Part shown: one piece after another, positions 1-64,000 of the stretch
Layout: every line of letters begins with the position of its first letter
Numbering within the stretch: the stretch's first letter is position 1
Assembly: GCA_902786855.1 (NCBI GenBank)
Contig: CADAEH010000004.1
Location: 1 to 64,000 of the forward strand
From: an uncultured Eubacteriales bacterium
Lineage (GTDB): Bacteria; Bacillota; Clostridia; Peptostreptococcales; Anaerovoracaceae
DNA: 64,000 nt
Reading direction: 5' to 3'
Made by a program: the position numbers and the translations under genes
The notes under the pieces: model-generated
The model's database searches: none
Told to the model about the DNA's origin: nothing
The model's input: the letters and a program-made list of their open reading frames with translations, nothing else

Positions 1-95
1 GTACCGATGTATTAGCTTTGTAAGGAGCCGTATGCGGGAAAGCCGCACGTACGGATCTGAGAGGGGTTCGGGGAGTAATCCCCGTTCCTACTAAA
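1..95 (+). mobile_element. 3' end of a group II intron (domains V and VI)
   Basis: Bases 25-57 match the catalytic domain V pattern of bacterial group II introns: GAGCCGTATGC, a GAAA-type loop, then GCACGTACGGATC. Bases 61-92 form a domain VI hairpin (GGGG/CCCC stems) with a candidate bulged branch-point A at about 90. The reverse transcriptase frame, if present, lies outside the window to the left. The exact 3' splice site is not certain and lies near 93-97. The usual G-U pair near the base of domain V would be G27 with A55 here, which may point to an inactive copy. Confidence 0.7.
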
Positions 96-127
96 CAACG
101 CTATAGAAAAGCAGCCCAAAAACTGTC

Positions 128-168
128 AGCGCCGAAGCAGATACATTAAGTACTGCTCCGGCGCTTTT
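128..168. terminator. bidirectional intrinsic terminator
   Basis: Arms AGCGCCG-A-AGCAG (128-140) and CTGCT-C-CGGCGCT (153-165) form a 12-pair stem with one A/C mismatch. The + strand runs into TTTT. The - strand continues to GACAGTTTTT, so it probably ends metA transcription as well. Confidence 0.6.
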
Positions 169-186
169 GACTTGTGGTGATGAAGA

Positions 187-1143
187 TCATTCTAATGTAT
201 TTTTGATCAGGTAGCTGTCTTCTTCGACAGGCCTCATTTCGTTCAGGTCATACGGCGTGTCCTGATATACAAGATTGAGCCAGTTGGTATATGTGCAGTT
301 GGAGCTTGAACGCCATGAGAGTATCGGTTCCTGTGTAGGATCATCATCCGGATAGTAGTTGACCGGGATATCCGGATTCAGTCCCTTCGCAAGGTCTCTC
401 TTGTACTCTTTATCAAGATCATATCTGTCATATTCCGAATGTCCTGTAACGAATACCTGCCTGGATGAGTTTGCAAGTATGAGATAGATCCCGGCTTCAG
501 GGCTTTCTGCAACTACATAGAGTTCAGGATTGCTTCTGACCTTTTCTTCATCTATTCCTGTATACCTCGATTGCGGAACATAGAATTCATCATCCATTCC
601 TCTCATGAGGATCTTTTTCCTGTGGATGACACGGTGAAGATATACACCGCTCAGCTTTTCAGGCAGCATACGCTTCTCTATCCCGTAGTGATAATACAGT
701 CCTGCCTGGGCTCCCCAGCAAATGTGGAATGTAGAATAAACATGGGTCTTAGACCATTCAAAAATCTGGCAGAGCTCGTCCCAGTATGTCACTTCTTCGA
801 ATTCAAGCTGCTCTACCGGCGCACCTGTGATGATCAGACCATCAAAACGCCGGTGCTTAACATCTTCAAATGTCTGATAAAATTTATTGAGATGTGAAAC
901 ATCAACGTGGGTACCGCGATGAGTCGCAGTGGTAAGGAATGTGATCTCGAGCTGTATAGGAAAATTCGAAAGGACCCTCAGTATATCAAGCTCGGTATCT
1001 TCTTTAAGCGGCATAAGGTTGAGTATAGCGATTTCCAGAGGTCTGATATCCTGCGAAACCGCCCGGCTCTCATCCATTACGAATATATTCTCGTCTTCCA
1101 GGATCTTCTTGACCGGAAGATCGTTCTGTATCTTGATCGGCAT
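187..1143 (-). CDS. metA: homoserine O-acetyltransferase (MetA family)
   Basis: Acylates L-homoserine, the first committed step of methionine synthesis. The 318-residue length is normal for MetA. The catalytic cysteine is C142 in the motif HICWGAQ, with the partner residues H235 and E237 in GHSEY. Residue 111 is Glu (GAPVEQLEF); in characterised homologues Glu at 111 selects acetyl-CoA and Gly selects succinyl-CoA, so acetyl transfer is inferred. The start is the ATG giving MPIKIQNDLP, seven codons inside the longest frame, because AGGAG lies six bases before it and the family begins this way. It is divergent from metY, which uses the acetylated product. I looked for a SAM riboswitch in the 205-base gap and saw none. 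Confidence 0.95.
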   Translation of the reverse strand: MPIKIQNDLPVKKILEDENIFVMDESRAVSQDIRPLEIAILNLMPLKEDTELDILRVLSNFPIQLEITFLTTATHRGTHVDVSHLNKFYQTFEDVKHRRFDGLIITGAPVEQLEFEEVTYWDELCQIFEWSKTHVYSTFHICWGAQAGLYYHYGIEKRMLPEKLSGVYLHRVIHRKKILMRGMDDEFYVPQSRYTGIDEEKVRSNPELYVVAESPEAGIYLILANSSRQVFVTGHSEYDRYDLDKEYKRDLAKGLNPDIPVNYYPDDDPTQEPILSWRSSSNCTYTNWLNLVYQDTPYDLNEMRPVEEDSYLIKNTLE

Positions 1144-1348
1144 TGTTATCTCCTGTCCCATCATCCCTAAGGGGTATAATGCTGGTAGACATGCTTACTG
1201 CAGTTAAACCAGCCTAGTAATGATAATATGCCGCTTCAAGTGCTGTCAAATGTTATTTCCGGACAAAACACAGTCCCTTGACTTGCATGAAGCCGATTAA
1301 TTAAGTATGATTTCTACTATGAAACAGAAAAGGGAGGTATCAGAGATC

Positions 1349-2626
1349 ATGAAAGATTACGAACTCGGCACAAAATGTGTTCAGGCAGGCTATACACCGG
1401 GTAATGGAGAGCCAAGACAGATCCCAATCATACAGTCGACGACTTTCAAGTACGACACCGGAGAAGATATGGGCAAACTGTTCGATCTGGAGGCATCCGG
1501 CTATTTTTACACCAGACTTCAGAACCCGACCAACGACATGGTCGCAGCCAAGATCGCAGCCCTTGAAGGCGGTACAGCAGCGATGCTCACATCATCCGGG
1601 CAGGCAGCGAACTTCTTTGCTTTGTTCAATATCTGTGAATCAGGAGACCATATCGTCTCATCCGCGTCAATTTACGGGGGAACTTTTAATCTGATTTCAG
1701 TGACCATGGCCAAGATGGGCATCACTGCGACTTTTTTATCTCCGGATTGCACTGAAGATGAACTGAACGCGGCATTCAGAGATAATACTAAAGCTGTTTT
1801 CGGAGAGACGATAGCGAATCCTGCATTGACTGTCCTTGACATCGAGAAATTCGCAAAGGCTGCACATGAGCACGGTGTGCCGCTTATTGTGGACAATACA
1901 TTCCCGACACCTGTCAACTGCAGACCGATCGAATGGGGCGCAGATATCGTTACACACTCGACGACCAAGTATCTTGATGGACATGGCGCAGCAGTTGGAG
2001 GAGCTATTGTTGATTCTGGCAAATTCGACTGGATGGCACATAAGGATAAGTTCCCGGGTCTCACAACACCGGATGATTCTTATCACGGTATCATCTATGC
2101 AGAGAAATTCGGAAATGAGGGAGCATTTATCACAAAAGCTACTTCACAGCTGATGAGAGACTTTGGCAGCATACAGTCACCTCAGAATGCATTTCTGCTT
2201 AATCTGGGACTCGAATCACTTCATGTACGCATGCCAAAGCATGTAGAGAACGGGCAGGCTGTTGCAGAGTTTCTGAATGACCATCCTAAAGTTAAAAAGG
2301 TCAGCTTCTCCGGACTTCCGGGAGATCCGTATTATGAGATCGCCAGGAAGTATATGCCTAATGGGGGATGCGGAGTTGTTTCGTTCGAGCTTGAGGATAG
2401 GGCGGCAGCTGAGAAATTCATGGGTCGTTTGAAACTCGCCGCGATCGAGACCCATGTTGCTGATGCCAGGACATGCTGTCTGAACCCGGCTTCTACTACA
2501 CACCGTCAGATGACAGATGAGCAGCTGATGGCAGCAGGTATCCCTGCGGGTCTTGTAAGGATGTCATGCGGTCTCGAAGATGCAGAAGATCTGATCGAAG
2601 ACATCAGACAGGCACTTGAGGATTAG
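1349..2626 (+). CDS. metY: O-acetylhomoserine aminocarboxypropyltransferase (sulfhydrylase)
   Basis: PLP enzyme of the Cys/Met metabolism family that makes homocysteine from O-acetylhomoserine and sulfide. The 425 residues match the long MetY type rather than shorter cystathionine synthases. The PLP lysine is K207 in the motif HSTTKYLDGHG, and the N-terminal YTRLQNPT motif is intact. The start at 1349 follows AGGGAGG at 1331-1337; the earlier in-frame ATGs at 1307 and 1320 have no ribosome binding site. A TTGACT box at 1278 and TATGAT at 1306 may be the promoter, though the 22-base spacing is poor. Its divergent neighbour is the acetyl-type metA, so the two form a complete homoserine-to-homocysteine module. 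Confidence 0.93.
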   Translation: MKDYELGTKCVQAGYTPGNGEPRQIPIIQSTTFKYDTGEDMGKLFDLEASGYFYTRLQNPTNDMVAAKIAALEGGTAAMLTSSGQAANFFALFNICESGDHIVSSASIYGGTFNLISVTMAKMGITATFLSPDCTEDELNAAFRDNTKAVFGETIANPALTVLDIEKFAKAAHEHGVPLIVDNTFPTPVNCRPIEWGADIVTHSTTKYLDGHGAAVGGAIVDSGKFDWMAHKDKFPGLTTPDDSYHGIIYAEKFGNEGAFITKATSQLMRDFGSIQSPQNAFLLNLGLESLHVRMPKHVENGQAVAEFLNDHPKVKKVSFSGLPGDPYYEIARKYMPNGGCGVVSFELEDRAAAEKFMGRLKLAAIETHVADARTCCLNPASTTHRQMTDEQLMAAGIPAGLVRMSCGLEDAEDLIEDIRQALED

Positions 2627-2712
2627 GCATAAAATAACCATATGCTTATACGATCATAGGGCATCCTCTTCAGATGCAAGTACAACAGAATCCGGACAGT
2701 AACAGGAGTAAA

Positions 2713-2745
2713 GCCGCAGCCTTATTGATTTACAAGGGCTGCGGC
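2713..2745. repeat. inverted repeat (GCCGCAGCC/GGCTGCGGC), possible metY terminator
   Basis: Perfect nine-base arms at 2713-2721 and 2737-2745 enclose a 15-base loop. No T tract follows on the + strand, so it is either a weak terminator or an mRNA 3' stabilising hairpin behind metY. Confidence 0.5.
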
Positions 2746-2755
2746 TGCTGAATTG

Positions 2756-2764
2756 TGGTATACT
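2756..2764 (+). promoter_or_regulatory. extended -10 promoter (TGGTATACT)
   Basis: TG-G-TATACT fits the TGn-extended -10 element. The expected transcription start is at or next to the ATG at 2772, which implies a leaderless transcript. No clear -35 box was seen. Confidence 0.6.
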
Positions 2765-2771
2765 CTCAGGT

Positions 2772-3185
2772 ATGAAAGTGAAGAAAACGATTGATGAGCT
2801 TCTGCAGGAGCCATATTGGATAATAGACATTTTGCCGGGACAGGTCCCAAAGGACAGTCCCGGACAATATTTTGCTGTGGAGAAATACTTCCTTGCAGAA
2901 GACCGGTTGGCGGAAATTAAACAGAAGCATATCAATCTGATCCTGAAACTGAACTGTTACAAGGACATATCTATAGATAATGGCATGACATATAATCCTT
3001 CTCCGGACAGAATAGATGAAGAAATGCGTGATCGTTTTTTATATATTATAGTGGACGATGCAATGATCCTTTCTGAACCGGATGATACACATATGACGGT
3101 CTTTGATCCTGATGAAAGATTACTGCATCTGATCACAGAAATAGCCGGCAGCGAAGGCCTGTACACATGGAAACCTCCTCAATAG
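2772..3185 (+). CDS. conserved small protein of unknown function
   Basis: A 137-residue acidic soluble protein with no signal peptide, membrane segment or recognised motif. It opens with MKVKKTIDELLQEPYWIID and contains LPGQVP and QYFAVEKYFL, which read like a folded alpha/beta domain. The start codon lies only seven bases after a -10 element and has no clear Shine-Dalgarno sequence, so it is probably translated from a leaderless mRNA. The gene stands alone between metY and a glycosidase, with 91 bases to the next gene. I do not recognise the family and do not assign a function. Confidence 0.75.
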   Translation: MKVKKTIDELLQEPYWIIDILPGQVPKDSPGQYFAVEKYFLAEDRLAEIKQKHINLILKLNCYKDISIDNGMTYNPSPDRIDEEMRDRFLYIIVDDAMILSEPDDTHMTVFDPDERLLHLITEIAGSEGLYTWKPPQ

Positions 3186-3276
3186 AAATGAGAGTATACA
3201 TGTAATGCCGAATAAGGCTGTCGGAAATGCGTATTAAGGCATGAACTATATTATGAAATCAAAGGAGTAAAAATAT

Positions 3277-4593
3277 ATGGCTTGGTATGAAGAAGCTGTT
3301 TTTTATCATATTTATCCGTTGGGGCTGCTTGGAGCTCCTGAAATGAATGATCATGGTCAGCCGGTGCACAGACTGCCTGAGCTCAAAGCATGGGTGGATC
3401 ATATGAAAGACTGTGGTTTTACCGCACTTTATCTCGGCCCATGTTTCTCTTCAGGATCACATGGGTATGATACAGAAGATTACCGGCGGCTCGATGAGAG
3501 GCTGGGAGATAATGAAGACCTTAAAGATCTGATCGGCTATTGCCATGATAATGGCATTCGCGTCATTCTTGATGGTGTGTTCAACCACACAGGAAGAGGA
3601 TTTTTCGCTTTCAGCGACCTGAAATATAACCGCGAGAACAGTTCCTATAAAAACTGGTACTGCAATGTGAACTTCTGGGGTAATAATGAGTACAATGATG
3701 GCTTTTCTTATGATAACTGGGGAGGCCATAATCTCCTCCCTAAACTCAATCTGTATGATCCCGGAGTAAGGCAGTATCTGTTTGACACTGTGCGCTTCTG
3801 GGTGTCTGAATTCGATATCGACGGTCTGCGTCTTGATGCTGCAGACGTACTTGAGCATGGGTTCATGTGTGAACTGCGCAGTCTCACAGGCAGCCTGAAG
3901 GAAGACTTCTGGCTTTTGGGCGAGGTGATACATGGCGAATATAACCGTTGGGTTAACGACAGCATGCTTCACTCAGTAACAAATTATGCCATGCACAAGG
4001 CTCTGTACAGCGGTCATAACGACCATAATTATTTCGAGATAGCACACACGGTCCGGCGTCAGAGACAGATGGGACTCGGCGATAACACCCATCTGTATAC
4101 TTTTGTTGATAACCATGATGTTGAGCGTATCATGACAAAACTGCGTGACAAGAGGCATTTTCTGCCTGTGCATGTGCTGCTCTATACTCTGCCGGGGATC
4201 CCATCCGTTTACTATGGCTCAGAGTTCGGCATTGACGGAAGAAAGGAGCGGGGGTCTGATGCCTCACTTCGCCCGGCGCTCTCGCTCGAAGAACTTTTAT
4301 CTTCGGACAATGACTCTCTCAATATCATCAAAACACTTGGGAGCATATACAGTAAGGAATCCGATCTGTGGTACGGAGAATACCGTGAGGCGGATCTGAC
4401 CACGACAAGATACGCGTTCATGCGCGGTAATATACTTGTAACAGTTACAAACAGTGACCGGGAGGAAAGTTTTGATCTGGGCCTGAATGGATCATATCAC
4501 GGAGTGCTGCAGGGAAGAGAGATCTCTTCAGATAATGGCAGGCTGAGGTTTAATCTTGAAGGCAACAGCGCTGAGATATGGGTGCCGGCTTAG
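3277..4593 (+). CDS. alpha-amylase family glycosidase (GH13)
   Basis: A 438-residue cytoplasmic GH13 hydrolase that probably acts on maltodextrins or related alpha-glucans; no signal peptide is present. The four conserved regions are visible: DGVFNH (residues 99-104), GLRLDAADV with nucleophile D187, LLGEV with acid/base E216, and FVDNHD with D281. A short C-terminal beta region ending in EIWVPA follows the barrel. There is no N-terminal starch-binding extension, which makes it compact compared with neopullulanases. The start follows AAAGGAG at 3261-3267. Glycogen synthase is elsewhere in the window (39.9 kb) but not linked, so exact substrate remains open. Confidence 0.88.
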   Translation: MAWYEEAVFYHIYPLGLLGAPEMNDHGQPVHRLPELKAWVDHMKDCGFTALYLGPCFSSGSHGYDTEDYRRLDERLGDNEDLKDLIGYCHDNGIRVILDGVFNHTGRGFFAFSDLKYNRENSSYKNWYCNVNFWGNNEYNDGFSYDNWGGHNLLPKLNLYDPGVRQYLFDTVRFWVSEFDIDGLRLDAADVLEHGFMCELRSLTGSLKEDFWLLGEVIHGEYNRWVNDSMLHSVTNYAMHKALYSGHNDHNYFEIAHTVRRQRQMGLGDNTHLYTFVDNHDVERIMTKLRDKRHFLPVHVLLYTLPGIPSVYYGSEFGIDGRKERGSDASLRPALSLEELLSSDNDSLNIIKTLGSIYSKESDLWYGEYREADLTTTRYAFMRGNILVTVTNSDREESFDLGLNGSYHGVLQGREISSDNGRLRFNLEGNSAEIWVPA

Positions 4594-4640
4594 GAGAGAA
4601 AAAGTAACAGCAGAAATAGACCTGTTATATATAGGGATAG

Positions 4641-4646
4641 TATAAT
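4641..4646 (+). promoter_or_regulatory. -10 box upstream of guaA
   Basis: A perfect TATAAT 55 bases before guaA. The -35 region is poor (TAGACC with an 18-base spacer). No purine riboswitch is recognisable in the short leader. Confidence 0.5.
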
Positions 4647-4700
4647 AACTGTGGGATAGAGAAAAAAAGCGATCAAACACTCTGAGAAGGAGGGGAAACT

Positions 4701-6242
4701 ATGAACGACAGGATCCTTATAGTCGATTTCGGTGGTCAGTATAATCAGCTGATCGCCCGCCGTGTCAGAGAGTGCGGAGTATACTCAGAGATCCATAATT
4801 ATGATGAAGTGGACGCGGCATCTGTCCGGGAATATGGCCCGAGTGGAATCATTTTTACCGGAGGACCGCAGAGTGCTTATGGAGAAGGCGCACCTTCTAT
4901 AGATGACGGGATATTCTCGCTGGGTGTTCCTATACTTGGGATCTGTTATGGCGCGCAGCTCATGGCATATCGTCTGGGAGGAAGTATAGACTCAGCACCG
5001 ACAAGTGAATACGGACGCACTGAAGTCATAATAGATGATAAAGGCGGTATACTGGCTTCTGCTGATGATGTGAATACCTGCTGGATGAGCCACACTGACT
5101 ACATCAGCTGCCCGCCTGATGGTTTCATTATTACCGCTCATACTGATGATTGTCCGGTAGCCGGGATGGAAGACAGAGCAAGAGGATTCTATGCTGTGCA
5201 GTTCCATCCGGAAGTGAATCATACTGAACACGGGGCTGAGTTCATCAGAAATTTTGTGCTCGATGTCTGCGGATGCGATCAGGACTGGCAGATGGATTCT
5301 TTTGCTGAGACACAGATCCGGGCTGTCAGAGACAAGGTTGGAGATGGCAAGGTCCTGCTTGCACTTTCCGGAGGCGTGGACTCTTCTGTTGTTGCAGCTT
5401 TGCTTGCCAAAGCTATCGGACCTCAGCTGACATGCGTATTTGTCGACCATGGTCTTCTTCGCAAGAATGAAGCTGAAGAAGTAGCAGAAGTATTCGGAAG
5501 CGGTAAGCTGTTCAACCTCAATTTTATCAAGGTAGATGCGGCAGACAGGTTTTATGCGAAACTTGCCGGAGTGACAGAGCCTGAGAGCAAGCGTAAGATC
5601 ATAGGCGAAGAGTTCATCAGGGTATTCGAGGAAACCGCGAAGAAGATCGGGCGAGTTGATTTCCTGGCACAGGGAACGATTTATCCCGATATTATCGAGA
5701 GCGGACTTGGTAAATCTGCGGTAATAAAGTCACATCATAATGTCGGCGGCCTTCCGGATTATGTCGATTTCAGAGAGATAATAGAACCGCTCAGGATGCT
5801 CTTTAAAGATGAGGTAAGACAGCTGGGCAGAGAACTCGGCCTGCCGGAATACTTGGTCAGCAGACAGCCATTCCCGGGGCCTGGTCTTGGCATACGCATC
5901 ATAGGAGAAGTGACAGCTGAAAAGATCCGTATCGTACAGGACGCGGATGCGATTTACAGAGAAGAGATAGCCAAAGCAGGTCTTGCCGGCTCGATCAGCC
6001 AATATTATGCTGCGCTGACTAATATGCAGACCGTAGGGGTCATGGGAGACTTCCGGACCTATGATCATGCTATTGCTTTGCGTGCTGTGATAACCTCCGA
6101 TTTCATGACTGCTGAGGCAGCACATCTGCCATGGGAACTTCTCGACCGCGTGATGACACGTATTGTAAACGAGGTCGATCATGTTAACAGAGTGTTCTAT
6201 GACTTGACGAGCAAACCTCCTGGGACGGTAGAACTTGAGTAA
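4701..6242 (+). CDS. guaA: GMP synthase (glutamine-hydrolysing)
   Basis: Converts XMP to GMP with glutamine and ATP. The 513 residues contain an N-terminal class I glutamine amidotransferase with nucleophile C82 (GICYGAQ), H169 and E171 (QFHPEV), then the ATP-pyrophosphatase P-loop SGGVDSS (223-229), and the C-terminal dimerisation domain ending in the family-typical KPPGTVELE. All key residues are intact. The start follows a strong GGAGGGG site at about 4689. It is monocistronic or leads into the ADP-ribosylglycohydrolase gene 48 bases downstream; no terminator is visible between them. Confidence 0.97.
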
Positions 6243-6290
6243 GCAAAATCATCAAAAGACACTGCCATTTATCCGCAAGAGGACGATCAT

Positions 6291-7391
6291 ATGAATAATA
6301 TCGGTGATAGGATCAAAGGCTGCCTCATGGGAGGAGCTGTTGGAGATGCTCTTGGCTATGAAGTAGAATTTACAGACTGGAACAGCATTTGCAGACGATA
6401 TGGTGGTCAAGGCATACAGGATCTTGCCATTCATGGGGGAAAAGCGAGATTTTCTGATGATACACAGATGACACTTTTCACATGTGAGGGAATGGTGCTG
6501 GGATTCTGGCGCTCAAATGAGCGCGGTACCGGAGCAGAAGTAGCCTGGTACATTTATCAGGCATACCTTTGCTGGCTTATGACTCAGGGAAGCGGGAAAA
6601 AGAAAAAAGCGCCTGTTGAACCTTTATGGGAACATGAAAGCGAATTGCTTCGCGAGCCGGGTATGAATGTACAGAGAGCACCCGGAAATACATGTCTGTC
6701 CGCGCTTCACTCCGAACATATGGGAACGATCGAAGCGCCTTTAAACAATTCGAAGGGATGCGGAGGAGTCATGAGAACTGCACCCCTTGGATTTATGCAG
6801 TGCTGGGGCCCGCCGATCATCAAAGGCGCAGAGGCAGGAGCAATAACTCATGGACATCCGGGAGGCTGGATGCCTGCAGGAATGCTGTCAGATATTATTT
6901 TCCGCATTATCTATGATGAGAGAAAAGCTCTTCATGAAATAGTGGAAGACTCTATATGCAAAACGATCAGTGTATGGGGTGAACTTGAGTATACACATGA
7001 GCTTATAGAAATGGTCCGTAAAGCGATCAGTCTGGCAGATACCGATATTGCGGATGTTGATGCGATCCATAGCATCGGCGGCGGCTGGGTAGGTGATGAA
7101 GCGCTTGCTATAGCCATTTATTGCTGCCTGAAGCATACAGATGATCTACGCCAGGCTTTGATAAGTGCTGTTAACCACAGTGGAGACAGCGATTCTACAG
7201 GAGCAATAGCAGGCAATATCCTGGGTGCTTACCTTGGGTATGAAGCAATTCCGGATGAATGGATACAAAAGATCGAACTGAGAGAACTCATACTTAAAGA
7301 AGCAGAAAATATAACAGAAGCTGCGGAGTATGCTGATAAAAAATATTCAGGATCAGATAACAAAAGAATGCCGCTGCAGAGATGGGGGTAA
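6291..7391 (+). CDS. ADP-ribosylglycohydrolase family protein
   Basis: A 366-residue member of the DraG/ARH fold, which removes ADP-ribose from proteins, nucleic acids or small molecules using two Mg2+ ions. The N-terminal motif GAVGDALG, the metal-binding SDDTQMTL (residues 55-62) and the C-terminal HSGDSDSTGAIAGN with D299 and D301 are intact, so it should be active. The start follows AAGAGGA. No ADP-ribosyltransferase was recognised in the window, so the substrate is unknown. It is four bases from the next gene, a lipoprotein peptidase, and probably shares its transcript. A NifH-like protein occurs 20 kb away but linkage to DraG-type regulation is not shown. Confidence 0.88.
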   Translation: MNNIGDRIKGCLMGGAVGDALGYEVEFTDWNSICRRYGGQGIQDLAIHGGKARFSDDTQMTLFTCEGMVLGFWRSNERGTGAEVAWYIYQAYLCWLMTQGSGKKKKAPVEPLWEHESELLREPGMNVQRAPGNTCLSALHSEHMGTIEAPLNNSKGCGGVMRTAPLGFMQCWGPPIIKGAEAGAITHGHPGGWMPAGMLSDIIFRIIYDERKALHEIVEDSICKTISVWGELEYTHELIEMVRKAISLADTDIADVDAIHSIGGGWVGDEALAIAIYCCLKHTDDLRQALISAVNHSGDSDSTGAIAGNILGAYLGYEAIPDEWIQKIELRELILKEAENITEAAEYADKKYSGSDNKRMPLQRWG

Positions 7392-7395
7392 AGCG

Positions 7396-8619
7396 ATGAT
7401 AAGATATAAATTTATATGCAAATCAATAACTGCGCTGTGCCTGATCCTGATGATTGCCTGGACGGCTGTCGGATGCGGGAATAACGCAGGATCTGTATCA
7501 AAGATAGGCGGGACAAATAATGGTTCTGCAGAAACTGAGGCTTCTGAGCAGGAGCAGACTGACGCAGGTCAGCCTGCAGACACTGACCAGTCTGATGAAG
7601 CCGGTCAATCCGATAATGCTGATCAGGCAGCTGACGCAGCAACCGTTGATGCCGAAGAGATCCCGATCACTGATATCGGATCAGTCGCGATAGGGCAGAC
7701 TGAAAATGCTGAAGCCGGGACCGGATGTACTGTATTCATCAGCAAGGACGGAATGGCCGCAGGGCTCGATGTGCGCGGCGGAGGTCCGGCATCGCGCGAA
7801 TCAGAACTCCTCGATCCGCTCGCTGCAGCCTCAGGTATCCATGCGATAGTCCTCTCGGGAGGAAGTGCGTACGGACTCGGAGCTGCGGATGGAGTCATGA
7901 AATATCTGGAAGAAAAGAACACAGGTTATGATACCGGAGTTGCCAGAGTACCTCTTGTAGCACAGTCAGATCTGTTCGATCTGTCCGTAGGGGACGGATC
8001 AGTACGTCCCGATGCGGATATGGGATATGAAGCAGCCCGTATTGCTATGGAGTCACCTAATTATAAGGACGGCAACTATGGTGCAGGATGCGGAGCTACC
8101 GTCGGTAAGATAGCAGGCATGGACACATGTATGAAGACCGGCATAGGCAGCTATGCAATCAAAATAGGTGATCTGAAAATCGGAGCAGTAGTAGCAGTCA
8201 ATGCTCTCGGTGATGTCTATGACTGGAAGACGGGCAAGAAGATAGCAGGACTGCTGACTGAAGACGGGAAAGGCTTCAGGGATACCCTGGAGTATATGGC
8301 TACGGATACGTCGGTAAAAGACAATAAATTCACCGGAAACACCACACTCGGCGTGGTGATCACCAATGCCGCATTCAGTAAATCCCAGCTGTGTAAGATC
8401 GCCGGGATGACACACGATGGCTTTGCTCGCTCTATCAGACCTGTACATACTACTGCGGATGGCGACAGTATATATGCTGTGTCAGCCGGAAATGTAGAAG
8501 CAGATCAGGATCTTGTCGGATCACTTTCCGCAGTGGTCATGAGCGAAGCTATCAAGAGAGCCGTTTACAGCGCAGACAGCGCTTATGGATTCAAGTCAGC
8601 CAATGATCTTGGGAATTAG
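7396..8619 (+). CDS. lipoprotein P1 (S58/DmpA-type) self-cleaving peptidase
   Basis: 407 residues. Residues 1-27 are a lipoprotein signal ending in the lipobox AVGC, with C27 the lipidation site, so the enzyme is tethered outside the membrane. Residues 30-85 are a low-complexity Ala/Asp/Gln/Thr linker. The rest matches the DmpA/NylC-like P1 family, N-terminal nucleophile enzymes that cleave themselves into two chains. The expected nucleophile is T316 in GNTTLGVVIT. The upstream GGGSAYGLGAADG-type glycine region is present. Most relatives are cytoplasmic, so a lipoprotein version is notable. The start is the ATG after GGGGG, not the longer frame that overlaps the previous gene. Activity on amino-terminal residues or amide oligomers is inferred only. 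Confidence 0.85.
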   Translation: MIRYKFICKSITALCLILMIAWTAVGCGNNAGSVSKIGGTNNGSAETEASEQEQTDAGQPADTDQSDEAGQSDNADQAADAATVDAEEIPITDIGSVAIGQTENAEAGTGCTVFISKDGMAAGLDVRGGGPASRESELLDPLAAASGIHAIVLSGGSAYGLGAADGVMKYLEEKNTGYDTGVARVPLVAQSDLFDLSVGDGSVRPDADMGYEAARIAMESPNYKDGNYGAGCGATVGKIAGMDTCMKTGIGSYAIKIGDLKIGAVVAVNALGDVYDWKTGKKIAGLLTEDGKGFRDTLEYMATDTSVKDNKFTGNTTLGVVITNAAFSKSQLCKIAGMTHDGFARSIRPVHTTADGDSIYAVSAGNVEADQDLVGSLSAVVMSEAIKRAVYSADSAYGFKSANDLGN

Positions 8620-8675
8620 AAAAAACAAGACTTATTTCCGTATAGAATTCCGGTAATACTTGAAAATAGAAATGG

Positions 8676-8710
8676 GCAGATGCATAGAAAATGCGTCTGC
8701 TTTTATTTTT
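8676..8710 (+). terminator. intrinsic terminator
   Basis: GCAGATGCAT (8676-8685) and ATGCGTCTGC (8691-8700), a ten-pair stem with one G-T wobble, enclose AGAAA and are followed by TTTTATTTTT. It ends the peptidase transcript. Confidence 0.88.
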
Positions 8711-8822
8711 GTCTGATGCGAGTTCTGCATGCTGCAGAAAACACCTTTTTACTATAGATGCGCAAAATGTTGCATTCTTGTGTATTAGCTTACGGAGAAA
8801 GAGTTATAGAATGCACAAACTG

Positions 8823-8831
8823 TGGTATAAT
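8823..8831 (+). promoter_or_regulatory. extended -10 promoter (TGGTATAAT)
   Basis: A consensus TATAAT with an upstream TGn, 44 bases before the adhesin start. No convincing -35 box is seen. Confidence 0.72.
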
Positions 8832-8875
8832 TGGTCAATAGTATACTATGCATGGGTATTTTTGAGGGGAAAAGT

Positions 8876-11800
8876 ATGAATAGTATCGGTAACAAGGGCA
8901 GAAGAATAATTCATGTCGGAATTATTTTATTTCTGCTTATTTTTATGTCCGCAGCATTAGTTCATGCAGAAGGAGATCGAGCTACCTTTGATACCGGTTC
9001 GGCAGTCCGTGCTGCATTTACATCTTTAGCAGGCGGGAGCAGAAACAACGTCAAAGAGATCAGGCAATACAGCGGCAGTGCTGTCCCGGAAGGAGTGACT
9101 GCACAGACTGTCTCGGCATCAGATTCGGTTATTCCAATCTATGCGTGGTTTGACAATGGTGTGCTCTATTACTGGTCGGAAGATACGCACCCATATACCA
9201 ATGCCGATTCCAGCTTTATGTTCAATGGCTTTACGGAAGTCACATTTATTGATTCCGCTCCTTTTGATACATCAATGACCAAGGACATGGAACGGATGTT
9301 TGGCAGTTGCACAAAATTGAAAAAACTTGATGTCAGCGGGTTTGACACTTCCAGTGTCAAATGCATGTACTGCATGTTCTATTCTGATTCCTCTCTTGAG
9401 GAGCTGGATGTGAGCCATTTCAACGTAAGTAATGCGACATCAACTTCGGATGAAGGATACGGAAGTCTCTGCGGAATGTTTTTTGGTTGTTCCAGTGTAA
9501 AAACTCTGGATCTGAGCAGCTTCGACATGACACGAAGTATCAGCTATCCCTATAATGTACAGAATATGTTCCCTGGATGCACTTCACTTGAAAAGCTGAT
9601 CCTCGGACCGAATGTGCGTTTTAATTCTTATACAGCTCTCAGCGGGAGCTGGACCCATGTAGAAGATGGCATGACTCTTTCCGGAAGTCAGCTTACAAGT
9701 GGCTATAATGCGGCGAACAGCCTGACTTATTCAGGTACATGGTTAAGGAACATGCCGGAAGGACACTATTACCGTACAGACGGAAGTCTGGGACAGACCA
9801 ATATGTGGGAGGTCCACAGCCCGGAAGATAAATTCAAAGGCTACTGCCTCAACCTCAATAAATTCGGTGTCGGCGAAGAGATGGACAGAGTGCTGGCTGA
9901 AGATGATACCGAGATCGAAAAGCTGTTATGTACTGAAGCACAGGGCAGCGTGCACGGATCAGAACCTCTCGGTTCAACAATGCGGGAGGCACTTATCACC
10001 CTGATCTACTACGGCTGGCCTAACGATGCTGCAGGGATAATGAGCAAGTACGGGCTCTCCGATCAGGAATATATGGAGATAACCCAGAATGCTGTCTGGG
10101 ACTTTACCGACAGATATGATGAACCTGCCGGACCTTCACTCTATGAAGGGGATATGCTTGCAGCTTACAATGAACTGGTAAGCCAGCGCTATTCGAACAT
10201 CGAAGGGAAATATATTCTCTTTCTCTATGAATCCTGGGATCCTTCCAAGCAGAATCTCCTTTCCATCATGGGAGTAGACGAAGATGTCTACGGAGGTGTC
10301 TGTGTGAGGAAGCAGAATGAAAACGGTTCGGAGAATCTTGCCGGTGCGGAATTCACCATCTACGACGAGGCCGGAAATGAGGTCCAGACGATTGTAACAG
10401 GCGCTGATGGAACAGCTTATGCCTGCCGTACGGACCACTACAAAGGTCTTCCGAAGGGGAAATATACTATAAAGGAAACAAAAGCGCCTGCAGGATATGA
10501 AGCTTCTGACTGGGTATATCATTTTGAGATCACAGAGCCGAACGTGATCGTCACCGACGGCTGGCGCAAACAAGGTGATGACACCATAGAAGAAGAGATG
10601 ATCTATTTTGACAAGAAGGACGAGACCTATGAAGGCGGAGGAGTAGGTATCGTCAAGAAGTCAGATACAGGCAAGATGCTCGTTGGAGCAGAATTCGCGA
10701 TCAAAGATTCTGATGGCAACATAGTCAAGACACTTGTTACAAATGATGCAGGTGTCGCGATGACCGGAAAGCAGGATCTCCCTCTGGGAACTTATACAGT
10801 CGAAGAGACTAAGGCACCGGAAGGTCATAAACTTGCAGACCCGGTGCAGCAGACCGTTGAGATAACAAAGAACATGCAGTTCCTCACTCTCACATTCGAA
10901 GATGCAGAGAAGAAAGGAAGCATCACTCTTGAGGCACATAAGCTTCTGGATATTCCTGATCAGGAGCTTGAGGCAGGCCAGTTCACATTCCAGCTTCTGG
11001 ACGCGCACTACAACGTGATCCAGGAAAAGACAAATGATACCGACGGGAATGTGATATTCGATACGATCAGATATACTCCGGATGATCTTGGATATAAAAA
11101 CTACCATATCCGCGAAGTCATCGGAGACACATCGCAGTTCAGGTTCGACAGACATGAAGAAGATGTAACGGTAACGATCTATGATGATGGCAGCGATACG
11201 CTTCTCTGCACAGCGATCTATGACAGCGACGGATCTGAATTTGTGAACAAGATTGCAGACAAGAAGTTCAAAGTTCAGTTCATGAAGAAAAAGCTGGATT
11301 CCAGCACTCAGATCGCAGGCGCAACGATCGAAATAAGAGATCAGGCAAACAGACTGATCGAAAGCTGGGTCAGCGACGGTACGCCTTATGAGATCGAACT
11401 GGAGCCGGGCAAGTATGTAGTAAGAGAGATCAGTGCACCTGAAGGCTATTATAAGAGATCAGATATCAAGGTGGAGGTCACGGAAGAAGGAGAACTTATA
11501 TGCAGCGATCCGGATGCCTGTGATACAGAAACACTTGGGGTCAATATATATGATGCTGTGATCGCTTCAACAGGTCTTAGGTTCCGCAAGGTAGACTCTG
11601 AGACAGGAAGCCCGCTTGAAAACGCTGAGTTCACTCTCGCCGGGAAGGATGATACTAACGCGGGTTATACTAAGACCGTTACAACGGGGATCGATGGAGT
11701 GATCTCGTTTGATAATCTCGAAACAGGTTCATACGAGCTGACCGAAACAAAAGCGCCATACGGATACATACAGGAAGACAGTCCATGGACAGTCGATGTC

Positions 11801-12874
11801 AATGTAAGTAAAGCCATATCCAGGACAAGCAATGTGGATGAGAACGGCGTTGCATCAGGCGATTATCCGAGTGGGACTACTTCTGATACGATCACACTCA
11901 GCGGTGCAGAAAAAATCCATGTAGCGCTTAAGTATCAGACAGAGGATAACTTTGATTATCTGCTTCTGAAAGACGGAGCGGGTAATGTGATCAAGCAGGA
12001 TGCAGATGGAAAGCAGATCGGCAATGAAAAAGGCTACATCTGGGGCGGAATGGAATCCGGCGAGATCCGGGAAATGGAATTCGATCTGACGGGAGATACT
12101 GTAACGTTTGAATTCGTTGCTGATACCAATGTCGGGGCATATGGATATTATGCTGCAGTATCAACAGATCCTGTCATTACTGTAAGGAACAATAAAGGTG
12201 TGGAGATCGCTCTGAGCGAAGATGATGGCCTGTACGAACTCCCGAATACTCATGAAGAAATGGAAGGCGTAAAAGCCGAGATCAAAGTCTCCAAGCTTCT
12301 TAAGGGAAGAGACTGGCAGCAGGGCGACAGCTTCACCTTTGAGCTGAGTGCCAAGGATGAAACATTCCCTCTTCCGGAGAAAAGGGAAGTCACAGTGACC
12401 GATGATAAAGAGATATCTTTCGGTGAGATCACATACGATAAGGAAGGGATCTACACTTATACGATCAGAGAAAAACTCGGCGAACTTAAGGGAATGACAT
12501 ATGATGATGCAGATCATATCGTTAAAGTCAGAGTCGAGGACACTGACCTTGATAAAGTGCTTGAAGCAACCGTCACATATGAGGACAGCACTTCTGAGAC
12601 ATCTGCCGTGATCGTAAACACATACAGGGAAGAAGAGACGCCATCAGACGATCACAGCAAAAAAGACGAAGAGACCACAAATAAGCCTGAAACGCAGGAT
12701 AAAGAGCAGAACGCCACCGAAGCAGACGATGAGGACGATGACACTACTCAAGGTGCAACGGCAACAGGTGACGAATCCAACATCAAAGTCTGGATCATCC
12801 TGACACTGCTCGCAATGATCGGTATCACAGTCACGATAGTAATGAGAAGGATAGACAGAGCCCGCAGGCAGTAA
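8876..12874 (+). CDS. large surface adhesin: BspA-like repeats, thioester domain, SpaA/FctA domains
   Basis: 1332 residues with a signal peptide (cleavage near VHA-EG, residue 31). Residues 115-260 carry BspA/DUF285-like leucine-rich units (MERMFGSC, LKKLDVSGFD). A thioester domain follows: C324 in GYCLNLN and Q404 in TQNAVWDF are the expected Cys-Gln pair that reacts covalently with host amines. Then come SpaA/Cna-B domains (about 475-680, 805-890 and 900-985), two FctA-like isopeptide domains (about 690-800 and 1130-1250), an acidic Glu/Asp/Thr stalk and a C-terminal membrane helix with basic tail. The usual LPxTG signal is reduced to ATATGD before the helix, so a TGD-type sortase signal is inferred. 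The start follows GAGGGG; the longer frame overlaps the promoter. Confidence 0.9.
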   Translation: MNSIGNKGRRIIHVGIILFLLIFMSAALVHAEGDRATFDTGSAVRAAFTSLAGGSRNNVKEIRQYSGSAVPEGVTAQTVSASDSVIPIYAWFDNGVLYYWSEDTHPYTNADSSFMFNGFTEVTFIDSAPFDTSMTKDMERMFGSCTKLKKLDVSGFDTSSVKCMYCMFYSDSSLEELDVSHFNVSNATSTSDEGYGSLCGMFFGCSSVKTLDLSSFDMTRSISYPYNVQNMFPGCTSLEKLILGPNVRFNSYTALSGSWTHVEDGMTLSGSQLTSGYNAANSLTYSGTWLRNMPEGHYYRTDGSLGQTNMWEVHSPEDKFKGYCLNLNKFGVGEEMDRVLAEDDTEIEKLLCTEAQGSVHGSEPLGSTMREALITLIYYGWPNDAAGIMSKYGLSDQEYMEITQNAVWDFTDRYDEPAGPSLYEGDMLAAYNELVSQRYSNIEGKYILFLYESWDPSKQNLLSIMGVDEDVYGGVCVRKQNENGSENLAGAEFTIYDEAGNEVQTIVTGADGTAYACRTDHYKGLPKGKYTIKETKAPAGYEASDWVYHFEITEPNVIVTDGWRKQGDDTIEEEMIYFDKKDETYEGGGVGIVKKSDTGKMLVGAEFAIKDSDGNIVKTLVTNDAGVAMTGKQDLPLGTYTVEETKAPEGHKLADPVQQTVEITKNMQFLTLTFEDAEKKGSITLEAHKLLDIPDQELEAGQFTFQLLDAHYNVIQEKTNDTDGNVIFDTIRYTPDDLGYKNYHIREVIGDTSQFRFDRHEEDVTVTIYDDGSDTLLCTAIYDSDGSEFVNKIADKKFKVQFMKKKLDSSTQIAGATIEIRDQANRLIESWVSDGTPYEIELEPGKYVVREISAPEGYYKRSDIKVEVTEEGELICSDPDACDTETLGVNIYDAVIASTGLRFRKVDSETGSPLENAEFTLAGKDDTNAGYTKTVTTGIDGVISFDNLETGSYELTETKAPYGYIQEDSPWTVDVNVSKAISRTSNVDENGVASGDYPSGTTSDTITLSGAEKIHVALKYQTEDNFDYLLLKDGAGNVIKQDADGKQIGNEKGYIWGGMESGEIREMEFDLTGDTVTFEFVADTNVGAYGYYAAVSTDPVITVRNNKGVEIALSEDDGLYELPNTHEEMEGVKAEIKVSKLLKGRDWQQGDSFTFELSAKDETFPLPEKREVTVTDDKEISFGEITYDKEGIYTYTIREKLGELKGMTYDDADHIVKVRVEDTDLDKVLEATVTYEDSTSETSAVIVNTYREEETPSDDHSKKDEETTNKPETQDKEQNATEADDEDDDTTQGATATGDESNIKVWIILTLLAMIGITVTIVMRRIDRARRQ

Positions 12875-12946
12875 ATCAGAGTAAAGACAGAGGTTTTCGA
12901 ATAGAAGACTGCAAGAAACAGAGCAGAAAACAATGACCTGCAGCAG

Positions 12947-12979
12947 GGGTGGATGCATTTTCAGAGCATCCACCCTTTT
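12947..12979 (+). terminator. intrinsic terminator
   Basis: A perfect ten-pair stem, GGGTGGATGC (12947-12956) and GCATCCACCC (12966-12975), with a TTTT tail, ends the adhesin gene. Confidence 0.85.
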
Positions 12980-13058
12980 CAAGTGCATGGAAATAACAAT
13001 CGCATAATGCAGAGTTTGTGATAATAAAGCTTTTAACTCAGACAGGAAAGTGTTATTA

Positions 13059-13080
13059 TTAGTTAGACAAAACTAACTAA
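13059..13080. promoter_or_regulatory. palindromic operator of the ABC exporter genes
   Basis: Perfect eight-base half sites TTAGTTAG and CTAACTAA are separated by ACAAAA. A likely -10 (TATTAT, 13054-13059) touches the left half, so a bound repressor would block transcription. The regulator is not encoded next door; a MarR, TetR or DtxR-type dimer is possible. Confidence 0.7.
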
Positions 13081-13116
13081 ATCAAATATATTTCTATCAC
13101 ACGGAGAACTTTTCTA

Positions 13117-13818
13117 ATGAAAATCGTTAAATTCAATAATGTTACAAGGACCTATGTGACGGGTACTCACGCACAGGATGCATTGGCTGATGTCAATCTT
13201 GAACTGGAAAGCGGCAAATTTGTGGTCATCCTGGGGCCGTCAGGAGCGGGAAAGAGCACTTTTCTCAACTTGCTCGGCGGACTCGATAATCCTACAAGCG
13301 GACAGATCATCGTAGACAATACTGATATTTCTACGCTCTCAAATGATGAGCTTGCTGATTACAGAGCGGCCAAGGTCGGTTTTATTTTCCAGTCATACAA
13401 CCTGATTCCGACACTTACTGTATTGGAAAACATATCGCTGGTGGAGGAGATAGCTCCGGATCACATGAGCTCTGAGGAGTTGCTCTCTGAGGTAGGACTT
13501 TCTGACCATGCTCATCAGTTCCCGCATGAACTGTCAGGCGGAGAACAGCAGAGAGTATCCATCTGCAGAGCTCTTGCCAAGAATCCTAAGATCCTGTTAT
13601 GCGATGAGCCTACCGGGGCACTCGACTCCGAGACCGGAGTGGTCGTGCTCAAGCTTCTTCTCAAAATGGCCAGAGATTACGGCAAGACAATTATCATCGT
13701 GACGCACAATCAGAATATTGCAAAAATGGCGGATGTCGTTATTCACATAAGGAGCGGTAAGGTCACTTCTGTCAATGAGCAGCCGCATCCACTGGCAGCT
13801 GAAGAGGTGGATTGGTAA
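13117..13818 (+). CDS. ABC transporter ATP-binding protein (LolD/MacB type)
   Basis: A 233-residue ATPase subunit of the MacB/LolD/FtsE group. Walker A is GPSGAGKST (40-48), the signature is LSGGEQQR (139-146), and Walker B with its D-loop is [15 protein letters not shown] (from residue 160). These ATPases pair with FtsX-fold permeases that drive export or envelope work rather than import. The stop codon overlaps the start of the next gene (TAATG), which is the matching permease, so the pair is translationally coupled. A palindromic operator lies 36 bases upstream. No good Shine-Dalgarno sequence precedes the ATG, though ACGGAG is found about 11 bases before it. Confidence 0.93.
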
Positions 13819-16175
13819 TGTTGAGACGCAAATTGTGGAGAACTGCAAAAGTTTATAAAGTCCAGTTCATATCGATGATCCTTCTGATCGCCCTCGGCAT
13901 CGGAGTTTTTGTGGGATTCAATGCTGAATGGGTGACCATCAAAGAGGACACGGAAGCTTTTTTCGAAGACTGCGGTTTTGCCGACTACCGGATCATAGAT
14001 GAGGATGGGATATCGTCAGCTGATGTAGATAAAATCAGAGCCCTGAAGGAGGTATCCGGAGTCAGCAGATTTCTTTCAGTCAATGCTGATGTAAAAGGGT
14101 CGACTGATCAGCTGGCTCTTACGATAAGCGAAAGCGAGCATACATCAGGTTTTGTTCTGATGTCCGGTGATGAGTACGACAGGTGGGATGAAGACGGATT
14201 CTGGCTGATGGACAGATATGCTGAACTGAACGGAGTCAGCATAGGAGATGAACTAACCGTTAGTTTTGAAGATATGGAGTTCAACGGGACCGTCAGAGGG
14301 CTGATCGAATCAGCTGAATACCTTATTTGCGTGAGAGATGAATCTCAGGTGATGCCTGACTTTAACACATATGGATATGTGTTTGCTACACCGGCAATGC
14401 TCAGGAAGGTGATCGAGCAGAAAGTCAGGGAAGAGGAGCCTGGTATCGATGAGGATGTCATTAGCGTTGCTGTAAAGGAAGTTTATGACGAAGTTTTCCC
14501 GCAGGTCAATGTCAATTCCTCTGCTGATAAGGAAGATCTGCAGAAGGCGGTAGATGATGCTCTCGGACGCACGCTTCTGATCCTGTCAAAGGATGAAAAC
14601 ATATCTTATGCCGAGTCAAGGGGTGAGATCAATGAGGGCAAAACTATGGGCTCGATTTTGCCTGTGCTGTTCCTGGCGATAGCTATATTGACGATGATCA
14701 CAACGATGAACAGGATCACTATCAGTGAGAAAACACAGATCGGTACGCTCAAGGCGCTCGGTTTCAGGGATGGGAGAATACTCAGACACTATACTTCATA
14801 TGCGGTGGTCATATCGCTGATCGGATCGATTCTGGGCATGGTATTGGGGTATCTGTTCTGTAAAGCGATAATGTCTCAGGACGGCATGATGGGGACCTAT
14901 TTTGTCATGCCTGACTGGACAGCTCATATACCTCTGTGGATATGGGCTATTGTAGCATTGATCATAGTGCTGACGATCCTTGTAGGATATCTGTCAGTAA
15001 AGGATCTGCTGAGAGGAACGGCTGCAGAGACTCTTCGACCATACACTCCGAGACACATCAGAAGAGTGGCACTTGAAAGGACAGCACTCTGGAACAGGCT
15101 GAGATTCGGGACCAGATGGAACCTGAGAGACATCTTCCGCCACAGATCCCGCAGCGCTATGTCATTCATCGGGACTTTCGGCTGTATGCTGATGCTTGTA
15201 GCTTCGTTCGGGATCAATCAGACTATGGATAATTTCCTGAATACGTTCTATGACGAGACTGCATTGTATGACGCAAAAGTGTTCATGTCAGCAGATGCCC
15301 GGAATAAGGATGCTGTCAGACTTGCTCAGGATCTCGATGGAGATTACTGTGCATCGGTAAGCTCTAAGGTCGGCGATAAAGCGATATCTGTTGATGTTTA
15401 CAACATAACTCACGGGCTCTATCAGTTCATAAATGAGGATTCTGAAATCGTGCCGCTGCCTGAGAAAGGTGCATTCATCTGCAAGAGACTTGCCAGGGAA
15501 TTTGATGTAAAGCCGGGAGACATCGTGACCGTAGAGCCTTACGGTACAAGTGAAAGTTACGATATCCTGATAAGCGGCATCAACAGATCACTGACGGAGA
15601 GCATATCTATGTCAGAAGACTATGCAGAGGCACTGGGACTGACCGATAGCGAAGAATATAAGATAAACAGCGTATACACATTGACATCCAAAGATCAGAT
15701 CATGACCGATGCCAAAATCACCAGTGTACAGAGCAAGCAGGATATCATAGACTCTTTTGATGCATTCATGAAGATATTCTACTTTTTCATAATTGCGCTC
15801 ATAGTCGCATCTGTTCTGCTCTGTCTTATCGTTCTATATAACCTTGGTATAATGAGCTACATGGAGCGTTATCGTGAGATGGCGACACTCAAGGTGCTGG
15901 GCTTCAGGAACAAAGCTATCGGACATCTGCTTATATCACAGAACCTGTGGATCTCACTTGCAGGAACTTTGCTTGGTATACCTGCCGGCATATGGGCACT
16001 CAATTATCTGATGGACAAGCTGGCGGGAGAGTACGAGATGGAGACTCTGGTCGGGCCGGTGAGTATTTTGCTTGCTTCCGCACTTAATCTGGGAACATCG
16101 ATGATAGTAGGCTGGATGATAGCAAGAAAGAACCGCCATATAGACATGGTCGAGGCTCTGAAGGTAGAACAGTAG
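13818..16175 (+). CDS. FtsX-like ABC transporter permease
   Basis: 785 residues with an N-terminal membrane helix (about 15-35), a large extracytoplasmic domain, a first FtsX domain with three helices (about 275-395), a second leader helix near 460 and large domain, and a final FtsX domain (about 650-775). The conserved cytoplasmic motif before the helices appears twice: IGTLKALGF and MATLKVLGF. This two-FtsX layout is typical of exporters for lipids or peptides. The ATG overlaps the stop of the ATPase gene; a TTG six bases upstream is also in frame but less likely. The substrate is unknown. No membrane fusion protein gene is adjacent. Confidence 0.9.
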   Translation: MLRRKLWRTAKVYKVQFISMILLIALGIGVFVGFNAEWVTIKEDTEAFFEDCGFADYRIIDEDGISSADVDKIRALKEVSGVSRFLSVNADVKGSTDQLALTISESEHTSGFVLMSGDEYDRWDEDGFWLMDRYAELNGVSIGDELTVSFEDMEFNGTVRGLIESAEYLICVRDESQVMPDFNTYGYVFATPAMLRKVIEQKVREEEPGIDEDVISVAVKEVYDEVFPQVNVNSSADKEDLQKAVDDALGRTLLILSKDENISYAESRGEINEGKTMGSILPVLFLAIAILTMITTMNRITISEKTQIGTLKALGFRDGRILRHYTSYAVVISLIGSILGMVLGYLFCKAIMSQDGMMGTYFVMPDWTAHIPLWIWAIVALIIVLTILVGYLSVKDLLRGTAAETLRPYTPRHIRRVALERTALWNRLRFGTRWNLRDIFRHRSRSAMSFIGTFGCMLMLVASFGINQTMDNFLNTFYDETALYDAKVFMSADARNKDAVRLAQDLDGDYCASVSSKVGDKAISVDVYNITHGLYQFINEDSEIVPLPEKGAFICKRLAREFDVKPGDIVTVEPYGTSESYDILISGINRSLTESISMSEDYAEALGLTDSEEYKINSVYTLTSKDQIMTDAKITSVQSKQDIIDSFDAFMKIFYFFIIALIVASVLLCLIVLYNLGIMSYMERYREMATLKVLGFRNKAIGHLLISQNLWISLAGTLLGIPAGIWALNYLMDKLAGEYEMETLVGPVSILLASALNLGTSMIVGWMIARKNRHIDMVEALKVEQ

Positions 16176-16233
16176 ACGAAGCGATACTGCCGGAAGACAA
16201 GATATAGCTTTACGCTTAAGATAACAAATGCGG

Positions 16234-16267
16234 ATAATGCGGGCCTGCCGAAAGGCGGGCTCATTAT
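16234..16267. terminator. hairpin behind the ABC exporter genes
   Basis: ATAATG and CATTAT arms enclose a GC-rich stem, GGCCTGCC-GAAA-GGCGGGCT, with wobble pairs. It is AT-flanked on both sides but has no long T tract, so termination is probable rather than certain. Confidence 0.55.
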
Positions 16268-16301
16268 ATTGTAGTAATTGGTCACAAAAGTGCACCATAT
16301 G

Positions 16302-16310
16302 TGGTATCAT
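16302..16310 (+). promoter_or_regulatory. extended -10 promoter (TGGTATCAT)
   Basis: A TGn-extended -10 element 51 bases before the small gene at 16362. Confidence 0.55.
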
Positions 16311-16361
16311 ATAACATGGAGTTTTGTGATGTGTTTGCCTGTGATAAAGAGGTAAAATGAA

Positions 16362-16628
16362 ATGTGCGAAAAGAGCAGACTTCTGTATGAACTGATGCTG
16401 CGAAAGGGGTATCCGGAAGAATTCTCCAGACTGATCTGCATGGAAATGAATACTGAATTTACGGCTGAGAGAATGATGTATTACGTGTCAGGTGAGATGA
16501 AGAGGCTTGAGGATGTTGCTGATGAAATGGTTGCTATCATGGAACTGAGAGACCGCCTGATCAACAAGCACATAACAGAACATGCCAATGCAAAAATTAA
16601 CGATTTATATAGAAATATAAATGAATGA
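16362..16628 (+). CDS. small helical protein of unknown function
   Basis: An 88-residue, mostly helical, charged protein starting MCEKSRLLYELMLRKGYPEE. It has no signal or membrane segment. Residues 1-45 look like a compact helical domain, and 46-88 could form a longer amphipathic helix. The ribosome binding site AAAGAGG is at 16346-16352. It has its own promoter and is followed 20 bases later by a second promoter. Proteins of this length and style occur widely in Clostridia without an assigned role; I do not recognise a family. Confidence 0.7.
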   Translation: MCEKSRLLYELMLRKGYPEEFSRLICMEMNTEFTAERMMYYVSGEMKRLEDVADEMVAIMELRDRLINKHITEHANAKINDLYRNINE

Positions 16629-16647
16629 CACAGAAGACTCAAAAGAT

Positions 16648-16653
16648 TATAAT
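16648..16653 (+). promoter_or_regulatory. -10 box (TATAAT) before the flavodoxin-like gene
   Basis: A perfect TATAAT that predicts a transcription start at about 16660, very close to the possible start codons at 16662 (TTG), 16665 and 16674 (ATG). Confidence 0.5.
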
Positions 16654-16673
16654 ATGACTTCTTGATGGGCGGC

Positions 16674-17864
16674 ATGCGATATGCGGGGATAGCGATGAAC
16701 CTTGTAATTCATGATCTGGATCAGGAAAAGTGGGAAAAATACAGCAGAGATTACTCAGGCTGGAATGCAGTAACGGATAACGGTGCGATGAATCCGTGTA
16801 TCGGATGCTTTTCGTGCTGGAACAGGACTCCCGGAAAGTGTGCGATAAATGACGGATACGATAACATGGGCAGTCTTATCCACAATGCAGATGAAGTAGT
16901 CGTTATCAGTAAATATACTTACGGCGGATTTTCCGGTTCGGTAAAAAACGTTTTTGACCGCTGCCTCGGATATGTGCTCCCACAGTTCGAGGTGATCAGA
17001 CATGAGACGCATCATAAGAAAAGATATGATGAGGACAAGCCTTTCACATTCATTTTCTACGGGCCGGTCCTGTCAGACGATGAGAAGGCAAGTGCAGAAA
17101 GGTATGTGCGGGCTGTATGTGATAACATAAGAGGTCATGTAAAAGGCGTTGAGTTCAGAGTGTGCGATACTGTTCCTGACAGCAATGGAAAGCCTGCAGC
17201 TGAAGAGCCTGATACTCACATTCCTGTGCATTCTTCAGGAAAGACCATACTCCTTAACGGCAGTATGCGAAACATCAACGGTAATTCAGCGAAACTGGCA
17301 CGCAAACTGGCAGGCAAACTCAGGAGCAAGCCTGAGATCATAGATCTTAAGAACTATATAAAGGATCTACAGAAGCTATCAGGGGATCTGAGTAATGTAA
17401 ATACAATCATCTTATGTGTTCCCCTGTATGTAGACGGTCTCCCATCGCAGGTCATAAGGCTCATGGAACTCCTTGAGTCGTATCCGGGAGAGCAGAAGCA
17501 GATATATGTGCTCGCTAATATGGGACTTTACGAGAGCAGCCAGCTGGTGAATCTGTTCAGTGCTGTGAGACAATGGTGCGGGAAGTGCGGATATGAATAC
17601 TGCGGAGGTCTTGGCATAAGCGCCGGTGAGTTACTCGGTACTCTTATGGAAGTGATCCCGTTCAGGCTGGGAGCTACCAGAAATGCAGCAAAAGGCATGG
17701 ATGCATTAGCTGATGCAGTAAACAGAGGCGTAATTGTCGGAGACCTCTATGCAGAACCATACAGATTTCCGCGTTCACTATACATATGGATCGCCAACAC
17801 TAATTGGAACAGAACCGCGAAACAGAACGGACTGAGCCCGAAAGAACTCTATCGGAGACTCTGA
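16674..17864 (+). CDS. tandem flavodoxin-like (NADPH-dependent FMN reductase) protein
   Basis: 396 residues made of two flavodoxin-fold halves. The first half carries the motif CIGCFSCWNRTPGKC (starting near residue 42), typical of iron-sulfur-flavoprotein-like reductases, and then YTYGGFSGSVKNVFDR. The second half starts near residue 185 with ILLNGSMRNINGNSAKLA, the FMN phosphate-binding type loop, and ends with a short amphipathic tail. The first half opens with MRYAGIAMNL, lacking a clear GSPR loop, so it may be a degenerate or non-flavin half. The start at 16674 fits the family N terminus, but two upstream in-frame codons exist and no strong Shine-Dalgarno sequence is visible. Redox partner unknown. 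Confidence 0.8.
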   Translation: MRYAGIAMNLVIHDLDQEKWEKYSRDYSGWNAVTDNGAMNPCIGCFSCWNRTPGKCAINDGYDNMGSLIHNADEVVVISKYTYGGFSGSVKNVFDRCLGYVLPQFEVIRHETHHKKRYDEDKPFTFIFYGPVLSDDEKASAERYVRAVCDNIRGHVKGVEFRVCDTVPDSNGKPAAEEPDTHIPVHSSGKTILLNGSMRNINGNSAKLARKLAGKLRSKPEIIDLKNYIKDLQKLSGDLSNVNTIILCVPLYVDGLPSQVIRLMELLESYPGEQKQIYVLANMGLYESSQLVNLFSAVRQWCGKCGYEYCGGLGISAGELLGTLMEVIPFRLGATRNAAKGMDALADAVNRGVIVGDLYAEPYRFPRSLYIWIANTNWNRTAKQNGLSPKELYRRL

Positions 17865-17950
17865 TCATAGGATCTGATCAGAGATCGATAGAGATAATAT
17901 AACAGATCCATAACATGAAATTCATTATTTATTCATACAGGAAGGGTAGA

Positions 17951-19912
17951 ATGATGGACTACAACAAAAGATTACAAAAGATACTGGCATTGATCATTAC
18001 AGTAATGATAAGTGTCAGTCTTGTAATGCCTCAGTACTATGCTTTTGCTGTAGATGAAACGGATGAAACGTTATATCATGAATCCGGGCAGGAGGCACAG
18101 CTTGCCGATGCTGATGCCGGAGCGGTACAACCTTGCACTACTTCAATCAGTGCTATAAGACGGGGTTCAGTGCAGCTTGAGTTCTCGGGTGAGGACTTCA
18201 AAAGTGCCGGGTATAAGGCAGGAGATCTGGTGGATGTAGCGATCGGAAATGATGTGTCGATCAGTCTTCCATTTATTGAAGGGTACTCCGGTATCGGGTT
18301 TCATCGATCGGCTCTGAGCTTTTCATCATACGACAATAAACTGACTCTGCGAATGGGCGAAGGAAACTTTGCAGAGACCTACGGTATTACCGACGAAGAT
18401 ATCGGGCTGCAGGTTATCATCAGTATGGCGGAGCCGGGCGGCTTTCTTGATGAATATGAAACATTACAGATAGGCCGGATGTCTTATGAGCGAAACGACT
18501 TTCCTGATCTGACTGATGAGGAGTTTGCTAATTACCGTAACGTGACAACGACGGGAATGAAACCGGGAATTCTGTACAGGACTTCTTCACCGATCAATCC
18601 GATGATCAGAAGGAGCAAGATAGCAGATGAAGCTAACAGAAAGAACAAAGTCACGACCATAATCAATCTGTCAGAATCACCGGAATCTGCTGCAGGGCGC
18701 GAGGGATATAATGAAAGCTATTACGTTACCGTCAATCACTTTGAGGCGGATATGAGCACTGACTTCGGATCAGATGTATTCAATTCAAAGATTGCGGCAT
18801 GCCTGCGTTTCATGATAGATCATCCTGGCGTTTACGAAGTGAATTGCATTTTCGGCAAGGACCGCACTGGATTCCTGATCGCTGTTCTTGAAGGTCTGGT
18901 GGGCGCATCATATGATGAGCTGGTAAATGATTATACAACGACATATCCTCATTACTATCCTGATTATAACAGCTATGATCCGATATCCGAGCGTGACAGG
19001 CTTATAGCTGAGGTCAATCTGATCGCGCAGCTTGAGTATGCATATGGTGTGGATGATCTGAAACAGGCAGATATCAGTAATGCTACGGAGAACTATCTTA
19101 AGAAGATAGGATTGACCGGTGAAGAGACAGAAACACTGAAAAGCATCTTATCCGGAAAGGAAAGCATCGAAAATGTTTCCGCAGGATCTGTGACCTATAA
19201 TGGCGTGGCCAAGGGACCTGAAGTCACATATGAAGGCAGGGTGCTTAAGGAAAACACAGACTATACCTGGGAGAAAACAGACGGCTCCTGTTCATACAAG
19301 GATGCAGGAAAGTATACAGTAACGCTTACCGGCATGGGCTCATTTTACGGAAGTAAGACTGTTCAATATGAGATCGTACCAAAGCAGGTCGATCCGGCAA
19401 TCACACTCTCACAAAAGTCGTTCACGTACAACGGCAAAGCAAGAAAGCCGGACGTCACAGTCTCAGATGGAAAGACAGTTCTGAACAGTACAGACTATAC
19501 AGTGTCATATGCTTCGGGCAGAACGAAGGTCGGAACTTATGACGTCACAGTGGATCTTAAGGGTAACTACAGAGGTTCAGCAACTGTTTCCTTCAGGATC
19601 AACCCGATGGGAACTAAAATCAAAGGCTTTAAAAAGGGCAAAAGATCCATAAAGGTAAAATGGAAAAGACAGACTGCGAAAATGCCTTCATCACGCATAA
19701 GCGGGTATCAGATACAGTTCTCGACCAACAGCGGTTTTACCGGGAACAGGAAGACTGTGAAAGTCAAAGAATATAAGAAAGCATCAAAGTGGGTGAAAAA
19801 ACTGAAAAGCGGAGAGAAGTACTACGTACGGATACGAACATATAAGACTATAGGAAAGAAGAAGTACTTCTCATCCTGGTCTGAGATTATGAAAGTAAAG
19901 ACGAAACGATAA
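17951..19912 (+). CDS. secreted tyrosine-phosphatase-like protein with Ig-like and Fn3 domains
   Basis: 653 residues. The N terminus is a signal peptide (hydrophobic ALIITVMISVSLVMP, cleavage near residue 34). A predicted beta domain (about 50-165) is followed by a phosphatase domain of the Y_phosphatase3/MptpB type with the catalytic CX5R loop NCIFGKDRTGF, C299 and R305. Two repeats with YNG-(V/K)-A-(K/R) and DYT signatures (about 410-545) resemble bacterial Ig-like repeats. The C-terminal 95 residues form a lysine-rich fibronectin type III domain. There is no sortase signal, so it is secreted or binds the wall by its basic tail. The start follows GGAAGGG. Target (phosphotyrosine, lipid or inositol phosphate) is unknown. 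Confidence 0.85.
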   Translation: MMDYNKRLQKILALIITVMISVSLVMPQYYAFAVDETDETLYHESGQEAQLADADAGAVQPCTTSISAIRRGSVQLEFSGEDFKSAGYKAGDLVDVAIGNDVSISLPFIEGYSGIGFHRSALSFSSYDNKLTLRMGEGNFAETYGITDEDIGLQVIISMAEPGGFLDEYETLQIGRMSYERNDFPDLTDEEFANYRNVTTTGMKPGILYRTSSPINPMIRRSKIADEANRKNKVTTIINLSESPESAAGREGYNESYYVTVNHFEADMSTDFGSDVFNSKIAACLRFMIDHPGVYEVNCIFGKDRTGFLIAVLEGLVGASYDELVNDYTTTYPHYYPDYNSYDPISERDRLIAEVNLIAQLEYAYGVDDLKQADISNATENYLKKIGLTGEETETLKSILSGKESIENVSAGSVTYNGVAKGPEVTYEGRVLKENTDYTWEKTDGSCSYKDAGKYTVTLTGMGSFYGSKTVQYEIVPKQVDPAITLSQKSFTYNGKARKPDVTVSDGKTVLNSTDYTVSYASGRTKVGTYDVTVDLKGNYRGSATVSFRINPMGTKIKGFKKGKRSIKVKWKRQTAKMPSSRISGYQIQFSTNSGFTGNRKTVKVKEYKKASKWVKKLKSGEKYYVRIRTYKTIGKKKYFSSWSEIMKVKTKR

Positions 19913-19940
19913 AAGGAACTGGGCAAAAGGAGGACTAATA

Positions 19941-21809
19941 ATGTGTGGAATAGTAGGTTTTACAGGTATTCAGCAGGCGGCACCTGTGCTGCTGGACGGC
20001 CTTTCAAAGCTGGAATACAGAGGGTATGATTCAGCAGGACTGGCAGTCAGAGATGGCAGTTCTCTTGCCGAGGTAGTCAAGGCTACAGGAAAACTCCGCA
20101 ACCTCGCAGAAAAAACCGATGACGGCAAAGCACTTCCGGGTACATGCGGAATAGGCCATACGAGATGGGCTACTCACGGTGAACCTTCACAGACGAATGC
20201 CCATCCCCATGTCAGCGGAAATGCTACAGGTTCAGCTTCAGGCCCTGTTGAGTCGGAAGTTGTCGGGGTGCATAACGGCATTATAGAAAATTATGAGGAA
20301 CTGAGAACAAAGTTGACGAATAATGGTTATACGTTTTACAGTTCCACTGATACGGAAGTAGCCATAAAACTGGTTGACTATTACTACAAGAAGTATAAAA
20401 TCGGACCGATAGATGCTATCAACAGAATGATGGTGCGTGTCAGGGGTTCTTATGCTCTTGCGCTTATGTTTAAGGACTTCCCGGGCGAGATATACGCTGC
20501 GAGGAAGGACAGCCCAATGGTGATAGGTATTTCAGAGGGTGAGACATTCCTGGCATCCGATGTGCCGGCAGTATTGAAATATACACGTGATATTTACTAC
20601 ATAGACAATCTGCAATCAGTCAGACTGCTGCCGGGAGAAGCACATTTCTTCGATCTGAACGGCGATGAAGTAGAGATCGAGAGTACTCATATTACCTGGG
20701 ATGCTGAGGCTGCTGAAAAGGGCGGATATGAGCATTTCATGATCAAGGAGATCCATGAACAGCCAAAGGCTGTGGGCGATACTCTGGCAAGTGTAATTAA
20801 AGATGGCAGGATAGATCTTTCTTCTGTAGGATTGAATGATGAGATCCTTAAAGGTATCAGTGAGATCAGGATAGCTGCATGCGGATCAGCATGGCATGCC
20901 GGAATGATAGGCCAGTATGTTCTGGAAGATCTGGCAGAGATACCGGTCAGAGCAGAACTTGCATCAGAATTCAGATACAAAAAGATGCTGATAGACAAAA
21001 ATGCTCTCGTCATCGTTATTTCCCAGTCAGGTGAAACCGCCGATACACTTGCAGCGCTCAGAGCCGCAAAGGCGAATGGTATAAGGACTCTGGCTGTCGT
21101 GAATGTAGTAGGGTCGACTATCGCGAGGGAGGCAGATAATGTTCTGTATACGCTTGCCGGTCCGGAAATAGCTGTTGCAACCACTAAGGCATACAGCGCT
21201 CAGCTTGCTGCTATGTATGCACTTGCTGTGGCTCTTGCATCTGCCAGAGGAAAGCTCAGCGACACTGATTATAAAATTTACGTAGAGGAGCTGCTTGCAC
21301 TTCCGGGTAAAATCGAGAAGGTACTTGAGAATAAGGAGCGGATACAGTGGTTCGCGTCGAAATACTCGAATGCCCGCGATGTATTTTTTATCGGCCGCGG
21401 TCTGGATTATGCAATCAGCCTTGAGGGCAGTCTCAAGATGAAAGAGATAAGCTATATCCACAGTGAGGCTTATGCTGCGGGGGAACTCAAGCATGGAACG
21501 ATCAGCCTCATTGAAAACGGGATATTGGTCATAGGAGCGCTTACACAGAGTGAGCTGCTGGAAAAGACTGTCAGCAACATGGCAGAATGCAAGGCTCGGG
21601 GAGCATATCTCATGGGAGTCACAGTCAGCGGCAATTATAACATTGAAGATTCAGTCAGCTTTACCACATATGTACCGAGATGTGACGAGCATTTTGCCGG
21701 CAGTCTTGCGGTGATACCGCTCCAGCTGCTCGGGTATTACATAAGCGTGGCAAAGGGCCTGGATGTGGATAAGCCGAGAAATCTGGCAAAATCCGTAACA
21801 GTAGAATAA
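19941..21809 (+). CDS. glmS: glutamine-fructose-6-phosphate aminotransferase (isomerising)
   Basis: Makes glucosamine 6-phosphate for peptidoglycan. It begins MCGIVGFTG, so C2 is the N-terminal nucleophile of the glutaminase domain, followed by two SIS sugar-isomerase domains (SQSGETADT in the first) and the C-terminal KSVTVE. At 622 residues it is longer than the usual 600-610, because about 12 extra residues (GNATGSASGPVE) sit between HPHVS and VVGVHNGI in the glutaminase domain. The start follows AAAAGGAGG. Only 28 bases separate it from the previous gene, so a glmS ribozyme is absent. It is 18 bases upstream of the penicillin-binding protein gene, a sensible wall-synthesis pair. Confidence 0.96.
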   Translation: MCGIVGFTGIQQAAPVLLDGLSKLEYRGYDSAGLAVRDGSSLAEVVKATGKLRNLAEKTDDGKALPGTCGIGHTRWATHGEPSQTNAHPHVSGNATGSASGPVESEVVGVHNGIIENYEELRTKLTNNGYTFYSSTDTEVAIKLVDYYYKKYKIGPIDAINRMMVRVRGSYALALMFKDFPGEIYAARKDSPMVIGISEGETFLASDVPAVLKYTRDIYYIDNLQSVRLLPGEAHFFDLNGDEVEIESTHITWDAEAAEKGGYEHFMIKEIHEQPKAVGDTLASVIKDGRIDLSSVGLNDEILKGISEIRIAACGSAWHAGMIGQYVLEDLAEIPVRAELASEFRYKKMLIDKNALVIVISQSGETADTLAALRAAKANGIRTLAVVNVVGSTIAREADNVLYTLAGPEIAVATTKAYSAQLAAMYALAVALASARGKLSDTDYKIYVEELLALPGKIEKVLENKERIQWFASKYSNARDVFFIGRGLDYAISLEGSLKMKEISYIHSEAYAAGELKHGTISLIENGILVIGALTQSELLEKTVSNMAECKARGAYLMGVTVSGNYNIEDSVSFTTYVPRCDEHFAGSLAVIPLQLLGYYISVAKGLDVDKPRNLAKSVTVE

Positions 21810-21827
21810 ATAGTAGGAGAGTTATTT

Positions 21828-24536
21828 ATGAAATTCAATCTGAAACCAAAGCGGGATCCATCAGAAAAACTCAGTCACAGGATACTCAGATATCTGCTTT
21901 ATCTTATCGCGGCAGGTTTTCTGGCTGTTGTTCTGATGATACTGATCACAGCTGTGAGTGTGGGCAAGATCAACAATGAGAGTCTGTATTCAAATATTGA
22001 GCGGTCATCGATCCTGTATGACATTAACGGAGAACAGATCGACACCCTGCACTATAATCAGGACAGGGAGATAGTATCTATCAATGAGATGCCCGATGAT
22101 CTCAAGAATGCCTTCATTGCTATAGAAGATAAGACTTTCTATCAGCATCACGGTTTTAATTTCAGGAGAATGTTCGGTGCCATATTCCAGTCACTGACAG
22201 GAGGGTCGCGGATCAGCGGAACATCGACCATCACTCAGCAGCTTGCAAGAAATGCTTACCTTGCAGATATCAAGAGCCAGCGCAGTATCCGAAGAAAGCT
22301 TTCAGAGATGTATATAGCATGGCGACTTGAAAAATCTCTGACCAAGGATGAGATTCTTGAGGCATATCTGAATACTATTTACCTCGGCTACGGCAGTTAC
22401 GGTGTGAGTGCGGCAGCAAAGACGTATTTCTCAAAGGATGTCAGTGAACTTGATCTGGCTGAGTGCGCCGCTCTTGCTGCGCTTCCGCAGGCGCCGGATT
22501 CATATGCTCTGATTACCAATGATCCCGGAGATGGCAGAGTTGAAATCACTGATATCAATTACTATACTCTGGATTCTCTGGACGAAGAAGCTGAGACAGA
22601 CGTGAACAGCTATACTTCATACGAGGCGACTGATGAAACGACCGGTGAGGAAGGGTCTGCTGAAGGTACAGGTTTCTATGCGAACGACTCTTCAAAAGAC
22701 CGTCGTGACACTGTTCTGAGCCTTATGACCGAACAGGGATTTATCACACAGGAGGAAGCTGACGCGGCAAATGTAGATATCATCGACATACTTAAGCCGA
22801 GTTTCCGCAGAGATGAGTCGACATATACATACTTTACTGATTATGTGGCTCAGACTGTCATACAGGACCTTATTGACAAGTACGGAATGAGCGAGGAAGA
22901 GGCACAGCGTACAGTATATACCGGAGGTCTGGAGATCTATACTACGCTTCACAATGATATCCAGAATACCATATGCGAAGAATTCAGCGATGACAGCAAT
23001 TTCCCTACAGCAGTGGATGACAGCGAAGTGCAGGCCGCTATGGTCGTGACAGAAGTCGGTACGGGATACATAAGTGCAATGGTCGGCGGCAGGAATGCAA
23101 GCGGTGCTCAGCTGTTCAACAGAGCTGTCAGCCCAAGGCAGCCTGGTTCTTCGATCAAGCCTCTGTCGGTATACGGTGCAGCACTTCAGAAGAGCTGTGA
23201 TCTTGCAAAAGCAGGAAAGCCATTCCCATATGTAAATTATGGATTTGACAAACAGGGAATTGACGGCTGGGGTGATTATATAACCGCAAGTTCGACCGTT
23301 GTTGATGAGCCATTGGAAATAGACGGCGAGGAGTGGCCTCAGAACATCACAAGGACTTTCTCAGGCCATAATACCTTCAGAACTGCGCTCCAGCAGTCGA
23401 TAAACACCTGCGCTGTAAAGATCCTGTGGCAGGTCGGTCTGGATTATTCCATGGAAATGCTGGAGAAATTCAAACTGTCAACACTTGTCACAGATGAGAG
23501 TCTTGAGTCCAACGATGTCAATCCGGCGGCGCTCGGTCTCGGTGCCATGACATATGGCGTTACACCACTCGATATGTCACTTGCGTTTGCAGCATTCCCA
23601 AGCGGAGGCTTCGTTAACACTGCGGTCTGCTATACAAAGGTCGTTGACAGCAAGAATAAAGAGATCCTGAAGGGCAAGTCAGAACAGTCCAAGGTGCTTG
23701 ATGGCGGGGTAGCCTGGATAATGACTGACCTGCTGAAGTCTGTAGTTTCTGATGGAATCGCGGGCAGCGCAAGGATAAGCGGCATTGAGGTAGGCGGAAA
23801 AACAGGTACTACTGATGATCTGTTTGACGTATGGTTTGATGGGTTTACGCCTGATTACTCCGCTGCGCTGTGGATAGGAACAGACCTGAATGTTGAGATG
23901 GTCGGAGGATCCTATCAGGCAGCAAGACTGTGGGGCAAAATAATGGGAAAGATCCCGGGTATCAGAGACGGTGAATATCTCGATATGCCTAAAAATGTAG
24001 TCAAGAAAAACGGCGAGTACTATACAGAAGGAACAGAGAAAAACGCAGGCAGAAGAATCTCGAAGTCTTCAGGGGGCAAGTCCAAGAAAGACGATTCTGA
24101 TAAAGAAGATGAAAATAAGGATGCTGCAGCAGGTGGCGTTCCTGATGTAAACCAGGGCTCCGGTTCTTCTGCTCCGGTACCGGATAACAGTTCATCCGGC
24201 TCCGGCAGCGGCAGCGGTGACTCAGGCGGCAGCAGTGTCAACCCTGGCGGCGGTGATTCCGGCTCCGGCGGTGGCGGCGGTGATTCCGGCTCCGGCGGTG
24301 GCGGTGGTGATTCCGGCTCCGGCGGTGGCGGCGGTGATTCCGGTTCCGGCGGTGGCGGCGGTGACTCCGGTTCCGGCGGTGGCGGCGGTGATTCCGGCTC
24401 CGGCGGTGGCGGCGGTGATTCCGGCTCCGGCGGTGGCGGCGGTGATTCCGGCTCCGGCGGCGGCGGTGGTGATTCCGGCTCCGGCGGTGGCGGCGGTGAT
24501 TCCGGCTCCGGCGGCGATTCAGGATCAGGTGAATAA
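21828..24536 (+). CDS. class A penicillin-binding protein (PBP1A type)
   Basis: Bifunctional peptidoglycan glycosyltransferase and transpeptidase, 902 residues. A cytoplasmic N terminus is followed by one membrane helix (about 21-45). The GT51 domain has catalytic E100 in the motif AIEDKTFYQHHGF and the second conserved region near TITQQLARN. The transpeptidase has S441 in SSIK, the SIN motif (QQSINTCA) and KTG at 658-660. An acidic insertion (about 245-285) separates the two domains. The last 100 residues are a Gly/Ser/Asp repeat encoded by a minisatellite. The start follows AGGAG. Coupled with glmS upstream. Confidence 0.95.
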   Translation: MKFNLKPKRDPSEKLSHRILRYLLYLIAAGFLAVVLMILITAVSVGKINNESLYSNIERSSILYDINGEQIDTLHYNQDREIVSINEMPDDLKNAFIAIEDKTFYQHHGFNFRRMFGAIFQSLTGGSRISGTSTITQQLARNAYLADIKSQRSIRRKLSEMYIAWRLEKSLTKDEILEAYLNTIYLGYGSYGVSAAAKTYFSKDVSELDLAECAALAALPQAPDSYALITNDPGDGRVEITDINYYTLDSLDEEAETDVNSYTSYEATDETTGEEGSAEGTGFYANDSSKDRRDTVLSLMTEQGFITQEEADAANVDIIDILKPSFRRDESTYTYFTDYVAQTVIQDLIDKYGMSEEEAQRTVYTGGLEIYTTLHNDIQNTICEEFSDDSNFPTAVDDSEVQAAMVVTEVGTGYISAMVGGRNASGAQLFNRAVSPRQPGSSIKPLSVYGAALQKSCDLAKAGKPFPYVNYGFDKQGIDGWGDYITASSTVVDEPLEIDGEEWPQNITRTFSGHNTFRTALQQSINTCAVKILWQVGLDYSMEMLEKFKLSTLVTDESLESNDVNPAALGLGAMTYGVTPLDMSLAFAAFPSGGFVNTAVCYTKVVDSKNKEILKGKSEQSKVLDGGVAWIMTDLLKSVVSDGIAGSARISGIEVGGKTGTTDDLFDVWFDGFTPDYSAALWIGTDLNVEMVGGSYQAARLWGKIMGKIPGIRDGEYLDMPKNVVKKNGEYYTEGTEKNAGRRISKSSGGKSKKDDSDKEDENKDAAAGGVPDVNQGSGSSAPVPDNSSSGSGSGSGDSGGSSVNPGGGDSGSGGGGGDSGSGGGGGDSGSGGGGGDSGSGGGGGDSGSGGGGGDSGSGGGGGDSGSGGGGGDSGSGGGGGDSGSGGGGGDSGSGGDSGSGE
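24243..24534 (+). repeat. 27-bp coding minisatellite in the PBP tail
   Basis: About ten tandem copies of a 27-base unit plus a shorter final copy encode DSGSGGGGG-type nonapeptides; DSGSG occurs eleven times by my count of the DNA. Copies differ mainly by third-position changes such as GATTCC/GACTCC and GGCTCC/GGTTCC. The GC content is far above that of the flanks. Confidence 0.92.
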
Positions 24537-24585
24537 AAAACGCAGCCCTCTCGTTGATAAGTAAAAAAGGGAGACAGGACACGCC

Positions 24586-25764
24586 ATGAAATATAGAAAA
24601 GACAGATACGGAAATGAGATATCCCAGCTTGGATATGGATGCATGAGGTTCACCAGAAAGGGGACTCAGATTGACCATGAAAAGGCGGAAAAAGAGGTGC
24701 TGTATGCCATAGAGCACGGAATCAACTACTTTGATACAGCTTACGCTTATCCCGGCAATGAAGAGTGCCTGGGCAGGATACTCGCTGAGAATAATGTCCG
24801 TGACAAGGTAAACATCGCGACAAAGCTCCCGCAGTATCTTATGAAGTCCATGAAGGCGATAGATAAGACCTTCGCTGAAGAACTGTCCAGACTGAGGACT
24901 GACCATATTGACTATTATCTGATGCATATGTTTACCGACTATTCCGAATGGGAGCGTCTTAAATCGTATGGTATCGAAGAATGGATAGCAAATCACAAGG
25001 CAGACGGCAGTATCAGGCAGATCGGGTTCTCTTATCACGGTGACACGGATATGTTTCTTAAGATCCTGAATGCATATGATTGGGATTTCTGTCAGGTCCA
25101 GTACAATTATCTGGATGAGAACAGTCAGGCCGGCAGACGCGGAGTGGAAGCTGCAGCTGAAAAAGGCATACCTGTTATAATAATGGAGCCTCTCAGAGGC
25201 GGAAAACTGGTAAATCTGCCTGTCAGAGCAAGACGTGAGCTGAGGGAAAGCGGCACCGGATATTCAGCTGCTGAACTTGGACTCAGATGGCTGTGGGATC
25301 AGGAAGGAGTCACATGCGTGTTGTCCGGAATGAACTCACTTGAAATGGTAGAAGAGAATATCCGTATCGCATCAGATGCTGATCCTGGAGCATTCACAGA
25401 AAAAGAATTTGCCCTTGTAGAAAGTGTACGTAATATTATCAAAGAAAAAGAAAAGGTAGGATGTACAGGATGCAGATACTGTATGCCTTGCCCTTGCGGA
25501 GTAGATATTCCGGGTACATTCCACTACTATAATCTCATGTACATTGAAGGCAAAAAGACCGGCGTGAGATTTGAGTATGCAAGGAATGTCGGCATGCAGA
25601 AGGATGCAGGCTTTGCATCGAAGTGTATTGGCTGCGGGAAGTGCGAGCAGCATTGTCCTCAGCATATCAGGATAAGAGAAATGCTGAAGAAAGCGGACCG
25701 GGATCTCAGACCTCTGACGTACAGGGTAGGGATAGGCATAGCAAGGAAGCTTATGTCAAGATAA
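24586..25764 (+). CDS. aldo/keto reductase with C-terminal ferredoxin domain
   Basis: 392 residues: an aldo/keto reductase barrel (1-285; YFDTAYAY contains the catalytic Asp-Tyr region and KLP the lysine) joined to a dicluster-type 4Fe-4S domain. The first cluster motif is CTGCRYCMPCPCGVDIP and the second is CIGCGKCEQHCPQHI. This fusion is common in anaerobic Firmicutes and suggests that ferredoxin-linked electrons are used in place of or alongside NADPH. The start follows GGGAGA. A second protein of the same architecture lies at 52468-53499. The substrate is not known. Confidence 0.9.
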   Translation: MKYRKDRYGNEISQLGYGCMRFTRKGTQIDHEKAEKEVLYAIEHGINYFDTAYAYPGNEECLGRILAENNVRDKVNIATKLPQYLMKSMKAIDKTFAEELSRLRTDHIDYYLMHMFTDYSEWERLKSYGIEEWIANHKADGSIRQIGFSYHGDTDMFLKILNAYDWDFCQVQYNYLDENSQAGRRGVEAAAEKGIPVIIMEPLRGGKLVNLPVRARRELRESGTGYSAAELGLRWLWDQEGVTCVLSGMNSLEMVEENIRIASDADPGAFTEKEFALVESVRNIIKEKEKVGCTGCRYCMPCPCGVDIPGTFHYYNLMYIEGKKTGVRFEYARNVGMQKDAGFASKCIGCGKCEQHCPQHIRIREMLKKADRDLRPLTYRVGIGIARKLMSR

Positions 25765-25807
25765 CAGCCTGGACAGTATACTGGGACTATGCACAAGGGG
25801 ATAAATA

Positions 25808-26947
25808 GTGGAAAACGATAAGTATGATGTAGCAGCTCTGTCTGTAGACAGAGAAAAAATTATTGTCAGAACAAGCGTGATAGGGATCATAACCAATGTG
25901 TTTCTGGCAGCTTTCAAGGCAGCGGTCGGCTTAATATCACACTCCATAGCGGTGATACTGGATGCCGTCAACAATCTTTCGGATGCTCTGTCTTCTGTGA
26001 TCACAATCATCGGAGCGAAGCTCGGGGCCAAAAAGCCTGATAAGAAACATCCTCTCGGCTATGGAAGGATCGAGTATCTCAGTTCCATGATGGTCGCTGC
26101 GATAGTGCTCTATGCCGGCATCACATCACTGGTTGAATCAGTTAAGAAGATCATCCATCCTGAAGCGGCTGATTACCAGACTGTTTCTCTCATTATCATC
26201 GCTGTAGCTATAGTTGCGAAACTGCTTTTGGGAGGCTATGTTAAAAAGCAGGGCGAAAAGGTCAATTCCGGCGCATTGATAGCGTCAGGCAAGGATGCTT
26301 CATTTGATGCTGTCATCTCCGCTTCTGTTCTTGCCTCTGCTGTTATTTTCCTGCTCTGGGGAATCTCTCTGGAAGCTTATGTGGGTGTTATAATATCTGC
26401 AGTCATTATTAAAGCCGGCGTCGAAATGATGATAGAAACTCTGAACGATATCATAGGGCAGCGCGGAGATCCTGAGATAAGCAAAAGGATCAAGCATCTT
26501 GTGAATGAAGAGCCTGAAGTACGAGGTGCTTATGACCTGACACTTTTCAACTACGGCCCTGACAAGCACTATGGATCTGTGCATATAGAATTGCCTGATA
26601 CGATGACTGTCGATGAGGTGGATGCTCTTACCAGAAAAGTCCAGCTCAAGGTATTTCAGAATACCGGTGTAATATTGACCGGTGTTGGCGTGTATTCATA
26701 CAACACAACGAATGATGAAGCCGCAATGATCCGCAATACCATCCAGAAAAAGATCATGTCTCACGACTGGGCACTTCAGATGCATGGTTTCTATGTGGAT
26801 ACAATAAATAAGACGATCCGTTTTGACGTTGTAGTCAGTTTTGATATCGATCACAGAGAAGCATTAAGCATTATGCAGGAGGAGGTCCGGGAACTGTATC
26901 CGGATTACGCGATACATATCGTTCCTGATGTCGATGTATCAGACTGA
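25808..26947 (+). CDS. cation diffusion facilitator transporter
   Basis: A 379-residue divalent metal exporter of the CDF family (Zn, Mn, Fe or Co by proton antiport). About six membrane helices lie in residues 17-215. Helix 2 carries the metal site type HSIAVILDAVNNLSDA, and a second aspartate site lies in helix 5 (SGKDASFDAVISA). A cytoplasmic CDF dimerisation domain spans about 225-310, and an extra C-terminal 65 residues go beyond the shortest family members. The start is GTG, preceded by AAGGGG at 25796. It follows the aldo/keto reductase by 43 bases and ends at a clear terminator. Confidence 0.9.
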   Translation: MENDKYDVAALSVDREKIIVRTSVIGIITNVFLAAFKAAVGLISHSIAVILDAVNNLSDALSSVITIIGAKLGAKKPDKKHPLGYGRIEYLSSMMVAAIVLYAGITSLVESVKKIIHPEAADYQTVSLIIIAVAIVAKLLLGGYVKKQGEKVNSGALIASGKDASFDAVISASVLASAVIFLLWGISLEAYVGVIISAVIIKAGVEMMIETLNDIIGQRGDPEISKRIKHLVNEEPEVRGAYDLTLFNYGPDKHYGSVHIELPDTMTVDEVDALTRKVQLKVFQNTGVILTGVGVYSYNTTNDEAAMIRNTIQKKIMSHDWALQMHGFYVDTINKTIRFDVVVSFDIDHREALSIMQEEVRELYPDYAIHIVPDVDVSD

Positions 26948-26974
26948 TCCGGCATATATAACAGAGATCCACAT

Positions 26975-27009
26975 GCTCCGCACACTTCATTGTGCGGGGC
27001 TGTTTTTTT
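26975..27009 (+). terminator. intrinsic terminator
   Basis: GCTCCGCACA (26975-26984) and TGTGCGGGGC (26991-27000) pair around a six-base loop, then TGTTTTTTT. It separates the CDF gene from the nitrogenase-like operon. Confidence 0.9.
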
Positions 27010-27021
27010 ATCAATAATTGA

Positions 27022-27049
27022 TTGTATATATTTTTTAAGCAGGTATAAT
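27022..27049 (+). promoter_or_regulatory. promoter of the nitrogenase-like/hyp operon
   Basis: TTGTAT (27022-27027), a 16-base spacer and TATAAT (27044-27049) form a good vegetative promoter. The predicted start at about 27056 leaves a leader of roughly 165 bases. Confidence 0.7.
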
Positions 27050-27055
27050 ATAGCT

Positions 27056-27150
27056 GTAACATCCTGACTGCAAGGAAATTCCGAGCGGAAAGTTTGCTGA
27101 AATCAATAATGATCGAGAATATAGATTCTTTTGTTGTGTTTTTGAAGCAG
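27056..27150 (+). promoter_or_regulatory. structured 5' leader, candidate attenuator sensor
   Basis: This non-coding leader can fold into nested hairpins: GCAA...TTGC enclosing TTCC-GAGC-GGAA at about 27072-27104, and AGAAT-ATAG-ATTCT near 27116-27129. It matches no riboswitch class I can recall. With the terminator just downstream it could be a riboswitch, a protein-binding leader or a simple attenuator. No clear antiterminator pairing was found by eye. Confidence 0.5.
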
Positions 27151-27190
27151 GCTTTTTCATTTCGGGCATCCGGATGAAAGAGCTTTTTTT
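27151..27190 (+). terminator. intrinsic terminator inside the operon leader
   Basis: GCTTTTTCAT (27151-27160) pairs with ATGAAAGAGC (27174-27183) with one G-T wobble; an inner CGG/CCG stem extends it. Seven T residues follow at 27184-27190. It lies 29 bases before the first start codon, so readthrough must be regulated or partial for the operon to be expressed. Confidence 0.82.
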
Positions 27191-27219
27191 ACGAATAAAA
27201 ATGATTCAGGAGAAATTGC

Positions 27220-27975
27220 ATGCTAAAACTCGCGATCTACGGCAAGGGCGGTATAGGTAAATCAACTATGACAGCCAATCTGTCAGCTGCTTTTGCTTCG
27301 CTTGGAAAAAAAGTAATACAGATAGGCTGCGATCCTAAGGCTGACTCAACCATCAATCTGCTGGGAGGAAGAGCTCAGCAGCCGGTTATGGAATATATCA
27401 GAGATCACGGCGATGATATAACATCTATCGATGAGATATCCGAGATCGGATATGGTGATATCCTCTGCATCGAGACCGGCGGTCCGACACCGGGTCTCGG
27501 GTGTGCCGGACGCGGTATCATTGCTACATTCAATATGCTTGAGGAACTTGAACTCTTTGAGACTGTCAAGCCTGATGTAGTTATGTACGATGTGCTTGGC
27601 GATGTGGTCTGCGGCGGATTTGCGGCACCTATAAGGGAAGGATATGCAGAACATGTCCTTATCGTGACATCAGGTGAGAAGATGGCTCTCTATGCAGCAA
27701 ACAACATATGCAGTGCTGTAGAGAATTTTGCAGACCGCGGATATGCGGATGTGGCGGGAATAATCCTCAATCGCAGGAACATCCCCGGTGAAGAAGATAA
27801 GGTCAAAAGCTTTGCAGCAGAAAAAGGTCTTGAGATCGTAGGAGATATCCCGAGAAGTGATGAGATCAATCACTTTGAAGAACAGGGCATGACAGTGATC
27901 GAGGGAGATCCTGAGCTGCCGATCAGCCGCAAATTCACAGAGCTTGCAGAGAAGCTCCTGGAGCTGGACAGATGA
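27220..27975 (+). CDS. nitrogenase iron protein-like ATPase (NifH family)
   Basis: A 251-residue member of the NifH/BchL/ChlL/CfbC group: a dimeric ATPase that passes low-potential electrons from a bridging 4Fe-4S cluster to a component-1 partner. The P-loop is GKGGIGKST (8-16). The two cluster cysteines are C95 in GCAGRG and C131 in DVVCGGFA. R98, the site of regulatory ADP-ribosylation in NifH, is present. It is shorter than true NifH (about 275-296). The start follows AGGAG at 27209-27213, and its stop overlaps the next start (ATGA). Neighbours are two component-1-like genes and hyp genes, not nif assembly genes. I infer a nitrogenase-like, group IV-type reductase and not nitrogen fixation. 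Confidence 0.93.
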
Positions 27976-29258
27976 TAACAGAACCATACAGTATAACCAT
28001 AAAAGAACTTAATGAAGCTGGCGCAGACAATATACCGCCGGAACTGGTACCGGCAACGCAACTGATCTACAGCTCGCCTGCAACTCTGGCTTTTAACTCT
28101 CCGGGTGCGACAGGCTTCGGTGTGAAGAGGGCAGGACTGGCCGTACCGGGCTCAGTTATGCTCCTGGTAGCCCCTGGATGCTGCGGGCGTAATACCAAGC
28201 TTCTGTCTGAGATACCCGGATATGAGGACAGATTCTTCTTCCTGCTGATGGATGAATCAGATATCGTAAACGGTGATCATCTGGCAAGGGTACCTGAAGC
28301 AGTCAAAGAAGTCGTTGAATATCTGGACGAAAAACCATCCGCGGTCATGATATGCGCTACATGTGTGGATGCTCTTCTCGGAACGGACTGGGACAGAGTA
28401 TGCAGGAAGGCTGAGACCCTCTCCGGAGTGCCGGTCAGACCGTGCTATATGTATGCCCTTACCCGTGAAGGCAGAAAGCCTCCGATGGTTCTTGTCCGGA
28501 AAGCGATATATTCACTTCTTGAGCCGGCGAAGAGGGACCCGCGTACTGTCAACATCATGGGCTATTTCTCCTCTCTGACTGATGACTGCGAGCTGTATGA
28601 CCTGCTCATGCAGGCAGGAGTGAGAAAGATCAACGAGATATCCAGGTGCAGGGACTTTGAAGACTACCGCGGCATGTCGCGAGCTAATTTCAACATAATT
28701 CTCAACCATGAAGCGAGAACAGCAGCTGACGATATTGCCGGAAGGCTCGGGATACCATATCTCGAACTGACACGTCTGTATCAGATCGATAAAATAGCTA
28801 ATCAATATAGTGCTTTCGCGGGAAGTATCGGTGCTGAATTTGATGACTCTGAATACAGAAAGCACGCAGAGAAAGCAGTGGCAGACTTCAGGGAAAAGTA
28901 TGGCAGCATAAGCATTGCTGTGGGAGAGATGCTCAATGCAAATGCTTTCGAGCTTGCTCTTTCGCTGGTAAAATACGGATTCAGAGTTCCTGAGATCTAT
29001 TCGAATGTATCCCGTGAAGACTATGTATATATAAGGCATCTTGCTGAGATCTCACCGGAGACCAGATTATTTACCAATCTGTCTCCGACCATGCTCTTCT
29101 ATGACTGCAGCAGGGCAGAGGCGGATCTTACGCTCGGAAAAGATGCTGAATACTATCACCCGGATTGTCCTAATGTGCCGTGGAATGAAGAGAAGCAGCC
29201 TTTCGGATATTCAGGTGTAACACGTTTGTTTGAAAAAATGACGGAGGCCCTTGCATGA
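27972..29258 (+). CDS. nitrogenase component 1-like protein, NifD-like subunit
   Basis: 428 residues of the oxidoreductase/nitrogenase component 1 fold. Cysteines that resemble P-cluster ligands are C70/C71 in APGCCGRN and C128/C131 in [14 protein letters not shown]; the first classical ligand position has no cysteine. C-terminal cysteines C379 (YDCSR) and C399 (HPDCP) are extra candidate ligands or surface residues. I cannot place the FeMo-cofactor Cys and His of true NifD. It overlaps NifH-like upstream and the NifK-like gene downstream by four bases each (ATGA), so the three are made together. The likely role is the catalytic or electron-accepting subunit of a nitrogenase-like reductase of unknown substrate. 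Confidence 0.88.
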
Positions 29259-30361
29259 GCGTAAAAGGACTTCACAAAATAATATATCCATTCGCACCTG
29301 ACCAGTCGGGAGCTGCTGCTGTGCTCTATGAGCTGGGCGGCATGATAATCATATGCGATGCCGGCGGGTGTGCAGGAAATGTGTGCGGATTTGACGAGCC
29401 GAGATGGCTCAGCACTAAAAGTGCGGTTTTCTCAGCCGGACTCAGGGACATGGATGCCATTCTCGGAAGAGACGATCTCCTCATAGAGAAGATCAAAAAG
29501 GCATCTGCTAAGATCGATGCAAAATTCGTAGCTGTCATCGGGACTCCGGTGCCTGCGACGATCGCAACGGATTATAAGGCGCTTAAGCGCATGGCAGAAA
29601 AAAGGACCGGCCTGCCGGTCATAACAATAGACAGCAACGGTGTTCTCTGGTATGACTCAGGGATCGAGAAGACATATCTTGAGTGTTTCAGAAAATTCAC
29701 CCCGGAGGATACTGAGAAAAATATCATTCCGGACTCTGTCGGAGTCATAGGTGTCACGCCGCTCGATTCAGAAAGTCTCAGTGCCGGAAAAAGGATAACA
29801 GAGACCCTGACAGCGGGGGGCAGCAAGAGAGTTATATGCTACGGCGTGGGAGGCTCACTTGAAGACTTCGCAGATGCAGGCAGAACGGAAAAGAATATCG
29901 TTGTGGCTGCTTCCGGGCTCAAGGCTGCCAGATATCTCAAAGAGAGATACGGAACACCTTACGAGTGTTCAGATCCGCTCATAGGAGAAGTACGTGCCGG
30001 TCTTCCGCTCAGCACGGAAGATCTTTACGGGAAGAAGATACTCATCATACATCAGCAGGTGCGGGCAAACGCTCTCAGAGATACGCTCCGCAAGGAGACA
30101 GATGATACCGGAAATGCTCCTGATATCACAGTAGCAACGTGGTTCATTATGGATGATGAAATAGCGGAAGAAGGAGACTTCAGGATCAGAGAAGAATCAG
30201 ACTTTTTTGATCATGTCAGTGACGGAGGCTGGGATATCATCATTGCAGACGGATCCTTCCGCAAAGCAGCAGGTGATTTCGGCGGCAGATTCATAGACTT
30301 GCCGCACTTTGCCGTATCCGGCCATTTTGCCGACGAAGAATCGGTCAGATTTTATACTTAG
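29255..30361 (+). CDS. nitrogenase component 1-like protein, NifK-like subunit
   Basis: A 368-residue component-1 fold protein, shorter than NifK (about 520). Near the N terminus C34, C39 and C44 lie in CDAGGCAGNVCGF. The place where NifK has its third ligand reads VIGTPVPATIATDY (94-107): the cysteine is replaced, a pattern seen in several uncharacterised nitrogenase-like proteins. It probably pairs with the NifD-like subunit and binds one shared cluster. The ATGA overlap upstream and the 13-base gap to hypF downstream place it centrally in the operon. The function is unknown; candidates by analogy include tetrapyrrole, C-S bond or other difficult reductions. Confidence 0.85.
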   Translation: MSVKGLHKIIYPFAPDQSGAAAVLYELGGMIIICDAGGCAGNVCGFDEPRWLSTKSAVFSAGLRDMDAILGRDDLLIEKIKKASAKIDAKFVAVIGTPVPATIATDYKALKRMAEKRTGLPVITIDSNGVLWYDSGIEKTYLECFRKFTPEDTEKNIIPDSVGVIGVTPLDSESLSAGKRITETLTAGGSKRVICYGVGGSLEDFADAGRTEKNIVVAASGLKAARYLKERYGTPYECSDPLIGEVRAGLPLSTEDLYGKKILIIHQQVRANALRDTLRKETDDTGNAPDITVATWFIMDDEIAEEGDFRIREESDFFDHVSDGGWDIIIADGSFRKAAGDFGGRFIDLPHFAVSGHFADEESVRFYT

Positions 30362-30374
30362 AGAGGTAATTGAC

Positions 30375-32840
30375 ATGCAGCATGCTGTCATTGCAAGGGT
30401 ATACGGGATAGTTCAGGGCGTGGGATTCCGCCCGTCGGTAGACAGACTTGCGAATAAACACGGCATAAAGGGGAGTGTCAGCAATAAAGGCCCTTATGTT
30501 GAGATAGATGCACAGGGCGAGGCGGCAGATATTGATGCTTTTCTTGATGATCTGAGGCACAATCCTCCTGAAAGAGCGATAATTCTTAAGCTCGACAGAG
30601 AAGATGCTCCGCAGAATATAGGAAAAGATGACCGCTTTTCTATCATAGAGAGCGCCAAGGTCAGCGGAGAGATCTTCGTATCTCCTGACATCGCTACATG
30701 CAAAAAGTGCAGGAAGGAATTGTTCGATCCCAATGACAGGCGATATCTGCATCCGTTCATAAACTGCACTTCATGCGGTCCGAGGACCACCATCCTTGAC
30801 GGGATGCCTTATGACAGGATACGCACGAGCATGTCTGAATTCCCGATGTGTCCTCAGTGTGAATATGAATATACTCACGCAGAGACTCGGAGATACGATG
30901 CACAGCCAGTCTGCTGTAATGACTGCGGACCTGAGGTGTATCTGATACCGACAGACGGAAGTGCTGTTTTGCCTGTAGATGTCGTATCATTGCCGAAATG
31001 GATGAAGGGCGGACCTGCTATAACGGAGGTCAGGCGCATTGTGAGCGGCGGAGGGATAGTTGCGATAAAAGGTATAGGCGGATTCCATCTGTGCTGCGAC
31101 GCCACCAACCAGGCAGCAGTACAGAAGTTGAGGGACATCAAGCCTCGTCCGGCGAAACCTTTTGCCGTCATGATGAGAGACCTCGAAGCAGTCCGCAGAG
31201 AATGCATTCTGGAAGAGTATCAGGAAGAGATAATAGACGGCCATCAGAAACCAATATTGCTGCTCAGAAAGAGAGACGGAGCGCCGGACACATTGCTGGC
31301 TCCCGGGATCGCTCCGGATAACCCGGCTATCGGCGTGATGCTGCCGTATGCACCGGTCCAGATGCTGCTGTTTGATTATCCTGACGGGATCACTATGCCG
31401 GATTGCCTGGTCATGACAAGCGGCAACGTATCAGGCGCAGCGATCTGCAGAGACGATGAGGACGCTGTGAGAGAGCTTTCGAGAATGTGCGATGTGATAC
31501 TTTCACATAACAGGCTCATAAGACTCCGTGCCGACGATTCTGTCATGGATTTTCACAAGGGTGAACCTTACATGATAAGAAGGTCAAGAGGCTATGCACC
31601 TCTGCCTTTCATGCTGGACATGCCTTGCTCGGGAAGTGTGCTCGCTGTAGGCGGTGAGCTCAAAAATACATTCTGTGTTTCAAGAAACCACCTCTTTTAT
31701 CCATCACCTTATATCGGTGACACAGAGGATATACGTACTGTAAGAGCACTGAGAGAATCGATGAAGAGGATGTGTGACCTTCTCGAGGCCGAGCCTGAGC
31801 TCGTCGCATGTGACAAGCATCCGAAATATAACACTTCAGCAGTTGCTCATGAGCTGGGACTGCCTGTGATAGAGGTCCAGCACCATTATGCTCACATAGC
31901 ATCATGCCTTGCAGAGAACAATCGGACAGACAAGGTGATCGGAGTGTCCTTCGACGGTACCGGCTATGGAGATGACGGCACTATATGGGGCGGGGAATTC
32001 CTGCTCGCTGACCTTGAAGGATATACAAGAGAAGGATACATAACTCCGTTTCTTCAGATCGGTGGAGATGTCTCCGCGAAGGAAGGCTGGAGAATCGCGG
32101 TGTCGATGATATATTCAGCGACCGGAGACAGGGAAAAAACATCTGCAATAGTTGAAAAACTGGGACTGTGTTCTGATCAGGAGCTGAGAGTCCAGTTCAT
32201 GATGGCAGATAAAAATATAAACAGCATCAGATCGACAAGCGCAGGAAGGCTCTTTGATGCTGTAAGCGCTGCTCTCGGTATCAGGAGGATATCGACATTC
32301 GAGGGTGAAGCATCCACTACGCTCCAGTTCACTGCTGAAAGGTGGAGTGAAGACCCGGGGACAGTGCGATACAGAAATACAGCGGATGACGAAGATCTGA
32401 TGCCTGCACCTTTTGCCTGCAGGGCAGAAGATGGAGCACTTATCCAGAACACAGACGAAATGTTTATGTGGCTGGTCACACAGAGGCTGAACGGCCGCTC
32501 ACAGGAAGAGCTTGCCTGGATGTTCCACCAGACACTTGCAGATGGTATTGTCGATATGTGCTGCAGGATACGGGAGAAAACCGGGGTGCAGATCGCAGCG
32601 CTGAGCGGCGGTGTCTTCCAGAACAGGCTGCTTCTGAGGATGTGTGAGGACGGACTTGAAAGAGAAGGATTCGAGGTGCTGCTGCACAGCATGGTACCGC
32701 CTAATGACGGAGGAATATGCCTGGGGCAAGCCGCTGTAGCTGCAAGAGCACTGTATAAAATAAAAGAGAGCGACCCTTCCGGAAAGGGCACAGAGACTGT
32801 TCAGAGGACAGTCGAACAGATAGATGAACTGCATATGTAA
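30375..32840 (+). CDS. hypF: carbamoyltransferase HypF
   Basis: Activates carbamoyl phosphate and transfers the carbamoyl group to HypE, the first step in making the CN ligands of [NiFe] hydrogenase. 821 residues. An acylphosphatase domain (1-90, R19 in VQGVGFRPS) is followed by two CX2CX18CX2C zinc fingers (C109-C112-C131-C134 and C159-C162-C181-C184), a YrdC-like domain (about 200-390) and a Kae1-like domain with the metal motif QHHYAH. All are intact. The start is the ATG 14 bases after the NifK-like stop, preceded by GAGAGG; the longer frame overlaps the upstream gene. It is clearly in the same operon as the nitrogenase-like genes. Confidence 0.95.
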   Translation: MQHAVIARVYGIVQGVGFRPSVDRLANKHGIKGSVSNKGPYVEIDAQGEAADIDAFLDDLRHNPPERAIILKLDREDAPQNIGKDDRFSIIESAKVSGEIFVSPDIATCKKCRKELFDPNDRRYLHPFINCTSCGPRTTILDGMPYDRIRTSMSEFPMCPQCEYEYTHAETRRYDAQPVCCNDCGPEVYLIPTDGSAVLPVDVVSLPKWMKGGPAITEVRRIVSGGGIVAIKGIGGFHLCCDATNQAAVQKLRDIKPRPAKPFAVMMRDLEAVRRECILEEYQEEIIDGHQKPILLLRKRDGAPDTLLAPGIAPDNPAIGVMLPYAPVQMLLFDYPDGITMPDCLVMTSGNVSGAAICRDDEDAVRELSRMCDVILSHNRLIRLRADDSVMDFHKGEPYMIRRSRGYAPLPFMLDMPCSGSVLAVGGELKNTFCVSRNHLFYPSPYIGDTEDIRTVRALRESMKRMCDLLEAEPELVACDKHPKYNTSAVAHELGLPVIEVQHHYAHIASCLAENNRTDKVIGVSFDGTGYGDDGTIWGGEFLLADLEGYTREGYITPFLQIGGDVSAKEGWRIAVSMIYSATGDREKTSAIVEKLGLCSDQELRVQFMMADKNINSIRSTSAGRLFDAVSAALGIRRISTFEGEASTTLQFTAERWSEDPGTVRYRNTADDEDLMPAPFACRAEDGALIQNTDEMFMWLVTQRLNGRSQEELAWMFHQTLADGIVDMCCRIREKTGVQIAALSGGVFQNRLLLRMCEDGLEREGFEVLLHSMVPPNDGGICLGQAAVAARALYKIKESDPSGKGTETVQRTVEQIDELHM

Positions 32841-32855
32841 TAGGAGGAAAAGAAA

Positions 32856-33065
32856 ATGTGTGTAGGTTTACCTGCCAGAGTGGTGACAGTCAAAAACGGT
32901 ATGGCACTTGTTGACGCATCGGGAGCTAAGAGAGAAGTATCGGCGGAGCTGCTTGAACAGCTTGATCCGGGCGACTATGTCATGGTACATGCAGGAGTAG
33001 CTATAGCTAAGATCACTTCAGATGACGATGAAGAGGCTGATGCACTGCTTGAAGATCTTTTTTAA
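32856..33065 (+). CDS. hypC: hydrogenase maturation chaperone HypC
   Basis: A 69-residue HypC/HupF chaperone that carries the Fe(CN)2CO unit with HypD and delivers it to the hydrogenase large subunit. The essential C2 (MCVGLPARVV) and the conserved histidine H45 (VMVHAGVAI) are present. It ends in an acidic tail. The start follows AGGAGG. It lies 15 bases after hypF and 14 before hypD. Confidence 0.95.
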   Translation: MCVGLPARVVTVKNGMALVDASGAKREVSAELLEQLDPGDYVMVHAGVAIAKITSDDDEEADALLEDLF

Positions 33066-33079
33066 TAGTTCGGGAAAAA

Positions 33080-34144
33080 ATGATGAAAGACAATAATAAG
33101 AAATCTGCACGGGAGATAATCCAGAACTACGACGGGCCGAAACTCCGCATCATGGAGGTGTGCGGTACACACACTCATGAGATTTTCAGGCTCGGCGTGA
33201 GGAATATACTTCCGGATAATATAGAGCTCATCTCAGGACCGGGCTGCCCGGTTTGCGTAACACCGGTAGGCTTCATAGATGAAGCTGTGTATCTGGCTGA
33301 AAAGCATAACTGCACTATAACTACATTCGGTGACCTTATCCGCGTCCCGGGCTCTGAAAAGAGTCTGGCGGGAGCGAGGAGCGAGGGTGCCAGAGTGCTG
33401 CCTGTATATACGCCGACGGATGCATGCAAATATGCTCTTGAGCATCCTGAAGAACAGGTCGTGTTCCTCGCTGTAGGATTTGAGACCACGACACCTTCTG
33501 CATGCATGGCCGTTAAAATGGCTGCAGAGCAGGGCCTGGACAATTTCTCGATCCTCACTGCCAATAAGACGATGACCAATGCCTATCGTGCACTCAAGGG
33601 GAGCGCGGATGCTTTCCTGTATCCGGGTCATGTCAATGCGATAACCGGTGCTGATTCATGTGCACAGCTTGTAGACGAAGGTATATACGGCGTAGTCGCC
33701 GGGTTTACCGCGAAAGAGATCCTGGCTGCTCTTGCAGTCACGATCGTAAAACTTCAGGAAGGCAAGCCGTTTTTCAAAAATTGCTACCCAAGGGTCGTTA
33801 CTGATGAGGGAAGCATTCCTGGAAAGCGCATGATGGAGGAAGTCATGGAGCCTTGCGACTCCGAATGGAGAGGGCTGGGTGTAATACCGCAGTCCGGACT
33901 CAGATTGCGTGAAGAATACGCGGCTTACGACGCGAGGAAGAAATTTGATCTGCCGGAGATCAAAGGCAAACCTAATCCGGCATGCAGGTGCGGGGATGTT
34001 CTTCAGGGAAAGTGCACTCCTGCAGACTGTAAGGTGTTCGGCAGGGGCTGCACACCGCTTCACCCTATAGGGGCTTGCATGGTATCAAATGAAGGAACTT
34101 GTGCGGCATGGTACGCATACAGGAAGGAGACAATAGATGGGTAA
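33080..34144 (+). CDS. hypD: hydrogenase maturation protein HypD
   Basis: The 354-residue scaffold on which iron receives CN and CO. The conserved motifs EVCGTHTHEIFR and SGPGCPVCVTP are intact, as is the C-terminal 4Fe-4S region with CRCGDVLQGKC, ADCKVFGRGC and GACMVSNEGTCAAW. The start could be either of two adjacent ATGs; the Shine-Dalgarno sequence is weak, which suggests coupling to hypC. Its end overlaps hypE by eight bases. Confidence 0.95.
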   Translation: MMKDNNKKSAREIIQNYDGPKLRIMEVCGTHTHEIFRLGVRNILPDNIELISGPGCPVCVTPVGFIDEAVYLAEKHNCTITTFGDLIRVPGSEKSLAGARSEGARVLPVYTPTDACKYALEHPEEQVVFLAVGFETTTPSACMAVKMAAEQGLDNFSILTANKTMTNAYRALKGSADAFLYPGHVNAITGADSCAQLVDEGIYGVVAGFTAKEILAALAVTIVKLQEGKPFFKNCYPRVVTDEGSIPGKRMMEEVMEPCDSEWRGLGVIPQSGLRLREEYAAYDARKKFDLPEIKGKPNPACRCGDVLQGKCTPADCKVFGRGCTPLHPIGACMVSNEGTCAAWYAYRKETIDG

Positions 34145-35141
34145 GACTGTAACGCTTGCACATGGAGCAGGTGGCAAGCAGACATCTGAACTTATACACG
34201 AAGTATTTGCAGCGCATTTTGCCAATCCGCTTTTTACTGCGGATGATGCAGCTGTTCTGGAGATGGAGGCAGGAAGACTGGCTATGTCTACGGATGGATT
34301 CATCGTTTCTCCGTATGAATTCCCAGGTGGAAACGTCGGAAAGCTTTCCATATGCGGCACTGTAAATGACCTTGCATGCATGGGAGCAGAGCCGCTCTAT
34401 CTGACATGTGCTTTTGTCATAGAAGAAGGCTTCCCGATGGACAAGCTTGAAGAGATCGCTGCTGCCATGGAGAAAACAGCTGCTGAGGCCGGAGTCAGGA
34501 TCGTTGCCGGAGATACCAAGGTAGCCGGCAAGGGACAGGTCGACGGCGTGTTTATCACCACCACCGGCATCGGCCGTATAAGAGATGGTGTGAAGACCGG
34601 CGGCGCGCTGGCAAAACCGGGTGATTCTGTGATCGTGACCGGTGATGTCGGAAGACACGGATGCACGATCCTTCTTGCCCGCAATGAATACGGTATAGAA
34701 GCTGATGTCGACAGCGACTGCGCACCGCTCTGGGGTGCTGTGGATTCTGTTCTGTCAGCTACGGATGATGTCCATGTCATCAGAGATGCTACACGCGGCG
34801 GTGTCGGAACTGTCCTGTACGAGATAGCTGAGCAGAGCAATGTAGGTGTAAGGATCGAGGCTGAGTCTGTTCCGGTCGACGGAGCAGTCAAGGGTGTCTG
34901 CGGAATGCTTGGACTTGAACCGCTTTATCTTGCATGTGAAGGCCGCCTTGTGATCATCGCACCTAAGGAAGAGTCAGATAAGATACTCGAAGTGCTGAAG
35001 CAGGGAAAATACACCGGGAATGCTGCTGTTATAGGAGAGATAACAGACGAGATGCCAGGCAAAGTCATAATGACTACTGAGATAGGCGCAGAGACACTTC
35101 TGCCGCAGCCTGGCGGTGAATTATTGCCGAGGATATGCTGA
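34137..35141 (+). CDS. hypE: hydrogenase maturation protein HypE
   Basis: 334 residues of the PurM/ThiL-like ATP-binding fold. HypE receives the carbamoyl group on its C-terminal cysteine and dehydrates it to a thiocyanate. The protein ends in the required PRIC, so the acceptor cysteine is present. The N-terminal HGAGGKQTSELI motif is intact. The start follows AAGGAGA inside the end of hypD. It is the last gene of the coupled series; hypA, hypB and any hydrogenase subunit or endopeptidase are missing from this window. Confidence 0.95.
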   Translation: MGKTVTLAHGAGGKQTSELIHEVFAAHFANPLFTADDAAVLEMEAGRLAMSTDGFIVSPYEFPGGNVGKLSICGTVNDLACMGAEPLYLTCAFVIEEGFPMDKLEEIAAAMEKTAAEAGVRIVAGDTKVAGKGQVDGVFITTTGIGRIRDGVKTGGALAKPGDSVIVTGDVGRHGCTILLARNEYGIEADVDSDCAPLWGAVDSVLSATDDVHVIRDATRGGVGTVLYEIAEQSNVGVRIEAESVPVDGAVKGVCGMLGLEPLYLACEGRLVIIAPKEESDKILEVLKQGKYTGNAAVIGEITDEMPGKVIMTTEIGAETLLPQPGGELLPRIC

Positions 35142-35205
35142 TCTATCATACATGCGTAAAACATCCGGTTACTGACTATATATTCCTTCAGATGGATAAT
35201 AAATG

Positions 35206-35211
35206 TATAAT
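35206..35211 (+). promoter_or_regulatory. -10 box (TATAAT) of the 35.25 kb small gene
   Basis: A perfect TATAAT 39 bases before the start codon suggests that the following gene has its own promoter and that the hyp operon ends at hypE. No terminator was recognised between them. Confidence 0.5.
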
Positions 35212-35250
35212 AAGAGAAACAGCTATAGTACACGCTTGAAGGAGAATACT

Positions 35251-35400
35251 ATGAAAATCGACACCGAAAGGATCATGAAAAAGGCTGCCGGAGCTTCTAC
35301 GGGAGTTGCTGTTGCAGCGGCATTCTTCAATATTGCTCTGATCGTCATAAAGCTGGTTGAGACTGTTACTGAAGAAGCAGAAAAGCATCAGGACGAGTAA
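35251..35400 (+). CDS. small single-pass membrane protein
   Basis: 49 residues starting MKIDTERIMKKAAG. One hydrophobic helix (about 14-35, GVAVAAAFFNIALIVIKLV) is flanked by a basic N terminus and an acidic C-terminal tail. The start is set by AAGGAG seven bases upstream; the longer frame has no ribosome binding site. It sits between hypE and a DUF362 gene. I do not recognise a family. Confidence 0.65.
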   Translation: MKIDTERIMKKAAGASTGVAVAAAFFNIALIVIKLVETVTEEAEKHQDE

Positions 35401-35446
35401 TTTCCGAAAATCAGCTGATCAGTATTGATCTAAGGGAGTTCTTATT

Positions 35447-36550
35447 GTGCAAAAAAACGAGATATGGCGTTCCTACGGAACAGATTATAAGGAAATGACA
35501 AAAAGGCTGCTCCTGCAGTCAGGTCTTGACGGACTGCTTCCGGCACCTTCGGTCCATGATCCTTGTATAGCCATCAAGCCTAACCTGGTGACACCTTCAC
35601 CTGCTTCTTTCGGTGCAACTACACATCCCGAGATCGTAGCGGGAATAATCGAGTTCCTTAAAGAGCGGGGTTACCGCAATATTGTCATAGCGGAAGGTTC
35701 CTGGGTCGGCGATAAGACATCAGAGGCTTTCGAGTACTGCGGATACATCGCACTGGCAAAGGAGTACGGTGTATCCCTTCTTGATATGCAAAAGGAGGAA
35801 GGTGCATCTGTTGATTGTGCCGGCGAGGAACTTTCCATCTGCCGCTGTGTAAATGACTGGGATTTCCTCATAAATGTTCCTGTTCTGAAGGGACACTGCC
35901 AGACGCATATCACATGTGCTCTTAAGAACATAAAGGGTCTGATACCTAATGACGAGAAAAGAAGATTCCATACGATGGGCCTTCACAGACCTATCGCACA
36001 TCTTAACGCCGGTATCAGACAGGATTTCATCGTAATAGATCATATATGCGGAGATCTCAGTTTTGAGGAGGGCGGGAGTCCTGTAACGCGTAACTGCATT
36101 ATGACAGCTCTCGATCCGGTTCTGGTCGATGCCTATGTCTGCTCTCTTCTGGATTACAGTACTGAGGATGTGCCGTATATAGGAATGGCTGAAGAACTTG
36201 GTATCGGCAGCAGCGACCTTTCTGCCATGAGACTCATAACATGTGAAGGCGAGCCATATGAAGATCTTCCGGCCCGGAATATTCTGGATGTCAGCTATGC
36301 AGTTGATGATGTGGATTCATGCAGTGCTTGCTATGGTATCCTGATCCCGGCACTTGAAAGGCTCGAAAGTGAAGGCCTTCTTGCCAGGCTTCCTGACAGG
36401 ATCGCAATCGGACAAGGCCACAGAGGCAAAACCGGGACCCTTGGAATAGGAAACTGCACAGCAGGCTTTGACACATGCGTCAGGGGATGTCCGCCTGAAG
36501 AGGAGGATATATATACGCAGCTGAAGAAGCTTGCCCTGAAGACACCATAA
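35447..36550 (+). CDS. DUF362 domain-containing protein
   Basis: 367 residues with the DUF362 hallmarks IKPNLVTP, VLKGHCQTHITCALKNIKG and a central SWVGDKT-type loop. The family often occurs with ferredoxin domains and redox enzymes but has no settled function. The C-terminal part has five clustered cysteines (CSACYG, GNCTAGFDTC, RGCPP) that could bind a metal cluster. The start is GTG after AAGGGAG. It follows the nitrogenase-like/hyp operon after a small membrane protein gene, so a role in the same metabolism is possible but unproven. Confidence 0.83.
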   Translation: MQKNEIWRSYGTDYKEMTKRLLLQSGLDGLLPAPSVHDPCIAIKPNLVTPSPASFGATTHPEIVAGIIEFLKERGYRNIVIAEGSWVGDKTSEAFEYCGYIALAKEYGVSLLDMQKEEGASVDCAGEELSICRCVNDWDFLINVPVLKGHCQTHITCALKNIKGLIPNDEKRRFHTMGLHRPIAHLNAGIRQDFIVIDHICGDLSFEEGGSPVTRNCIMTALDPVLVDAYVCSLLDYSTEDVPYIGMAEELGIGSSDLSAMRLITCEGEPYEDLPARNILDVSYAVDDVDSCSACYGILIPALERLESEGLLARLPDRIAIGQGHRGKTGTLGIGNCTAGFDTCVRGCPPEEEDIYTQLKKLALKTP

Positions 36551-36564
36551 TTTTATATATTGAT

Positions 36565-37332
36565 ATGACCAAGGACGAACTCACGATAGCAAAAATTGAA
36601 GACAGGGTAATTCAAAGCCGGGACGGTTACTATGTGACTGCGACCGGCTTTCTTGACTCACATGAACAGGCCATAGCCAGAAACGTTTCAATGCGGGCTG
36701 CGGGAGTCAGGACTCTTATGTACGGAGGATACGATGATGCTGAACGCAGAATGCTGGTATGTATACCGGTGGATCTGCCTGTCAGTAACGAGGAAGCGAC
36801 TGCCGGTTTATTGAGTGTACTTCGTGTCAGCGTGCAGGCAGGGTCAGGGTCACGCAGACTGAATCACAGAGACTATCTCGGATCTATACTCGGACTGGGT
36901 ATAGAGAGAAGGCTGATAGGAGATATTCTGGTCAGAGAGGACGGGGCAGATATTTTCATCGTACCGGATATCGCAGACTTCCTGCTGAGAGAGTACTGCC
37001 AGGCAGGCCGAACAGCAGTCAGAACTGAACTGGTGTCCGTTGACGAAGTGATCATACCGGAAATGCGCTTCGAGATCATCAGGGATACGGTGAATTCTGT
37101 GAGACTTGACAGTGTGATCTCGACAGCTTTCAGGCTATCGAGAGGAAATGCTGCAGAAGCGATCAGGAGAGGGCTTGTTTCTGTAGATCATGCCGAATGT
37201 CTTAAAAGCGATGCGAAAGTCGAAGAAGGTGCAGCACTGGTCCTCAAGGGAAAAGGCAAAGCTGTCCTGGAAGAGATCGGCAGAGAATCAAAGAAGAACC
37301 GTATCTGGATAAAGATAAAAAGATATATATAA
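36565..37332 (+). CDS. YlmH-type S4-domain RNA-binding protein
   Basis: 255 residues. The central motif HRDYLGSILGLGIERRLIGDI is the YlmH family signature, and an S4 RNA-binding domain occupies about 180-250 (VRLDSVISTAFRLSRGNAAE). The family acts in ribosome rescue or translation in Firmicutes. It is normally found in the ylm/division cluster, but here it stands between a DUF362 gene and a MATE gene. The Shine-Dalgarno sequence is weak and the start lies 14 bases after the previous stop, so translation coupling is likely. Confidence 0.88.
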   Translation: MTKDELTIAKIEDRVIQSRDGYYVTATGFLDSHEQAIARNVSMRAAGVRTLMYGGYDDAERRMLVCIPVDLPVSNEEATAGLLSVLRVSVQAGSGSRRLNHRDYLGSILGLGIERRLIGDILVREDGADIFIVPDIADFLLREYCQAGRTAVRTELVSVDEVIIPEMRFEIIRDTVNSVRLDSVISTAFRLSRGNAAEAIRRGLVSVDHAECLKSDAKVEEGAALVLKGKGKAVLEEIGRESKKNRIWIKIKRYI

Positions 37333-37346
37333 AAGCCGGGAGGCAC

Positions 37347-38714
37347 TCAATGCTTTTCTGACGGATCCAGTCTGCGCAGACGCAGGACGAAAAGTATGTT
37401 GAGCAAAGAGCCCTTAAGGAAACTTGAAATCGTCATTGCCCACCATACTCCTTTGATCCCGAGGAAAGGCATCAGAAGATAGCAGAGCGGTATCCTTGCT
37501 ACTGTAAGGGCAAGTCCTACCGCTGCGGGCAGCCTTGTCTGCCCTAAACCGTTGAACGCGCCGCCTGTCGCTAATTCATAGCTCATAAAAAGCTCGGAAA
37601 GGCCAACGATCCTGAGGTATACTGTCCCTCCTGCAATGATCTCAGGCTCGCTGATGAAGAGACTGAATATCGGTGTTGCTCCGAGTACCAGCAGTGCAGT
37701 GAACAGAAGACCGCAAACGGTCATCATTGCAGTACCTGTCTTAAAACCTTTTTTTACCCTGTCATAGTTTCCTGCACCGTAATTCTGAGATGTGAAAGCA
37801 CTCATGGAATATGAGAAGCCTTCAGCAGTCATCCACGTAACTGACTCTATCTGTCCGCCTATTCTCTGCACAGCTATCGCTGCGTCTCCGAATGCAACTA
37901 TTATCCTTGAAATAAGCATTGCTACAAACGCATAACCGATGTTGAACACAGCAGGGGGCACTCCGAGCCTGATCATATGCAGAAGCTCACTTCTGTCAGA
38001 TCTGTCTGTCAGCCTGAATCCTCTGAACAGATAATCATCATGAATGATAAACCGGATGAAGAGGAGGGTCACGATGCATTCTGAAAAAACAGTAGCGATG
38101 CCGGCACCGTTCACGCCGAGCGCAGGAAAAGGTCCTATACCGAAAATGATAAAAGGATCGAGAATTATATTGAGGACCATACCGGCGGCATTGTATTTAA
38201 AAGAAGTCTTGCTGTCACCTGTTGCTGTCAGAAGGCCCTGCATCACATAGTTGAAACCCATAACCACATTGGCTATGGAAACTATTGCAAGATAGGATTC
38301 CGCAGCAGCTGCTGTTGCCGGGTCATGGAGTCTGAAGAATGATATCAGCCCGTGTCTGAATACTATGCATATAAGTGAATATACAATCATCTCAAACAGC
38401 ATCAGGCGGACGGCTTCACCGGCACAGCGTCTTGCTTTTGTCAGGCTGCCTTCACCAATTGCCTGACCTGTCATAACCTGTCCGCCGATCTGAGGTATCA
38501 TGGCGATACCCTGACCGATCCACATAAAAGAACCTGCAGCTCCTACTGCAGTTACTGCCTGATTGCCAAGCCTGCCAACCCACATGGTATCGAACATACT
38601 GTAAGCCATCTGTATGAACTGTGAACCCATGATCGGCAGAGACAGCCAGAAAAGCGCCCCGGCTATCTTACCGCCGAGAAGATCTATTCTGTTTCCTGAA
38701 TCCTTTTGTTCCAC
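37347..38714 (-). CDS. MATE family efflux transporter
   Basis: A 455-residue integral membrane protein with about twelve helices in two homologous halves. Typical motifs are GSQFIQMAYSMFDTMWVGRLG near the N terminus and the matching TSQNYGAGNYDRVK in the second half. It exports cationic compounds by Na+ or H+ antiport; the substrate is not predictable. The start is GTG preceded by AAGAGG. It converges on the S4-protein gene with a 14-base gap and diverges from the EamA transporter gene. Confidence 0.93.
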   Translation of the reverse strand: MEQKDSGNRIDLLGGKIAGALFWLSLPIMGSQFIQMAYSMFDTMWVGRLGNQAVTAVGAAGSFMWIGQGIAMIPQIGGQVMTGQAIGEGSLTKARRCAGEAVRLMLFEMIVYSLICIVFRHGLISFFRLHDPATAAAAESYLAIVSIANVVMGFNYVMQGLLTATGDSKTSFKYNAAGMVLNIILDPFIIFGIGPFPALGVNGAGIATVFSECIVTLLFIRFIIHDDYLFRGFRLTDRSDRSELLHMIRLGVPPAVFNIGYAFVAMLISRIIVAFGDAAIAVQRIGGQIESVTWMTAEGFSYSMSAFTSQNYGAGNYDRVKKGFKTGTAMMTVCGLLFTALLVLGATPIFSLFISEPEIIAGGTVYLRIVGLSELFMSYELATGGAFNGLGQTRLPAAVGLALTVARIPLCYLLMPFLGIKGVWWAMTISSFLKGSLLNILFVLRLRRLDPSEKH

Positions 38715-38782
38715 TTCAACCTCTTTTTTCGACCAATGTCTATTCTACATCAGAGGAATGATCATAACAATGGCGTGCAATG

Positions 38783-38791
38783 TGGTACAAT
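38783..38791 (+). promoter_or_regulatory. extended -10 promoter (TGGTACAAT)
   Basis: A TGn-extended -10 box in the divergent gap, 55 bases before the EamA transporter start. A second -10-like TATACT lies near 38812. Confidence 0.55.
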
Positions 38792-38846
38792 ACTGTAGAT
38801 ACTTATTCCTTGTATACTATGTTGACTCTGAATCAGAGGACAGACC

Positions 38847-39752
38847 TTGAGTAATTTCAGCCCTGACAATAACAAAAGAGGAGCACTGCTGATCATCCTT
38901 GCAGGTGCCTGCTGGGGCAGTATCAGTCTTTACATCAACTATCTGAGCAATGCAGGACTCGGCACCATGCAGATATCCTTCCTGCGCCAGCTTTTTTCGG
39001 TAGCAGTCTTTTCGCTGGTCATACTGATGCGTGACAGATCAAAATTCAGGATCCGCCCGGGCGATCTCTGGCTTCTTATGCTTTGCGGTCTGATCAACGG
39101 TGTCCTGTTCAATTTCTTTTACTTTTATACTATCGTGAACAGCAGGGCTTCTATCGCAGTGGTACTGCTGTATACATCCCCGGTATTTGTCATGATCCTT
39201 GCAAGGATATTCTTCGGAGAGAAAATAACCGGTACTAAACTCATAGCACTTGTTCTGACAGTTATCGGCTGCGTGTTTGTTACAGGGGTGATCGGAGAAG
39301 GCTATACACCGCCTCCGATTGCGATCCTTACAGGAGTGCTGACAGGCCTTGCCTATGCCATGAACAACATACTGACAAGCATGGCAGTCAGAAAGAATGA
39401 TCCGCAAACAGTCACCTTATATACACTGCTGTTCAGTTTTATATTTCTGATCCCGTTCTGCGGAGGAAACAGTCTTGTGGAATTGTGCAGAGCAAATCCT
39501 TCAATACTGACAGTCGCATTTGTAATGTGCCTTATAACCGGAGTTCTTGCTCAGTTTGCATTCTCGGTCGGGCTGAAGCTGATCGAGAGCGGAAAGGCCG
39601 CGATCTATGGGGCTGCGGAGCCGGTGGTCGGTACCCTGATAGGGATACTGGTATTCCATGAAGAATCCGGATTCCTTAAGATCACAGGTATCATCATGGT
39701 CATCTCAGCTATCCTGCTGATAGGCGAAGGCAGTAAAAAAGATGGCGATTAA
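38847..39752 (+). CDS. EamA/DMT family transporter
   Basis: 301 residues with ten hydrophobic helices in two EamA repeats (about 10-140 and 160-295), a typical drug/metabolite transporter layout. The first repeat contains GACWGSISLYINYL and the second the matching GLAYAMNNILTS. The start is TTG, preceded by AGAGGA at a suitable distance; no ATG near the N terminus fits. The glgA promoter lies just behind the stop codon. The substrate cannot be predicted. Confidence 0.88.
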   Translation: MSNFSPDNNKRGALLIILAGACWGSISLYINYLSNAGLGTMQISFLRQLFSVAVFSLVILMRDRSKFRIRPGDLWLLMLCGLINGVLFNFFYFYTIVNSRASIAVVLLYTSPVFVMILARIFFGEKITGTKLIALVLTVIGCVFVTGVIGEGYTPPPIAILTGVLTGLAYAMNNILTSMAVRKNDPQTVTLYTLLFSFIFLIPFCGGNSLVELCRANPSILTVAFVMCLITGVLAQFAFSVGLKLIESGKAAIYGAAEPVVGTLIGILVFHEESGFLKITGIIMVISAILLIGEGSKKDGD

Positions 39753-39754
39753 AA

Positions 39755-39763
39755 TGGTATAAT
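39755..39763 (+). promoter_or_regulatory. extended -10 promoter of glgA (TGGTATAAT)
   Basis: TGG plus TATAAT three bases after the preceding stop codon and about 95 bases before the glgA start. Confidence 0.68.
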
Positions 39764-39857
39764 GTATTGACTTTTGATGGTTTTGGAGTATGATGCACAG
39801 GAAAGTAAAGAAAAGCGAAAACAATTCCCGATAATAAATAGAATTCAGGAGAGAATA

Positions 39858-41330
39858 ATGGATATAAACACAGAAACAAGAAGAAGTGTAGCTTTTATAG
39901 GTTCGGAATGCTATCCGTTCGTAAAGACGGGAGGCCTTGGCGATGTAATGTACGCACTGCCTAAGGCACTGGCAGATCTGAACTGTGATGTCAAGGTCAT
40001 CCTCCCTAGATACCACTGCATACCATGGAAGTATCAGGAAAAGATGGTCTATCGCGGTTCGTTCAATATGGATCTGTGCGCAGATGGCACATCTTATTAT
40101 GTAGGAATCATGGAATATGTCTGGGACGGTGTCGTATATGATTTCATCGATAATGATGATTTCTTCACTAACGGCAATCCATACACCAATCTGGTAGATG
40201 ATATCCCTAAGTACTGCTACTTCTCAAAAGCAGCTCTGGCTGCTCTTAACTACATGAACTGGATCCCGGATGTGATACACTGCCACGACTGGCAGGCAAG
40301 CCTTGTTCCGGTACTGCTGCGTACTCAGTTCGCAGACACTCCGATCAAGGATGCCAAGACCATCATGACTATCCACAATCTCCGTTTCCAGGGTGTATAC
40401 AACATCCCGACCATCCGCTACTGGACCAACCTTCCAGAGGATGTATTCAATATTGATGTATTCAAGACAGGCTACGAAGACGCCAATATTCTCAAGGCCG
40501 GCCTGGCATATGCTGATATTATCACTACAGTAAGTGATACATATGCCGGTGAGATCCAGACACCGTTCTATGGTGAGCATCTTGATGCTCATATGCGTCA
40601 TCACGCAGGAAAACTCCGCGGCATAGTGAACGGTATCGATGTCGTACAGTGGGATCCTAAGACCGATCCGAAACTGGCAGCAAATTATGACATCTCAGAA
40701 GTACTTCCGCAGAAGAAGCTTAATAAAAAGGCACTGCAGGAAGAACTTGGTCTTGAGGTGGATGATGGCAAATTCATTATCGGACTGATCTCTCGTCTGA
40801 CAGATCAGAAGGGACTTGATCTTGTCGATGCTGTTCTCCCTGGTCTGATCGACGGAAATACACAGATCGTAGTACTCGGAACCGGCGATGCAAAGTATGA
40901 AGATGCCTTCAGGTATTATGAAAACGAGTATAAGGGCACTGTATGCTCATGCATTATGTATGATGAGGGCAGAGCTCACAGGATCTATGCCGGTGCGGAT
41001 GCACTTCTGGTACCTTCACTGTTTGAGCCATGCGGCCTGACACAGCTTATAGCAATGAGATACGGAACAGTTCCTATCGTAAGAGAAACCGGCGGTCTGT
41101 ATGATACAGTCGAGCCATTCAATCAGTTCACACTGCAGGGCAACGGTTTTACTTTCGACCGCTATGAAGCTGACCTGCTCTATGATGCGATCAACCGCGC
41201 CAAGACAGTCTTCTTCACTGACCGCTGGCACTGGGATGAGATGGTCCAGAGAGATATGGCTAAGGACGTATCATGGGAAGCTTCCGCCAGACAATACAGA
41301 GAGCTGTATATGGAGCTGAAGCCACAATAA
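39858..41330 (+). CDS. glgA: glycogen synthase (ADP-glucose, GT5)
   Basis: 490 residues. The N-terminal KTGGLGDVMYALPKAL motif binds ADP-glucose, and the C-terminal SLFEPCGLTQLIAMRYGT carries the catalytic glutamate loop. The enzyme extends alpha-1,4-glucan chains. No glgB, glgC, glgD or glgP gene is adjacent, so the gene stands alone between a transporter gene and the feo operon. The start follows AGGAGA at 39847; the 28-codon upstream extension overlaps the promoter region. A strong terminator ends the gene. Confidence 0.95.
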   Translation: MDINTETRRSVAFIGSECYPFVKTGGLGDVMYALPKALADLNCDVKVILPRYHCIPWKYQEKMVYRGSFNMDLCADGTSYYVGIMEYVWDGVVYDFIDNDDFFTNGNPYTNLVDDIPKYCYFSKAALAALNYMNWIPDVIHCHDWQASLVPVLLRTQFADTPIKDAKTIMTIHNLRFQGVYNIPTIRYWTNLPEDVFNIDVFKTGYEDANILKAGLAYADIITTVSDTYAGEIQTPFYGEHLDAHMRHHAGKLRGIVNGIDVVQWDPKTDPKLAANYDISEVLPQKKLNKKALQEELGLEVDDGKFIIGLISRLTDQKGLDLVDAVLPGLIDGNTQIVVLGTGDAKYEDAFRYYENEYKGTVCSCIMYDEGRAHRIYAGADALLVPSLFEPCGLTQLIAMRYGTVPIVRETGGLYDTVEPFNQFTLQGNGFTFDRYEADLLYDAINRAKTVFFTDRWHWDEMVQRDMAKDVSWEASARQYRELYMELKPQ

Positions 41331-41354
41331 AAGGTTATATATGATCAGAAAAAA

Positions 41355-41374
41355 ACGGCATTTGCCGTTTTTTT
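41355..41374 (+). terminator. intrinsic terminator behind glgA
   Basis: ACGGC-ATTT-GCCGT hairpin preceded by an A run and followed by TTTTTTT; it probably works in both directions. Confidence 0.85.
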
Positions 41375-41451
41375 ATTGTCTGCAGCAGTGAACAGTGAGA
41401 TCCGATAAGGTCCGTACAATAGAAAATCCTATAAATATAGTCGGAATTGAC

Positions 41452-41480
41452 TTGACAAACAAATGCAAGTTAGTTATAAC
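41452..41480 (+). promoter_or_regulatory. feoA promoter
   Basis: Consensus TTGACA (41452-41457), a 17-base spacer and TATAAC (41475-41480). The -10 lies wholly inside the operator palindrome. Confidence 0.85.
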
Positions 41481-41504
41481 TAACGATAGTTAAAGATATC
41501 TAAC
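41469..41504. promoter_or_regulatory. metal-regulator operator of the feo operon (two boxes)
   Basis: GTTAGTTATAACTAAC (41469-41484) is a perfect 16-base palindrome resembling DtxR/IdeR-type iron boxes (consensus half TTAGGTTAG). A degenerate second copy, TAGTTAAAGATATCTAAC, occupies 41487-41504. The position over the -10 predicts iron-dependent repression. Half sites match those of the operator at 13059. Confidence 0.72.
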
Positions 41505-41522
41505 AATATAGGAGGAAGCAAA

Positions 41523-41816
41523 ATGGAACTTGCTTATAAGCTTAGTAACAGTGCTGCAGGAAAAGCTGTGGAGAAAGAATCAGCCGGAACTGCAAATGAA
41601 AAAAAGACGCTTATGAACGCCGAGCCGGGACAGACATACATCATCAAAGAGCTCAATACTGACGATGATGAGATGAATTCGTTTCTGTTCAGACTGGGCT
41701 GCTATCAGGGAGAGCCGATAACACTGATATCAAAAAAGAAAAACAGCTGTATCGTCGTCATAAAAGACGGAAGGTACAACCTCGACAAGATGCTGTCCGA
41801 GGCAATCATAATTTAA
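41523..41816 (+). CDS. feoA: ferrous iron transport protein A (FeoA)
   Basis: 97 residues. The C-terminal 65 form the SH3-like FeoA domain (GQTYIIKELN, FLFRLGCYQGEPITLI), which assists the FeoB GTPase. The N-terminal 30 residues are an extra, poorly conserved stretch. The start follows AGGAGG. It is 39 bases upstream of feoB and under the palindromic operator. Confidence 0.92.
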   Translation: MELAYKLSNSAAGKAVEKESAGTANEKKTLMNAEPGQTYIIKELNTDDDEMNSFLFRLGCYQGEPITLISKKKNSCIVVIKDGRYNLDKMLSEAIII

Positions 41817-41855
41817 GGTATTAAATCAAGGATTATATATAAGGAGGAGTTTCAG

Positions 41856-43871
41856 ATGAGAATCGCTTTTGCCGGAAATCCTAACAGCGGCAAGACAACT
41901 ATGTACAATGCCCTGACGGGCAGAAATGAAAAGATAGGAAACTGGGGTGGTGTTACCGTAGGAAGTAAAGAGTATCAGCTCAAAAAAGAGTTCTCCGGCG
42001 GTCAGGAGGTTATTGCCGTAGACCTGCCGGGTGCTTATTCGATGTCACCGTTTACCCCTGAAGAGGGTATAACCAGCGAATATGTACGTACCGCCAATCC
42101 TGACGCTATCGTTAATATCGTAGATGCTACTAACCTGAGCAGATCGCTGTTTTTCACCACACAGCTTCTTGAACTCGGGATACCTGTCGTAGTAGCACTC
42201 AACAAGACAGATATCAACGAGAAAGAGGGCACTAAAATCGATGCAGCTAAGCTTTCTGCTAAGCTCAACTGCCCGGTATATGAGACTGTATCAACAGAGA
42301 ATAAGGGGCTCAGCGAGATGATCGCCAAGGCGATCTCACTTGCAGGGACAGTGCAGAAGGCTCCTTATATGCAGGCGGATATCAACCTTCATGATAAGAA
42401 TGCGGTAGATGCGGAAGACCGCAAGCGTTACAGTTTCGTCAACGGTATTGTAGCAGATGTAGAAACAAGAAAGACCCTGTCAACAGAGACAACTTCATCA
42501 GATAAGGCAGATGCAGTGCTTACTAATCCGATCGCGGGTATTCTGATATTCGCTGTTGTCATGTGGGGAGTTTTCTGGGTATCTCAGGCATGGCTCGGAC
42601 CTCTTGTAGCAGACTGGCTTGTAGGATGGATCGAGACATTCCAGGGATGGGTAGCAGGTCAGCTCGAGAACAGTCCTGCTATTCTGTCAGCGCTTCTTGC
42701 TGATGGTATCGTTGGCGGTGTGGGAGCTGTTGTCGGTTTCCTGCCTCTCGTAATGGTAATGTACTTCCTGATCGCTCTGCTTGAGGACTGCGGCTATATG
42801 GCTCGTGTCAGTGCTGTCATGGACCCTATCTTCAAGAGAGTAGGACTTTCAGGCAAGTCAGTTATCCCTGTAGTTATCGGAACAGGCTGTGGTATCCCTG
42901 CCATTATGGCATGCCGTACCATCCGTGACGAGAGAGAAAGAAGAGCAACATCTATGCTCACGACTTTCATTCCTTGCGGAGCCAAGATACCTGTTATCGC
43001 ACTTTTCGCCGGTGCATTCTTCAACGGAGCAGGCTGGGTAAGCACTCTGTCATATTTCTTCGGACTGGTGCTGATCTTCCTCGGCGCATTGCTGATCAAA
43101 GGCATCACAGGCTATAAATACAGAAAGTCATTTTTCATCATGGAGCTTCCTAAGTGGAAAGCGCCAAGCCTCAAGTTCGCATTCAAATCCATGATGGAGA
43201 GAGCTAAAGCATATATCATCAAGGCAGCAACGATCATCCTCATCTGCAACACTGTAGTACAGATCATGCAGACATTCGACTGGCATTTCCAGGTCGTTGA
43301 GGAAGGTGCTGAAAACACATCGATCCTTGCTTCTATAGCTACACCGTTCGCTATCCTGCTCATACCTCTGGGATTCGGAGTATGGCAGCTCGCAGCCGCT
43401 GCGATCACAGGCTTCATCGCAAAGGAGAACGTAGTAGGTACACTCGCTGTTGTATATGCACTTACATCATTCATCGATGTTGATGAACTTGAGATGACAG
43501 GCGGAGCTAATACTGTCGCAATGACAATGGGACTCACATCCGTAACCGCTCTTGCATATCTCTTCTTCAACCTATATACACCTCCATGCTTTGCAGCTAT
43601 CGGAGCTATGAATTCAGAGATGAAGAGCAGAGGCTGGCTCTGGGGCGCTATTGGACTTCAGCTCGGAACAGGATACACAGTAGCATTCCTGATCAACCAG
43701 TTCGGAACTCTCTTTACTGAGGGACACTTTGCAGCAGGTTTCGTGCCTGGTCTTATCGCAGAGATCTGCATGGTAGCAGCATTGGTCCTGATCGCCAGAA
43801 AGGTGAGAGCTCATTTCGATGAAAAGTATGAGCTTCACAAGGGGGCAGGAACTGCAAACGCAACAGTATAA
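41856..43871 (+). CDS. feoB: ferrous iron transport protein B (FeoB)
   Basis: 671 residues. The N-terminal G domain has GNPNSGKTT (G1), DLPG (G3) and NKTD (G4), followed by a helical domain and a membrane part with two Gate repeats, including the GTGCGIPAI motif and LFNLYTPPCFA-like region. Fe2+ is the expected substrate. It is somewhat shorter than the long E. coli form, as is normal in Clostridia. The start follows AAGGAGG. Confidence 0.95.
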   Translation: MRIAFAGNPNSGKTTMYNALTGRNEKIGNWGGVTVGSKEYQLKKEFSGGQEVIAVDLPGAYSMSPFTPEEGITSEYVRTANPDAIVNIVDATNLSRSLFFTTQLLELGIPVVVALNKTDINEKEGTKIDAAKLSAKLNCPVYETVSTENKGLSEMIAKAISLAGTVQKAPYMQADINLHDKNAVDAEDRKRYSFVNGIVADVETRKTLSTETTSSDKADAVLTNPIAGILIFAVVMWGVFWVSQAWLGPLVADWLVGWIETFQGWVAGQLENSPAILSALLADGIVGGVGAVVGFLPLVMVMYFLIALLEDCGYMARVSAVMDPIFKRVGLSGKSVIPVVIGTGCGIPAIMACRTIRDERERRATSMLTTFIPCGAKIPVIALFAGAFFNGAGWVSTLSYFFGLVLIFLGALLIKGITGYKYRKSFFIMELPKWKAPSLKFAFKSMMERAKAYIIKAATIILICNTVVQIMQTFDWHFQVVEEGAENTSILASIATPFAILLIPLGFGVWQLAAAAITGFIAKENVVGTLAVVYALTSFIDVDELEMTGGANTVAMTMGLTSVTALAYLFFNLYTPPCFAAIGAMNSEMKSRGWLWGAIGLQLGTGYTVAFLINQFGTLFTEGHFAAGFVPGLIAEICMVAALVLIARKVRAHFDEKYELHKGAGTANATV

Positions 43872-43898
43872 TAACCTGTATTGATGATATCTTAACAG

Positions 43899-43935
43899 GC
43901 ATAGTGCGTGGTGTTGTATACACCGCGCATTATGC
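43899..43935. repeat. 16-bp inverted repeat between feoB and the FeoB-associated gene
   Basis: The arms 43899-43914 and 43920-43935 pair fully apart from two G-T wobbles, around a five-base loop. No T tract follows, so it is more likely an mRNA processing or stabilising element than a terminator. Confidence 0.7.
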
Positions 43936-43962
43936 TATTATGAAAGAAAAAGGAGAAAAACA

Positions 43963-44115
43963 ATGAACACAGCCACATTAATAGCAGTAATATTGATAGC
44001 TGTGATACTGTTTCTGGCAGTAAGATACATAATCAAAGAAAAGAAAAAGGGCAATGCCTGCATAGGCTGCCCTTATGCGGATTCATGTCCAAAACACCGG
44101 CATGATTGTAAGTGA
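43963..44115 (+). CDS. FeoB-associated Cys-rich membrane protein
   Basis: A 50-residue protein with one N-terminal membrane helix (TLIAVILIAVILFLAVRYI), a basic stretch EKKKG, then the cysteine motif ACIGCPYADSC followed by a His/Cys end (HRHDCK). This matches the small FeoB-associated family found behind feoB in Firmicutes, which may handle iron at the membrane. The start follows AGGAGA. It is separated from feoB by 91 bases holding a long hairpin, and its end nearly touches the convergent ECF gene. Confidence 0.9.
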   Translation: MNTATLIAVILIAVILFLAVRYIIKEKKKGNACIGCPYADSCPKHRHDCK

Positions 44116-44117
44116 CA

Positions 44118-44666
44118 TCAATTCTTTACTGTATGACCTGCCAGCAATGGGTAAACGACTGATGTTACGGCGATACCCACAGCAAACTGACCTATGTTCC
44201 ATGGCAGAGATATGGCCGCAAGAGCCCAGCTGCCATACATAATGCGCTCAGCTATAAGATAACCTGCACACATTACGAGACCTCCGGCTGTCATAGCTGA
44301 GGCAACTTTTATATTAATACCCATCTTTGAAGATGTTACCGCATGCTTAGGAGCAGATTCTATTCTCCTGATGACAGTTGCAGTGACATATGCCATCAGA
44401 AATTTTATTGCAAGTGTCCAGGGAGCCCAAAAGGCAAACCCTCCCAGAATATCTCCCATCGCGGAACCCAGTGCAGAAGCAGCAGCGCCATTTCTGCGCC
44501 CGAGCAGCAGAACAGCGAGATAGATCATGGCATCACCCAGATGCACATATCCCTGGGTCATTGGGACAGGGATCCTGAACATAATAGTTCCCAGCAGGAT
44601 AAGACATATCATAAGAGATGTCAGAACGAGCTGAGACAGATCATTTCCTTTTGCTTCGGATCTCAT
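44118..44666 (-). CDS. ECF transporter S component (substrate unknown, vitamin B6 possible)
   Basis: 182 residues with about five or six membrane helices. The GDAMIYLAVLLLGRRNG segment and GSAMGDILGG resemble substrate-binding S components of energy-coupling factor vitamin transporters. No EcfA/EcfT genes are near, so it would share a common energising module (group II type). The start is the ATG after AGGAGG; the longer frame starts inside that site. It is divergent from a GntR/MocR-type regulator, a group that often controls pyridoxine uptake and synthesis. On that basis B6 is a reasonable guess, but the sequence alone does not prove it. Confidence 0.82.
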   Translation of the reverse strand: MRSEAKGNDLSQLVLTSLMICLILLGTIMFRIPVPMTQGYVHLGDAMIYLAVLLLGRRNGAAASALGSAMGDILGGFAFWAPWTLAIKFLMAYVTATVIRRIESAPKHAVTSSKMGINIKVASAMTAGGLVMCAGYLIAERIMYGSWALAAISLPWNIGQFAVGIAVTSVVYPLLAGHTVKN

Positions 44667-44792
44667 ATGAACCTCCTGAATCATTGACCTTATATTTTAT
44701 ATGACATATAATAAACGCGAACTGTAGTATAAAAAATATACATTTTGCAGATTTTTTAATATAACAATTTATGAAATAGCAGGGTATAGAAG

Positions 44793-46994
44793 ATGATTTC
44801 ATTTGAATTTGATAACAATTCGGGCGCTAGCCTGTATGTACAGCTGTATGAACATCTGAAAGAAGAGATATCTGAGGGACATATCAGGACAGGTGAGAGG
44901 CTGCCTTCTCTCAGGAATATGGCGAAAAATCTGGGTGTAAGTGTAACTACGGTCAAGATCGCCTATGATCAGCTGATGGTGGAAGGGTACCTTGTCAGCA
45001 GACCTCAATCAGGTTTTTACGCAGCACAGGGAGCCGTAACAGGAAATGCAGACAAGACCGGAGGTGATCTCAGGCCGGCGCATACGGACGCAAACTCGAT
45101 AACTGCTGTTTCTGCAGCAGGAAGGACACAGACTGCTTTGAGCTGTGACCCTGACTCTTTTGACTTTGTAAAATGGAAAAAGTGCATGTCCACAGTACTT
45201 AATGAGACTCCGCAGCTGCTTCTTACAGAAGCTGACAGACAGGGCGAGCCGGAACTGAGGCAGGAGATCGCCAGTTATGTATATAAATCCAGGGGCGTAA
45301 AATGCTCACAGGATCAAGTGATAATCAGTGCCGGAACTCAGCAGCTTGTCAGTCATATTGCCAGAATACTCAAAATGATAGATATAGCTCATGTATCTGT
45401 AGAAGACCCGGGATATCTGCCGGTCAGAAGCATTTTCAGTGACTGGGGATTCAGTATGAGTTGTATACCTGTAAAAGATGACGGGATAGTTATTGAAAAA
45501 CTTCCTGAGAACATAAGGACTGCCGTGTATGTATGTCCGCAGAACCAGTTCCCTACGGGTGCAGTTATGCCGATAAACCGCAGACGGAAGCTCCTCGAGT
45601 GGGCAGAAGCCAACGGAAGTATAATCATCGAGGATGACTATAACAGTGAACTGAGATATACAGGGATGCCGATCCCTGCGCTCCAGGGTATCGATCAGAG
45701 CGGCAAGGTCGTATACATAGGCTCTTTTACATCTACGCTCTTTCCTGCTATCAGGATCAGTTACATGATATTACCGAGGGAAATGATAAAACTGTATGAG
45801 CGTATCCGCATGAATTATGACCAGACATGCTCTAAGACCGAGCAGCTGACACTTGCCGAGTTCATGCGTAAAGGTTACTACTATACCAATCTGAAACGCA
45901 TACGTAAATTGTATTCCGTAAAGCTGAATGAAGCGCTTTCAGCCATAAGGGAATATGGAAGTGAAGGCAATTTTCTTACTGCCGAAAACACACAGTCCGG
46001 GATCAATATCATACTCCGGTTGAACACTTATAACAGGATAATCAGCGAAGGGCACTCCGGTGCATCCAGAACTGCAGAGATAAGGCGCGAAATGGCAGAA
46101 AGGATAGTTAAAAGCGCCGCTTCTGCAGGGATCAAGATACGAGATATCGATCAGCTCGATCATGACGGGCAATTCTATCTCGCTTTCTATTACAATCAGA
46201 TAAAAACAGAAAAAATCAGAGAATCTGTCAAAACAATGATAAGCGGTTTCAAATCAGTGGTGACAAAAGGCAGCCTGAGCCTTCCTTCAGTATACGAAGT
46301 GATAAGGCTTACTGATGGTGAGCCGCAGTTTCTGGAAGAACACTACGAGAGACTCACAAAGTCACTTGCCAGCATGAATCTTGAGGTGCCTTTCAGCTGC
46401 GAAAGGCTGAAAGGCTGCATAGCAGAACTTGTGAAAGAAAGTGGTATCACTGATCATAATATAAAGATAGAGGTAGATGTAGGCGGACACTCGGTCATGT
46501 ATCTCAATCCGACTCATTATCCATCTGATGAGATGTACGCGAACGGAGTTGCCGTGGATCTTTTCTATGGCGAGAGGAAAAACCCTAACATCAAAGCTAT
46601 GGATCAGGAACTTCGTGACAGGACCGATGAGGCGATCAAATCCGGCGGCTTCTATGAAGTGCTGCTGACAGACAGAAATGGCTGTATAACAGAAGGCAGC
46701 AGGTCGAACGTTTTCTTCATACGCGGTAATGATGTGTACACATCTCCTTCCGAAAAGGTCCTGCTTGGCGTAACAAGAAGCAAGGTCATTGAGATCATAC
46801 AGAGAGCAGGTGTTGGGCTGCATTATGAATCTATAAGAAAAGAGGATCTGGATTCATTCGATGCGGCTTTCATCAGCGGAACATCCCCGGAAGTCCTTCC
46901 GATCGCAAGGATAGGATCACTGCAATATGACGTAAATAACCCGGTCCTCAGATCGATCATGGCAGATTTTGCCAGGCTTAAGCAGAGACATTGA
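44793..46994 (+). CDS. MocR-type regulator fused to a class IV aminotransferase-like domain
   Basis: 733 residues in three parts. Residues 1-75 are a GntR winged helix (LPSLRNMAKNLGVSVTTVK). Residues about 100-480 are a fold-type I aminotransferase domain as in MocR/PdxR regulators. The usual PLP lysine motif FSKTLFP reads FTSTLFP, so the lysine is replaced by S314. Residues about 495-733 resemble fold-type IV enzymes (branched-chain aminotransferase or aminodeoxychorismate lyase): K601 in NPNIKAMDQE is the expected PLP lysine, and ITEGSRSNVFF is the conserved glutamate loop. The fusion is continuous in frame. It faces an ECF S component gene, its likely target. Whether it is a regulator, an enzyme or both is unknown. 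Confidence 0.85.
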   Translation: MISFEFDNNSGASLYVQLYEHLKEEISEGHIRTGERLPSLRNMAKNLGVSVTTVKIAYDQLMVEGYLVSRPQSGFYAAQGAVTGNADKTGGDLRPAHTDANSITAVSAAGRTQTALSCDPDSFDFVKWKKCMSTVLNETPQLLLTEADRQGEPELRQEIASYVYKSRGVKCSQDQVIISAGTQQLVSHIARILKMIDIAHVSVEDPGYLPVRSIFSDWGFSMSCIPVKDDGIVIEKLPENIRTAVYVCPQNQFPTGAVMPINRRRKLLEWAEANGSIIIEDDYNSELRYTGMPIPALQGIDQSGKVVYIGSFTSTLFPAIRISYMILPREMIKLYERIRMNYDQTCSKTEQLTLAEFMRKGYYYTNLKRIRKLYSVKLNEALSAIREYGSEGNFLTAENTQSGINIILRLNTYNRIISEGHSGASRTAEIRREMAERIVKSAASAGIKIRDIDQLDHDGQFYLAFYYNQIKTEKIRESVKTMISGFKSVVTKGSLSLPSVYEVIRLTDGEPQFLEEHYERLTKSLASMNLEVPFSCERLKGCIAELVKESGITDHNIKIEVDVGGHSVMYLNPTHYPSDEMYANGVAVDLFYGERKNPNIKAMDQELRDRTDEAIKSGGFYEVLLTDRNGCITEGSRSNVFFIRGNDVYTSPSEKVLLGVTRSKVIEIIQRAGVGLHYESIRKEDLDSFDAAFISGTSPEVLPIARIGSLQYDVNNPVLRSIMADFARLKQRH

Positions 46995-46999
46995 TATGC

Positions 47000-47031
47000 C
47001 CGGAACGCTTATAGGCGTTCCGGTCTTTTTT
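47000..47031 (+). terminator. intrinsic terminator
   Basis: CCGGAACGC and GCGTTCCGG form a perfect nine-pair stem around a six-base loop, followed by TCTTTTTT. Confidence 0.9.
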
Positions 47032-47046
47032 GTTACTGCATGAGTA

Positions 47047-47055
47047 TGGTATTAT
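47047..47055 (+). promoter_or_regulatory. extended -10 promoter (TGGTATTAT)
   Basis: A TGn-extended -10 box 60 bases before the ion-channel gene, directly behind the terminator of the previous unit. Confidence 0.6.
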
Positions 47056-47115
47056 TAGAGAACCGGGACTGATAGATATAGCTATGTAATACCTTGGAAT
47101 GGAAGGTGCGATATT

Positions 47116-48687
47116 ATGAAGAGGAGCCGAAAATATCTGCTGCTGAGCATAATGGTCTTCATCATGATCTATTCAGTGCTGATACTTATACTTTATGCCA
47201 GCGAGAGGAACAATCCGGCTTCAGAGATAGACTCTATTGGTGATGCATTGTGGTTTTCCATTGTCACATTTTCAACTGTTGGCTATGGTGATATGACCCC
47301 AAAGACACCGATGGGCTATTTCGTAGGTACAGTGTTCCTGTTTACATCAATGGGCTTACTGGTCGCATTGATCGGTTATGTCGTGTCATTCATGGCTAAT
47401 GAGGGGCTGCCGCTGCTCAAACTCAGGACTCACAGGTATGATAACTGGTATTATCTTGCCGATTTCACGCCTGAGTCAGATACCCTTGCAAGGGACATAC
47501 TCAGTGAGGATGACGATGCTTTTATTATTTATGGTATCAGAAAAGATGAAGAACTTGAAAATCCGGATTACCCGTGTGTTTTCATAAACGATTCACCTGC
47601 CAGAATAGTTTCGCGGAAAAAAGGAAAAGGAGAGGAGTGTAAGCTTTTCTTTCTGAGAGAAAATGATATAGGCAGCAATCTCAAAGCGATACACATTGAG
47701 GATCTGCCGGCAAGCATCTATGCCAGCACAGTCAGCGGAGCAGAAAGGATGTCCGGGAATATTCACCTGTTCCATATCTGTGACTGCTGTGCAAGAAGTT
47801 ACTGGAAGGAGCATCCGCTCAGGTCAGCTGAGAACGATATCGTGATCATAGGATTCGGCAATTACGGAACGGCGTTACTTGAACGTGCGATCCTGACCAA
47901 TATCGTAGATCCTTATTTTGACGTCAATTATCATATTTTCGGTGATTCAGAGCGTTTCAGACAGCTTCATACTAATCTTGACATAGCTTTTGGGATAAAC
48001 AAGAGGCGCGAAGGTCATGACAGCCTGTATTTTCACGAGGAAGACTGGACATCTGCGCGCGATATCATCGCTTCCGCAGACAGAATAATCATATGTGAAG
48101 ATGATGAGGAAGCCGGCTGGGACGATATGTGGATGATCAAGCGTTACTATAAGACCCGCGGAAGGATAGACCTCAGAAGCAACAGACCGGCACCGGGACT
48201 TTCGACATTCGGAACCAACGAAGAGATCTTTACAGTCAATCAGATAGTGCGGGCAAGACTCAATGATGCTGCAAGATTGATGAATGATCTCTACAGACAA
48301 AGTGTAGAAGAGAGCCTTGACTGGGATGAACTCAGTGATCAGCTCCAGCAGTCTAAGATCGCGACAGCTGACCATCTGCCTGTCAAGATCAGGATCCTGC
48401 TCGGGGAAAATGCAGCTGCGAATATCAACAGTAAGACTCTGAGAAATTCATATCGTGCGTTCAGAGCAGCAAGAAAAGACTCCTCTGTGCTGAACGATCT
48501 CCGCAAGATAGAACATGCACGGTGGGTGCGCTTTTATACATATTACAACTGGAGCTATGGGGAAAATACCGATGATGTCCTGCGTGAAGATCCTAAAATA
48601 TGTGACTTTGAAGAGCTGAACGAGGAGCAGAAGGCATATTATGACCGAGCCTGGGAGCTTCTTGGAGAAATAGGCAGACACAATTGA
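47116..48687 (+). CDS. two-helix potassium channel with Rossmann and RyR-like domains
   Basis: 523 residues. Two membrane helices (about 8-28 and 70-95) flank a pore loop with the K+ selectivity filter TVGYGD (54-59). The cytoplasmic part contains a Rossmann-like domain with the nucleotide-binding motif IVIIGFGNYGTALLE (about residues 238-252), which suggests an RCK/TrkA-N-like regulatory module, and a C-terminal 60-residue segment (IEHARWVRFYTYYNW, then an acidic-aromatic helix) resembling bacterial RyR domains. The gene is monocistronic, between two terminators. A gated K+ channel is well supported by the filter; ligand and purpose are not known. Confidence 0.85.
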   Translation: MKRSRKYLLLSIMVFIMIYSVLILILYASERNNPASEIDSIGDALWFSIVTFSTVGYGDMTPKTPMGYFVGTVFLFTSMGLLVALIGYVVSFMANEGLPLLKLRTHRYDNWYYLADFTPESDTLARDILSEDDDAFIIYGIRKDEELENPDYPCVFINDSPARIVSRKKGKGEECKLFFLRENDIGSNLKAIHIEDLPASIYASTVSGAERMSGNIHLFHICDCCARSYWKEHPLRSAENDIVIIGFGNYGTALLERAILTNIVDPYFDVNYHIFGDSERFRQLHTNLDIAFGINKRREGHDSLYFHEEDWTSARDIIASADRIIICEDDEEAGWDDMWMIKRYYKTRGRIDLRSNRPAPGLSTFGTNEEIFTVNQIVRARLNDAARLMNDLYRQSVEESLDWDELSDQLQQSKIATADHLPVKIRILLGENAAANINSKTLRNSYRAFRAARKDSSVLNDLRKIEHARWVRFYTYYNWSYGENTDDVLREDPKICDFEELNEEQKAYYDRAWELLGEIGRHN

Positions 48688-48703
48688 TGCAGCCAATAAA
48701 ACA

Positions 48704-48741
48704 GCCTTGCACTTTCAACTAAGGACGAGTGCAAGGCTTTT
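48704..48741. terminator. bidirectional terminator
   Basis: GCCTTGCACT (48704-48713) and AGTGCAAGGC (48728-48737) are perfect arms with TTTT on the + strand and TGTTTTATT on the - strand; it lies between convergent genes. Confidence 0.88.
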
Positions 48742-48771
48742 CGATTGTGTGTATCGGCAGTATGGACGCGA

Positions 48772-49362
48772 TTATTTTGCAGGATAACGTCCTACGAACT
48801 TAAGAGTCTCACATACAGCGGCGAGATCTGCAACCATCTTTTTGCCTTCTTCTGATGTGTCGTCTCCATCGCATTCAGTGTAGAAATAGTAACCCCATTC
48901 TTCATAGTTGAGAGGTCTTGTGTGAAGGAAACGGATGTTGAAGCCATGGCTGCTGATTGCGTTTATAGCTTTAACAAGGGAACCCTGAACATTGAGTACG
49001 GTAAAAATCATCATGAAACGGGAGCCGTCTTCATGAGCAGATTCGTTAGCAGTTTTGGAAAGTACAGCATAACGAACTACTTCATTACCGGTATCCCATT
49101 TGAATACCTTGATAATACTCAGATCACCCTGATAAAACAGGTCCATGACATGGTTGACTTTACCGCTTCTGCTCTTTTCAAAAGGTAATACACAAACGTC
49201 ACAGTCACCGGATACTACAGCATTATATGTTTCATCATAGTTAGGGAAGTCGATACGAGCTGCTCCCTCTGCTACAGTACTTGCTGCCTTGTAATCTTCA
49301 GGATCCATTCCTGCGCAGTATGCTATGCGCTTAATTCCGATATTGTTACCATTAATTTCCAC
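48772..49362 (-). CDS. shortened prephenate dehydratase-like protein with ACT domain
   Basis: 196 residues. Residues 10-105 resemble part of the prephenate dehydratase fold (DFPNYDETYNAVVSGDCDVCVLPFEKS), and residues 112-190 are an ACT domain (VLNVQGSLVKAINAISSHGFNIRFLHTRP). Full PheA dehydratases have about 180 residues before the ACT domain, so roughly half is missing. The catalytic TRF motif appears as VRY (EVVRYAVLSK). It is therefore probably not a normal dehydratase, though a reduced active form cannot be excluded. The start is GTG eight bases after AGGAG. No aromatic biosynthesis genes are adjacent. Confidence 0.8.
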   Translation of the reverse strand: MEINGNNIGIKRIAYCAGMDPEDYKAASTVAEGAARIDFPNYDETYNAVVSGDCDVCVLPFEKSRSGKVNHVMDLFYQGDLSIIKVFKWDTGNEVVRYAVLSKTANESAHEDGSRFMMIFTVLNVQGSLVKAINAISSHGFNIRFLHTRPLNYEEWGYYFYTECDGDDTSEEGKKMVADLAAVCETLKFVGRYPAK

Positions 49363-49501
49363 GATTGCATCTCCTAACTAAATTATTAAAAAGTTGATTA
49401 TGGTTTTCCCTTTGCAAGTATATTCCCTTGAAATAACTATTGCAAGCGATTCTTTGTTTCACTGTGAACGATCACCTTTTTTCGCAATTAACAGGCTCTT
49501 A

Positions 49502-49510
49502 TGGTAGAAT
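49502..49510 (+). promoter_or_regulatory. extended -10 promoter (TGGTAGAAT)
   Basis: A TGn-extended -10 box 76 bases before the membrane protein gene at 49587. The remaining 220-base gap shows no other feature. Confidence 0.5.
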
Positions 49511-49586
49511 TAATTCAACAGCAGCATATGTCTGTCATATAGTTTGTCGGTAAAACAGATTGTCAGAGGAAAGGAGGCATGCGGGT

Positions 49587-50255
49587 ATGTTAGTATTCTG
49601 GGGTGACGGATCTCAGGCCGCTATGGATCTGGTGAACAGCATACAGGTACGCAGTACGGCTAATTTTAACTGGACGTTCATTTTCATTCTTGCCGTTGTG
49701 TTCTATGTATATTGGTCTGAAATACATAATAAGAATTATGATATGATCTATGCAGGGCTTGCTCTCTATGGAGTCCATTGGCTCTATGAGATAGGCAACG
49801 CAGTCATCGGCCACGTAACCGGATATCCACTGTGGTCAGTGAGCAATGAGTCAACGACATTCATCCTGCTTATCGGAGTATGCTGGGAACTGTCGATGAT
49901 GTTTTCACTTGCCGGAATGATATCACTCAAGATGCTTCCTGAAGACCGCAGTACCAGATATTTCTCCGGAAACGGAAAAAAGGGAATAAGCTGCAAGTTC
50001 GCCGGTGCTCTCAGCATGGCACTCCTGTTCGCTCTGTTCGAATCATTTCTTGCCGGCACATCCAATCACTCGTTTATATGGGTGTATAAATGGTGGGGCG
50101 TACTGCCTGTGTTCATAACGACATATGTGCCGTTTTTCCTTGCCGCTAATTATGTACCTGATATGGAACCGGCAAAGAGGAAACGCTTCCTTGTCACAGT
50201 CTGGGGCGCTGTAGCCTTACTTCTTATAGTGCTGATACCGACGGGGGTGATATAA
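49587..50255 (+). CDS. multi-pass membrane protein of unknown function
   Basis: 222 residues with about six membrane helices (near 28-46, 55-75, 92-115, 140-160, 170-190 and 200-220). Tryptophan is frequent (WSEIHNKNYD, GVCWELSMMF, WVYKWWGVLP). No transporter signature or catalytic motif was recognised. The start is the ATG nine bases after GGAGG; the longer frame begins before that site. It is 96 bases upstream of the KUP transporter gene, which has its own promoter. Confidence 0.75.
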   Translation: MLVFWGDGSQAAMDLVNSIQVRSTANFNWTFIFILAVVFYVYWSEIHNKNYDMIYAGLALYGVHWLYEIGNAVIGHVTGYPLWSVSNESTTFILLIGVCWELSMMFSLAGMISLKMLPEDRSTRYFSGNGKKGISCKFAGALSMALLFALFESFLAGTSNHSFIWVYKWWGVLPVFITTYVPFFLAANYVPDMEPAKRKRFLVTVWGAVALLLIVLIPTGVI

Positions 50256-50313
50256 CACGCAAGCAGGATCTGTAATTGCAGAAACGGTGCTTGTGGAGCT
50301 GTTTTAAGTCTTG

Positions 50314-50322
50314 TGATATAAT
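50314..50322 (+). promoter_or_regulatory. extended -10 promoter (TGATATAAT)
   Basis: TGn plus a perfect TATAAT, 29 bases before the KUP gene. Confidence 0.65.
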
Positions 50323-50351
50323 AAAAAAGTCGATTAAGGGGGAATTAAATC

Positions 50352-52385
50352 ATGAGTCTGACAGAGAATGAAAACGCTGTAACCACAGCAAAGCAAAGGT
50401 TCAGCATGGGGATGTTTCTGGTAGCTATCGGTATCGTGTATGGCGATATCGGAACATCACCTATGTACGTTATGAAGTCGATCGTTGAAGGAAACGGCGG
50501 ACTTGCCAATGTCAACGAGGACTTTATCATCGGATCGCTTTCACTTGTCATATGGACAATTACACTGCTCACCACTATCAAACACGTTCTGATAGCTCTG
50601 AAGGCAGACAACCACGGTGAAGGCGGAATATTCGCTCTTTACAGTCTGATAAGGGAAAAAGGCAAGTGGCTCATCATTCCGACTATGATAGGCGGATGTA
50701 CGATGCTTGCTGACGGTGTTCTGACACCGGCCGTTACTGTCACGACTGCTGTAGAGGGCCTTAGAAGTATAGAGCTAGTAAACAGGTTCCTGGGCGAAGG
50801 ACAGTCGATCGTTCTTCTCATAACAATCACGATCGTTTGTGTTTTGTTCATGATACAGAGGAACGGCACGAGCTCGATAGGCAAGATGTTCGGACCTGTA
50901 ATGATGATATGGTTCCTGTTCCTCGGAATAACAGGTCTGATCTACTCTTTCGGAGATCTTGGTGTTTTAAGAGCACTTAACCCAATTTATGCTATTAAAG
51001 TTTTGATCAGTCCTTATAATAAAGCCGGACTTATGATCCTCGGAAGCGTGTTTCTGTGTACTACCGGAGCTGAAGCTCTCTACACGGATATGGGTCATGT
51101 AGGGCGCGAAAACATCATGTTCAGCTGGCCTTTTGTAAAGGTCTGCCTGATACTCAACTATATGGGACAGTGCGCATGGATCATAGGACACTGCAGTGAC
51201 CCTGCGTTGACACAGATCAAAGACCTGAACCCGTTCTATATGATGCTTCCTGCGGGAATGCGTCCGGTAGCCATCATACTGAGTGCGCTGGCAGCGATAA
51301 TCGCCAGCCAGGCACTGATCAGCGGAAGCTACACTCTGGTACATGAAGCGGCCAGCCTCGATCTGATGCCGCACCTCAATGTGCGCTATCCATCGGACAC
51401 AAAAGGCCAGATATATGTTCCTATCATAAATAAAATACTTTGGTTCCTGTGCATCGCAGTGATACTGTATTTCCGCAGCGGATCACGCATGGAGAACGCA
51501 TACGGTCTTGCTATCACGATAAGTATGCTGATGATGACGATCATGTTCACTGTATACATCGGAGCTGTTAAAGGAAGGAAACTTGGAGCAGTGCTTTTCG
51601 CTCTCGCGTTCTTTACACTTGAGAGCATATTCTTCATTTCCAGCCTTGGTAAATTTGCAGCCGGAGGTTATGTCGCAGTTCTCCTGTCACTGGCTATACT
51701 GTTTATAATGATCAGCTGGTACAGAGGCACACAGATCGAGAGCATGCAGAAGACCATGCTCAACATGAGAGACTATCTTGGTGCGATCAATAATCTCCAG
51801 GAAGATGAATCGCTGCCTCTCTGCAGCAATAATCTCGTATACCTTGCCAAGGGAGAAGACTTCGAAAAGGTCGACAGAGACATACTTTACTCTATTCTTG
51901 ACAAAGAGCCTAAGCGTGCTGATGCTTACTGGATCATAAGTGTTAACACCACCAATATCCCGTTCCAGAAAGATTACGAAGTAGAGACCTTCGGAACTGA
52001 CTGCGTTGTGCGTGTCAATCTGAATCTCGGATTCAAGGTCAGGCAGAGTATCAACGTTTATCTCAGACAGATAGTGCATGATCTGCTTGCATCCGGGGAA
52101 CTTAAGAGTCAGTTCAGAAAGCACTCAATATACGGTCCTTCGACTGTAGGGTCATTCAAGTTCTGTATGCTGCGAAAGATGATGCCTCTTGAGGGGGATC
52201 TGTCTGCGATAGACAGTATGCTTATTCATACTAAGTACTATATCCGCCGTATTGCGGGTAATCCGGCAAGGTGGTTCGGACTTGAAACATCCAATCTTAT
52301 CATTGAGTATGTACCGTTGTTCCTGCCGCAGAGGAGAGAGCATGAAGTGCTTGAACGTGTAGATCACAGGTCGCAGCAGGACTGA
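50352..52385 (+). CDS. kup: KUP family potassium uptake protein
   Basis: A 677-residue proton-coupled K+ importer. The family signature GIVYGDIGTSPMYV lies in helix 1 (about residues 25-38), and about twelve helices extend to residue 465, followed by a cytoplasmic domain of about 200 residues. GCTMLADGVLTPAVTV is also typical. The start follows AAGGGGG. It lies 3.2 kb from a K+ channel gene of a different kind, and both could take part in potassium balance. A strong terminator follows. Confidence 0.95.
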   Translation: MSLTENENAVTTAKQRFSMGMFLVAIGIVYGDIGTSPMYVMKSIVEGNGGLANVNEDFIIGSLSLVIWTITLLTTIKHVLIALKADNHGEGGIFALYSLIREKGKWLIIPTMIGGCTMLADGVLTPAVTVTTAVEGLRSIELVNRFLGEGQSIVLLITITIVCVLFMIQRNGTSSIGKMFGPVMMIWFLFLGITGLIYSFGDLGVLRALNPIYAIKVLISPYNKAGLMILGSVFLCTTGAEALYTDMGHVGRENIMFSWPFVKVCLILNYMGQCAWIIGHCSDPALTQIKDLNPFYMMLPAGMRPVAIILSALAAIIASQALISGSYTLVHEAASLDLMPHLNVRYPSDTKGQIYVPIINKILWFLCIAVILYFRSGSRMENAYGLAITISMLMMTIMFTVYIGAVKGRKLGAVLFALAFFTLESIFFISSLGKFAAGGYVAVLLSLAILFIMISWYRGTQIESMQKTMLNMRDYLGAINNLQEDESLPLCSNNLVYLAKGEDFEKVDRDILYSILDKEPKRADAYWIISVNTTNIPFQKDYEVETFGTDCVVRVNLNLGFKVRQSINVYLRQIVHDLLASGELKSQFRKHSIYGPSTVGSFKFCMLRKMMPLEGDLSAIDSMLIHTKYYIRRIAGNPARWFGLETSNLIIEYVPLFLPQRREHEVLERVDHRSQQD

Positions 52386-52425
52386 CAGCTGCATCAGGCA
52401 CAGATAAATAATCAGACAATCAAAA

Positions 52426-52455
52426 GCCCCGCGGATCGCAGATGATCCGCGGGGC
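52426..52455. terminator. bidirectional terminator
   Basis: Perfect 12-base arms, GCCCCGCGGATC and GATCCGCGGGGC, around GCAGAT; T-rich on the + strand and TTTTGATT on the - strand, between convergent genes. Confidence 0.88.
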
Positions 52456-52467
52456 TTCTATCATTTT

Positions 52468-53499
52468 TCAACGTACGTTTGTTTCACCGGCAAGGACTTT
52501 CTTGTAGTCCGCATAATTCTTCCTGAGCAGTTCAGGAGTGTTCAGTTCATACGGGCAGTGTGCCGAGCACTGACCGCAGCCTATACATTCTTCTGTCTTT
52601 TTCATTTCTTTCTGCCAGTGTTCCGAAAGCCATGCATCTGATGGTGCCCGTCTGAGCATGAGTGACATCCTCGCACATTGGTATATCGTGATACCGACAG
52701 GACAGGTTTCCATACAGTAACCGCATCCACGACAGAATTCCCCTGCAAGTTCGTTCCTTTCTGCTGCAATGAATTCACGGATCTCATCTGTCAGTACCGG
52801 AGTATCATCCATATAGGAAAGCCATTCATTGAGCTCATTTTCGCGCTGTATGCCCCAGATAGGAAGTACATGCGGATAATCCTCAAGGAATGCCATAGCA
52901 GCGTCAGAACGCGTAATAAGGCCGCCTGCCAGACTTTTCATCGCAATAAATCCCATATTTCTCTCAGCACATAAAGCAGCAAGGGCAAGTTCTTTTTCGC
53001 CCGAGAGATAACTGAACGGAAACTGCATGGTTTCATACAGACCGGATTCCACGCAATCAAACGCTACACCGATCTTGTGCGCTGATACACCTATATGACG
53101 GATCTTGCCTGATTCCTTAGCTTCAAGAAGAGCCTCATATACTCCTGTGCCGTCACCCGGCTTATACACCTTGTCTACCATGTGAAGCTGGTAGACATCT
53201 ATATAATCAGTGCGAAGTTCTCTGAGTGATGTTTCCAGATCTTTTCTGACATCATCACCGGTCTTGCCTGCAGTTTTGGTCGCAATAAAGATTTTATCGC
53301 GTATGTCCTCAAAAGCTGCTCCGAGTTTCGTCTCGCTGTCTGAATATGCTCTGGCAGTGTCAAAATACCGCATACCGCCATCATATGCTTTGCGCAGGAT
53401 AGATACAGCGTCGGTAAGATCTCTCCTCTGTATAGGAAGCGCTCCAAAAGCATTCTGAGGAACAGTGATGCCGGTGCTTCCGAGTGTAAGCTCTCTCAT
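52468..53499 (-). CDS. aldo/keto reductase with C-terminal ferredoxin domain
   Basis: 343 residues: an aldo/keto reductase barrel (1-250, with YFDTARAYSDSE and KTAGK) followed by two 4Fe-4S motifs, CRGCGYCMETCP and CIGCGQCSAHCP. It has the same layout as the protein at 24586-25764 but is shorter and clearly diverged. The barrel may use NADPH and pass electrons to or from ferredoxin. The start ATG follows a GGAGG-type site (GGAGGTAATC). It stands alone, convergent with kup. Confidence 0.9.
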   Translation of the reverse strand: MRELTLGSTGITVPQNAFGALPIQRRDLTDAVSILRKAYDGGMRYFDTARAYSDSETKLGAAFEDIRDKIFIATKTAGKTGDDVRKDLETSLRELRTDYIDVYQLHMVDKVYKPGDGTGVYEALLEAKESGKIRHIGVSAHKIGVAFDCVESGLYETMQFPFSYLSGEKELALAALCAERNMGFIAMKSLAGGLITRSDAAMAFLEDYPHVLPIWGIQRENELNEWLSYMDDTPVLTDEIREFIAAERNELAGEFCRGCGYCMETCPVGITIYQCARMSLMLRRAPSDAWLSEHWQKEMKKTEECIGCGQCSAHCPYELNTPELLRKNYADYKKVLAGETNVR

Positions 53500-53651
53500 T
53501 TTGATTACCTCCGATCTGTCTGATCAACTATTATGATCATGATACCTCTATTATTATGTCAGAAATCGGACCCAATATGTATGCTTCTTGCTTTTAATTT
53601 CAAAAAAGACAAAGATTTTGACTAAATGAACATATTTCAGCAGCTTTAATA

Positions 53652-53660
53652 TGGTAAACT
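53652..53660 (+). promoter_or_regulatory. extended -10 promoter (TGGTAAACT)
   Basis: A TGn-extended -10-like box 45 bases before the NlpC/P60 gene. Confidence 0.45.
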
Positions 53661-53705
53661 ATATTTTGTAAAAGTATATAACGCAGAAATATTATCGGTA
53701 AACTT

Positions 53706-54671
53706 ATGAAAATTCGCGAATATTTGAAGAAACCATACCGCCTGTTGATCATAGCTACGATTTTTGCCGCATTGCTCGTTGCAGATGTAATACTTTGGGG
53801 CGCACATATCAGTGCATTGACTCCATATGCCATCTCCAGCGGTGACAATGTCGTATGCTGTGTCAGAGGCCGCAGCAATGCACGAGATGTATTGAATGAC
53901 GTTTTTTCTGATCTCGCCAAGGATAATACCGATATCACGGCGATCAGCTCCGAATATCATGTTGAAAAAGCAGCAGGGGCAGAAGTTGTTTCACCGGAAG
54001 AAGCTTATATGGCTGTTCTTGATTCTGCAAACAACAATGAGGCAGAGATCAAAATAATATCCACTAAAACAGCAACCACTTCATATACTCCTGAACCTGA
54101 TTATGAAATGAATACTGCAATGTTTGCCGGTGAATCTGAAGTGATCAGTGAAGGCCAGGATGGTGAAAAAAAGGTATCTCTCGGGTACACAACTGTAAAC
54201 GGCAAGACTAAGGGTAAAGCTGTTGCTGACTTGGAGATCATCGACGAAGGTATCCCTTCTGTAGTAGAAAAGGGAACGCTCGGCCTTCCTGACGGAGAAG
54301 AATGGTCGACTTATGAAGGCTCTCCTGTCTGCAATGACGGTGATGATATCATGACCACAGCTCAGCAGTATATCGGGCTGAGATATGTATGGGGAGGCAA
54401 GAGCCTCGAAACCGGTGTTGACTGCTCAGGTTTTGTTATCGCCGTGTACAGGAAGTACGGTGTCAATCTCAACTATCCTCTGTATAAAGAAGGTGTAGGA
54501 GTGTCATACAGCGAGGCTCAGCCCGGAGATATACTGTACTTCCCGGGCCACTATGGGCTCTATCTGGGAAACGGCAGGATGGTCCATGCATCCAACAAGA
54601 GGACCGGTGTGATCGAAAGCAACGTCGGTAACAGAAAGATCCTGGCAGTCAGAAGGATAGTCACCGATTAA
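53706..54671 (+). CDS. membrane-anchored NlpC/P60 hydrolase with G5 domain
   Basis: 321 residues. One N-terminal membrane helix (about 11-32) places the rest outside the cell. A linker leads to a G5 domain (about 125-192, YTPEPDYEMNTAMFAGES), which binds wall sugars, and then the NlpC/P60 peptidase (210-321) with catalytic C240 (DCSGF), H282 and H294. It cleaves peptidoglycan stem peptides. The Shine-Dalgarno sequence is weak. The beta-galactosidase gene follows after 25 bases. Confidence 0.9.
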   Translation: MKIREYLKKPYRLLIIATIFAALLVADVILWGAHISALTPYAISSGDNVVCCVRGRSNARDVLNDVFSDLAKDNTDITAISSEYHVEKAAGAEVVSPEEAYMAVLDSANNNEAEIKIISTKTATTSYTPEPDYEMNTAMFAGESEVISEGQDGEKKVSLGYTTVNGKTKGKAVADLEIIDEGIPSVVEKGTLGLPDGEEWSTYEGSPVCNDGDDIMTTAQQYIGLRYVWGGKSLETGVDCSGFVIAVYRKYGVNLNYPLYKEGVGVSYSEAQPGDILYFPGHYGLYLGNGRMVHASNKRTGVIESNVGNRKILAVRRIVTD

Positions 54672-54696
54672 TATATTCCAAGGAGACAATAGACAG

Positions 54697-57654
54697 GTGA
54701 AATACAGGATAAACAAATCCAACTACCATGAATTCAATACGTATAAGATAAATAAGCTCCCTTCGAGGAGCTATTTTATCCCTTATCCGGAAAAACAGCT
54801 GGCTGACAGTGTGAGTGCAGGCAACAAAAGGTATAGATCATCTAAGGTTATGTGCCTGAACGGAAAGTGGGATTTCAGGTTTTATCCATTACCTGCAGAT
54901 CTCCCGGATATGCTTGACACATCGGAGGTCGAGTGGGACCGGATAGATGTTCCGACATGCTGGCAGTTCGAAGGTTACGATAAGCCGTTTTACGTTAATA
55001 CAAGGTATCAGTTCCCGTTCGCTCCGCCCAAGATCCCACAAGAGAAAAAAGTGCCGCGAACTTTCTGCTGGGTAGGAGCAGATTGCGGCATGGGACCTAT
55101 ATGGCGAAGCCCGGGTAAGGAATATAATTTTGTCGGAGTATACCGTACTTTCTTTACTGCAGATGATACACCTAAGCGCCACATTATCTCTCTTATGGGT
55201 GTGGCCAGCTGCGCAGATGTTTATGTAAACGGATCTTTTATCGGTTACACAGAAGGTTCTCATAATACAGCAGAGTTTGATATTTCTCCTGACATTATTG
55301 AAGGAGAAAACGAGCTTCTGATCGTTGTTCACAGATGGTGTACAGGATCTTATCTGGAATGTCAGGACATGTTCCGCAATAATGGCATTTTCCGTGACGT
55401 TCTCATCAGAATAGAAGAAAAAAATGACATACGCGATATAGATTTTGCCGCTGTAAAAACTGCAGGCTGCTATTCAGCTGTGGTAAAAGCACTTACTTAC
55501 GGCAAAAATGAGGTCACTTTCACACTCTGCGGCCATGGACTCAATGAGTCACGCACTGCTGAAACGGTAAACGGGAAAGCTGAAGTCTGCTTTAATAACC
55601 TTGATGTTACAGAGTGGACAGCTGAGGATCCTGTTCTGTATGACTTGTATTATGAGACAGCAGATACATGCATCAAGGAAAGAGTGGGCTTCAGGGAGAT
55701 CACGATCGATGGAGACAGATTTCTCATCAATGGAAAGCTTGTAAAATTGCATGGCGTGAACCACCACGATACCAGCTGCGTAAGAGGATATACTCTGACA
55801 CCTGAAGAGCTGGAAAGAGATATGAAGCTCTGCAAAGAGTACAACATCGATACTGTGCGTACTTCTCATTATCCGCCTGATCCGTATCTGCTTGAATTAT
55901 GTGATGATCTCGGTATATATGTGGTCGACGAGGCTGATCTTGAGACCCACGGAACATACTCGATGCAGATCCCGCCGACATATAACACTCTCAGCCACGA
56001 TCCGAAGTGGGAACCAAGATACCTTGACCGTGCTGAGCATCTGTACCAGAGAGACAAGATGCATCCCTCGATCATAATGTGGAGCCTGGGCAATGAGTCC
56101 GGCGGCTACAGAAATACTGACAGGATGTACGAATATATCAAGTCACATTCCTCGATCCCTGTGCACTATGAGAGTGCCGTTCATTGCAGAAAGAAGGCAT
56201 ATGATATAGCCAGCGAGATGTATCCTCCTGCAGATCGGGTACACCGGATAGGTGAGAAGAAATACAGGATAAAAAAGATGTGCGACAGGCCTTATTTCAT
56301 GTGCGAATATGCCCATGCAATGGGGGTCGGTCCGGGAGGCATGGAAGAGTACTGGAAAGAGATATACTCTCATGACAGCCTGACAGGAGGCTGTGTCTGG
56401 GAAATGGTCGATCATGCTGTGTTGCATGAAGACGGGTCTTACACCTATGGAGGAGATCACGGCGAATGGGAGCATGACGGTAATTTCTGCGTTGACGGGA
56501 TGTTTTATCCTGACCGAAGCCCTTCGACGGGCGCGTTCATCACCAGGTTCATATACAGACCTCTGAGGGTGAGACATATCAAAGGGAATACTTTTGAAGT
56601 ATTCAACACAAGATCTTTCACGAATGCTGATGCTTTCATTCTCGTCATGAAGTGGAATGACGGAACAGAGGTACAGCTTGAGTCACATGCAAAGCCTCTT
56701 GATACAGAACTCATTGAGCTGGATGCAGAGACAAAAATTAAAGAAGCTGCTGATGCCGGCTGTGACTGTCTGCTCGATGTGATAACAGTAGAGAAAAAAA
56801 CCGGCCGTGAAGTCTCACGGGAACAGTTGATACTTCATGAGCATATAGAGGCAGCACCTCATGACACAGGAAACAGACCGCTGAGTGAAATCGTCACTGA
56901 ACAGGATGGACTGGATTTCACCATTGGTGGGATAACGATCAGGCCGTCAGATCCTTATACGATTCTTTTCCGTGCTCCGACAGACAATGATCATGTGTTC
57001 TTCGGCCTTAAGAACATAATGAAGGACTATATCGGACAGAAAGAAGAAGTCCTCAGCATAGAGAAAGAAGAAAGCAGAGCTATCGTCACAACAAGGATAA
57101 AGTGCAGAGGAAAGCTGTTCACCTGTACAGATACCTATGAAGCATGTAATGAGGGGATACTTGTCACCAGCAAGCTCAGCTGTGACAAAGGGAAAGGCAA
57201 CATTCCGAGATTCGGCAAGGCATTCAGGATGGATGCGGAGTTCAGTCACGTGAGCTATTACGGAAGGAGCAGCGAGTCCTATGCAGATATGAAGGATCAG
57301 GCCATGATAGAGCAGGTCAGCTGCAGCGTCTCAGAAATGACAGAGCCGAACATAAGACCTCAGGAAAGCGGTAACCGGATGGACTGCAGATGGGTATGCA
57401 TAGGTGACGAAGAAAAGGCGATCAGATTCACCGCCATCGAAAATCCTTTTGAGCTCGGTATAAAACCATACAGCGACAGAGAACTCCTGTCCATGAAGCA
57501 CAGGGAGGATGAAGTCGTGACAGGCACTTATATAACCATATCCGCTTTCCAGCAGGGCATAGGCACCGGGATATGCGGACCGGCAACTGCAAAAGAATAT
57601 TGCTATCCTGCAGACTGCGACTATGAGCTTAAATTCCTCATCAGCGCAGATTAG
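54697..57654 (+). CDS. beta-galactosidase, glycoside hydrolase family 2
   Basis: 985 residues with the LacZ-type order: sugar-binding domain, Ig-like domain, catalytic barrel, Ig-like domain and C-terminal small domain. The acid/base is E467 in WSLGNESGGYRN and the nucleophile is E537 in FMCEYAHAMG. No signal peptide is present, so it works in the cytoplasm. The start is GTG, with AAGGAG at 54680. No permease or sugar regulator gene is adjacent; it sits behind a wall hydrolase gene. Beta-galactoside specificity is inferred from overall likeness to LacZ. Confidence 0.92.
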   Translation: MKYRINKSNYHEFNTYKINKLPSRSYFIPYPEKQLADSVSAGNKRYRSSKVMCLNGKWDFRFYPLPADLPDMLDTSEVEWDRIDVPTCWQFEGYDKPFYVNTRYQFPFAPPKIPQEKKVPRTFCWVGADCGMGPIWRSPGKEYNFVGVYRTFFTADDTPKRHIISLMGVASCADVYVNGSFIGYTEGSHNTAEFDISPDIIEGENELLIVVHRWCTGSYLECQDMFRNNGIFRDVLIRIEEKNDIRDIDFAAVKTAGCYSAVVKALTYGKNEVTFTLCGHGLNESRTAETVNGKAEVCFNNLDVTEWTAEDPVLYDLYYETADTCIKERVGFREITIDGDRFLINGKLVKLHGVNHHDTSCVRGYTLTPEELERDMKLCKEYNIDTVRTSHYPPDPYLLELCDDLGIYVVDEADLETHGTYSMQIPPTYNTLSHDPKWEPRYLDRAEHLYQRDKMHPSIIMWSLGNESGGYRNTDRMYEYIKSHSSIPVHYESAVHCRKKAYDIASEMYPPADRVHRIGEKKYRIKKMCDRPYFMCEYAHAMGVGPGGMEEYWKEIYSHDSLTGGCVWEMVDHAVLHEDGSYTYGGDHGEWEHDGNFCVDGMFYPDRSPSTGAFITRFIYRPLRVRHIKGNTFEVFNTRSFTNADAFILVMKWNDGTEVQLESHAKPLDTELIELDAETKIKEAADAGCDCLLDVITVEKKTGREVSREQLILHEHIEAAPHDTGNRPLSEIVTEQDGLDFTIGGITIRPSDPYTILFRAPTDNDHVFFGLKNIMKDYIGQKEEVLSIEKEESRAIVTTRIKCRGKLFTCTDTYEACNEGILVTSKLSCDKGKGNIPRFGKAFRMDAEFSHVSYYGRSSESYADMKDQAMIEQVSCSVSEMTEPNIRPQESGNRMDCRWVCIGDEEKAIRFTAIENPFELGIKPYSDRELLSMKHREDEVVTGTYITISAFQQGIGTGICGPATAKEYCYPADCDYELKFLISAD

Positions 57655-57667
57655 AGATCAATAAAAC

Positions 57668-57688
57668 AAGCGGCCAATGGCCGCTTTT
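57668..57688 (+). terminator. intrinsic terminator
   Basis: AAGCGGCC-AAT-GGCCGCTT with a TT(TTG) tail, just behind the beta-galactosidase gene. Confidence 0.8.
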
Positions 57689-57728
57689 GTCTGAAAAAAA
57701 CGCTGTAAGCATTGCTTCAGCGTTCATA

Positions 57729-57804
57729 TGGTGGTCTGTGGGGGACTCGAACCCTCGGCATCATGGTTGTGACCCATGCGCTCTCCCAGCTGAGCTAACA
57801 GACC
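57729..57804 (-). tRNA. tRNA-Val (anticodon CAC), CCA encoded
   Basis: On the - strand the acceptor arms GGTCTGT and ACAGACC pair fully. The D arm is GCTC...GAGC, the anticodon stem CATGG/CCATG holds the loop GTCACAA with anticodon CAC, and the T loop is TTCGAGT. A73 and CCA are encoded. The T stem GAGGG/CCCCC has one A-C mismatch. The reading as tRNA-His (GTG) applies only to the wrong strand. Confidence 0.9.
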
Positions 57805-57859
57805 ATGCACAACCTTATCAGGCTGCCGAAATGATTATAGCACAACTTGATGCATAATA

Positions 57860-57868
57860 TGCTAAAAT
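57860..57868 (+). promoter_or_regulatory. extended -10 promoter (TGCTAAAAT)
   Basis: A TGn-extended -10 box 78 bases before the nucleotidase gene. Confidence 0.45.
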
Positions 57869-57946
57869 TATTTCAGCTATGAATGATATTCTTTATACTG
57901 CTCCGGTAACCGGATGCAAATAGATGCATTTACAGGAGGAACGTTA

Positions 57947-58456
57947 GTGGAAGTCAAAAAAATATATTTTGATCTTGACGGTGTCCTTGCCGATTTTGAC
58001 AGGGGAGTATATGAACTGTGCGGAATGGACGCTTTTGCCCACGATGATGACCCTGCGTTCAATTTTGATGATGAAATGTGGGTCAGGATAAAGGATGTCG
58101 GTCATTTTTATGACAAATTGCAGATCATGCCCGGTGCAAAAGAGCTGTTCGACGATCTTTACGCAAAATATGGAGATAAATGTGAGATACTTAGCGGTAT
58201 ACCAAAACCGAGACGAGGTATAACAACTGCCGGACAGGACAAGATCAACTGGGTCAGGAGACTGCTTTCAGAGGATATCGTTGTAAACATAGTGTATAAA
58301 GAAGACAAGCCGCAATACTGTACAGGAGAAGACTGTATACTCATCGATGATCTTCCTGCTAACATACAGGCCTGGGAGAAGATGGGAGGAACCGGGATAA
58401 TCAATACCGGAGCAGAAGATACAAGGGAGATCCTGAAGGAAATGGGTCTTCTGTAA
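57947..58456 (+). CDS. 5'-nucleotidase, deoxyribonucleotidase type (HAD fold)
   Basis: 169 residues. The HAD motif IYFDLDGVLADFD gives nucleophile D8 or so and the acid D two residues later; ILSGIPKPRRG and ILIDDLPANIQAW are the later motifs (the last binds Mg2+). This matches bacterial 5'(3')-deoxyribonucleotidases. The start is GTG directly behind AGGAGGAA; an upstream in-frame ATG at 57914 would put that site inside the gene. It converges on a PhzF-like gene. Confidence 0.85.
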   Translation: MEVKKIYFDLDGVLADFDRGVYELCGMDAFAHDDDPAFNFDDEMWVRIKDVGHFYDKLQIMPGAKELFDDLYAKYGDKCEILSGIPKPRRGITTAGQDKINWVRRLLSEDIVVNIVYKEDKPQYCTGEDCILIDDLPANIQAWEKMGGTGIINTGAEDTREILKEMGLL

Positions 58457-58458
58457 GC

Positions 58459-58490
58459 AATAAAAAGTATGACCGATTCCAGGTCATACT
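58459..58490 (-). terminator. terminator of the PhzF-like gene
   Basis: Perfect nine-base arms AGTATGACC and GGTCATACT; on the - strand TTTTTATTGC follows. The stop codon of the PhzF-like gene lies within the stem. Confidence 0.85.
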
Positions 58491-59278
58491 GACAAAAGCG
58501 TAACTGTAGCTGTAAGATCGGGTTGCCCGTCGGTGACATCCACATGGATGATGCCGCCGGGCTGCTTTATTATCGTATGGCTGCCTGACACAGCAGACTG
58601 TGAGCGGTAAAAGCCTACGGCAGTGCTTCCGGTTGCACAGCCGTGCTCCCAGATAAGAGTATCTGAGCCGGGAACATACACAAGCGGGCGGATATTTACG
58701 CTTTCTGATGAAGGATCTCCGCTGACAAGTTCATCATATTCAGAACAGAGCATCAGTCCGAGAGCAGAGACACCAAGCTCATCCGTGTATTGTTTGACTG
58801 CCTGCTCAGCCTCTTCGGTGCTGATACCTCCTGCAGGGACTATCAGATGTGAGATCCCACTGAACTGCACGAGTGGATAGCCTCTGAATGAGCTCACTGC
58901 CGGCACGGGCATATTGACAGTTCCTTCAAAAGAGGGGGCGCCGGATCTGTCCGGGATACGCCTGATGATCACATCAAGAAGGTCATCAACTCCGGATGAG
59001 TCGACGGAAATGACAGTTTCCTGCCCGCAGTCCAATCCATGCTGCAGGGCATGCCAGGCGGCAGCGGAAAGGGTCGCATGACCACAGAATTCATAACCCA
59101 TCATTTCCAGCCGGATGATCTTGTCAGAAACAGGCATAACAAAACCTACCTGCTCGCAGGACGGTTCTTTCTCGAATGATTCACGAATGATATCGCTCCG
59201 GGTATTATCGTTGTACGGAGTTTTGACCAGTACGGTGATGTTTCCCGTAGGATCTGCCAGGATATAATCGAATTTCAT
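58484..59278 (-). CDS. PhzF/DapF-fold isomerase-like protein
   Basis: 264 residues of the PhzF/diaminopimelate epimerase fold, two pseudo-symmetric halves. The first half has GYEFCGHATLSAA and the second EHGCATGSTAVGFY. The motif with GCATGS is closer to racemase/epimerase cysteine loops than to the DPxTG of PhzF, and the first half also has a cysteine (FCGHAT), so a two-cysteine amino acid racemase is possible. The start is the ATG giving MKFDYILADPTGN, which lies only six bases from the end of an extended -10 box, so the mRNA may be leaderless. Substrate unknown. Confidence 0.78.
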   Translation of the reverse strand: MKFDYILADPTGNITVLVKTPYNDNTRSDIIRESFEKEPSCEQVGFVMPVSDKIIRLEMMGYEFCGHATLSAAAWHALQHGLDCGQETVISVDSSGVDDLLDVIIRRIPDRSGAPSFEGTVNMPVPAVSSFRGYPLVQFSGISHLIVPAGGISTEEAEQAVKQYTDELGVSALGLMLCSEYDELVSGDPSSESVNIRPLVYVPGSDTLIWEHGCATGSTAVGFYRSQSAVSGSHTIIKQPGGIIHVDVTDGQPDLTATVTLLSV

Positions 59279-59284
59279 GCACTT

Positions 59285-59293
59285 ATAATAGCA
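59285..59293 (-). promoter_or_regulatory. extended -10 promoter (TGCTATTAT)
   Basis: On the - strand TGC plus TATTAT ends six bases before the ATG of the PhzF-like gene, predicting a transcript that starts at or beside the start codon. Confidence 0.55.
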
Positions 59294-59460
59294 TATTTGA
59301 TGCAAAAATACTGTCTGTTGCTTTTGGCTTTTATATCGTGTTTTTCAATTTCTCAGCGTTGCAAAGCGGTAAGAGGTTGCATATAGATCTGAAAGTTAAT
59401 AAAATATGCATTATGCTGAATCAATCAGACTCATACATTAACACGAAGGAATAAAACAAT

Positions 59461-60294
59461 ATGAAAAGAGTTCTCACTATACAGGATATTTCATGTCTCG
59501 GCAAATGTTCTATCACGATAGCTCTGCCGGTCATTTCGGCACTCGGATCAGAGACCGTGATATTGCCGACAGCTTTGCTTTCGACGCACACTATGTTCAG
59601 GAATTTTACGGTAAAAGATCTGTCAGACCAGATAGCTCCTATAACACAGCACTGGCTCAGCGAGGGCGTTAAGTTCGATGCTATATACACAGGATATCTC
59701 GGAACTGCTGAGCAGATCGATCAGATGAAAGAGTTGTTCAGAACTTTTGGCAGTGATGATACTCTCATATTCGTCGACCCTGTTATGGCTGACAATGGAA
59801 AGCTGTATCCTGCTTTTGACATGGATTACGCCAGAAAAAATTCAGAACTTTGCGCGGCAGCTGACATTATCGTTCCTAATATTACTGAAGCTTCATTCAT
59901 GACAGGAATGGAGTACAGGGAAGAAAAGGATCATGATGAAGCTTATATCAAGGAGATGCTCGGCAGGCTCTCCGAGCTTGGCGCACGCATCAGTGTTCTT
60001 ACAGGAGTATCACTTGAGCCGGGCAAAACCGGTGTGATGGGATTTGACAGGGAGACCGGCGAGTACTATCACTTCCAGAATGATAAGGTCAATGCAACAT
60101 TTCACGGAACAGGCGATCTTTTCTCAAGTACCTGCGTAGGCGAGATGATGAAGGGTAAAAGCTGGCAGGATGCCATGAGGATCGCATGCGCTTATACCGC
60201 CCGCACCATTGAGGTCACGATGAAAGATCCTAAAAAACCGTGGTATGGTGTGAATTTTGAGGAGACATTGCCTGAACTCATACGTTACGAGTAA
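59461..60294 (+). CDS. pyridoxamine/pyridoxal kinase
   Basis: 277 residues of the ribokinase-like PdxK/PdxY group, which phosphorylates B6 vitamers. Typical motifs are IQDISCLGKCSITIALPVISALG at the N terminus (shown here in part), VDPVMADNGKLY, VPNITEASFMTG and the ATP/anion-hole loop ATFHGTGDLFSS with the catalytic aspartate. The start follows GAAGGA. It could use vitamers taken up by the ECF S component at 44.1 kb; the link is inferred. The mgtC gene follows after 27 bases. Confidence 0.92.
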   Translation: MKRVLTIQDISCLGKCSITIALPVISALGSETVILPTALLSTHTMFRNFTVKDLSDQIAPITQHWLSEGVKFDAIYTGYLGTAEQIDQMKELFRTFGSDDTLIFVDPVMADNGKLYPAFDMDYARKNSELCAAADIIVPNITEASFMTGMEYREEKDHDEAYIKEMLGRLSELGARISVLTGVSLEPGKTGVMGFDRETGEYYHFQNDKVNATFHGTGDLFSSTCVGEMMKGKSWQDAMRIACAYTARTIEVTMKDPKKPWYGVNFEETLPELIRYE

Positions 60295-60321
60295 TAAAAG
60301 AAAATCTATGGAGGGCTTATT

Positions 60322-60813
60322 ATGTTGACCGACCATTATCCATGGCTGCTTGAACCGTCTTTGCTGACGATGGTCGTCCGCACTTTACTGGCTTTGGTAT
60401 GTGCCGGGGCGATAGGCTATGACAGGAATGTGCACGGTGCCGCTGCCGGAATGCGCACGCATATATTGGTGTGCTTCGGAGCTATGCTTGCAATGTCAAC
60501 AGGGCAATATGCTTTCCTGTACTATAGCTCAGTTGATCCTACCCGTATCGGTGCACAGGTCGTTTCAGGCATAGGCTTTCTCGGTGCCGGTTCCATAATA
60601 GTCACCAGAGGCAACCGCATACAGGGACTGACTACTGCTGCCGGGCTGTGGGCATCCGCCTGTATAGGATTGGCAATAGGGATCGGTTTTTATGAAGGCG
60701 CTATCGTCGGAGCCGTTGCGGTATATGTTACCGAACGTATGCTGAGGGGCCTTTCAAAATCCATACGCCCTGATAAGACAGAAAATTCAGAAAATGATAA
60801 AAATATAAAATAG
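60322..60813 (+). CDS. MgtC/SapB family membrane protein
   Basis: 163 residues with four to five membrane helices; the family motif GAIGYDRNVHGAAAGMRTHILV and GIGFLGAGSIIV are intact. In pathogens MgtC affects Mg2+ and phosphate balance and ATP synthase; in commensals its role is unclear. It lacks the long cytoplasmic ACT-like tail of MgtC proper. The start follows GGAGGG. It ends before the CIRCE element of clpB. Confidence 0.9.
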   Translation: MLTDHYPWLLEPSLLTMVVRTLLALVCAGAIGYDRNVHGAAAGMRTHILVCFGAMLAMSTGQYAFLYYSSVDPTRIGAQVVSGIGFLGAGSIIVTRGNRIQGLTTAAGLWASACIGLAIGIGFYEGAIVGAVAVYVTERMLRGLSKSIRPDKTENSENDKNIK

Positions 60814-60874
60814 TGTCGTTTCACTAAGCTGTTGAAATTTCAACAACGAAGCGCAATACATAACAAAACAATTG

Positions 60875-60901
60875 TTAGCACTCTCTTCAAGGGAGTGCTA
60901 A
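60875..60901. promoter_or_regulatory. CIRCE element (HrcA operator)
   Basis: Perfect TTAGCACTC-N9-GAGTGCTAA, the consensus HrcA-binding inverted repeat, 108 bases before clpB. It predicts HrcA control of this heat-shock gene. Confidence 0.95.
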
Positions 60902-61009
60902 ATTTTTGTTTACAAACGGTTTTGAATGTAGTAATATATATACAGCCGGGGGCAGCATATCCCGGTTTGACACAGTTAAAAAATGATCCTTATAGAAGGA
61001 GGGAATCAT

Positions 61010-63610
61010 ATGAACATAGAAAAATATACACAGAACGCTCAGCAGATCGTGGTAGAGTGCCAGAACATCGCTACGTCAATGGGACACCAGATGGTAGATG
61101 GGGAACATGTCCACCTTGCTCTGCTGAAGCAAAAAGACGGGCTTATTCCTAAGCTCCTTAAAAGCATGGGTGTCAATGTCGATGCTGTAACAAGGGAAGT
61201 ACAGGCGGAAGTCGATAAACTTCCTAAGGTTTCCGGCGGCGGAGACACCATGTACGGCACAAGACGATTCAACAATGTTTTTATTAACGCTGAGAAGATC
61301 GCAGAACAATTCACGGATGAATATGTCAGTGTCGAACACATTTACCTTGCTCTTATCGCTGAGAGCGGGACCCCAAGTGCCAAGATAATGACCAGATACG
61401 GGATAACAAGGGAGAAATTCCTTGAAGCTTTGTCGAGCGTACGGGGAAATCAGCGTATCACAAGCCAGAATCCTGAAGACAACTATGAGGCTCTTGCAAA
61501 ATACGGCAGAGACCTGGTAGATATGGCGCGTGAAGGCAAGCTTGACCCTGTCATCGGGAGAGATTCAGAGATCAGACATGCCATTCAGATCCTGTCAAGA
61601 AGGACCAAGAACAATCCGGTACTGATAGGTGAACCGGGTGTCGGAAAGACAGCTGTAGTAGAAGGTCTCGCCCAGAGAATAGTAAATGGTGACGTCCCTG
61701 AAGGCCTCAAGGACAAGACCATCTATGCCCTCGATATGGGTTCACTTATCGCGGGAGCAAAGTTCAGGGGTGAGTTCGAAGAGAGACTGAAAGCTGTTCT
61801 CAACGAGATCGAAAAGTCAGATGGAAAGATCATCCTTTTCATAGACGAGATCCACAATATAGTAGGAGCGGGAAGGACTGAAGGTTCAATGGATGCCGGC
61901 AATCTGCTCAAGCCAAAACTGGCAAGAGGAGAGCTGCACTGCATCGGAGCGACTACACTTGACGAGTACAGAAAGTATATTGAAAAGGATGCTGCTCTGG
62001 AAAGAAGATTCCAGAAGGTACTGATCGATCAGCCGTCCGTAGAGGAAACCGTTTCGATACTCAGAGGCCTCAAGGAAAAGTTTGAGATCCATCACGGCGT
62101 CAGGATCACTGACAGCGCTCTTATTGCATGCGCTACTCTGTCAGACAGATATATCACAGACAGGTTCCTGCCTGATAAGGCGATAGACCTTATGGATGAA
62201 GCTGCAGCAAGGATCAGAACTGAGATCGACAGCATGCCTTCAGAACTCGATGAGATCTCACGTAAGATAATGCAGCTGGAGATCGAAAAACAGGCCCTCA
62301 GCAAGGAAGATGAGGATGATAAGGGTGCAAAATCAAGACTGGCTGCTCTTGAGCATGAGCTCGCAGAGCTTAAGGATAAGAGTGCCGGCATGAGAGCTCA
62401 GTGGGAGAATGAAAAGCAGGATATCCTTGACATCAAAAACCTCAAAGAACAGATCGAAAACATCAAGCTCGAGATCGAAGACGCGGAGAGACAGTATGAT
62501 CTTGAAAAGCTCGCGGAGCTCAAGAATGGTGTTTTGCCAGACCTCGTAAAACAGCTTGAGGAGAAAAAGGCGAGAGCTGATGCGGCAAAGGAAGAGAGAC
62601 TGCTTCAGGAAGAAGTCACAGAAGATGAGATCGCAGAGGTCATATCCGCCTGGACAGGGATCCCTGTAAGCAAGCTCGTCGAAACAGAAAGAGATAAACT
62701 GCTCAGGCTGCCTGATATACTGCACAAGAGAGTTATAGGTCAGGATGAGGGCATCCAGGCTGTATCTGAAGCCATACTGCGTGCAAGAGCCGGACTCAAA
62801 GATGAGAACAGGCCGATAGGATCTTTCATATTCCTCGGACCTACGGGCGTAGGAAAGACTGAGCTGGCAAAGGCACTTTCAGAGGCACTTTTCGACAGTG
62901 AGAGGAACATGATCCGTATAGACATGTCAGAGTATATGGAGAAACACTCAGTCTCCAGACTGGTCGGAGCGCCTCCGGGGTATGTGGGTTATGATGAGGG
63001 CGGTCAGCTGACTGAGGCTGTGCGCCGCAAGCCTTACAGCGTAATTCTTTTCGACGAAATAGAAAAGGCTCATCCTGATGTGTTCAACATATTGCTCCAG
63101 TTACTTGATGACGGCAGGCTTACTGACAATCAGGGCAGAACAGTCGACTGCAAGAACACGATAGTGATCATGACATCCAATATCGGAAGTGCTGATCTTC
63201 TTGATAACATGAAAGAGGATGGTACGATCGATCCTGAGATAGAGGCACAGGTTGAAGGACAGCTGAGAAACTACTTCAGACCGGAATTCCTCAACAGAAT
63301 AGATGACATAATCACATTCACACCGCTCACTAGAGAGCAGATCAAAGGCATCATCAGCCTGCAGCTTGAGGATATCAAGGAGAGACTCAAAGACAGGGAA
63401 ATCACTGTCGACGTCACTGATGCCGCGCTCGAGTTCATAGCGGATGAAGCATATGAACCGCAGTACGGTGCGAGACCTGTGAACCGTTATCTGTCGAAAC
63501 ATGTTGAGACAGAAATAGCCAGGGGAATCATACGCGGCGATATAGTCGACGGACAGAACCTGACGATCGATACAGACGGCACACAGCTGACATATACCAG
63601 CGAGAAATAA
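61010..63610 (+). CDS. clpB: ATP-dependent chaperone ClpB
   Basis: An 866-residue disaggregase that works with DnaK to dissolve protein aggregates. The order is N domain (1-145), first AAA+ domain with Walker A GEPGVGKT (207-214), the coiled-coil middle domain (about 400-525), the second AAA+ domain with GPTGVGKT (610-617), and a C-terminal D2-small domain. The middle domain marks ClpB rather than ClpC. The start follows AGAAGGAGGG; the longer frame begins inside that site. Control by the upstream CIRCE element is expected. Confidence 0.96.
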
Positions 63611-63641
63611 AAACGAATCGTCCGGCAGTAACAGATTTGAA

Positions 63642-63673
63642 AAGGGCACACCCGGTATGGGCGTGCCCTTGTT
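63642..63673. terminator. bidirectional terminator
   Basis: AAGGGCAC-A-CCC and GGG-C-GTGCCCTT arms around GGTAT, with T-rich flanks on the + strand, between convergent clpB and the corrinoid protein gene. Confidence 0.78.
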
Positions 63674-63704
63674 GTTTCAATGATGATCCTGTATGCTTCA
63701 TCAG

Positions 63705-64000
63705 CTATGACAGGAGCTGTACAGCTTTACGCGCGGCTGCGGCAGCATCAGGAGTATATGCATCCGCTCCGACTTTGTCACAGAATTCCTGAGTGACCGG
63801 AGCTCCTCCTATGAGGATCTTGACCTTATCTCTGATACCGCGATTGACAGCTTCCTGTACCACTCTTTCTATCTCGCCCATGCTTGTTGTGAGCAGGGTA
63901 GAGCATGCGATCATGCCACAGTTATTATCTATTGCCATCTGAACGAAGTCTTCGGCGCCGACATCACAACCTGCATCGATCACTTCGAGGCCGCTGCCCT
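63705..64000 (-). CDS. corrinoid (B12-binding) protein, C-terminal part; gene runs off the window
   Basis: The last 98 or so residues of a methyltransferase-type corrinoid protein (MtbC/MttC/MtmC-like). Visible parts are VIDAGCDVGAEDFV, ACSTLLTTSMGEIERVV and ILIGGAPVTQEFC, then the helix ending AARKAVQLL. The DxHxxG cobalamin ligand motif lies beyond position 64000, as does the start. The frame is open to the edge, so it is cut by the window and not truncated in nature as far as can be seen. Such proteins carry methyl groups from methylamines, methanol or methoxy compounds. Confidence 0.88.
   Translation of the reverse strand, partial: GSGLEVIDAGCDVGAEDFVQMAIDNNCGMIACSTLLTTSMGEIERVVQEAVNRGIRDKVKILIGGAPVTQEFCDKVGADAYTPDAAAAARKAVQLLS

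Follow-up and report, generated by a model that had tools for sequence, protein, structure and literature searches.

HydG is a tyrosine lyase to which the supply of the CO and CN ligands in [FeFe] hydrogenases is attributed as its dedicated task, and it acts with HydE and HydF in the maturation of the H-cluster. In the maturation of [NiFe] hydrogenases, carbamoyl phosphate is the substrate from which HypF and HypE produce cyanide, which HypC-HypD then attach to iron; to our knowledge, the product for [NiFe] hydrogenase is the sole proven product of HypCDEF. The Hyp machinery places two CN on one Fe, whereas the H-cluster has one CN per Fe. CfbCD, protochlorophyllide reductase, Mar and Nfl are two-component ATP-driven reductases made of one NifH and component-1 subunits, an architecture shared by the gene trio described here.

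In the accessible part of a study of clostridial acetogens (Di Leonardo et al. 2022, PMC9431212), HydG was not found in five of eight species and HypCDEF occurred without HypA/B in five, and a firm explanation was given there for neither observation. The same text ascribes HypCDEF to [NiFe] hydrogenase; it contains the word 'nitrogenase' once, within a reference title, and proposes no nitrogenase-like role. As far as the other sources were accessible, a transposon study of C. autoethanogenum does not discuss the genes of the nif-hyp module (PMC9004356), NifD/NifH groups and Hyp groups were each separately linked to hydrogen production (PMC3515406), HypA/B-type proteins were found in an isoprene operon without HypCDEF or [NiFe] hydrogenase (PMC10134865), gut nitrogenase genes were widely encoded and little transcribed (PMC12578642), and Mar-like genes were tied to sulfur metabolism (PMC10418091). 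Among the papers covered by title and the start of the abstract, which largely excluded subscription papers and preprints, none brings nitrogenase-like genes together with Hyp and the loss of HydG.

The window (the whole stretch of 64,000 nucleotides analysed) contains seven consecutive genes between positions 27220 and 35141:

27220..27975, + strand: nifH#1, NifH-like ATP-dependent reductase, 251 aa
27972..29258, + strand: nifD#1, nitrogenase component 1-like subunit, 428 aa, ATGA overlap with nifH#1
29255..30361, + strand: nifK#1, nitrogenase component 1-like subunit, 368 aa, ATGA overlap with nifD#1
30375..32840, + strand: hypF, carbamoyltransferase, 821 aa counted from the ATG at 30375, 13 bases 3' of nifK
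32856..33065, + strand: hypC, iron-carrier chaperone, 69 aa
33080..34144, + strand: hypD, ligand-assembly scaffold, 354 aa
34137..35141, + strand: hypE, thiocyanate carrier, 334 aa with Cys as the last residue, 8-base overlap with hypD

The gene calls and the family matches agree on this order, as the initial annotation had described it. The DUF362 gene (35447-36550) was rejected as a member of the operon because the genes 3' of hypE vary among relatives. As in the [NiFe] maturation system, the four Hyp proteins are all present, and each scored above its profile cut-off (HypF, TIGR00143, 714 bits against 466; HypC, TIGR00074, 68 against 48; HypD, TIGR00075, 388 against 193; HypE, TIGR02124, 417 against 252). 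Their catalytic residues are intact in the window (HypC Cys2, the CGTHT, GPGCPVC and cluster Cys of HypD, the C-terminal Cys of HypE, and the HypF motifs) and are conserved at 98-100% across 78-86 homologues, with HypC Cys2 kept in 81/81, HypD Cys28, Cys56, Cys59 and the cluster Cys conserved among 83, and the HypE C-terminal Cys found in 99% of 78.

The trio resembles nitrogenase NifHDK and the scaffold NifEN in the cluster cysteines and P-loop of NifH and in the component 1 fold, and its nearest solved sequence is NifE. NifH#1 (Fer4_NifH, 299 bits) keeps Cys95 and Cys131 in 99/99 homologues, although its TIGR01287 score of 317.6 bits lies below the cut-off of 394. NifD#1 and NifK#1 matched PF00148 (Oxidored_nitro) with 97 and 70 bits; Cys71 and Cys131 of NifD#1 were conserved in 97/97 homologues, and Cys39 of NifK#1 in 88/88. 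The FeMoco ligands of NifD are Cys275 and His442. In the alignment of 97 NifD1 sequences, the Cys and His residues kept in at least 90% were C70, C71, H103, C128, C131 and C144 only, and no conserved Cys or His fitting FeMoco was found; in the NifD1 and NifK1 homologues, the conserved ones found were confined to those that might hold a cluster between the subunits. The trio also scored far below the nifD and nifE cut-offs and below those of CfbC (299 against 402 bits), BchL (208 against 345), CfbD (21 against 268) and BchB (31 against 490). The tree places the component 1 subunits in two separate clades, D1 and K1, and 20 nitrogenase and nitrogenase-like genes with high scores from the same family fall outside them; two further reference pairs (L281 and L282) branch near the base. 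The readings as a nitrogenase proper, or as a member of one of the nitrogenase-like families covered by these profiles, were set aside, given the low equivalog scores and the lack of conserved FeMoco residues. The window genome has four PF00148 matches, and those that were placed belong to this trio (nif#1) and to a second nifDK pair (nif#2).

The same gene order recurs in the bacterial family, with NifD identity down to about 46%, and in named genomes, and therefore it is not due to chance. In the scan of named genomes, nifD, nifK, hypF, hypD and hypE of the window type were present in 36/36 full-length loci. Named carriers include C. ljungdahlii, C. carboxidivorans, Blautia, Roseburia, Coprococcus and Megasphaera, and the module also occurs in C. 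ragsdalei and C. drakei (L199); the four Clostridium species are among the acetogens of PMC9431212.

The initial annotation had stated that there was no hydrogenase. This holds for [NiFe] hydrogenase, since its large subunit (PF00374) had no match anywhere in the window genome (87% complete), but not for [FeFe] hydrogenase, as HydE, HydF and a group A6 HydA (motifs TSCSP, MPCTAK and EIMACPGGC) all scored above cut-off on other contigs. The marker searches across the family used one draw of 148 genomes, which are non-independent samples and in many cases incomplete. The nif#1 type was found in 14/148, and all 14 have HypD and one has [NiFe] hydrogenase. PF00374 was above cut-off in 61/148 genomes, including 55/59 of the HypD carriers other than nif#1 carriers, and was found in 0/9 same-genus HypD carriers; the family counts leave out three HypD and two PF00374 matches below cut-off. 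The exception among the 14, G438, has two separate hypD genes, of which the nif-linked copy is 64% identical to that of the window and the copy on its [NiFe] hydrogenase contig 40%. In the HypD tree, sampled through hand-named loci (33 of 90 nif-linked HypD, together with that of L047, where a contig end removes nifD, and those of G438), nif-linked HypD forms one side of a single branch (SH-aLRT 100), apart from the HypD of nif-less hyp loci.

These results bear on the reading that the Hyp proteins serve a missed or distant [NiFe] hydrogenase, with the nif genes as unrelated passengers. The single proven role of HypCDEF and the 87% completeness of the window genome speak for it, and the acetogens that carry the module do have a group 1a [NiFe] hydrogenase (PMC9431212, accessible part), which also counts against the H-cluster route discussed below. 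Nevertheless, the PF00374 search found no such enzyme elsewhere in the window genome, co-expression with a distant [NiFe] hydrogenase, one of the two explanations offered initially, is contradicted there and in 13/14 family carriers, and the operon order is conserved together with nitrogenase-like genes. We regard this reading as very improbable.

HydG (TIGR03955) was above cut-off in 51/148 family genomes and in 0/14 nif#1 carriers, and it was not detected in the window genome (87% complete). The 71 HydF carriers consist of 49 with HydG, 13 with nif#1, five with nif#2 alone and four with neither, and none of the 71 has nif and HydG together; these counts leave out below-cut-off matches, among which those in G377 and G433 are probably fragments. 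Among the last four, one has a HydG fragment and the other three are 76-89% complete. A further 39 genomes have a HydA domain without HydF, HydG or nif. Gut and rumen bacteria include a set in which the searches detected no HydG although HydA, HydF and, where examined, HydE are kept. Considering which genes are present, how they are ordered and linked, and that they and HydG exclude each other among the searched genomes, we consider it likely, with a probability of roughly 70%, that the nif-hyp operon belongs to a route to the H-cluster of [FeFe] hydrogenase that does not depend on HydG. The non-independence and incompleteness of the genomes, the four HydF carriers with neither system and the 39 genomes with the HydA domain but none of these partners count against it. 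The other initial explanation, a nitrogenase-like reductase tied to the HypCDEF product, is supported in spirit, because hypFCDE accompanies the trio and their HypD forms a clade apart; the destination of the product is likely to be the H-cluster instead, since the 14 family carriers have HydA in 14, HydF in 13 and HydG in none.

In some relatives the operon shares its neighbourhood with the hydrogenase maturation genes. G113 has hydA-hydE-hydF-nifHDK1-hypFCDE on a single strand, hydF sits between nifD1 and nifK1 in L092, and L233, L240, L251 and L254 have hydF-hydE-nifHDK2-nifHDK1-hypFC(DE), two of the four being cut by a contig end. HydG genomes show the order hydE-hydG-hydF in 19/24 loci examined, and nifHDK with hypFCDE stands in the place of HydG in the carriers. 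Among 80 named loci, HydE or HydF was found in 28, neither in the fetched stretch of 52, and HydG in none. It is also conceivable that the trio is a new metalloenzyme that uses an Fe-CN/CO unit made by HypCDEF as its own cofactor to reduce some metabolite, its tie to HydG loss being indirect. The constant core of trio and hypFCDE in all full-length named loci and the 52 stretches without HydE or HydF are in keeping with this, but such an enzyme would predict neither the absence of HydG nor the presence of HydA in all 14 carriers, nor hydE and hydF inside the operon, and no further conserved Cys or His residues were found in NifD1 and NifK1; we think it unlikely. The window genome has the operon on contig 4, far from hydE (contig 18), hydF (contig 13) and the examined hydA (contig 2), an arrangement that counts against the H-cluster route and in favour of such a metalloenzyme. 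The motif-based assignment of HydG to C. autoethanogenum, C. scatologenes and the module carrier C. drakei (PMC9431212, accessible part) counts against it as well.

The second pair, nif#2, lies elsewhere in the window genome, is adjacent to nif#1 in 60/80 named loci, and occurs in 14/14 nif#1 carriers and in each of the 20 family genomes that have nif. Six of these, five of them HydF carriers, have nif#2 without Hyp, so that there must be a ligand source besides Hyp, which counts against the H-cluster route as well; nif#1 alone was rejected as the substitute for HydG. Genes for an ABC importer flank nif#2 in 25/26 loci from genomes without nif#1 as against 1/29 with it, although a transporter could be missed in seven of the 29 rows because the flanking sequence is short (less than 2 kb downstream in G001, G007, G200, G239, G285 and G326) or absent (upstream in G035). 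Because the importer and nif#1-hyp alternate, nif#1-hyp appears tied to the same pathway as nif#2. This alternation argues against the reading that nif#2, HydE and HydF alone replace HydG while nif#1-hypFCDE has another task in the same cells, for example to produce an iron complex or a cofactor for uptake by others. The wider occurrence of nif#2, its importer neighbours and the Hyp-less HydE-nifHDK2-HydF operon of G391 (L110) favour that reading; however, L098, L092 and L103 have hydE, hydF or hydA directly beside nif#1-hyp, with nif#2 absent from the fetched stretch, and we judge it improbable, somewhat more so than the new metalloenzyme.

Under the H-cluster route, HypF and HypE would convert carbamoyl phosphate to the cyanide that HypC-HypD put on iron, while NifHDK#1, as an ATP-driven low-potential reductase, would provide electrons and probably CO to give an Fe-CN/CO precursor. 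With nif#2, HydE and HydF, this precursor may become the 2Fe subcluster for HydA, and species with nif#2 only seem to take up this precursor, or something equivalent to it, by means of an ABC importer of the FecBCD type. The ligands would need rearranging, since Hyp puts both CN on one Fe, and this counts against the route. More tentatively, and with rather less than even confidence, we suggest that many anaerobes have a second natural H-cluster pathway, in which two nitrogenase-family enzymes and HypFCDE jointly replace HydG, NifHDK#1 would act as an anaerobic synthase of the CO ligand for HypCD, and neighbours would provide some species with an organometallic iron precursor for import. By count, one Hyp product and one more CO-delivering step would be enough for this pathway, because Fe(CN)2CO and Fe(CO)2 together give the Fe2(CO)3(CN)2 of the 2Fe subcluster.

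A nitrogenase-like enzyme linked to four Hyp genes thus probably contributes to the supply of CO and CN for the H-cluster in some anaerobic bacteria of the gut and rumen, in place of HydG, which these bacteria seem to lack. If so, the operon would explain the absence of HydG, including that in five of the eight clostridial acetogens (PMC9431212, accessible part), the Hyp proteins would have a function beyond the [NiFe] hydrogenases, and the nitrogenase superfamily would gain a role in building the cofactor of another enzyme. The operon also bears on the origin of the CO ligand in anaerobes, described as unresolved in the accessible part of PMC12134894.

In the HydE tree, from which two duplicate HydE rows were left out, HydG-type and nif-type genomes interleave with 10 changes, at least three of them forced by well-supported branches. 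Because of this interleaving, a special HydE in carriers was rejected, and the tree implies that the HydG system and the nif-hyp system would have been swapped repeatedly. A single ancestral coincidence was likewise rejected on account of these forced changes and of genus g21, in which G119 has HydG and G113 has the nif-hyp operon.

The seven genes of the operon lie uninterrupted on the same strand of the window:

27220-27975, + strand, nifH-like
27972-29258, + strand, nifD-like
29255-30361, + strand, nifK-like
30375-32840, + strand, hypF
32856-33065, + strand, hypC
33080-34144, + strand, hypD
34137-35141, + strand, hypE

The nifH/nifD and nifD/nifK junctions are ATGA overlaps, 13 bases separate nifK from hypF, and hypD overlaps hypE. 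HypF, HypC, HypD and HypE all scored above the NCBIfam cut-offs, and the three nif-like proteins are good Pfam family matches, none of which reached the cut-off of the nitrogenase, CfbCD or protochlorophyllide reductase models. The gene coordinates, junctions and family matches confirm the seven-gene nif-hyp operon proposed in the initial annotation. A DUF362 gene (35447-36550) comes after the operon, and in fetched relatives other genes follow hypE. Elsewhere in the window, a penicillin-binding-protein-like gene (21828-24536) has a long GGGGGDSGSG repeat tail (24020-24536).

The same gene order, for which a search of related genomes had been proposed, recurs. In a sample of 61 genomes of close kin, HypD was found in 9 of 37 same-genus genomes, and these carriers have a NifK-like homologue (9/9) and no [NiFe] hydrogenase (0/9), while the HypD carriers from other families all have the hydrogenase (3/3). 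In two further same-genus genomes (G007 and G035), the trio and hypF are present and the contigs stop at that point. Within the family Anaerovoracaceae, relatives whose NifD is only about 46% identical still keep the order nifH-D-K-hypF-C-D-E; nifD and nifK are fused in two genomes, and the surrounding genes vary. A NifD scan of a named genome collection (84,980 species) gave 523 encoded relatives, and among the best 80, which were retained, 65 loci have nifD and nifK of this type (nif#1; D1 and K1) with hypF, hypD and hypE, including all 36 full-length loci (21 kb or more); the other 15, which lack part of this set, are all shorter loci. The records include Clostridium ljungdahlii, C. ragsdalei, C. 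carboxidivorans, C. drakei, Eubacterium ramulus, Roseburia faecis, Coprococcus comes, Blautia, Anaerobutyricum hallii, Megasphaera and Lentisphaeria bins.

HypC Cys2, HypD Cys28/56/59 and cluster cysteines, the HypE C-terminal Cys and the HypF motifs are kept in 98-100% of homologues. In the HypD tree, one branch (SH-aLRT 100) separates 33 chosen nif-locus sequences from 17 of hyp loci without nif. Both cluster cysteines of NifH1 (99/99 homologues), Cys71 and Cys131 of NifD1 (97/97) and Cys39 of NifK1 (88/88) are invariant; the NifD1 pair, matched by eye, presumably corresponds to two of the three NifD P-cluster cysteines. No Cys/His fitting the FeMoco site was found among the conserved residues. 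The predicted structure of NifD1 (pLDDT 83.9) shows a nitrogenase component 1 fold (top structure match 4wes_B, TM 0.69), and NifE was nearest in a sequence profile search.

In the window genome (2.9 Mb at 87% completeness), nothing matched PF00374, the [NiFe] hydrogenase large subunit, so the absence of hydrogenase noted in the initial annotation holds genome-wide for this type; it does not hold for [FeFe] hydrogenase. Three PF02906 matches were found, and the one examined is a group A6 HydA of 593 aa with the motifs TSCSP, MPCTAK and EIMACPGGC. The maturases HydE and HydF were over the cut-off, and no HydG match reached it, the best among the matches listed being 61.6 bits (cut-off 312) at the HydE gene. 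Seven family or protein searches were run over one set of 148 family genomes. The nif#1 type, defined by a NifD match at E below 1e-100, occurs in 14 genomes, with HypD in 14, HydA in 14, HydF in 13 and HydG in none. As to whether all carriers also encode a [NiFe] hydrogenase, it is present in one of the 14 and absent in 13; the search sees the family's type, because 55 of 59 HypD carriers without nif#1 match. The sole exception (G438) has two hypD genes, one per setting. The 71 HydF carriers comprise 49 with HydG, 13 with nif#1, 5 with nif#2 (a second nifDK pair, D2 and K2) without nif#1, and 4 with neither HydG nor this nif type. Nif and HydG never occur together among them (HydG in 0/18 nif genomes versus 49/53 others; Fisher p = 2e-13, which takes as independent genomes that are not).

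Some findings count against the nif-hyp route to the H-cluster proposed below, among them the four HydF carriers with neither HydG nor this nif type and the genomes that have nif#2 but no Hyp. HydA-domain (PF02906) genomes without HydF, HydG or nif over the cut-off number 39 of 148, and therefore HydA alone proves no pathway; these genomes may use different maturation routes, encode inactive relatives or have gaps in their assemblies. In clostridial acetogens, Di Leonardo et al. (PMC9431212) assigned HydG by motif in C. autoethanogenum, C. drakei and C. scatologenes, listed motif-atypical candidates in other acetogens, and reported that every acetogen studied has a group 1a [NiFe] hydrogenase; C. 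drakei carries the nif-hyp module.

All 14 family nif#1 carriers also have nif#2, mostly with its own nifH, beside nif#1 or elsewhere; the window genome carries it on a different contig, about 18 kb from hydF. It adjoins nif#1 in 60 of the 80 named loci. D1, D2, K1 and K2 formed four clades with full local support (FastTree, 136 rows), and 20 nitrogenase and nitrogenase-like genes with high scores, taken from this family, fell outside them. Six family genomes have nif#2 without nif#1 or HypD (HydA 6/6, HydG 0/6, HydF 5/6), and their existence shows that Hyp is not always needed. An importer gene (at least one of FecCD permease, ABC ATPase and binding protein) flanks nif#2 in 25 of 26 loci of genomes without nif#1 and in 1 of 29 with it, six of the latter having under 2 kb downstream; the importer and the nif#1-hyp operon therefore look interchangeable from their gene neighbourhoods. 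The exceptions are G027, with both, and G391, with neither, where hydE-nifHDK2-hydF lie together. Four loci (L107, L108, L109 and L173) have nifDK of a sister clade to nif#1, mostly with binding protein, FecCD permease and ABC ATPase and with no hyp or hydE match within the stretch, which suggests that nitrogenase-like systems linked to importers form a wider class. A third, long-branched NifD/NifK-like pair outside the four clades lies in L175 (G316; 8607 to about 11083).

HypF and HypE convert carbamoyl phosphate to thiocyanate on HypE, and HypCD puts CN on iron. The H-cluster contains Fe2(CO)3(CN)2, which by count would equal Fe(CN)2CO plus Fe(CO)2. We propose that NifHDK#1 powers the low-potential step that this scheme lacks, CO formation being the simplest candidate; the source of the CO ligand in anaerobes is given as an open question in PMC12134894. 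Nif#2 with HydE and HydF would then finish the 2Fe unit. We infer every chemical step of this nif-hyp route, which we place as a variant of H-cluster maturation. Should the chemistry prove right, we know of no earlier route to the H-cluster that dispenses with HydG. Among titles and abstract beginnings, we found no work joining nitrogenase-like genes, HypCDEF and HydG loss, and PMC9431212 firmly explains neither the lack of HydG nor the presence of HypCDEF unaccompanied by HypA/B.

Of the 80 named loci, 28 contain HydE or HydF (19 each) and none contains HydG. HydF sits between nifD1 and nifK1 in L092, as do hydE and hydF in L184 and L185, and L233, L240, L251 and L254 have hydF-hydE-nifHDK2-nifHDK1 followed by hyp genes. 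NCBIfam identified HydE in L055, L056, L093, L098 and L110 (521-574 bits, cut-off 255). The order hydE-hydG-hydF was found in 19 of 24 HydG-genome loci examined, and one genus has both arrangements (G119, hydE-hydG-hydF; G113, hydA-hydE-hydF-nifHDK1-hypFCDE). The HydE tree, built from 33 sequences of nif loci (#1 or #2) and 23 of HydG genomes (56 in all), intermixes the two kinds (10 parsimony changes versus 18 with shuffled labels), and branches supported at 95 or above force at least 3 of the changes; the HydG and nif gene sets therefore seem to have replaced each other several times around an ordinary HydE. In L132 (G283), an aspartate ammonia-lyase-like gene (6332-7678) lies immediately before hydF; ammonia-lyases are treated in connection with H-cluster dithiomethylamine synthesis in PMC11736057.
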